A stretch of DNA of 29,170 bases. It comes from a virus. The translations under genes and the position numbers were made by a program. Of this stretch, positions 1 to 29,170 are shown in pieces (position 1 is the stretch's first letter; the number at the start of each line of letters is the position of its first letter). Location of the stretch: IMG/VR virus record IMGVR_UViG_3300037963_001078, positions 31,427 through 60,596 of that record. One strand, given 5' to 3'. The notes beneath the pieces were generated by a model that searched no databases, was not told where the DNA came from, and was given only the letters and a program-made list of their open reading frames with translations.

Positions 1-396
1 CCACGTAATAGACCGATAGAAAAACAGCCTTTTACATGTGTAAAATGTAATACGGTATATCAGCCAAGCAGGTATAACAGAGAGTGTCCTAATTGCGGGT
101 ACGTATTAAATGACATAGATAAAAAAGTTTTAGTTAAACAAGGCAGGCTGGTAGAGGTTGAAAGTATAGAAGTAAAGTTAGTGAACAAAAAAGACTGGTA
201 CGCGCAACTGTTGTACTTTGCAAAACAAAAAGGTTACAAAGAGGGTTGGGCAAGTCATACGTTTAGAAAGAAGTTTGGGCATTTCCCACATTCAAAAAGA
301 GTTTTTCCGAAACCTATTACTAAAGAAGTAGAAGGTTACATTAAACACTTGTATATAAAAAACGCTAAAGGAGGTAACTATGCAGGATACGAATAA
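1..396 (+). CDS. Phage DNA helicase, C-terminal end (5'-truncated by window)
   Basis: The reading frame is open from base 1 to the stop at 394-396, so this is the last 131 residues of a longer protein. Four cysteines in two CxxC pairs (visible residues 13, 16, 29, 32; TCVKC and ECPNC) form a zinc ribbon. Near the end is a segment with WYAQLLYFA, KGYKEGWASH, FRKKFGHFP, which I recognise as the usual tail of phage DEAD/DEAH-type helicases. The helicase motifs themselves lie outside the window, so the enzymatic assignment rests on the tail only. It would unwind DNA in phage replication or recombination. The next gene starts inside its last codons, pointing to co-transcription. A GTG at 181 is in frame but is internal, not a start. 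Confidence 0.75.
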   Translation, partial: PRNRPIEKQPFTCVKCNTVYQPSRYNRECPNCGYVLNDIDKKVLVKQGRLVEVESIEVKLVNKKDWYAQLLYFAKQKGYKEGWASHTFRKKFGHFPHSKRVFPKPITKEVEGYIKHLYIKNAKGGNYAGYE

Positions 397-718
397 GGAA
401 AAGATCCTACACGGACTACGTGAGATAGGAATAAAACATGCAGAGGCAAAAAAACAACTAACTACGTTGGAGCATGGCAGACAAATATTGCTGGCAGATC
501 TGATGAAAGAATATCTTTTGCAAGGAGAAAAGACGGTTGCAGGGCAGGATCGTGAGGCTAGAGCAGACGATAGATATAAGAAACATATCGAGGCACTGGG
601 CATTGCTATAGAGAACGAACTTAAATGGGCGTGGGAAAAAAAGATTGTTGAGATTAATTTTGAGAAATGGAAAACTGAAATGATAAACAACACTATCGAG
701 AGAAAAAACTATGGCTAA
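380..718 (+). CDS. Small charged phage protein of unknown function
   Basis: A 112-residue, highly charged and probably helical protein. The start at 380 follows AAAGGAGG and overlaps the helicase end by 17 bases. The second half (REARADDRYKKHIEAL... then KWAWEKKIVEINFEKWKTEM) resembles a small family often found in phages between replication genes and nucleases. I know no established function for it. No cysteine pairs, signal peptide or membrane segment is seen. Its last codons overlap the start of the Ref-like nuclease at 711, so the three genes form one translationally linked unit and it may assist in recombination or replication (inference from context only). Confidence 0.8.
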   Translation: MQDTNKEKILHGLREIGIKHAEAKKQLTTLEHGRQILLADLMKEYLLQGEKTVAGQDREARADDRYKKHIEALGIAIENELKWAWEKKIVEINFEKWKTEMINNTIERKNYG

Positions 719-1088
719 AAAAAATATGACAAAGCAGGAGCGTAAACATTTGCAAGCAGTTGTAGATCTGGGGTGTATTGCCTGCGCCAAGTTAGGGATC
801 TATGACAGTCCTGCTGAGATACATCATATAAAAGGTAAATTTAGAATGGGCCGAAAAGCTAGTCATTTTGAAACTATACCGTTATGCCCTAACCATCATA
901 GAAATGGTGGACTGTCCTACCATGTAAATCCATCTGTGTTTACAGAAAGTTTTGGAACACAGCAAGAGCTTTTGGAGGAGGTGCTGGACTGGTTGAACGT
1001 AGACGGTTGTCCGTGTGGCTGCTTGGAGGCGAATAATAGAAAAGATATCCACAATTGTTTCGCTCACAATGGCATGCTATACGATTAA
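711..1088 (+). CDS. Ref-like HNH nuclease (RecA-dependent type)
   Basis: A 125-residue protein with the features of the phage P1 Ref family (recombination enhancement, RecA-dependent nuclease). It has a Cys pair GCIAC (residues 22 and 25), an EIHHI strand (36-40) and LCPNHH (58-63), the expected beta-beta-alpha HNH metal and catalytic residues, with a conserved spacing containing KGKFRMGRKASH between them. In P1, Ref cuts DNA at RecA-bound displacement loops. A similar role in recombination or host DNA processing is inferred. An extra CPCGC cluster near the C-terminus could bind a second zinc, which is less usual. It starts inside the previous gene and ends at the terminator hairpin, as last gene of the replication block. 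Confidence 0.8.
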   Translation: MAKKNMTKQERKHLQAVVDLGCIACAKLGIYDSPAEIHHIKGKFRMGRKASHFETIPLCPNHHRNGGLSYHVNPSVFTESFGTQQELLEEVLDWLNVDGCPCGCLEANNRKDIHNCFAHNGMLYD

Positions 1089-1128
1089 AAAAAGGGGGTA
1101 TAGTTATATCATAAAAACTATTACCCCC
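1087..1128 (-). terminator. Rho-independent terminator for the minus-strand operon
   Basis: A hairpin pairs GGGGGTA (1094-1100) with TACCCCC (1122-1128), extended by TAGTT with AACTA (1101-1105 with 1116-1120) across one bulged T. An A7 run at 1087-1093 becomes a T7 run on the minus strand directly after the stem, so termination is best for minus-strand transcripts that have passed 1154. It sits between two convergent genes and may also slow plus-strand transcription past the Ref-like gene, but no T-run follows on that strand. Confidence 0.75.
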
Positions 1129-1153
1129 TACTGTATGGCTCTTAAAACGCGAT

Positions 1154-1351
1154 TTATTCTTGTAAATCCCTCCATTCTTTTTCAGTTTCAATTAAATCGA
1201 AGTGTTTTGTATGAGCCTCTACTATCCAGTCGCCAGATCCAAATTCATCTAGTGCCAGATCATTAGCCTCTTCCTCTGACGTTGCTTGCACAGTAACCTC
1301 ATGGTATACGACCTCAGTTATTGCATACGTAAAATCATATTTCTTTTTCAT
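1154..1351 (-). CDS. Small unknown protein, possibly PcfM/DpnD-like fold
   Basis: A 65-residue protein preceded by GAGAGGGGAAGAAG, a good ribosome site. The pattern YDFTYAITEVVYHEVTVQATSEEEANDLALDEF (read in pieces: a beta-hairpin, then VTVxAxSEEEA and a helix) is the kind found in small phage proteins of the PcfM/DpnD-like group. The similarity is by eye and weak. The C-terminus is acidic. It is the last gene of the minus-strand operon and ends 26 bases before the terminator hairpin. Function unknown. Confidence 0.7.
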   Translation of the reverse strand: MKKKYDFTYAITEVVYHEVTVQATSEEEANDLALDEFGSGDWIVEAHTKHFDLIETEKEWRDLQE

Positions 1352-1364
1352 CTTCTTCCCCTCT

Positions 1365-1499
1365 CTATTTTTTTAATAAGTTCATTAATTTTTCAAAAGT
1401 TTGGTAGATATGCTCTATATCATCCTCTGTTATGTCTGATATGTCATCAAGACAACAGGCTAGAGATATGTCTATTTCATCTATTAGTTCTTTAATCAT
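1365..1499 (-). CDS. 44-residue acidic microprotein, unknown
   Basis: Reading the minus strand from an ATG at 1499 gives 44 codons ending in TAG at 1365-1367. It begins MIKELIDEIDIS and ends FEKLMNLLKK, with many Asp/Glu residues in the middle (CCLDDISDITEDDIEH). An AGAGGGG lies about nine bases before the start, like the ribosome sites of its neighbours, and it fills the gap between the 65- and 73-residue genes exactly as expected for an operon member. No recognised family. Being short, it needs expression or conservation evidence. Confidence 0.55.
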   Translation of the reverse strand: MIKELIDEIDISLACCLDDISDITEDDIEHIYQTFEKLMNLLKK

Positions 1500-1516
1500 C
1501 TTTTTGGCCCCTCTTG

Positions 1517-1738
1517 TTAATGTTTCCAGCAGTCTGGTGGATCATCTGGCAAATGCGACTGTATCATCAAAAACGCCATGTGCGCGTTTGGTGCAAATTC
1601 ATAGCGTTGCCAATCAGTAAAACCATCAGCAATTTTCATTGCTATCCACACACAAAAATCATCATTTGACATTGGTGCAACCCTCTCTGCTTTTCTATCT
1701 ATTACGTGTATGTAGTTTTTTTCTTTTTTGCTAACCAT
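1517..1738 (-). CDS. Small unknown protein (73 aa)
   Basis: The start at 1738 follows GGAGGGAAAACA, and the ATG overlaps the stop of the upstream 1731-2327 gene (ATGGTTAG), so the two are translationally coupled. The protein has a basic first third (VSKKEKNYIHVIDRKAERV) and a tryptophan-containing core (CVWIAMKIADGFTDW, then DPPDCWKH at the end). It is soluble with no membrane segment. I do not recognise the family. Confidence 0.7.
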   Translation of the reverse strand: MVSKKEKNYIHVIDRKAERVAPMSNDDFCVWIAMKIADGFTDWQRYEFAPNAHMAFLMIQSHLPDDPPDCWKH

Positions 1739-2327
1739 TGTTTTCCCTCCATGTTTTGCAAATTATATTACCGTACCCATTATTCGGATCTCTAACCAGT
1801 GTCCTGCCGAGATCCATCTCGAACAACGTTGTCAAGTCGTCAACAACGCTGTCATCTTTGCCAGCGATATGCCATGACCTTATTTGCTGTACTTCCAAGC
1901 CGTCTAGTCCTAGATAACTTACACCGTTTTTCCAGTTGTAAATACTAAAGACACGACCATCTTGGAATTTGCCATACCAATGCACATCACTTTTGTTGTC
2001 ATCACTGCCCCACCATCTGCGAACGTTATGCTTTTGCATTACCCATAAAACATTATCGTATGACACGTTAAAAATGCCTTTTAACGAAATACCGTTCGCC
2101 TCACGTCTATCCTCTAATGATTGTATATCGTGTAAGCGACAATAGTAATCAGCTTGCTGGTGCGCCTCATACATGTCATTAAATGGTTTTGTGTATTTCC
2201 TAATTAGATTTATAAGATCAACAGCTGGGTATTTCTTGTACTGCCTTTTTAACGCCCATATCAAATGGGTTAATTTCTCAGCCTCAAGCTCCAGCTGTTT
2301 ATGATCGTCATCATTTTGTAATAACAT
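1731..2327 (-). CDS. Unknown minus-strand operon protein (198 aa)
   Basis: Two in-frame ATGs exist at 2339 and 2327. Only the second is preceded by a ribosome site (GGAGGG then CAAA), so the start at 2327 is preferred, giving MLLQNDDDHKQLELEAEK. The N-terminal 100 residues look helical. The second half is rich in tryptophan (VLWVMQKHNVRRWWGS, VHWYGKF, IYNWKNGVSYLGLDG, IRSWHIAG) and may be a beta-rich module. No nuclease, kinase or DNA-binding motif was recognised. A promoter-like sequence lies just upstream at 2345-2385, so it may start a sub-operon. Function unknown. Confidence 0.75.
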   Translation of the reverse strand: MLLQNDDDHKQLELEAEKLTHLIWALKRQYKKYPAVDLINLIRKYTKPFNDMYEAHQQADYYCRLHDIQSLEDRREANGISLKGIFNVSYDNVLWVMQKHNVRRWWGSDDNKSDVHWYGKFQDGRVFSIYNWKNGVSYLGLDGLEVQQIRSWHIAGKDDSVVDDLTTLFEMDLGRTLVRDPNNGYGNIICKTWRENNG

Positions 2328-2344
2328 TTTGCCCTCCATAGTTA

Positions 2345-2384
2345 TTAATATTAGTTAAGGTTATTGTAGCAAATAATAATCAAT
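2345..2384 (-). promoter_or_regulatory. Putative sigma70-type promoter, minus strand
   Basis: On the minus strand TTGCTA is followed after 16 bases by TATTAA, then the start region of the 198-residue gene. Just upstream, ATTGATTATTA (plus-strand TAATAATCAAT, 2374-2384) overlaps the stop codon of the preceding gene. The same 11-mer occurs before the first gene of the operon at 4427-4437, which suggests a shared control element. Hexamer matches are 4 of 6 each, so this is only suggestive. Confidence 0.35.
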
Positions 2385-2793
2385 TCTCAAGCATTTCTTG
2401 GAATAGTTTTATATCTACCTTTTCATACATGTCTATGCTTGTTATTTTGTAGATCCAATCGTTTGGCATATCGTCCCAAAATCCCATTTGATCGCCTAAC
2501 AGCAGACAGAATATATCTGCCATGTTTATGTCTGGGTTTATTTCGTAATTAAACTCAAAATTGTAGATCTCATCAACGAGCGCTTGCTTTTTGTTGTACA
2601 CGTCATTGTCTGGCTCGTCATCTAACCATTTTTGAAATGCACTGTTGCCGATATGCACTGCAACGTTGCAAGTGCGATCAAAACACTCCACGACAAAACA
2701 ATAAGTACCATTGTTATATGTTGGATAATGATATGGATTTTCATGCACAATCTCATTATCTATCGCTATAAAATTTTCTTTATACATTGTCAT
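2380..2793 (-). CDS. Acidic unknown protein (137 aa)
   Basis: The start at 2793 follows GAGGAGGTAGAAG. The protein is acidic (about 26 Asp/Glu against about 8 Lys/Arg by my count) and aromatic-rich, with segments such as YHYPTYNNGTYCFVVECF, KWLDDEPDNDVYNKK and LLLGDQMGFWDDMPNDW. No transmembrane or signal sequence is seen. Its start lies inside the end of the upstream 2780-3088 gene (14-base overlap), so translation is probably coupled. I do not recognise a family. Membership of the minus-strand accessory block suggests a host-interaction role (inference). Confidence 0.75.
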   Translation of the reverse strand: MTMYKENFIAIDNEIVHENPYHYPTYNNGTYCFVVECFDRTCNVAVHIGNSAFQKWLDDEPDNDVYNKKQALVDEIYNFEFNYEINPDINMADIFCLLLGDQMGFWDDMPNDWIYKITSIDMYEKVDIKLFQEMLEN

Positions 2794-3088
2794 CTTCTAC
2801 CTCCTCGAATTCATATATGCCATCAAATTCAGTATAGTCATCAACATCATCATCATTAGAGTAACCACTGACTGATATAATTTGACCGTCAAGCTCTACC
2901 CCATTAACAATATATTCACGTTGCTCTTGGTAGCTCATTTGCTCAAACTCTAAAGCTTGTTCTATAGACATACTTATTGATCCAACATCTTGACAAATAT
3001 CTATATCCCACTCATCAAAAACTACCCCTCTTAAATGGGGGTAGCGTCCGTCAACGTACTTTTCTTTTACTCTATATTTTTTTGCCAT
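2780..3088 (-). CDS. Strongly acidic unknown protein, DNA-mimic candidate
   Basis: The start is placed at 3088 (MAKKYRVKEKYV) because AAGGAG lies correctly before it. A longer in-frame start at 3118 has no such site. The first 25 residues are basic and the rest is very acidic: by my count 27 Asp/Glu against 8 Lys/Arg overall, with no basic residue in roughly the last 35 (a DDDVDDYTEFDGIYEFEE stretch, then VEDDNV). Such charge is known for DNA-mimic antirestriction proteins such as T7 Ocr, but there is no sequence similarity that I can see, so this role is only a hypothesis. Confidence 0.75.
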   Translation of the reverse strand: MAKKYRVKEKYVDGRYPHLRGVVFDEWDIDICQDVGSISMSIEQALEFEQMSYQEQREYIVNGVELDGQIISVSGYSNDDDVDDYTEFDGIYEFEEVEDDNV

Positions 3089-3092
3089 TTTT

Positions 3093-3485
3093 TTACTCCT
3101 TATCTGGAAAAGTTTCATAAAATATGTGGCTATCTATTTCCCTGCGCGCCTCCTCCAAGCACGCGCCTCCATCAAATAGCCATTGAAAATCGCCAAAGGC
3201 GTGATCGTTTGCTGGGTTAATAATCATATAGCCATGTGTACCAATAACATATCTGCGATCAGCACACGCGCGTTCTACTTTATCCCAGTCAAAATCGTCA
3301 TAATTTGCTTGCTCCCACAACAAGTATTTAGGGACGTTAGATGGCTGATTATATATGCGAATTTTCCAGCCTTTATATTGCCTTGTGGCGACACAACGCG
3401 CGCCACGGCAAATAAACATACTTTCTTCTACGTCAGACACTTCGCCATTCAGTTGTATGTAAGGTAATATTTTTAATTCCTCCAT
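3093..3485 (-). CDS. Unknown minus-strand operon protein (130 aa)
   Basis: The start is set at 3485 (MEELKILPYIQLNG): GGAGG lies 7 bases upstream and the ATG overlaps the previous stop as TAATG, whereas the earlier in-frame ATG at 3503 has no ribosome site. The protein contains several cysteines (FICRGARCVATRQY, VERACADRRYVIG, GGACLEEARRE) and aromatic residues. No family recognised. Tight packing with both neighbours shows it belongs to the same polycistronic unit. Confidence 0.75.
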   Translation of the reverse strand: MEELKILPYIQLNGEVSDVEESMFICRGARCVATRQYKGWKIRIYNQPSNVPKYLLWEQANYDDFDWDKVERACADRRYVIGTHGYMIINPANDHAFGDFQWLFDGGACLEEARREIDSHIFYETFPDKE

Positions 3486-3697
3486 TAGCGTGCCTCCACC
3501 CAAGTGCCAGCCTTATGTCGCTTGATACAACGCCTAGCTTTTTTCAAATTAGTAAAATAATCTATTACCTCATAATAAGGCGCGTCCCATTTATGATCGT
3601 CCCAAGTTTCGACAATGCTGTATGGGGCATGCTTATAAAGATCTGGCGTAAGTGGATTACTTACATCATATTTTAACACTACGAACATTCTAGCCAT
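3485..3697 (-). CDS. Small unknown protein (70 aa)
   Basis: Preceded by GGAGGTGTTAC at the correct distance from the ATG at 3697. It begins MARMFVVLKYDV and ends HKAGTWVEAR, with a KKARRCIKRHKAG basic segment that contrasts with the acidic proteins around it and could contact nucleic acid (inference). The stop overlaps the next start as TAATG. No recognised family. Confidence 0.7.
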   Translation of the reverse strand: MARMFVVLKYDVSNPLTPDLYKHAPYSIVETWDDHKWDAPYYEVIDYFTNLKKARRCIKRHKAGTWVEAR

Positions 3698-3764
3698 GTA
3701 ACACCTCCATTCTATTGATTAATGACTATTAATACGCCCCATATAGAGGCGCATTGTATAGGCA

Positions 3765-4250
3765 CTAATAAGCTTGTATATCGCGAGTATTATACGCCCA
3801 AGACTGACGATCTTCGGCAGCTGACACCCTGTAATAGTGGTGCCAGTCGCGAGCCAGCATATCGGTCAATACATCATCTACGCGAAAACCATCAATTGGC
3901 ATAAGCGCAGTGTTACCAGATATATAGTCAGTTTCGCCATAAGTCTGGAACCAGATCCAAGTGCTAAAGAAGTTAGCGCCTAGACCGTTGAGCTTACCCA
4001 TCTCATTAATGACTAGATCGCCGTACTTAGTTGGGACAATCTCAATATTGCCACCTACAATAGCCTGCAAATTTTCAAGACTATGTTCGGTATCTGGATC
4101 GCGCGTAATAGTGTGTAGAATACTGGTGGTATTAAAATCGTCATACTGATAGTAATACTGATCTGACACGATACCGTAGCCAGTATCCATACACGTAGTA
4201 TCATACTTGCGCAATGTAGACCGTAATATATTAGACATCTCTTTATTCAT
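3765..4250 (-). CDS. DUF3846 domain protein
   Basis: A 161-residue protein. Residues about 61-118 (LQAIVGGNIEIVPT, LVINEMGKLNGLGAN, then DYISGNTALMP) match the pattern of the DUF3846 family, found in phages, plasmids and some antirestriction-associated contexts and without a proven biochemical role. The start follows GGAGGTAAATT, and this ribosome site lies inside the last codons of the 40-residue membrane protein upstream. The C-terminus (about 120-161) adds a short non-family extension. It is the only gene of the minus-strand block assignable to a named family with reasonable confidence. Confidence 0.8.
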   Translation of the reverse strand: MNKEMSNILRSTLRKYDTTCMDTGYGIVSDQYYYQYDDFNTTSILHTITRDPDTEHSLENLQAIVGGNIEIVPTKYGDLVINEMGKLNGLGANFFSTWIWFQTYGETDYISGNTALMPIDGFRVDDVLTDMLARDWHHYYRVSAAEDRQSWAYNTRDIQAY

Positions 4251-4253
4251 AAT

Positions 4254-4376
4254 TTACCTCCATGATTGTATTAGATCTAATGTAATAAAGCCAAAAGCAA
4301 CGAACCAAAGTACAATCATAATGACTGCGCCCCAGAACGCCAGCTTGCTAACTAAGTTACTATATAATTTAAACAT
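4254..4376 (-). CDS. 40-residue single-pass membrane microprotein
   Basis: An ATG at 4376 (minus strand) opens 40 codons ending TAA at 4254-4256. GGAGG lies 8 bases upstream. The protein begins MFKLYSNLVSKLAFWG, continues with a hydrophobic stretch rich in V, I, L, W and F (about residues 12-35) and ends DLIQSWR: one transmembrane helix with a short positive N-terminus and tail. It is the first gene of the minus-strand operon, 24 bases after a predicted transcription start, and carries the ribosome site of the DUF3846 gene in its last codons. It might alter the host membrane or assist lysis or exclusion, but no family is recognised. Confidence 0.65.
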   Translation of the reverse strand: MFKLYSNLVSKLAFWGAVIMIVLWFVAFGFITLDLIQSWR

Positions 4377-4399
4377 AGCTAAAGCCTCCATTGTTAACG

Positions 4400-4437
4400 A
4401 TAGTTAATATATATCAGCTAACAAGTTAATAATCAAT
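4400..4437 (-). promoter_or_regulatory. Promoter of the minus-strand operon
   Basis: On the minus strand TTGATT (plus positions 4431-4436) is followed after 17 bases by TATATA (4408-4413), giving an expected start near 4400 and a leader of about 24 bases with GGAGG. The TTGATT lies in an 11-mer repeated before another gene of the block. The surrounding 4377-4482 region holds several GTTAA/TTAAC motifs and separates divergent transcripts, so it is a likely control point. Confidence 0.5.
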
Positions 4438-4463
4438 TAAAATATATTGAAGTTAACATACTT

Positions 4464-4479
4464 AAGGTAGTAAGGTAGT
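4464..4479 (+). repeat. Tandem duplication of AAGGTAGT at the TerS ribosome site
   Basis: Two perfect, adjacent copies of the 8-mer AAGGTAGT lie directly before the TerS start at 4483. The second copy provides AAGG at the correct distance for a ribosome site. The first is 8 bases further out and could act as a standby or alternative site. Confidence 0.6.
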
Positions 4480-4482
4480 TAT

Positions 4483-4881
4483 ATGACTGGTAAAACCTTA
4501 ACTGATAAGCAAAAAGCTTTTGTAGAAAACTTTAGTAAAACTGGCAACGCAACGCAGTCAGCGATCGCGTCAGGGTATAGTCCTGCCACTGCTGAACAGC
4601 AAGGCTATGAGTTGAAAAAGAAACTTGCCACCGAGATAGATCATGCCACAAAACAAGTGTTAGCGTCATCAGTGCCACTAGCAATAGACAAGCTCCAAAG
4701 TCTGATAGTAGATGACAAGGTAAACGCGTCAGTCAAGCTTGGGGCAATCAACTCAATACTTGATAGAACTGGCTACCAAACTATTCACAAAGTAGAGGAC
4801 GTAACCAAGCACAAAACTGATGACGAACTACAGCAAGAACTAAACCACCTCCTCCAGAATATCAAGACCACTGAACACTGA
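4483..4881 (+). CDS. terS: Terminase small subunit
   Basis: A 132-residue protein of the Terminase_2 type. It starts LTDKQKAFVENF, followed by a helix-turn-helix region (KTGNATQSAIASGY then SPATAEQQGYELKKKL), the normal DNA-recognition module of small terminases. A central helical oligomerisation segment and a charged C-terminus (DDELQQELNHLLQN) follow, the latter likely to contact the large subunit. It binds the packaging site and brings TerL to it. TerL is two genes downstream, separated by the unusual spacer and a nuclease gene. The start is supported by AAGG 7 bases upstream. Confidence 0.88.
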   Translation: MTGKTLTDKQKAFVENFSKTGNATQSAIASGYSPATAEQQGYELKKKLATEIDHATKQVLASSVPLAIDKLQSLIVDDKVNASVKLGAINSILDRTGYQTIHKVEDVTKHKTDDELQQELNHLLQNIKTTEH

Positions 4882-4903
4882 TCCAAGTGCCTTCGATAAT
4901 GGT

Positions 4904-4926
4904 CGCGCGCACACACACACACGCGC
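4904..4926. repeat. Alternating CG/CA tract with GCGCG arms (Z-DNA-prone)
   Basis: 23 bases of strictly alternating pyrimidine and purine: CG repeats, then CA repeats, then CG again. GCGCG (4905-4909) and CGCGC (4922-4926) are inverted arms around a CA loop. Sequences of this kind form left-handed Z-DNA under negative supercoiling. It lies just after the TerS stop in non-coding DNA. Confidence 0.8.
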
Positions 4927-4950
4927 CCAGCAACTCCACTCCACGCCCCA

Positions 4951-4977
4951 GCGCGTATATATATATAAAGTACGCGC
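4951..4977. repeat. Inverted repeat GCGCGTA...TACGCGC with TA-rich loop
   Basis: GCGCGTA (4951-4957) is the exact reverse complement of TACGCGC (4971-4977), with a 13-base TA-repeat loop. Bases 4951-4967 also alternate purine and pyrimidine. It is the second inverted repeat with GCGCG arms within 75 bases, so the pair may be a bipartite protein-binding or packaging signal (inference). Confidence 0.75.
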
Positions 4978-5002
4978 GAAATTAGACCTAAAAAAATGCC
5001 CC

Positions 5003-5071
5003 CCCACCCCCCAAACAATATTTGTTTGCCATAATACAATGGATCAATCCGTGCAGCGGTGGGCCTTTTTT
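5003..5071 (+). terminator. Possible terminator/structured element after TerS
   Basis: C-runs (C7 at 4999-5005, C6 at 5007-5012) contain CCCACC (5003-5008), complementary to GGTGGG at 5058-5063, which is followed by CC and a T6 run (5066-5071). Inside lies a second hairpin, CAAACAA/TTGTTTG (5012-5028, loop TAT). The long loop and the CC before the T-run make it an atypical terminator. It may instead be part of a packaging signal. Confidence 0.3.
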
Positions 5072-5094
5072 AACATTAACATTTGTTAACATGC

Positions 5095-5123
5095 TTGACA
5101 TGGCTATAACGTTAAGTTAATCT
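5095..5123 (+). promoter_or_regulatory. Sigma70-type promoter placed for a leaderless mRNA
   Basis: A perfect -35 TTGACA (5095-5100) is followed after exactly 17 bases by TAATCT (5118-5123, 3 of 6 matches to TATAAT). Six bases later comes the ATG at 5130, the position expected for transcription start. There is no purine-rich ribosome site before that ATG, which fits a leaderless transcript for the nuclease and TerL genes. Confidence 0.5.
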
Positions 5124-5129
5124 ACCAAT

Positions 5130-5417
5130 ATGGCTGATAAAGCGTGGAAACAACGAGAGCGGAAGGTTGCAGACTTCTTTGGTGGCACAAGAACACCTTT
5201 ATCTGGGGGTAATGGCAAAGTTACGCGTGCAGATGTTATACATGACGACTTATTTATAGAATGTAAGCTACGCGCCAAGCATACTGCTGTTACTTTGTGG
5301 GATGATACAAAAAAATTAGCTGATTTAGAAAACAAAACACCTGTTATATGTCTTTGTGAAAAGAATCGCAAAGGTTTTTGGGTGATGGTACACAGTGATG
5401 ACTTGGAAAAACTATGA
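5130..5417 (+). CDS. PD-(D/E)xK nuclease, Holliday-resolvase-like
   Basis: A 95-residue protein with the core of a PD-(D/E)xK nuclease: KQRERKVADFFGG helix, Gly-rich loop (GGNGKVTRADV), Asp at 35 and 39-40, then FIECK with Glu44 and Lys46, followed by a TLWDDTKKLAD helix and a PVICLCEKNRKGFWVMV strand pair. The small size and order resemble archaeal-type resolvases and small phage nucleases. It probably cuts branched or damaged DNA before or during packaging; the substrate is inference. It lies between TerS and TerL, its stop overlaps the TerL start (ATGA), and it has a likely leaderless promoter. Confidence 0.7.
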   Translation: MADKAWKQRERKVADFFGGTRTPLSGGNGKVTRADVIHDDLFIECKLRAKHTAVTLWDDTKKLADLENKTPVICLCEKNRKGFWVMVHSDDLEKL

Positions 5418-6829
5418 ATGATATAGAAAGAGCAGTAGAAATAGCCAGAGAGTTACAGTATCGCAAAGATACAAACCGTATGGCGTTCTATGAGCCTTAC
5501 GAATACCAGAAAAAATTTCACAATACAAAAGCACAGCAGCGTCTGTTGATGGCAGGTAACAGAATCGGCAAATCTTTCTGCGGAGCAATGGAGATGGCGT
5601 TTCATCTGACAGGACAATATCCAGATTGGTGGAATGGCAGGCGTTTTAATCGGCCTATCAGAGCGTGGGCAGGTGGCGCGTCTAATGAAACGACCAGAGA
5701 TATATGTCAAAAAGAATTAGTGGGGCAGCCAGACGATCCATCTGCAAAAGGCACAGGAAGTATACCATTAAAATATATAGGAGAAACAGTTAGAAAAGCT
5801 GGTGTACCAAATGCCATGAACAGTCTAGTCATAAAACACGTAACAGGTGGCTGGTCTAGGTTGGCGTTCAAAGCATACGAGATGGGCAAAGAAAAATGGA
5901 TGGGAGAAAGTCTTGATGTTATATGGCTAGACGAAGAGCCACCATCATCTATCTATACGCAAAGTCTAACACGTACTGCCGACAAAGGTGGTATTGTTTA
6001 CATGACTTTTACGCCAGAAAATGGTATGACAGAAACGGTAGCGCAGTTTGTTAATGATCTTCGGGATGGGCAAGCACTCATACAAGCTGGATGGGATGAT
6101 GCACCACACATGACTGACACGGTGCGCGATCAAATACTTGCTGCGCTGCCACCACACGAACGTAAGATGCGTGAACAAGGCATACCACAATTAGGTAGTG
6201 GTCTTGTTTTTCCTTTGCCAGAATCACAGATGGTATGTGATCCAATAGAGATACCAACATATTGGCCTAGAATATGCGGTATAGATTTTGGTTGGGATCA
6301 CCCTACAGCTGCTGCATGGGTAGCATGGGATAGAGATAGTGATATTATTTACATATACGATACTTATGCAATGTCGCAAGAAGCTGTGCCTATACATGCC
6401 AGTGCTATAAAATCAAAAGGTAACTGGATTCCTGTAATCTGGCCTATGGATGGCAGGCAAGCAGACAAAGGATCTGGTAAGTCATTGACAGAGCAATATA
6501 GATCTGAAGGCGTGAACATGACACGAGAACATTTTAGCAATCCACCACAGCAAGGACAAAAAGAAGGTAGTGGTGGTAACTCTGTTGAGGCAGGCGTACA
6601 GGAGATATACACGCGTTTAATGACAAATAGATTGAAAATTTTTAATAATCAGAGTAAATTATTAGAAGAGTTACGGATGTATCACCGTAAAGACGGTAAA
6701 ATTGTAACAAAAAATGATGATGTTATATCTGCAATGCGTTATGCGGTTATGTCTGTAAGAAAAGCAAGAATAAAAGATTACGAACCTGTGCAATTAGAAT
6801 CAGATAGTAGTTTTAACGTATTTATGTAG
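5414..6829 (+). CDS. terL: Terminase large subunit (packaging ATPase/nuclease)
   Basis: A 471-residue TerL. Walker A is at about 47-54 (AGNRIGKS) and Walker B at about 168-175 (DVIWLDEE), with YMTFTPENG (about 196-204) as coupling motif. The C-terminal RNase H-like nuclease starts with GIDFGWDHP (Asp291) and contains DGRQADKGSGKS and the final helix KNDDVISAMRYAV, where Asp residues complete the metal site. It pumps DNA into the prohead through the portal and cuts concatemers. Length and motif spacing are normal for the family. The start overlaps the nuclease stop as ATGA; only a weak GGAAAA lies before it, so translation is probably coupled. Confidence 0.95.
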   Translation: MNDIERAVEIARELQYRKDTNRMAFYEPYEYQKKFHNTKAQQRLLMAGNRIGKSFCGAMEMAFHLTGQYPDWWNGRRFNRPIRAWAGGASNETTRDICQKELVGQPDDPSAKGTGSIPLKYIGETVRKAGVPNAMNSLVIKHVTGGWSRLAFKAYEMGKEKWMGESLDVIWLDEEPPSSIYTQSLTRTADKGGIVYMTFTPENGMTETVAQFVNDLRDGQALIQAGWDDAPHMTDTVRDQILAALPPHERKMREQGIPQLGSGLVFPLPESQMVCDPIEIPTYWPRICGIDFGWDHPTAAAWVAWDRDSDIIYIYDTYAMSQEAVPIHASAIKSKGNWIPVIWPMDGRQADKGSGKSLTEQYRSEGVNMTREHFSNPPQQGQKEGSGGNSVEAGVQEIYTRLMTNRLKIFNNQSKLLEELRMYHRKDGKIVTKNDDVISAMRYAVMSVRKARIKDYEPVQLESDSSFNVFM

Positions 6830-6835
6830 GAAAAA

Positions 6836-7090
6836 ATGGGCGGCATAGCAAAAACAATTAACAGAGCTTTTGGTGGTAGAAGTCCAAAATCTTCTGCGCC
6901 AGTAGTACAGCAAGCTGCACAGCCAGCAGCAACATCTGCAATGTCAACGCCTACGCCTGCAGCCATGAGATCTGGTTACGGTGGGCAAAGCACTATAATG
7001 ACAAGTCCTAGAGGATTAGAGAATGAAGCTAACGTAGGAAGAACTGTTTTAGGCGGAGGATCACGAACTGAACGTAGGAGAATGATGTAA
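6836..7090 (+). CDS. Small virion-type phage protein, copy 1 (EANVGRTVLG motif)
   Basis: An 84-residue low-complexity protein. The N-terminus (MGGIAKTINRAFGG) is basic and glycine-rich, the middle is rich in Ala, Pro and Gln, and the C-terminus has TIMTSPRGLENEANVGRTVL followed by GGGS. Small proteins with a (T/S)I(M/L)T...G...TVLG motif are common near portal genes of podoviruses and are thought to be virion-associated; the exact role is unknown. The same C-terminal motif recurs in the 70-residue product at 7616. AGGA precedes the ATG, 7 bases after the TerL stop. Confidence 0.75.
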   Translation: MGGIAKTINRAFGGRSPKSSAPVVQQAAQPAATSAMSTPTPAAMRSGYGGQSTIMTSPRGLENEANVGRTVLGGGSRTERRRMM

Positions 7091-7200
7091 TGATGAAAAA
7101 GAAAAAAGTTAAAACAATAAAAAAAGTTATCAAAGGTTTAAAAAAAGCATCCGCATCACACAAAAAACAAGCAAAGACATTAAGCAAAGCAATTAAATGA
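7090..7200 (+). CDS. 36-residue lysine-rich microprotein
   Basis: ATG at 7090 (overlapping the previous TAA as TAATG; a second in-frame ATG follows at once) opens 36 codons ending TGA at 7198-7200. About 15 of 36 residues are Lys: it starts MMKKKKVKTIKKVIKGLKKA and ends KQAKTLSKAIK. The stop overlaps the GNAT start as ATGA. Overlaps at both ends strongly suggest a real, translated gene. A basic peptide near the portal could bind packaged DNA or be a virion component, as seen in other marine podoviruses (inference). Confidence 0.65.
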   Translation: MMKKKKVKTIKKVIKGLKKASASHKKQAKTLSKAIK

Positions 7201-7625
7201 TTGAAGTCCGTACAGACGACAATACAAAACAAGAAGCGTACGATTGGATAAAAAGCAGGGCGCATATAAACAGGGAGCTAGAAGAAAACGATAGACATAT
7301 TGCTTTTTTAGTAGATAATAGTATTAAGGCATGTTTATTGTTTTCAGATTTTGATGGTTACAATATTTTTGTGCATTTAGCAATAGATGATGCAAGATTG
7401 TGCCAAAGAAGATATATAAGGTTGATGTTTGATTATGCTTTTAATCAATGCAAATGTGGTAGAATGACAGCAATGTGTGTTGATGGTTACAGAAGAAACG
7501 AAAAATTACTGCAAGGTGTTGGTTTTGTAAAAGAAGGTGTAATTAGACAGGCAATGTTAGTAGATAATAAATATGTAGATGCAGCTTTATACGGAATGTT
7601 AAAAGGAGAATGTAAATGGGTATGA
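7197..7625 (+). CDS. GNAT-family N-acetyltransferase
   Basis: A 142-residue protein with the secondary-structure pattern of GNAT acetyltransferases: a helix with HINRELEENDRHIAFLVD, the strand pair around IKACLLFSDFDGYNIFVHLAID, then RYIRLMFDYAFNQCKCGRMTAMC and the C-terminal NEKLLQGVGFVKEGVIRQ, typical of these enzymes. It would transfer acetyl from acetyl-CoA to an amine; the substrate is unknown. Phage GNATs next to portal genes are common. It lies between the two EANVG-motif proteins and overlaps genes at both ends, so it is an integral operon member rather than a recent insertion. Confidence 0.75.
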   Translation: MIEVRTDDNTKQEAYDWIKSRAHINRELEENDRHIAFLVDNSIKACLLFSDFDGYNIFVHLAIDDARLCQRRYIRLMFDYAFNQCKCGRMTAMCVDGYRRNEKLLQGVGFVKEGVIRQAMLVDNKYVDAALYGMLKGECKWV

Positions 7626-7828
7626 AAGCAAAACCAGAGATGCCGCCACAAATTGATACGTCTGTTACAGATAGAACTGCTGAAAAAGAAGCAGCGTTAG
7701 AAAAAGAAAGACAAAGAATGATAAAGGCAGGTAAATCAGGTCTAGGTTATAGTATTATGACAGGCGGACAAGGCGTAACTGACGAAGCAAATGTTGGTAA
7801 AACTGTATTAGGAACAGGATCACAGTAA
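7616..7828 (+). CDS. Small virion-type phage protein, copy 2 (EANVGKTVLG motif)
   Basis: A 70-residue protein with an AGGAG 7 bases before the ATG at 7616 (a second in-frame ATG is at 7622). The N-terminus differs from copy 1 (MGMKAKPEMPPQIDTSVTDR, then a charged helix KEAALEKERQRMIKAGK), but the C-terminus SIMTGGQGVTDEANVGKTVL followed by GTGS matches it closely. It overlaps the GNAT stop and its own stop overlaps the portal start (TAATG). Probably a small virion component; function not established. Confidence 0.75.
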   Translation: MGMKAKPEMPPQIDTSVTDRTAEKEAALEKERQRMIKAGKSGLGYSIMTGGQGVTDEANVGKTVLGTGSQ

Positions 7829-9504
7829 TGGCTGTTGCAAAAGAAACACTTGCACCATACGATTATTTAAAAAAACGTATGAGCGCAATGACTAGCTCAA
7901 GAGAAACTTGGGAGGATCATTGGCAAGAAATACTAGATTATGTTATGCCAAGAAAAGCAGATGTAACTTTAGTCCGTGCAAAAGGTGAAAAAAGAACAGA
8001 GATACTATACGATAGCACAGCTATAACAGCTAACACTTTACTTGCCGCAAGTTTACAAGGCACACTTACATCACCATCACTACCGTGGTTTTCTATAAAA
8101 TTACGCGACAAAGAATTAAATGAACAAAGAGATGCACAGCTGTGGTTAGAAGATACAGCTAGACGTATGTATGACGCATTTAATGACGCAAACTTTAACA
8201 CAGAGGTACACGAAATGTATCTTGATCTTACATCTATCGGTACAGGATGTTTGTTTGTAGAAGAAAACTCAAAAGGTTTTGCAGAGGGTGGCATACATTT
8301 TAAAACATTACACATAAATGAATTTTACATACAAGAAAACGTAAATGGCTATGTTGATACTGTCTATCGCAAATACAAAATGACAGCACGACAAGCCTTG
8401 CAAGAGTTTGGTGAGGACAATCTTGGTGATAAGGTAAAAGAGGCAGCGCACTCTAAACCAGAAAAAGAGTTTGTTTTTATCCATGCTGTTGAGCCAGCAG
8501 AAGATTACACGCGCATGACAGGTGAAAGTAATACTAAGTTAAAGTTTCATAGTTGCCATGCTTGTGAAGAGGACAAGATGATTGTTCGCTCTGGTGGTTA
8601 CAACGAATTTCCATATCTCGTACCTCGGTGGGCAAAAGCGACTGGTGAAACATATGGTCGCAGCCCATCATATAATGCTTTGCCAGATATAAAAACATTA
8701 AACAAAGCTGTAGAGATAGGACTAAAAGCATGGGCCAAAGCTATAGATCCACCATTGTTGGTACAAGATGACGGTGTTATAGGTCGTGTTAGGACAACAC
8801 CAGCTGGCATAACTGTTATTAGAAATGATGGTGCAATCAAACCGTTACAAATAGGCACTAATTGGCAAATAACTGACATGAAGGAAACCCAATTACGTAC
8901 AGCTATAAGGCAAGCCTATTATTCAGATCAGTTGCAGTTACAAGATGGCCCTCAGATGACTGCCACTGAAGTGCAGGTTCGTTATGAACTAATGCAAAGA
9001 TTGCTTGGCCCAACGCTAGGTAGATTCCAATCAGAGTTTCTAAATCCGTTAATTGAACGTATTTTTGGTATTATGCTAAGAGCAGGGGCGTTACTCCCTC
9101 CCCCTGATAGCATACAGGAAACAAAGATGGACATTGAATACGTTGGGCCACTAGCAAGATCGCAAAGAATGGAAGAAGCAAATGCAATAGACAGATTGTA
9201 TCAGCTTGCTATGAACATTGCACAAATAAACCCCTCTGTTATGGAAATCATAAACCATGACGAAGCTGTTAGAATGAGAGCAAAACTACTAGGTGTACCA
9301 AACAGTATACTGGTTAGCAGAGATGATGTAGAAGAAACTCGACAAGCACAAGCACAGCAACAAATGCTACAACAGCAAATGATGCAAGAGCAGCAGGCAG
9401 CGCAAACCACACAGTCGCAGGCAGACGCAGCTAAAGCACTTGCTGATCCAGACGCACAAAGAGCTATACAAGAAGCACAGGCACAAGCAGAAGCATTAAC
9501 ATGA
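7828..9504 (+). CDS. Portal (head-tail connector) protein, podovirus type
   Basis: A 558-residue protein of the T7-like head-tail connector family. Recognisable segments: KRMSAMTSSRETWEDHWQEI at the N-terminus, YDSTAITANTLLAASLQGTL, LTSPSLPWFSI, LTSIGTGCLFVEE, FPYLVPRWAKATGETYGRSP, then ALPDIKTLNKAVEIGLKAW. About the last 55 residues are Gln/Ala-rich (QAQAQQQMLQQQMMQEQQAA) and probably form the helical crown. It makes the dodecameric ring through which DNA enters and leaves and to which TerL and the tail adaptor bind. Length is normal. It follows the copy 2 gene with a TAATG overlap and is followed by the Bbp19-like gene with an ATGA overlap. Confidence 0.95.
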   Translation: MAVAKETLAPYDYLKKRMSAMTSSRETWEDHWQEILDYVMPRKADVTLVRAKGEKRTEILYDSTAITANTLLAASLQGTLTSPSLPWFSIKLRDKELNEQRDAQLWLEDTARRMYDAFNDANFNTEVHEMYLDLTSIGTGCLFVEENSKGFAEGGIHFKTLHINEFYIQENVNGYVDTVYRKYKMTARQALQEFGEDNLGDKVKEAAHSKPEKEFVFIHAVEPAEDYTRMTGESNTKLKFHSCHACEEDKMIVRSGGYNEFPYLVPRWAKATGETYGRSPSYNALPDIKTLNKAVEIGLKAWAKAIDPPLLVQDDGVIGRVRTTPAGITVIRNDGAIKPLQIGTNWQITDMKETQLRTAIRQAYYSDQLQLQDGPQMTATEVQVRYELMQRLLGPTLGRFQSEFLNPLIERIFGIMLRAGALLPPPDSIQETKMDIEYVGPLARSQRMEEANAIDRLYQLAMNIAQINPSVMEIINHDEAVRMRAKLLGVPNSILVSRDDVEETRQAQAQQQMLQQQMMQEQQAAQTTQSQADAAKALADPDAQRAIQEAQAQAEALT

Positions 9505-9728
9505 CAATAGATCAAATAGATGATTACGAAAGAGATCATATCGAACTCGTAGAAAACTACCGACAATGTTTTGATACTGATGCAGGCAAAAAAGTTTTAG
9601 AGGATTTGAAAGCTGCTTATGGCGACAGATTGAGTTATGAACAAGATCCGTACCACACAGCTTACAAAGAAGGTCAGCGTAGCCTTTATTTACGCATAAT
9701 TCGTTTAATAGAACAAAGGAAAGAGTAA
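9501..9728 (+). CDS. Bbp19-like small phage protein
   Basis: A 75-residue protein with the pattern YRQCFDTDAGKKVLEDL...DPYHTAYKEGQRSLYLRII characteristic of the Bbp19 family of small phage proteins found between portal and scaffold in podoviruses. The role is not firmly known, but the conserved place suggests head assembly. The start overlaps the portal stop (ATGA). Confidence 0.75.
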   Translation: MTIDQIDDYERDHIELVENYRQCFDTDAGKKVLEDLKAAYGDRLSYEQDPYHTAYKEGQRSLYLRIIRLIEQRKE

Positions 9729-10550
9729 ATGTACCCAGAAGAACAGGCCGATATGGAAACACAGGCAACCCAAGACAGCACTGTACTTGGATCTGAAGTA
9801 GATAGCGATAACCTAGATTGGAAATCATCACTACCATCTGATCTTGCTAATGATCCTACAATAGCACAATTTAAAGACGTAGAAAGTCTTGCAAAAACAG
9901 TTGTTCATCAACAAAAACAAATGGGCAGTAGAATACCATTACCAAAAACAGATGATGAATACAAAGAATTGTATGGCAAATTAGGCAGACCAGACGAGCC
10001 AGCAGGATATGAGATGAAAGTACCAGAAGGTATGGATGCTTATTTTAATGATAATATTATGGGCGAGTTTAGAAACGTAGCGCACAATATTGGATTGAGC
10101 CAAAATCAAGTAAATGCACTAATGGAGTACCAAGCAAGCATGGTTACAGCTGAAATAGATAATCAACCATCAATATTGGCAGCGCAAAAAGAAGAAACAG
10201 AAAGTGTGCTGAAACAAGAATGGGGTATTGATTACGATAAAAATATACGAGCTGCACAAAGAGCATTGCAAGTGTATGGAGATCCAGAAATAATGGAGCT
10301 AATGAATACAACAGCTGGTAACAATCCTGCTGTAGTAAAATTATTTGCAAGATTAGGTGCAGAAGTAACAGAGGATATGACACAGAATACACAGAACAAT
10401 AATCTAGCAACTTCACGACTAGACGCACAAGATGAAATTTCTGATATATATTCTAATCCAGAACATCCGTATTTCAACGGATCACATCCAGATCATAGAG
10501 CCGCTGTAGAAAAAGTCAGACAACTACATGAAAAAGTTTACGGACGATAA
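9729..10550 (+). CDS. Capsid assembly scaffolding protein
   Basis: A 273-residue acidic protein directly before the major capsid gene, the usual scaffold position. The segment DWKSSLPSDLANDPTIAQFK with VESLAKTVVHQQKQMG, followed by TDDEYKELYGKLGRPDEPAGYE, is typical of marine phage scaffolds. The rest is helical, and a short basic C-terminus (HPDHRAAVEKVRQLHEKVYG) would bind capsid protein. It directs prohead assembly and is then lost. The ATG follows AGGAAAGAG. Confidence 0.85.
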   Translation: MYPEEQADMETQATQDSTVLGSEVDSDNLDWKSSLPSDLANDPTIAQFKDVESLAKTVVHQQKQMGSRIPLPKTDDEYKELYGKLGRPDEPAGYEMKVPEGMDAYFNDNIMGEFRNVAHNIGLSQNQVNALMEYQASMVTAEIDNQPSILAAQKEETESVLKQEWGIDYDKNIRAAQRALQVYGDPEIMELMNTTAGNNPAVVKLFARLGAEVTEDMTQNTQNNNLATSRLDAQDEISDIYSNPEHPYFNGSHPDHRAAVEKVRQLHEKVYGR

Positions 10551-10557
10551 TTAAGAT

Positions 10558-10585
10558 TTGTAATCTAAATGTTTCATGTTATACT
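10558..10585 (+). promoter_or_regulatory. Putative promoter of the capsid gene
   Basis: TTGTAA (10558-10563, 4 of 6 matches) and TATACT (10580-10585, 5 of 6) are 16 bases apart, predicting a start near 10592 and a leader of about 137 bases before the capsid ATG. The gap between scaffold and capsid genes (178 bases) is otherwise non-coding, unlike the tightly packed genes around it. Confidence 0.5.
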
Positions 10586-10600
10586 AGTTTAACATTTGCA

Positions 10601-10697
10601 GGCCCAGACGGATAACTTGCACTGTGGGTATGATGCCTTAAAATCCGCATGACAGTGCGTTATCTGTAAGGTTTCCCTGTGTTACAGGATAAAAACC
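10601..10697 (+). ncRNA. Structured 5' leader RNA of the capsid gene
   Basis: Hairpin 1 pairs 10608-10616 with 10659-10667 (9 pairs, one G-U), has a two-base TT bulge, then pairs 10619-10625 (GCACTGT) with 10652-10658 (ACAGTGC): 16 pairs in all. Its loop can form an inner ATGC/GCAT stem, and loop GGG (10626-10628) can pair with CCC (10603-10605) upstream, an H-type pseudoknot. Hairpin 2 pairs GGTTT (10670-10674) with AAACC (10693-10697) and CCTGT (10676-10680) with ACAGG (10684-10688). It ends about 20 bases before the AGGAG of the capsid gene. No known RNA family was recognised. Confidence 0.6.
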
Positions 10698-10728
10698 GTT
10701 TTAACTTTAACTTAACAGGAGAACTATT

Positions 10729-11589
10729 ATGTCAATAGAAATCACTACAGCTTTTGTCGAGCAATACAAAAGCAACGTGTTCCACTTGGCACAGCAAAAA
10801 GGTTCAAGATTAAGAGATGCGGTTAGATCAGAAACGGTTGTTGGTAAAGCTCATTTCTTTGAAAGAATCGGTACTGCTGCAGCAGAGCGTAGAACATCAC
10901 GCCATGCTGACACACCAAGAATGGATACACCACACTCCAGACGTAAAGTAACTATGGACGATTACGACTGGGCAGACTTGATTGATAACGAAGATAAGGT
11001 ACGTATGCTTATCTCGCCTCAATCAGAATACGCAATGGCAGGCGCATGGGCAATGGGCCGAGCAATGGATGATTCAATTATTAGTGCAGCTACAGGCACA
11101 GCTTATGGCGGTGTAAGTGGCGGAACTAGTGTGGCTCTTCCATCTGGTCAAAAAGTTGCTCACGGATCTGCAGGTTTAACACTGGCAAAACTATTATCAG
11201 CTAAAGAAATTCTTGACGCTAATGATGTTGATCCAGATGAGCCAAGATTTTGCGTGGTTACTGCAGGCCAATTAACTGATTTGTTAGGAGTAACACAAGT
11301 AACTTCAGCAGATTTTTCTAGTGTGAAAGCACTTGTGCAAGGCGAAATTAACACTTTCTTAGGTTTTAATTTTATCAGAACTCAACGTCTAGGTACTGAC
11401 AGTGATGGTAATCGCCAAGTGTTAGCTTTCACTTCATCAGGAATAGGACTTGCTGTCGGTCAAGATGTGAACACTCGCATCAGCGAACGTGCAGATAAGA
11501 ACTATGCAACGCAAGTATTCCTATCAATGACTATCGGTGCTACACGTATCGAGGACGAAAAAGTCGTTGAAATAGCTTGCACAGAATAG
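10729..11589 (+). CDS. Major capsid protein
   Basis: A 286-residue protein after the scaffold, of the size usual for HK97-fold capsid proteins of small marine podoviruses. Typical pieces are TAFVEQYKSNVFHLAQQKGS at the N-terminus (the extended arm), TSRHADTPRMDTPHSRRKV, DYDWADLIDNEDKVRMLI, AMGRAMDDSIISAATG and, at the end, VFLSMTIGATRIEDEKVVEI. It forms the icosahedral shell. AGGAG lies 7 bases before the ATG. Its separate promoter and structured leader suggest that it is expressed at higher level than its neighbours. Confidence 0.9.
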   Translation: MSIEITTAFVEQYKSNVFHLAQQKGSRLRDAVRSETVVGKAHFFERIGTAAAERRTSRHADTPRMDTPHSRRKVTMDDYDWADLIDNEDKVRMLISPQSEYAMAGAWAMGRAMDDSIISAATGTAYGGVSGGTSVALPSGQKVAHGSAGLTLAKLLSAKEILDANDVDPDEPRFCVVTAGQLTDLLGVTQVTSADFSSVKALVQGEINTFLGFNFIRTQRLGTDSDGNRQVLAFTSSGIGLAVGQDVNTRISERADKNYATQVFLSMTIGATRIEDEKVVEIACTE

Positions 11590-11601
11590 GAGGATTGAAA
11601 A

Positions 11602-12066
11602 ATGGCTACAGTTTATTCAGTACAAAAAACAAAATGGTCGCAGAATAACCCTTCTGAAAAAATTAACACGAATGAAAAAGGCGGAAGGCTACGTATTGCT
11701 TATGCACTATACGAAGCGTCAAGCCTTGCATCAGGAGATGTTATTGAAATGTTCAATCTACCTAACGGTGCTAGAATATTAGAAGGTACACTTACCCATG
11801 ATGCTCTAGGTAGTAGTACAACACTATCTGTTGGACACGCAGCTTACACAAGCTCTGCAGGTGCAACAGTTGCATTAGATGTTGACGAATACTTTGCAGC
11901 AGCTGCTTCTACATCTATCACTACGGTGGCAGTTGCAGCAACATCAGCATTAGGAAGAAACAGTGTCGTAGACGCTAACCAAGATGGTATTCCTATTACT
12001 GTTGTTATGGGTGGAGCTGCTGGTACAGGTACAATTGAATTGACTATGTACTACGTTCTTGACTAA
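11602..12066 (+). CDS. Head decoration-like virion protein
   Basis: A 154-residue protein immediately after the capsid gene, with AGGAGG before the ATG. The sequence is Ala/Thr/Ser-rich and beta-structured (LASGDVIEMFNLPNGARILE, TTLSVGHAAYTSSAG, then GTIELTMYYVL). Small beta-rich proteins in this position usually decorate the capsid surface or are minor head proteins. The family is familiar from marine phages as an unnamed structural protein, so the role is inferred from composition and location. A strong hairpin follows the stop. Confidence 0.65.
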   Translation: MATVYSVQKTKWSQNNPSEKINTNEKGGRLRIAYALYEASSLASGDVIEMFNLPNGARILEGTLTHDALGSSTTLSVGHAAYTSSAGATVALDVDEYFAAAASTSITTVAVAATSALGRNSVVDANQDGIPITVVMGGAAGTGTIELTMYYVLD

Positions 12067-12078
12067 GAACAACAACAT

Positions 12079-12098
12079 GGGGGGAGTAACATCCCCCC
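12079..12098. other. Perfect G6A/TC6 hairpin after the decoration-like gene
   Basis: GGGGGGA (12079-12085) pairs with TCCCCCC (12092-12098) with a six-base loop. No T-run follows on either strand, so this is not a standard terminator. It may protect the 3' end of capsid-decoration mRNA or slow transcription into the tail genes. Confidence 0.6.
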
Positions 12099-12113
12099 TA
12101 ACTACAAAGGTGT

Positions 12114-12695
12114 ATGATGGTAACAGAAGTTTCTATATGCAGTAACGCACTAAGGCGATTAGGTGATGATCCTATCACTAGCTTAACAGATGATACAGAA
12201 AGAGCGAGATTGTGTAATGCGTTTTACGAAGATGCAAGAGATCTTACATTGCGTTCACATCCGTGGAATTTTGCTATAACACGAGCTACATTAGCACAAC
12301 TTAGCACAACTCCAGCATACGGATTCGACTACATGTATGCACTGCCAACAGATCCATATTGTCTGCGTGTGTTAGAAATGGAATACGCAGATTACATATT
12401 TAAAATAGAAAATGACGCTACAAACGGTAGAGTATTGTTGACAGATGAAAGCACAGCAAAAATACTTTACATAGCAAAAATTACAAATCCTACATTATTT
12501 GATTCAATGTTTACAGAAACATTAACAGCAAAATTATCTGCCGATCTTGCTTATCCAATAACAGGCAGTGTGCAATTGCAAACACAAATGGAAAAACTAT
12601 ATAGAGATAAACTATCTGAAGCCAGAAGTGTTGATGGAATGGAAGGATTTGTAGATGACTTTATTTCAACAACATTTACGGACTTTAGAACATAA
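12114..12695 (+). CDS. Tail tubular protein A (gp11-like adaptor)
   Basis: A 193-residue protein with the standard T7 gp11-like pattern: VSICSNALRRLGDDPITSL near the N-terminus, CNAFYEDARDLTLRSHPWNF, YMYALPTDPYCLRVLEM and LSADLAYPITGS. It forms the ring that joins portal to the tail nozzle. Two ATGs are adjacent (12114, 12117); AAGGTGT precedes them. Its stop overlaps the start of the next tail gene (TAATG), and the partner tail tubular protein B follows directly. Confidence 0.9.
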   Translation: MMVTEVSICSNALRRLGDDPITSLTDDTERARLCNAFYEDARDLTLRSHPWNFAITRATLAQLSTTPAYGFDYMYALPTDPYCLRVLEMEYADYIFKIENDATNGRVLLTDESTAKILYIAKITNPTLFDSMFTETLTAKLSADLAYPITGSVQLQTQMEKLYRDKLSEARSVDGMEGFVDDFISTTFTDFRT

Positions 12696-15157
12696 TGGCA
12701 AGAGTACACCCCTTTCAATCAAATTTTACTGCTGGTGAATTAAGTCCTAAATTAGCTGGACAAATTGACTTTAAAAAATACGCTAACGGTGTAGAAACAT
12801 TAGAGAACATGACTGTTTTTCCACAAGGCGGAGCAGCACGAAGATATGGCACAAGATATATAGGCCCAGTAAAAGATCACACAAAAACAACAAGATTAAT
12901 ACCTTTTGAGTTTAATGATGAACAAACTTACATATTAGAGTTTGGACACCAGTACATAAGATTTTACAAAGACGAAGGTATAATTACAGAATCAAACAAA
13001 ACTATAAGTGGGATAACACAAGCAAATCCTGCTGTAGTAACTGCAACATCACATGGTTACACAAACGGTGATGAAGTCATAATTACAGGTGTTGTAGGCA
13101 TGACAGAAGTAAACGGAAAAAGATTCAAAGTTGCAAACAAAACTACAAACACTTTTGAATTACAAACACTAGCTGGTGTAAACATAAACAGCACTAGCCA
13201 TACTGCATACGGATCTGGAGGCGTTGCTAATAAAATATACGAAATTGCAACAACAATTACAGAATCTATATTATATGAAATACAACATACACAATCAGCA
13301 GATATTATGTATATTGTGCATGAAACACTAGCACCTAAAAAACTTACAAGAACTGGTCATACATCATGGAGCATAACAGATGAAGTGTTAGAAAAAGGCC
13401 CATACCTAGACGCTAATACAACATCAACAACATTAAATCCTGCATCTGCAGCAATAGCTACAGGTGTTGCGTTGGTTGCATCAGCTGATTTATTTGCCGC
13501 AACTGATGTAGGCAGGTTAGTAAAATTACATGGTGGTCATGCTAAAATTACAGCGTTTACAGATGCACAAAATGTTACAATAGAAATACTAGCAACATTA
13601 TCTGCCAGCACAGCTACAACAGATTGGCAACTAGGAACATTTGTATCAACTTTAGGATTTCCTAGAACAGTTACATTTTTTGAACAAAGGTTAGTATTTG
13701 CTGGTACAACATCATTTCCACAAACTATATTTGCATCACAATCAGGACTGTATACAAACTTTGATGTTGGTACAGCAGCAGCGGCTGACGCTTTTATATA
13801 CACGATTGCTGCAAACAAAGTAAATGTTATAAGATGGTTAGCACCTGCAAGAGATTTAATTGTAGGTACAGCAGGTGGTGAGTTTAGAGTAGGTAAGCCT
13901 GTAGGTGAGCCACTAAAACCAGATAATGTCAATATAACATTACAAACAACTTATGGAGGCAACACAACAGAGGCAGTGCAAATTGGCAACGTAATTTTAT
14001 TTGTGCAAAAACAAAGAAAAAAAATTAGAGAGTTTGCGTACAGATTTGATGATGACGCATATTCTGCACCAGATATGACAATACTTGCAGAGCATGTTAC
14101 TGGCACAGGTGTATATGACATAGCATGGGCGCAAGAGCCAGAAAGTATTTATTGGGCAGTGCGTGATGATGGAATATTGTTAGGTATGACATATAAACGT
14201 GAAGAAGATATTATAGCATGGCACAGACACATACTAGGTGGATTTGTCAAACACTCTTTTAACGCAGGAACTGCAATAACAGCGAGTGGATCAGACACAT
14301 TAAAAAATGGCAAGATAACTATATCATCACACGGATACACAACAGGAGATGCAGTTGTATATGATGCTAATGGCAACACTGCTATAACAGGATTAGATGA
14401 TGGCAGGACATATTATGTGTATGTTATAGACGCAAACACAATAAATCTTGCTAGGACTTATCAACAAGCAATCGACAGGACAGTGCAACAACTAACTGCT
14501 GTTGGATCTGGCACACACATATTTAAAAATCATGCAAAAGTTAAATCTATAGCATCTGTTTCTAGTGATACTGAAAATGAAGTCTACGTTATTGTGGAAA
14601 GAATTATAGATGGATCAAGAGTACAATACGTAGAATACTTAGATAGCACATTAAATATGGATAGCTCATTAAGTGGTTTGATAAATGGTGCTGATGGCAC
14701 GTTGACAAATCTGGATCACTTAGAGGGTGAAAGCGTACAAATACTTGTAGGTGATGCTGTGTACCCAAATCAAACTGTAAGTAACGGACAAATATCAGTA
14801 ACTTTACCATCAACAAGTGGGCAGCATTTAGTAGAGGTTGGTTTAGGTTATACTAGCAAATTAGTAACTATGAAAATAGAAGCAGGAGCAAATGCTGGCA
14901 CTGCACAAAACAGGCCAAAAAGATTCAACGAGATAGCAGTGAGATTACACGAAACTGTAGGTGTAACAATAAATGGCGACCAGATACCTTTTAGATCATC
15001 ATCTACACCAGTCGGTCAAAACATTCCAGAGTTTACAGGAGATAAAAAAGTAACTAATCTAGGATGGGATACAGACGGACAAGTAACGATTGAGCAAACA
15101 CAACCTTTACCAATGACAGTGCTAGGAATAACTGGTACACTAGTAACAAGCGATTAG
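12695..15157 (+). CDS. Tail tubular protein B (gp12-like nozzle) with FCCH-like insertions
   Basis: An 820-residue protein starting VHPFQSNFTAGELSPKLAGQ, the conserved entry of phage tail nozzle proteins, followed by ENMTVFPQGGAARRYGTRYI. Residues about 104-157 (ITQANPAVVTATSHGYTNGD then VNGKRFKVAN) match the E1_FCCH-type beta module common in marine phage tails. A divergent second copy lies at about 538-595 (ITISSHGYTTGDAVVY, YYVYVIDANTINLART). The part from about 310 to 530 (FPRTVTFFEQRLVFAGT, WLAPARDLIVGTAGGEF) is the beta-propeller core. It forms the nozzle below protein A and is a platform for fibres. Coupled by TAATG to the preceding gene. Confidence 0.9.
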   Translation: MARVHPFQSNFTAGELSPKLAGQIDFKKYANGVETLENMTVFPQGGAARRYGTRYIGPVKDHTKTTRLIPFEFNDEQTYILEFGHQYIRFYKDEGIITESNKTISGITQANPAVVTATSHGYTNGDEVIITGVVGMTEVNGKRFKVANKTTNTFELQTLAGVNINSTSHTAYGSGGVANKIYEIATTITESILYEIQHTQSADIMYIVHETLAPKKLTRTGHTSWSITDEVLEKGPYLDANTTSTTLNPASAAIATGVALVASADLFAATDVGRLVKLHGGHAKITAFTDAQNVTIEILATLSASTATTDWQLGTFVSTLGFPRTVTFFEQRLVFAGTTSFPQTIFASQSGLYTNFDVGTAAAADAFIYTIAANKVNVIRWLAPARDLIVGTAGGEFRVGKPVGEPLKPDNVNITLQTTYGGNTTEAVQIGNVILFVQKQRKKIREFAYRFDDDAYSAPDMTILAEHVTGTGVYDIAWAQEPESIYWAVRDDGILLGMTYKREEDIIAWHRHILGGFVKHSFNAGTAITASGSDTLKNGKITISSHGYTTGDAVVYDANGNTAITGLDDGRTYYVYVIDANTINLARTYQQAIDRTVQQLTAVGSGTHIFKNHAKVKSIASVSSDTENEVYVIVERIIDGSRVQYVEYLDSTLNMDSSLSGLINGADGTLTNLDHLEGESVQILVGDAVYPNQTVSNGQISVTLPSTSGQHLVEVGLGYTSKLVTMKIEAGANAGTAQNRPKRFNEIAVRLHETVGVTINGDQIPFRSSSTPVGQNIPEFTGDKKVTNLGWDTDGQVTIEQTQPLPMTVLGITGTLVTSD

Positions 15158-15166
15158 GAGAATAAA

Positions 15167-15652
15167 ATGTTTTTTGGATTATTTGGATCATTAATAAACG
15201 CAGCATTTACTATGAGTGCTGCACGACAACAAATACAAATGATGAAAGCAAACGCAGCTTGGCAAAAATATGAATCAGAACTAAATCATCATTATGAAAA
15301 ACAAAAAAGATTAACTGAACAAAGAAAATTATTAAGTGAACAAAGAGCAAGAGGTGCGGCTGCTGGAGTAGTAGTAGGAACTGGTAGTAGTCTGATTGCT
15401 ATGAACGCTGACATGGAAGAGTTTGAAACAGATTTATGGTACATGGAAAAAGGATTATGGGTAGAGGGTAAGACAAGAGATGCAGAGTTAGCAGGAGAAA
15501 TAGCAGCAACAACCTATAATGCAGGATCTAGTATATTAGGTGGATTTATGCAAGGTGCTAATCAAGCGTCAAGGATGCAACAAGCAACTACATTTGGTAG
15601 TGGCATTTATGCTTCTGGCCCTATGTCTACTCCTATGTCAGGTATATTTTAG
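15167..15652 (+). CDS. Internal virion protein, gp14-like
   Basis: A 161-residue protein after TAGGAGAATAAA. A short hydrophobic N-terminus (MFFGLFGSLINAAFTMSAAR) is followed by a long charged helix (KYESELNHHYEKQKRLTEQR), a hydrophobic glycine segment (RGAAAGVVVGTGSSLIAMNA) and an Ala/Gly-rich C-terminus. This is the shape of T7 gp14-type ejection proteins that insert into the outer membrane. It is the first of three consecutive internal virion protein genes, in the T7 order. Confidence 0.75.
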   Translation: MFFGLFGSLINAAFTMSAARQQIQMMKANAAWQKYESELNHHYEKQKRLTEQRKLLSEQRARGAAAGVVVGTGSSLIAMNADMEEFETDLWYMEKGLWVEGKTRDAELAGEIAATTYNAGSSILGGFMQGANQASRMQQATTFGSGIYASGPMSTPMSGIF

Positions 15653-15661
15653 AGGTAAAAC

Positions 15662-17506
15662 ATGGTTAGAATACCAAGATACGAAGGATCGCTAGGAACA
15701 TCACCAATTAGAAGTGGCAGAAATATAAGAACTGGCACTAGTGGTGCTAATGCACTAATGAATTTAGGGAAAGAAATACAACAAAACCTAAATCAATTTG
15801 GTGAACAAAGGATCGCACTACAACAAAAAATTAGAGATCAAGAAATAAGAAACAAAGGATTGTTAGCGCAAGCTGAAACAAATCAATGGATTGAAGATGA
15901 AAAACAACGTTACGAGGCTAGAGATGATTATGAAATGTTTGGATCTTTATACGACAAAGATGTTGAAGTATGGAGAAAAGAATTAAAGAAAAAACATTTT
16001 ACAACAAATGGTGTGGTTGATGAAATAGCATGGAACGCACACCTTGCAGATATGTCAACACAATTTGTTACAGGCAAAATTGAAATAAATAAAATAGCAA
16101 AAAAGAAATTTAATCACACAACTATAACAGCTTACGAAACAACAACTAGTGATGCAATAAAAAACATAGGCAATTCAACTTCTGTTTCACAAGCAGAATC
16201 ATTATACAGAACTTATGAAGCTATATACAATGAACACAAAGACAATGAGATTTTTGAGCCATCTGAAATCAATAAGTCATTTGAAAATGTAAAAAAACGT
16301 ACAAACGAACAATTAGCATTATTTGCAGTAGGGGGCGGAACTTTGCCAACTTATCAAAATGAATTTGGTGATACAACATTAAATGCTAGAGAAATAGCAT
16401 CTAAATTAGGAGATAAAAATTTTAATTTTACAGATGTTGACGGTAATGATGTTCCTTTTACAAGTGAATTTAGGCAAGAGTTAATAACAAATTATACAAC
16501 ATTAGCAAACACACAATCACAAAATGATACAGCAGAAAGAAATCGATTAGCAGATGCAGATAACTCTACTTTAACAGACAGATTAATAGACATGAAAAAA
16601 AAGAACAAATTAGATGAAAGTTTTATTGATGACGTGCGAGATTCAGATGCAACACCAGTTAGAAAAGACCAACTAGTTAATGATTATTTAGCATTACAAA
16701 CAAATATTAATGTAGATTATGTAGATACACAGGCAGGTAGAAACACAGAAGTTGTATTAAATAATTTAATAGATTCAGGAGCTATTTCTTATAACGATCC
16801 AGAAGAAATGGCCCTTATAAGTAATGCGTACATACAAAATCTTATAGATCAAGAAACTTACAATTCTATGCTAAATAGAGCAGAAAATGTGCAAAGAGAA
16901 AAAGGTAAAATATACGTAAAGAAAACTATAGCAGCAGCAAGAACTATAGCAAAAAGATTAGGAAATCAAAATTTGTTTCAACTTATGGAAGAAATACAAC
17001 AAGACACAGAAACCGATCCAGCAGATAGAATGACCAGTATGATGGCTCTGTTAGATTCAAATGCAGATCATTTACTAATATATGAAGCAGTAAACAACAT
17101 GAACGAAATAGTAGAAGGAGCAGTAAAAGAAGGTATACCGATAGATGACTTGTTAACAAATGTAGCAAGCGATAATTACATTGTAGATGATATAATAGAA
17201 GTCTATGAAAATAAAAAATTTGAGGCAATAGAAAGTGCGGCAGAACAAGAAGCACAAGAGATGTTAAAGGACAAAAAGTATTTAGGTTTTGGAGATAACG
17301 AATTTAGAATAAAACCAGCATTATATTTAAATACACTAAATGCAACAATACCAGCTGAATACGCTGCAAAAGATGGTGAAACTATCGAAGAATATGTTGA
17401 TAGAGTTGGAGTTATTAGCACACCGTTTGGCATACAATATTTCCCAGATACTGTAGATGTTAGCTCATTAACATTTAAAAAAAATTTAGGTCAAAATAAT
17501 GAGTAG
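15662..17506 (+). CDS. Internal virion protein, gp15-like
   Basis: A 614-residue, mostly helical, hydrophilic protein between the gp14-like and giant internal proteins, the position of T7 gp15. The N-terminus (VRIPRYEGSLGTSPIRSGRN) is followed by long charged helices (EIQQNLNQFGEQRIALQQKI, KQRYEARDDYEMFGSLYDKD). No enzymatic motif is seen. It is expected to be ejected with DNA and form part of the periplasmic conduit. The end overlaps the giant gene by 8 bases (ATGAGTAG). AGAGG precedes the start. Confidence 0.7.
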   Translation: MVRIPRYEGSLGTSPIRSGRNIRTGTSGANALMNLGKEIQQNLNQFGEQRIALQQKIRDQEIRNKGLLAQAETNQWIEDEKQRYEARDDYEMFGSLYDKDVEVWRKELKKKHFTTNGVVDEIAWNAHLADMSTQFVTGKIEINKIAKKKFNHTTITAYETTTSDAIKNIGNSTSVSQAESLYRTYEAIYNEHKDNEIFEPSEINKSFENVKKRTNEQLALFAVGGGTLPTYQNEFGDTTLNAREIASKLGDKNFNFTDVDGNDVPFTSEFRQELITNYTTLANTQSQNDTAERNRLADADNSTLTDRLIDMKKKNKLDESFIDDVRDSDATPVRKDQLVNDYLALQTNINVDYVDTQAGRNTEVVLNNLIDSGAISYNDPEEMALISNAYIQNLIDQETYNSMLNRAENVQREKGKIYVKKTIAAARTIAKRLGNQNLFQLMEEIQQDTETDPADRMTSMMALLDSNADHLLIYEAVNNMNEIVEGAVKEGIPIDDLLTNVASDNYIVDDIIEVYENKKFEAIESAAEQEAQEMLKDKKYLGFGDNEFRIKPALYLNTLNATIPAEYAAKDGETIEEYVDRVGVISTPFGIQYFPDTVDVSSLTFKKNLGQNNE

Positions 17507-20500
17507 AAGAGTTACTGCAGCACAATTAAGAGCTGCTGGTTTTACTGAAGAATCAATTATTGAACACATTGAGAATGAACGCGATAGATACAAAAGCGTT
17601 GGTTTTAGTGATTATCAAATAAATAATTTTTTTGGTATAGAAAAATCATCAACAATATCAAAATCATTAATAGGAGATGAAAATAACAACTCAACAGGTA
17701 TGTTGCAATCTGTCAATACAGACGATCAAGTAAACACAGAGGACATTAATGTATTAGAAAAAAAAGTAAAAGAAGGCCAAGATGTTGATACCTCAGAAGA
17801 AATAGTCCCAGAAAAAGATACTGTAGTAAATCCTAATGATGAAATACCAGTTACAAAAGCAAATTCTACAGGAAGTAATACAGAAGAAGAATACGTCAAA
17901 CCTATTATAGATGGTACAAACGCAACATCATATAACATAGATTTATACAAAAATATTAAAGATGAATTGATACGGCAAGAGGTTGAGGATACTGCTGCTG
18001 GCATTATGTTGTCCCAAGGCAAAATTTATTTTGATCGTTTAACTGACCAACAAAAACAAGATTATTCTAAAAATGGTGGAAAGCTAGAAATAGATGGCAA
18101 ACCAGTAGAAGTTATAATAAACGCACAAAGATTAAGAAAGCAAAGAGAAGAACAAGAAAGAGCTAAATTAAAAGTGCTTGATGAAACAGCTTCTACTGGA
18201 TTATATACATTTAGTGTGATGAATGATACACAAATAAATTACGGATTGAATGAAAATGAAATAAATACATTAAATTTTAATCTAAGCGTTTTGTCTGGAA
18301 TAGTTAGCGATAATACAAACAAAAGAAGCGCAGACGACAGTGCAGGCGGATTATTTCAAATAAAAAATGATGAAATAGTAGGATTATTAAATGACTTAAA
18401 TGATCTTATGCTTTCTTACGATCCAGATTTTGAAAGACCAACATGGTGGAATAAAGCTTATGGTCATAAGAAAGCTGACGTACTACCTGTAGATGTGCAA
18501 AGAAGTCTTGCCTTAATAAAATTGACAAAAAATGTAGATGCCCCTGATTTAATTGTAGCTGCAGCGCAAGGAAACGTAGAAGCATTAGAAACTTTATTGT
18601 TTGAATATTATGATACTTCATTAATTGACAATCCAAAAGGATTTTTAAGAGCAAAAGAATACTATGGATCTTGGTCAACATTTGATTATGAATATGTTAT
18701 GGCTGGACTGTCAACTTTTAAAGATGATGGATTAATTACTGAAGCATTAGAAAAAAGTAATATTGGTAAGAAAATTATTGAATTTTCAGGTGGTCAAGGT
18801 GCTTATAGTCCTTTCGGTAATGGATTTCAAACTTCTGTTATGGGATTATTTTTAGATTTTCAACAACAAAAAAACGAATATGGTTTTACAAATAAAGAAG
18901 CACTAGAAAATTCTTTTATGTTTCAAACAAAAAATTTCGGTCAAGATGTAATTACAATGGCTGCACAAGTTGTAGGTGATTCACCTGCCATAGCAATAGG
19001 AACAACATTAGGTTTTGTCGGTGGGGTAGCAGGAGGGCCAGCAACACCAATACTTGCTATTACAGGTGGTTTTGCATTGCCAGAAACACTTAGAGATGTT
19101 TACATGAGAGCTATGTTAAATGATGAAGTAGATGATTTTCACGACTTTATGAATGAATTAATTAATGTAAAAACAGCAATATCTGCTGGTAAATTTACAG
19201 TTACAGGTGCAGCAACAGGAACAGCTGGTGTTTTTACAAGAAGAAAATATGGTAATACTGCAGCACTAGGAGTTGAAACTGCAACAATGGTTTCTGTTAT
19301 GTCTGCATTAGAAGGTCAAGTCCCTAGCAGAAAAGATTTTTTAAACGCTGCAGTTATGATATATGGAATACATGGTGTTGGACGAGGCACTAATAAACTA
19401 TACAATATTTATAAAAAATATGGCATACCACCACAAAATCTAAGAAAAGCAGCAGATGAAAATCCAGAAATTTTAGCTGATTTACTAGATACAGATATGG
19501 ATGCGCCACAAATATTAATCGATATGAACGAAGCTTATGTATCTGGATTGTCTGACGCAACTAACACTAAAATTGTTGATCCACCAAAAAATAATATAGG
19601 AGCTGACATAAAAACAGAAAGCTCAACAGAGCGTTACAAAATTGTTGATAGACAAACAACAGATTATGGAGAAACAGTAATTAAAGTTGAACGCAACAAT
19701 GATCCAAAATTAAAAGAATTAGAAGAAGATTTACGCAGACAAGAAAGAGATTTAGAACTTATAGAAAACCCAGATTCACTGTATCTGGGAGATAGAGTTG
19801 AAGGAATAATAAAAAAAGAAATAGAAATTAAAAAAACTAAAAAACAGATTGAAGAGCAACGAGGCAAATCTAAAGAATCAGATATAGAAAGAATAGATAT
19901 ACCTGAAGAATCCTCTTACATGGCAATGCCAAAAGACAAACTTGATATAGAAATTGTTGGAGAAAGCATTAACATACAACCAAGAGTTGAAAAGGATTTT
20001 CAGATAAAACAAAAAGATGGAGCTTTTAATAGAGATATAGTAGAAACCAGAAAAGATGACAAATTTTTAAAAAGAAACTTAAATGAAATAGAAGGTGAAA
20101 TTACAAACTATACAACCAATGATTATGTTGTTAGCGGTACTGAAACATTTGGTACGTCTAAATATTTCATAAACAAAAAGGCATACCCAGAGTTATTTGC
20201 AGAAATGAAAAACTATTTAGGTGGCACTAAAAAGAAAGCAGGTAAAACAGACAACGTTATTAATACATATTTTAAAAAGTTAAACTTGTCTAAAATGTCA
20301 AAAGTAGATGAAGTTTTTGGCATTAGAAAAAATGGATCAAGCGGCAGTCCTTACAATAAAATTATACTAAGAACAAACAAAGGTGATTTTGTTGAAGTGC
20401 CAGCACAAATGTATGCAAATATAAAAGAGTATACATACACTGCAGATAATTTTGAGGTAAAAGCAAAAGCAACATTAGCTTATGATAAAAATTTATTAAT

Positions 20501-23500
20501 AGCTTATGACGAAGTTGCAAATAAAGTTATTGCTGTATTACAAGCAAAAAAAGTAGATCCGAAAATAAACACACAAGCTAATACTTATTACGAAAGATAC
20601 ACAAAACGTGATGATAAAGTATTTCCAGATACCAACAACAGAAATGCTGATATTGGCCAAAGAAAAATGCCAGATGAGCCAGAATCTATATTTAAAGAAG
20701 AAGATCCATCATACAGAACTGCTGAATCATACGAAAGATTTTTTAATAGTGCAAAAGGTTTAGAGGTAGTAGATCTTGTTGCATTGGTAAGAACTTTAAC
20801 AAAAAACACTCCTCAATTAAAAAACGTAATAAGAACTCAAAAAGGCGAAGCGCTTGGTGTTTTTAGATACGCAAGCAGTAACAAAAAAAGGACTGATAAA
20901 CAATTAAGAGTAGAAATAGTACGTGCTTTGCAAGAAGATCCAGAAAAATTTGCTATGACACTTGCACACGAAATAGGTCATTTAATTGATTCATTGCCAG
21001 AAGGTGTTATAAAAAACAAAGATAATTTATTAGGAAGATTAGCTGGATTAAAAGGTTATATGAACGAATGGATAGGTGCAAAAGCAGATGGTGCTAGTCC
21101 ATTGAATAAAAGAGAAATAGCACGTATAAAAAAAGAGGCAGAAGCAGACGCGCAAAAGTTATACGAGAAAAACAAAAAAGATTTAGAAGAAGAAACAGGA
21201 ATTACAGCAGATGACATTAAAGGTATTATAAATGATCCAGAGTTTAGATCTAAAATAAATCCTGATTTTTATGATGAATTTTTAAATTTGTCAGACGCAC
21301 TAAGAACACAAATATTAAAAAGTGCTTTCAAAGGTATTATTGATCCATACATAAAACCATTAGTAGATAAATACTCTGGAGCTAATGTAAAACATACTGC
21401 CGAAATCATGGCAAAAGCAGAAGAAATATTTGCTAGAAAAGTTGAAGCTGAAATGCGTGCTAGAGGACTAGTAAACAGACAAGAGATAACGCAAGAATTA
21501 ATATCTTTATCAGAAAAATGGAAACCTTACGACAAACAAGAAATGTTGAGGCAAGATCCAGATTTTGTAAAATACAGAGAAAGCTCTCCAGAACTAATGG
21601 CAGATTTTATGATGGCTATACTTACAAGGCCTAGATGGACTATGCTAAATGCACCAAAGGCAACACAACTATTTTACAATCACATGTATACTAGACCAGA
21701 TGTAAGGTTTGCTTATGAGCGTACACAAAATATTTTACAAGCACCAAAAAGTGAACGCTATGGTCAATTTTTTGTAGACATTGCTGATATGTTTTCAGAC
21801 AGTAATCAAAAATTGCTTGAAGCAAAAACAAACGCATACAGAGAAAGCAAAAATGTTTATGACACTTTTATGATACATTATGTTGACACTGCTGGTTGGT
21901 TTTTAAATAGAAAAAGTGGTGGTGGTAAAGCATTTGGTTTTGATAATTTTATGAGAAACAGATGGATGGATGAAGCAACAATGGCAGTAGACGCTAAATT
22001 AAAAGCATATCAATACAGGCCAGTTGTATTAGAATCATACGTAACTCAGATGGGTAAAATTTTAACAAAGTTAGAAAAATCTGGTCGCGGTGATATAGAG
22101 CAATTAGGTACAGCATTGTTGTTAAGAAACTTAGCAAATTCAACGCAAAGAAGCAAAGTAGCAAATCCAACTGGCATGTGGGCAATGTTAGAAAGAGATG
22201 CAGATGGAAAAGCTTTTGCAGCAAAGCATCAGGATAAATTAAGAAATCCTGCAGAAGCGTATGAAATATTAATAAAAGACAATCCATTATTAGATGAATT
22301 AGTAGAAGAGTTTTACAAAGTTAGAAAAGAGTTTGTAATACCATTGTTTCGTGAAAGCAAAGCATTTAACAAAAAACAACTAGAAATGCTGGAAAACAAT
22401 TTAGAATATGTAAATTATAACGTAACAGAGCAAGCAATTAAAGTTATGCAAGAAAGCGGTGGCAATAAAACTTTAACTGCTGCATTTATGAAACCAACTA
22501 TAGGAACATTACAAGATATAATAAATCCTTTTCAATCAACAATAGAAAAAGATCTTTTAATGATTGGTGAACTAAAAAGAAACGCACTGATACACGATAT
22601 GGCAAATTGGATGATACAAAATAAAAAGATGCTAGAAGATTTTGGATCAGCAGAAATGCAAAAACTTGTCCCAAACTGGAAAGATAGAATAATACAAAAA
22701 GCAAAAACAAAAGACGAAAAAGGCACACTAGCTCCACCACCATTGGGTATGGAAACAGTATCATTTCTATCTGGTGGTAAGTATGTGCATTATTATTTTA
22801 ATAAACAAGCTGCAATAGCTTTTAAACGAAATCCAGAACAATATGTTGGTTTTATGGAATGGATTAGTACAGGTAACGCGTTTCTTAGAGGAATATTTAC
22901 ACAATACAATCCTGTTTTTTGGAACAAAGAAATTGTAAAAGATGCAAGAGCTACAGTAACTAACATACCAAAAGCAACTTTCTTTTTTGGTAAAGACACT
23001 AGATACGTACCTACACTGATAAAATCATTAAAACCAGCTTGGAAATCAGTATTTGGAGAAGGTGATGATGTAACAAGAATGTTCAATAGAGAAGGTTATT
23101 GGCTACCAATCACTGATGGTTACAGAACAAACGCAGGTAGAAAACATTTAAAATATAGAAACAAGCAAGGTGAATTACAAGGAGATCTATATTATAGAGA
23201 GCAAATTGAAGCAAAAATGGGAATGAGAACACGAGAAAAATTTTACGAAAAAGTTTTTGGGCCTTTATATGATTACATAGGTAAAATAGCAATTTTTTAC
23301 GATAGAGCTAATAAATTAGGAGGATACACTCAAGCAAAAAAAATGATTGATAATGGAACAATACCTCCAATGACGAGAGATGAATTGTATTTACGAACAG
23401 TGTCTGATTTTGGATCGCCACCATTTGGATTACACGGTCAACTACATCCAGTAACAAACAATCTACTTTTATTTAGTAACGCATTTACACAAGGATGGAG

Positions 23501-24530
23501 AAGAGATTTAGCTGTTTTGAAAGGTGATCCTGTAGACATACTAGGCAAACACATGAAATATCAAATACTTCCAAAGATGGTTGAGTATTTAGCAAAAATA
23601 GGTATTTTTGGTGGTTATTTAGAAGCAGTGTACGGTGGCGTTAGAGAATATGACAAATTAAATTATCATATTATACCATTAGGTTTAACATCAACTGGTA
23701 GGTCATATTATTTAAGAATACCAATGGATGAAACTGCAAGATTTTTTGCAGGACTTTTCTTTACAACTGCTGACGCAATAGGTGGTGGTGGTGAAATAAG
23801 AGATATACTAAATGTAGGTACAGAAACATTACCATCATTTTCACCAGTCATTCAGTTTCTAAGTAACACTTACAAAATAATGGTAGGTGGTGAAAATCCA
23901 GTAGATCCATACACACAAACAAAAATATTAGATGAAGATGTATTTAACTCTGATTTACATTTGAGAAAAGTAACAGATTATTTAAAATATCAATTTGATA
24001 ATAATATTGGAGGCACAGTAGGTTTTAAATTTAAAAGTGATAATTTAGAAGAATTAGCTTCTGAACTAGAAGAGATATTAAATTTTCCAATAATAGGTAG
24101 ACAAATACAAAACTATTTAATGGTCGGCAATGATCCAAAAGAAGTTGCTATGAGAGAAGAAGTAAGAGCGTTAACAACTTCAGAAGCAACGGATAGAGTT
24201 ATTTACAAAGACGCTCTAGTTAAATTAACCGATCCTTTTGCTATGGAACGTTTTACACAAAGAGAAATAGAAATGCTAGTTAAAAACGCAAAATATATCA
24301 AATCTAATAATGTTGTCAAAAGAGCTTATGTTAGGGCATTTGGTGGCCCTGATTACGTAGAATATTTTTTACAAGCTGATAAAAAAGAACAATTTGCAAT
24401 ATTAATTCGATTCTTAGAGCCAGACATGTCTATACATGGAGAAGGTGCAAGTAACATTTTTTCAGAAATTTACCAACAAATAAAAGATAGCGGTGGAGTA
24501 GAAAATGTACTTCAAAATGTAATCGAATAG
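17499..24530 (+). CDS. Giant internal virion protein (2343 aa) with HEIGH motif and LPD38-like region
   Basis: The largest gene in the window, in the place of T7 gp16. Near the N-terminus are two short GF(T/S) helical motifs (RAAGFTEESIIEHI, KSVGFSDYQINNFFG). Residues about 265-287 (LSG..., SADDSAGGLFQ) resemble a lytic transglycosylase GLxQ motif, but the usual catalytic Glu seems replaced by Leu265. Residues about 482-530 and the following part are hydrophobic and glycine-rich, as in membrane-crossing ejection proteins. HEIGH (1157-1161, within FAMTLAHEIGHLIDSLPEG) is a zinc metallopeptidase motif. About 1780-1980 (FTQYNPVFWNKEIVKDAR, then FGSPPFGLHGQ) resembles the LPD38 domain of large polyvalent proteins. 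Likely ejected to open a path through the cell envelope. Confidence 0.85.
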   Translation: MSRRVTAAQLRAAGFTEESIIEHIENERDRYKSVGFSDYQINNFFGIEKSSTISKSLIGDENNNSTGMLQSVNTDDQVNTEDINVLEKKVKEGQDVDTSEEIVPEKDTVVNPNDEIPVTKANSTGSNTEEEYVKPIIDGTNATSYNIDLYKNIKDELIRQEVEDTAAGIMLSQGKIYFDRLTDQQKQDYSKNGGKLEIDGKPVEVIINAQRLRKQREEQERAKLKVLDETASTGLYTFSVMNDTQINYGLNENEINTLNFNLSVLSGIVSDNTNKRSADDSAGGLFQIKNDEIVGLLNDLNDLMLSYDPDFERPTWWNKAYGHKKADVLPVDVQRSLALIKLTKNVDAPDLIVAAAQGNVEALETLLFEYYDTSLIDNPKGFLRAKEYYGSWSTFDYEYVMAGLSTFKDDGLITEALEKSNIGKKIIEFSGGQGAYSPFGNGFQTSVMGLFLDFQQQKNEYGFTNKEALENSFMFQTKNFGQDVITMAAQVVGDSPAIAIGTTLGFVGGVAGGPATPILAITGGFALPETLRDVYMRAMLNDEVDDFHDFMNELINVKTAISAGKFTVTGAATGTAGVFTRRKYGNTAALGVETATMVSVMSALEGQVPSRKDFLNAAVMIYGIHGVGRGTNKLYNIYKKYGIPPQNLRKAADENPEILADLLDTDMDAPQILIDMNEAYVSGLSDATNTKIVDPPKNNIGADIKTESSTERYKIVDRQTTDYGETVIKVERNNDPKLKELEEDLRRQERDLELIENPDSLYLGDRVEGIIKKEIEIKKTKKQIEEQRGKSKESDIERIDIPEESSYMAMPKDKLDIEIVGESINIQPRVEKDFQIKQKDGAFNRDIVETRKDDKFLKRNLNEIEGEITNYTTNDYVVSGTETFGTSKYFINKKAYPELFAEMKNYLGGTKKKAGKTDNVINTYFKKLNLSKMSKVDEVFGIRKNGSSGSPYNKIILRTNKGDFVEVPAQMYANIKEYTYTADNFEVKAKATLAYDKNLLIAYDEVANKVIAVLQAKKVDPKINTQANTYYERYTKRDDKVFPDTNNRNADIGQRKMPDEPESIFKEEDPSYRTAESYERFFNSAKGLEVVDLVALVRTLTKNTPQLKNVIRTQKGEALGVFRYASSNKKRTDKQLRVEIVRALQEDPEKFAMTLAHEIGHLIDSLPEGVIKNKDNLLGRLAGLKGYMNEWIGAKADGASPLNKREIARIKKEAEADAQKLYEKNKKDLEEETGITADDIKGIINDPEFRSKINPDFYDEFLNLSDALRTQILKSAFKGIIDPYIKPLVDKYSGANVKHTAEIMAKAEEIFARKVEAEMRARGLVNRQEITQELISLSEKWKPYDKQEMLRQDPDFVKYRESSPELMADFMMAILTRPRWTMLNAPKATQLFYNHMYTRPDVRFAYERTQNILQAPKSERYGQFFVDIADMFSDSNQKLLEAKTNAYRESKNVYDTFMIHYVDTAGWFLNRKSGGGKAFGFDNFMRNRWMDEATMAVDAKLKAYQYRPVVLESYVTQMGKILTKLEKSGRGDIEQLGTALLLRNLANSTQRSKVANPTGMWAMLERDADGKAFAAKHQDKLRNPAEAYEILIKDNPLLDELVEEFYKVRKEFVIPLFRESKAFNKKQLEMLENNLEYVNYNVTEQAIKVMQESGGNKTLTAAFMKPTIGTLQDIINPFQSTIEKDLLMIGELKRNALIHDMANWMIQNKKMLEDFGSAEMQKLVPNWKDRIIQKAKTKDEKGTLAPPPLGMETVSFLSGGKYVHYYFNKQAAIAFKRNPEQYVGFMEWISTGNAFLRGIFTQYNPVFWNKEIVKDARATVTNIPKATFFFGKDTRYVPTLIKSLKPAWKSVFGEGDDVTRMFNREGYWLPITDGYRTNAGRKHLKYRNKQGELQGDLYYREQIEAKMGMRTREKFYEKVFGPLYDYIGKIAIFYDRANKLGGYTQAKKMIDNGTIPPMTRDELYLRTVSDFGSPPFGLHGQLHPVTNNLLLFSNAFTQGWRRDLAVLKGDPVDILGKHMKYQILPKMVEYLAKIGIFGGYLEAVYGGVREYDKLNYHIIPLGLTSTGRSYYLRIPMDETARFFAGLFFTTADAIGGGGEIRDILNVGTETLPSFSPVIQFLSNTYKIMVGGENPVDPYTQTKILDEDVFNSDLHLRKVTDYLKYQFDNNIGGTVGFKFKSDNLEELASELEEILNFPIIGRQIQNYLMVGNDPKEVAMREEVRALTTSEATDRVIYKDALVKLTDPFAMERFTQREIEMLVKNAKYIKSNNVVKRAYVRAFGGPDYVEYFLQADKKEQFAILIRFLEPDMSIHGEGASNIFSEIYQQIKDSGGVENVLQNVIE

Positions 24531-24548
24531 TGTATAATAGGAGGCAAT

Positions 24549-27173
24549 ATGACCATAACAACTACCATAGCTAAAAACAGTTACTCTGGGAACGGAAGTA
24601 CAACGGTATTTGCGTACCAGTTTAAAATACTTGCACAAGGCGATTTGCAAGTAATCCTTAGATCGTCTACAGGAACAGAAACAGTACAAGAAATAACAAC
24701 ACACTACACTGTATCAGGTGTAGGATCAGCAACTGGTGGTAATGTAACATTTGGATCTGCACCTGCATCTGGTGTAACAGTTGTTATCAGAAGAGCTACT
24801 ACACAAACACAAACTGTTGATCTTGTAGAAAACGATCCATTTACAGCAGAAACAGTAGAAACTGCTTTTGACAGATCTATCATACTAGCACAAGAGTTGC
24901 AGGAACAAGTTGACAGATCACTAAAAATTTCACGCACAAACACTATGACTTCTACAGACTTTACTACCTCTGCAACTGATAGAGCAAACAAACTATTAGC
25001 GTTTGACAGTAGTGGTGAGTTAGCAGTTACACAAGAGATAGGGACATTTAAAGGTAACTGGGCAGCATCAACGACATACGCTGTCAGAGATATAGTAAAA
25101 GACACAAGCACTAACAATATATTTATAGCAAAGACAGCGCACACATCATCTGGATCACAACCTCTTACAACAAACACAGATAGTGGGAAGTGGGATTTAT
25201 TAGTAGATGCTGCTAGTGCTACAACAAGTCAAAACGCAGCAGCTACATCAGCAACAGCCGCAGCAAGCTCTGCTACAGCAGCTGCCTCGTCTGCGTCAAC
25301 AGCGTCTGGCCACAAAGACACAGCAACAACACAAGCATCAAACGCCTCTACATCTGCTAGTAATGCTGCCAGTAGTGCTACTGCTGCCGCTAGTAGTGCA
25401 ACAGCTGCTGCTGCATCATTGGACAGTTTTGATGATGTATATCTAGGAGCAAAGTCAAGTGATCCAAGTGTAGATAATGATGGTGATGCACTGGCTACAG
25501 GAGCATTATATTTTAATACATCTAGTGATGCTATAAAATACTACACAGGTAGTGCTTGGGTAGCAATAACAGCAACTCCTTCTGTAAGTGATTTATCAGA
25601 TACAAACATTACAAGTCCAGCAGACGGATCATTGCTATTGTATGATACAGGCACATCAAAATACATAGACAACGTTATTAGTGGTGATGCTACACTAGCT
25701 GATACTGGCGCATTGACTATTGCAAATGACGCAATTACAGGAGCAAAGATTGCTGATGATGCTATAAACAGTGAGCATTACACAGACGGATCTATAGATA
25801 CAGCACATATTGCAGATTTAAATGTTACACAAGCTAAGATTGCAAACGAAGCAATAAACGAGGCAAAACTGCAAGTAAGTAACTCACCTGTAAATGGTTA
25901 CATGTTGACAGCGCAGTCTGGTAATACAGGTGGATTGACATGGGCAGCAGCGCCTAGTGCTGGTGGATTTAGTTTAGGATCAGCGTTATCTGGTACAACA
26001 CCTACAATAGACTGGTCTAGTGCTACAGCTTTTAGCCATACTTTATCTGGTGATACAACTTACAGTTTTTCTAACGTGCCTAGTGGAGGAGAGATAGAGT
26101 TATTTTTAAAAAATGTAGGTAAACCATTTGATTTATTATCACAAGGTGCAGCAGACGCTACAGAAGATTTTTCTGGGCAAAAAGGCAATGAACGAATTAA
26201 AGGTAGTTTTTTTAATGCAAATGGCACTAAGTTTTATTTAGCAGGCGAGGACAGCGATTACTCAATACATCAGTATTCTTTATCTACTGCTTATGATGTT
26301 AGCACAGCATCTTATGATAGTAAGGTATCTCCAGCTGGATACTCTGACAGTACAAGAATACATGGACTTACATTTAATGGTGATGGTAGTAAATTAATTG
26401 CAGCAAGAGGTAACGATCTTTTTGAGTTTGCCCTTACAACAAATTATGATATTAGCACTGTTTCTAATAGTGCAACTCACAGCATTGTTATGGATACACC
26501 ATTAGGTTTGGCAGCAAGTGCAGACGCTTATTTTGTAAATATTAGATTTAACAGTGATGGTACACTTGCATACTTGCAAAACATGCGACACCAAGATCAT
26601 AGCTCATACGCAAATGCCAAAGGTGCATTTATAGTTAAATTTTCTACAGCTTATGATATTGATTCTACTATCACATTAATGTCTAGTGCAGACTTCGATT
26701 TAAATTCTGATAGAGGTTACACAAATAGAACAGGAGAAATAGGTGGCGATATATCAGCAGATGGAACAACTATTGTACTTGTAGAAGAGGGAGTTGATAC
26801 GAGTGCCGCAAAATTTGCAGTGCATAAATTTTTCTTAAAAACCCCTTGGGATTTATCTACAGAATCTTTGACCTACGTTGGTAGAAAACTTTATGAAACA
26901 GTAGATAGCGGTGCAACAAATGTCTACAATGTAAGGCTCACACCAAATGGCAAACATTTTTATTACAATGAATATGACGCAGGTGATGCTGCTAATGCCA
27001 TAACACGAATACATAATATACAAGGCAATTATGGTGTAAACTTTCCAGCTGCAACAAGTGGTAAGCCTTCAACTTTTGGTGATGGAGCAGATCCGTCTAC
27101 AACGACTTACACAAGATTAGTATCATTAGATGGAACAAACGTCTTGCTTACAGACCACAGAGAGATTAGCTAA
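24549..27173 (+). CDS. Tail fibre / receptor-binding protein with T7-type head domain and C-terminal propeller-like repeats
   Basis: An 874-residue protein preceded by AGGAGG. Residues 1-145 (NSYSGNGSTTVFAYQFKILA, VTVVIRRATTQTQ, FDRSIILAQELQEQVDRSLK) match the T7 gp17-type domain that anchors the fibre to the tail. About 165-220 (GNWAASTTYAVRDIV, then SGKWDLL) is a small carbohydrate-binding-like module. About 222-295 is a low-complexity Ala/Ser/Thr rod. About 550-830 contains five repeats of the form FNxDGTKxYL...QYSLSTAYDVSTASY, a propeller-like module of marine phages that probably contacts the receptor. The rod and repeats explain the fibre length. It follows the giant protein gene by 18 bases. 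Confidence 0.85.
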   Translation: MTITTTIAKNSYSGNGSTTVFAYQFKILAQGDLQVILRSSTGTETVQEITTHYTVSGVGSATGGNVTFGSAPASGVTVVIRRATTQTQTVDLVENDPFTAETVETAFDRSIILAQELQEQVDRSLKISRTNTMTSTDFTTSATDRANKLLAFDSSGELAVTQEIGTFKGNWAASTTYAVRDIVKDTSTNNIFIAKTAHTSSGSQPLTTNTDSGKWDLLVDAASATTSQNAAATSATAAASSATAAASSASTASGHKDTATTQASNASTSASNAASSATAAASSATAAAASLDSFDDVYLGAKSSDPSVDNDGDALATGALYFNTSSDAIKYYTGSAWVAITATPSVSDLSDTNITSPADGSLLLYDTGTSKYIDNVISGDATLADTGALTIANDAITGAKIADDAINSEHYTDGSIDTAHIADLNVTQAKIANEAINEAKLQVSNSPVNGYMLTAQSGNTGGLTWAAAPSAGGFSLGSALSGTTPTIDWSSATAFSHTLSGDTTYSFSNVPSGGEIELFLKNVGKPFDLLSQGAADATEDFSGQKGNERIKGSFFNANGTKFYLAGEDSDYSIHQYSLSTAYDVSTASYDSKVSPAGYSDSTRIHGLTFNGDGSKLIAARGNDLFEFALTTNYDISTVSNSATHSIVMDTPLGLAASADAYFVNIRFNSDGTLAYLQNMRHQDHSSYANAKGAFIVKFSTAYDIDSTITLMSSADFDLNSDRGYTNRTGEIGGDISADGTTIVLVEEGVDTSAAKFAVHKFFLKTPWDLSTESLTYVGRKLYETVDSGATNVYNVRLTPNGKHFYYNEYDAGDAANAITRIHNIQGNYGVNFPAATSGKPSTFGDGADPSTTTYTRLVSLDGTNVLLTDHREIS

Positions 27174-27373
27174 TGGCAGACGCTAAAATAACAATGAAGC
27201 ACCTAGCGGAAAAGTTAGATCACATGCACTCTGACATAGAAAAAAATTCAGCAGACATACACAATTTACAGTTAGAAATGAGTTATGGCAGAGGAGCAGT
27301 CAAGGCAGTAGCTTGGATAGGTGGTTGCATTGCTGTTGTCGTTGGTCTTATGAGAATATTTAACGGAGGATAA
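27173..27373 (+). CDS. Small membrane protein, holin-like (66 aa)
   Basis: A charged, helical N-terminus (KITMKHLAEKLDHMHSDIEK) is followed by one C-terminal membrane segment (AVAWIGGCIAVVVGLMRIF) and a short end. This layout is seen in XhlA-type haemolysin and holin-like proteins and anchored phage membrane proteins. The start overlaps the fibre stop (TAATG). With the next gene it probably forms a lysis cassette. Antiholin or an accessory role is equally possible. Confidence 0.6.
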   Translation: MADAKITMKHLAEKLDHMHSDIEKNSADIHNLQLEMSYGRGAVKAVAWIGGCIAVVVGLMRIFNGG

Positions 27374-27374
27374 T

Positions 27375-27785
27375 ATGTTACCATTTTTAGGTTTACTTTC
27401 TAATCCAATAACAAAACTTGTAGCTGATAAAGTTATAGGAGCAGCCAGCCATGCTATGGAAAAGAAGAAGATGGTAAGAGAGGCTGAGATAAATGCGATT
27501 GCACAAACAGATTTTGCGCAGATAAAAAAAGAAGAAGCTATTGCAAAAGCACAACAAGCTGTGATGAAAGAGCAAGTAAAGGCCAGCTCAAAATCGTGGA
27601 AGGACGAGCTATTAACTATTGTGTTTTCTGGAATATTAATAGCTCATTTTGTCCCATACACACAGCCACACATGGTAGTAGGATGGGAGTTATTAGGTAA
27701 CGCACCAACAGAGTTCTGGTATATAGTGCTTACAATAGTAGCTGGATCATTTGGTGTATCCACACTGACTAAATGGAAAAAGTAA
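27375..27785 (+). CDS. GTA/phage holin, 3TM type
   Basis: A 136-residue protein, GGAGG just before the ATG. A hydrophobic N-terminal segment (MLPFLGLLSNPITKLVADKV), a long Glu/Lys helix (KKKMVREAEINAIAQTDFAQ), then SWKDELLTIVFSGILIAHFV and a last membrane segment FWYIVLTIVAGSFGVSTL with a Trp-Lys-Lys end. This matches the GTA_holin_3TM pattern, in which SWKDE before the second helix is typical. It would form holes in the inner membrane and time lysis. No endolysin is visible in the window. Confidence 0.75.
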   Translation: MLPFLGLLSNPITKLVADKVIGAASHAMEKKKMVREAEINAIAQTDFAQIKKEEAIAKAQQAVMKEQVKASSKSWKDELLTIVFSGILIAHFVPYTQPHMVVGWELLGNAPTEFWYIVLTIVAGSFGVSTLTKWKK

Positions 27786-28417
27786 TGAAACAGTCAAAGC
27801 TAGATAGGATCTTGTCTTGGATAGCTTGGGCAATAATAATTATATGGATACTTGTTATTATAATTGTTCCTGCAGAGGCAAACGAAAACACAAATGTTTC
27901 TGGTGATAATACTATTATATCTGGAGGATATACTTCCAGCTCAAGTACAACCTATGAATCTGGCAGTTCGTCTAGCACAAGTACTACTAGCACTACAAAT
28001 AATACCTCTAATATTAAAAGCTACCCTCCTACAGCTACTGCACCTCCTGCCAGCAGTGGTATTGACGTATGCAACTTAGGACACTCATTAGGAGTGCAAA
28101 GTTCTTTTATTGGATTGAGTTCTAGTGGTAATCATACTGACGAAACATGTGAGCGTATAAAACTAGCAAGAGAGTTAGCGACTGTGCATCAGATGAAAGT
28201 TGCAGGCATAGCAATACTTTGTCAAGATCCTAGAGTATTTAGTGCAATGGAAGCGGCTGGAACACCGTGTCCATTCGAGGGACAAATTGGCGCTGACGCT
28301 ACTAGATTATGGTCTAAATACGATCTGCTAAGACCAGACTACAAGGAGTACAAAGAAAGAATGGAAACAAAAGAGAAGATACAAGCTGAACAAGTTATGT
28401 ATGACACTGGCAGATGA
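27785..28417 (+). CDS. Secreted Ser/Thr-rich phage protein (marine, function unknown)
   Basis: The start is set at 27785, which overlaps the holin stop as TAATG and follows GGAAAA. An upstream in-frame ATG at 27773 lacks a ribosome site. The product (210 residues) has a signal-anchor or signal peptide (residues about 4-28, LDRILSWIAWAIIIIWILVI then IVPAEA), a Ser/Thr/Asn-rich low-complexity part (GDNTIISGGYTSSSSTTYES), and a conserved C-terminal part with CNLGHSLGVQ, CERIKLARELAT, LCQDPRVFSAMEAAGTPCPF. Four cysteines suggest disulphides. The same type of protein occurs after holins in marine phages; its function is unknown to me. Confidence 0.75.
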   Translation: MKQSKLDRILSWIAWAIIIIWILVIIIVPAEANENTNVSGDNTIISGGYTSSSSTTYESGSSSSTSTTSTTNNTSNIKSYPPTATAPPASSGIDVCNLGHSLGVQSSFIGLSSSGNHTDETCERIKLARELATVHQMKVAGIAILCQDPRVFSAMEAAGTPCPFEGQIGADATRLWSKYDLLRPDYKEYKERMETKEKIQAEQVMYDTGR

Positions 28418-29170
28418 GATGCTTGGTATACTTATTCCTTATCTTATCTGCGGTAATACTTGCAAGTGCAAAGACAAGTGCAGACTCAACAGGTAACTTA
28501 CTATCCAATAACTTTCAACAGGATTGGACTGGTACTAACGATCACTATCATGGCCCTACTATACTAGCTGGGGTACACAACGAATATCGTGAGCAGACTA
28601 TTACTTTGTCTGACCACATGGATTCTATAGATATACAGGGCGCAACAGCCAGCGAGTTTACTGCTGATATCTGGATATGGAATAGCTACCCACAATCAGT
28701 TGACATGACACAGGAAATCACCGATAGTAATGGCGTGGAGTATACCAATACCATAACCATATCTGGGACGTGTAATAGTTGGAATGGCTGTGGCTATGAA
28801 GCATCTCCAAGTAATACAATATATATAACAGATGTGGCAGATGATTATGATATTACTACTCGTTTCAGCTTTAGCGTACCTAGTCGCCCTAACCACCATT
28901 ATGCGGCAGACATCAAAGATCCCTCCCTTGTTGTACATTACGATCCATACACCGTGGATATTACAACAACACAAGACGTTGAGGACTGGCTGCAAGAGTT
29001 TGAAGAAGAATACGTAGACATATTTGAAGAACAAGACTTGTTTTTTATAGAAGAGCCAGATCCTTTTATTCAAGAGTTTTTAATGTATGAGCCAGAAATA
29101 TATGAGTTGTTTGAAGAAATAGAATACTACGAGCCAGAGATAGAAGAGCTACCAGAAGAAATCATAGAAG
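28414..29170 (+). CDS. Secreted acidic phage protein (3' end beyond window)
   Basis: An ATG at 28414 overlaps the previous stop as ATGA and the frame stays open to the end of the window (252 codons). Residues 1-22 (MRCLVYLFLILSAVILASAK) form a signal peptide. The next part (NLLSNNFQQDWTG, then WIWNSYPQSVDMTQEI, and two Cys in TCNSWNGCGY) is a predicted beta domain. After about residue 175 the composition becomes very acidic with Glu/Pro/Phe/Tyr repeats (EDWLQEFEEEY, IEEPDPFIQEF, EPEIYELFEEIEYYEPEIEE). Probably exported together with its neighbour. Function unknown; possibly envelope-associated or virion. Confidence 0.75.
   Translation, partial: MRCLVYLFLILSAVILASAKTSADSTGNLLSNNFQQDWTGTNDHYHGPTILAGVHNEYREQTITLSDHMDSIDIQGATASEFTADIWIWNSYPQSVDMTQEITDSNGVEYTNTITISGTCNSWNGCGYEASPSNTIYITDVADDYDITTRFSFSVPSRPNHHYAADIKDPSLVVHYDPYTVDITTTQDVEDWLQEFEEEYVDIFEEQDLFFIEEPDPFIQEFLMYEPEIYELFEEIEYYEPEIEELPEEIIE

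Follow-up and report, generated by a model that had tools for sequence, protein, structure and literature searches.

In phage T7 the capsid gene belongs to a unit made up of the phi10 promoter, the stem-loop of the gene 10 leader, an A/U-rich enhancer, gene 10 and Tphi, the last of which lies before tail tubular A. Surveys of the Weinberg type have reportedly described structured phage-associated RNAs such as Mu-gpT-DE and GP20. HTVC010P-type phages rank among the ocean's most abundant viruses, and to our knowledge little is known about the regulation of their late genes. Stem-loops of the T7 gene 10 type and A/U-rich stretches raise expression elsewhere (PMC6146998). Another described system is put of phage HK022, which consists of two bulged stem-loops in ~70 nt, with putL lying just past its promoter; it acts in cis without a protein factor, and its antitermination involves the zinc-binding domain of the RNA polymerase beta' subunit (PMC9378689).

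Here we describe the leader of a capsid gene in a stretch of marine viral DNA of 29,170 nt (the window), which comes from an IMG/VR virus record of 60.6 kb (IMGVR_UViG_3300037963_001078). A gap of 178 nt between a scaffold/protease-like gene, which ends at 10550, and the capsid gene holds a promoter and the leader. The leader is structured and conserved, in a fold that differs from the one drawn in an initial annotation of this DNA. The features of the capsid unit are:

10558-10585, plus strand: sigma-70-type promoter TTGTAA-16-TATACT with extended -10 TG (from sequence; -10 and P1 spacing kept in relatives)
10594-10700, plus strand: whole conserved RNA element, 88.6 bits with covariance model R1 (covariance model, covariation)
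10598-10620, plus strand: P1 hairpin, GCAGG - C - [CC AGAC GG] - AUAA - CUUGC (two-sided changes in 5/5 lower pairs)
10608-10667, plus strand: 16-pair stem of the initial annotation, clade-specific and mutually exclusive with P1 and P3
10626-10638, plus strand: P2 hairpin, GGGUA-UGA-UGCCU, followed by UAAAAUCCG (two-sided changes in 4/4 modelled pairs)
10652-10667, plus strand: P3 hairpin, ACAG...CUGU, optional (two-sided changes in 6/6 modelled pairs)
10670-10697, plus strand: P4 hairpin, GGUUU - C - [CCUGU GUU ACAGG] - AUAA - AAACC (covariation; internal loop the same as in P1)
10698-10728, plus strand: A/U-rich linker UUUUAACUUUAACUUAAC and Shine-Dalgarno AGGAG at 10717-10721 (from sequence)
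10729-11589, plus strand: major capsid protein gene, phrog_3437
11602-12066, plus strand: small virion protein gene, phrog_486, second gene of the capsid unit
12079-12098, plus strand: strong hairpin GGGGGG-AGUAACAU-CCCCCC, which ends the capsid unit and precedes tail tubular protein A

A promoter ahead of the capsid leader had been proposed in the initial annotation, and one was found. The -35-side hexamer TTGTAA (10558-10563, plus strand) is followed after 16 nt by an extended -10, TGTTATACT (10577-10585). Most relatives have kept it: of the 75 with enough upstream sequence, 71 had at least five of six matches to TATAAT 12-24 nt upstream of P1, compared with ~30% of shuffles, and 61 had the TG extension. 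The distance from the -10 to P1 was mostly 10-13 nt in the relatives and is ~12 nt in the window. In L482, L489, L537 and HTVC010P (L173, 5622-5798) a short upstream reading frame extends, with its 3' part, over the -10 box and first hairpin, and the same DNA there serves as promoter, RNA structure and protein code.

At the other end of the unit, a hairpin comparable to that at 12079-12098 was observed in all canonical relatives (63/63) versus 19/300 control windows, and about half of these hairpins carried a T-rich tail. In some relatives (the L029 group and the HTVC010P type) these T tails resemble those of intrinsic terminators. The linkers of the relatives averaged 76-79% A+T and all had a Shine-Dalgarno-like motif; in 76 of 76 canonical leaders this motif and the A/U-rich linker lay outside the conserved hairpins. 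The window's linker also holds TTTAACTTTAA at 10700-10710, which we take to be present in the T7 gene 10 leader as well, and AACTT occurred in 34/76 canonical linkers versus ~3 expected. The unit resembles that of T7 in that the capsid gene has its own promoter and in that a strong hairpin or terminator stands after the capsid unit and before the tail tubular genes. The leader itself, with its 5'-proximal hairpin and A/U-rich linker before the capsid Shine-Dalgarno sequence, resembles the T7 gene 10 leader in likely working rather than by demonstrated homology, and it differs in having a conserved sigma-70 extended -10 instead of the phage-RNA-polymerase promoter phi10, four hairpins instead of one, and a repeated C/ANAA internal loop.

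Relatives were collected as 80 homologous loci found by capsid protein, 91 stretches found by the P4 pattern and 80 further loci found by the HTVC010P capsid. Among isolates, the capsid of Baldr is 78% and that of HTVC010P 60% identical to the window's. All 127 matches to the P4 pattern were directly upstream of a capsid gene of the phrog_3437 family, and each of 15 virus records had one strong match, always before the capsid gene. Against 84,980 prokaryote genomes the pattern gave 26 matches, about the chance number by our own estimate. A host counterpart was rejected: a single match lies before a capsid gene, and this one (L273, from a contig that bears the label Verrucomicrobia TMED56) is phage-like. 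Covariance model R1, built on 20 leaders, matched 66 of the 67 sources searched. It does not detect HTVC010P-type leaders, which are linked to the family because of a shared loop, a shared position and the intermediates L014 and L030 (see below). In agreement with the initial annotation, which had recognised no RNA family, nothing in Rfam 15 matched 10551-10728 up to E 10, and 12 loci with related leaders gave no match up to E 0.5. The leaders are like the RNAs of the Weinberg surveys in being structured RNAs beside phage structural genes, and unlike them in that no Rfam model matched the leaders tested, even at relaxed E-values. The literature that we searched held no description of the element.

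The fold shared by the relatives is P1-P2-P3-P4, with P3 missing from some. Across 66 homologous leaders (R1 alignment A3), 94.0% of its pairs were standard versus 76.9 ± 0.7 in shuffles, the covariation score was 0.396 versus 0.140 ± 0.008 in shuffles and 0.033-0.058 in slid controls, and 19 of 25 pairs had two-sided changes; alignment A3 was fitted to R1, which favours its own fold, and consists of related rows, yet the fold stands far above the slid controls. One apical CC:GG of P4 is changed to CG:CG in L073. G-U pairs outnumbered A-C mismatches by 97 to 12, and by 29 to 1 among the HTVC010P leaders, an asymmetry that points to the plus-strand RNA as the selected molecule and speaks against an element acting at the DNA level. 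Energy models gave P1 and P4 a low probability in many relatives and preferred other folds. Among leaders bearing P3, the CG in J23 (UCCG) and that in the P3 loop (GCGU), at 10639-10663, are almost invariant although the fold assigns them no partner, and a tertiary contact through them is possible. Other candidates were considered and set aside. In its P2 loop the window has a candidate upstream open reading frame, ATGATGCCTTAA, but relatives keep neither its start nor its frame. An RNase III site was rejected since the conserved hairpins are shorter than the usual substrate of that enzyme. An alternative helix between J12 and P3 gave a weak signal, and in L156 and L160 the "TGT" of J12 is retained although P3 does not match it.

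The initial annotation had drawn a 16-pair hairpin with a TT bulge as the main fold, its loop GGG pairing with an upstream CCC as a pseudoknot, and had suggested looking for compensatory changes in homologous leaders. Such changes were found, but for the P1-P2-(P3)-P4 fold. Its second hairpin is P4 (10670-10697), which is real and conserved, although the internal-loop motif that P4 repeats from P1 was absent from its account. The pseudoknot gained no support (58.2% pairs versus 58.7% in shuffles). The long hairpin does exist in the window, where 10608-10625 pairs with 10652-10667, but it is not conserved; in the relatives 55.2% of its pairs could form versus 52.7% in shuffles, with a score of 0.080. 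A working role for this hairpin, if only within the clade of the window and perhaps as a switch with P1 and P3, seems to us very improbable. The hairpin is the window's minimum-energy fold, with a base-pair probability of 0.99, and P1 would be the first to fold during transcription, with the long stem possible only later. The whole stem is nevertheless without meaningful covariation, its inner part is weak (77.9% versus 70.4%), and at least 15 of the 16 pairs can form in only five closely related rows (the window, L002, L004, L010 and L060). It may be an alternative fold peculiar to that clade. Stems of this length are rare, with 16 pairs reached by 3/300 shuffles and by 3/272 tiled windows, a count that includes the element itself; 1 of 831 sampled 107-nt windows was as stable as the leader, and the folding z-score of the whole 178 nt was only -2.0.

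The two outer hairpins, P1 and P4, share an asymmetric internal loop in which C stands opposite ANAA. The general form of P1 is stem - C - [CC..GG] - AYAA - stem, and that of P4 is GGUUU - C - [CC..GG] - AYAA - AAACC. Among 62 distinct rows ANAA was present in every one at both P1 and P4, and the unpaired C opposite it in 58 at P1 and in all 62 at P4. HTVC010P-type leaders (L179-L258) have a strand-swapped hairpin, P1', of the form UAAG - ACAA - [UUC GNAA GAA] - C - CUUA, in which the sequence and orientation of the loop are kept and the closed end of the hairpin now lies on the opposite side. Their structure was 98.6% paired and had 12 two-sided pairs versus 4.6 in shuffles. L014 and L030 join canonical P1 and P4 to a P2 of the HTVC010P type (AGUCU..AGACU UUAAA). 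In Vibrio phage CKB-S2, whose capsid is 30% identical, the two loop forms occur in tandem, as the class-1 hairpins CGG-AUAA-[UCA..UGA]-C-CCG and then GUCG-C-[CC GCAA GG]-AUAA-CGAC. Both are absent from L424, a close relative of CKB-S2, which indicates that the element can be lost. The capsid leader of Hodr (L178, 2420-2443) has one class-1-like hairpin, CUCGG-C-[CC AGCAU GG]-AAAA-CUGAG, within the final part of the reading frame that lies upstream; this may be a chance occurrence.

This loop weighs against a passive role, in which the leader would act as a stabiliser and translation enhancer like that of T7 gene 10, its 5' hairpin blocking 5'-end-dependent decay and its A/U stretch aiding ribosomes, with nothing reading the loop. 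The gene order and bracketing, which are those of T7, and the TTTAACTTTAA that the linker presumably has in common with the T7 leader speak for such a role. A passive leader would need no specific internal loop, yet C/ANAA is almost invariant at two sites and keeps its orientation when the strands are swapped, and P2 and P3 are conserved too. We therefore regard the passive role as rather unlikely.

In phages VP2, K300 and ZP6 and in several contigs, GUAG opposite U was observed at the same two places, as in GAGG-GUAG-[CGGAAGCCUCCG]-U-CCUC and GAG-U-[CCGGAAACGG]-GUAG-CUC. An unbiased scan with the pattern GAGGGUAGC..GUCCUC gave 120 matches. A paired apical stem together with a second, strand-swapped site was present in 12 of the 16 matches that preceded phrog_3437 capsid genes versus 0 of the 104 others (Fisher p 1.7e-13, a value inflated by relatedness). 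Within this GUAG/U class some capsids share 72-77% identity with that of HTVC010P, which indicates that both loops changed class together within a single capsid clade; for other capsids the identity to one another or to that of the window is only 22-37%. The loop class tracks neither capsid identity, as HTVC010P and L482 differ in it with capsids that are 77% identical, nor host, as both classes occur among Vibrio phages. The switch between capsids that are 72-77% identical also disfavours translation control by the capsid protein, one of the roles suggested in the initial annotation; its list as a whole (mRNA stabiliser, such translation control, ligand sensor or processed RNA) is neither proven nor excluded. 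R-N-A-R opposite Y describes both ANAA/C and GUAG/U. Since A-C and G-U wobbles are alike in shape, each loop class may amount to a wobble pair with a 3-nt bulge next to it. Exchange of entire leaders by recombination, instead of a shared partner, could explain why the two loops were replaced together.

Compared across the relatives at the level of sequence, the locus shows a host-type promoter, selection on the plus-strand RNA, a repeated loop, specificity for the capsid gene and a 3' hairpin. The reading that we favor, although it falls a little short of being probable, is that the leader is a cis-acting platform with two sites for one partner, which keeps the capsid mRNA stable and controls its translation. 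Transcription would start ~7 nt past the -10, which would place P1 almost at the 5' end of the RNA. The two equal loops would form a tandem binding platform for one putative partner, most likely an RNA-binding protein of phage or host, and they would work in both strand orders, with the GUAG/U class taking the place of both in other phages. With P1 close to the 5' end and a hairpin at the 3' end, the platform would stabilise a discrete capsid mRNA, and it would set the level of translation from an A/U-rich, unmasked ribosome site. It is possible, and we propose it tentatively, that these leaders represent a new class of two-site RNA control elements, in which a wobble-flanked R-N-A-R / Y loop, in the possibly isosteric classes ANAA/C and GUAG/U, occurs in matched, strand-swappable pairs. 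Such elements would be recognised by a conserved partner and would control capsid synthesis in a large group of podoviruses, the abundant HTVC010P-type pelagiphages among them.

The leader also has likenesses to HK022 put, which is known here by description only, as a self-comparison of the HK022 region did not locate it. Both are cis RNAs with two bulged stem-loops directly after a phage promoter. A put-like processive element, in which the nascent leader binds host RNA polymerase and reduces pausing or termination so that the long late operon is transcribed, would account for two motif hairpins after a host-type promoter and for terminator-like hairpins further down the operon, and put likewise acts in cis through two bulged stem-loops (PMC9378689). 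We think it unlikely that the leader works in this way. Each genome has one copy of it, placed before the capsid gene and nowhere else, whereas HK022 has put on both early operons; its two motif hairpins are split by P2/P3; and a terminator-like hairpin right behind the capsid unit makes little sense if termination is abolished. A metabolite-sensing riboswitch with two small binding loops is more improbable still. While the tandem, near-invariant loops recall small tandem riboswitches such as guanidine-II, an expression platform is absent, with neither a terminator nor a mask over the Shine-Dalgarno sequence (P4 ends ~20 nt upstream of it), and the leader serves only the capsid gene and matches no Rfam riboswitch.

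The element is a conserved, previously undescribed matched pair of hairpins, present in many relatives that infect SAR11, Vibrio and other bacteria, and it is probably a control handle for making the capsid protein. Structured phage leaders are of a known kind; the architecture of this leader and its loop module appear to be new. The element offers a concrete RNA handle on capsid production and possibly a new internal-loop module. The family is absent from Rfam and can be modelled now from existing contigs, and the capsid leaders of Vibrio phages VP2, CKB-S2 and K300 carry the same arrangement, which brings it within reach in culturable hosts.

During these comparisons we noted several other features of the window and its relatives. 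Two small proteins encoded between terminase and portal (6836-7090 and 7616-7828) have a common C-terminal motif (NEANVGRTVLGGGSRTE / DEANVGKTVLGTGSQ), and the gene between them aligns in position with the putative acetyltransferase of Baldr. In the structural region, a single open reading frame of 2343 aa (17499-24530) has a Baldr counterpart of similar size (15422-22411). In the pelagiphage GenBank records OQ414636 and OQ414635 (L172 and L178) the locus tags are swapped, with "Hodr" tags in the record of Baldr and "Baldr" tags in that of Hodr.
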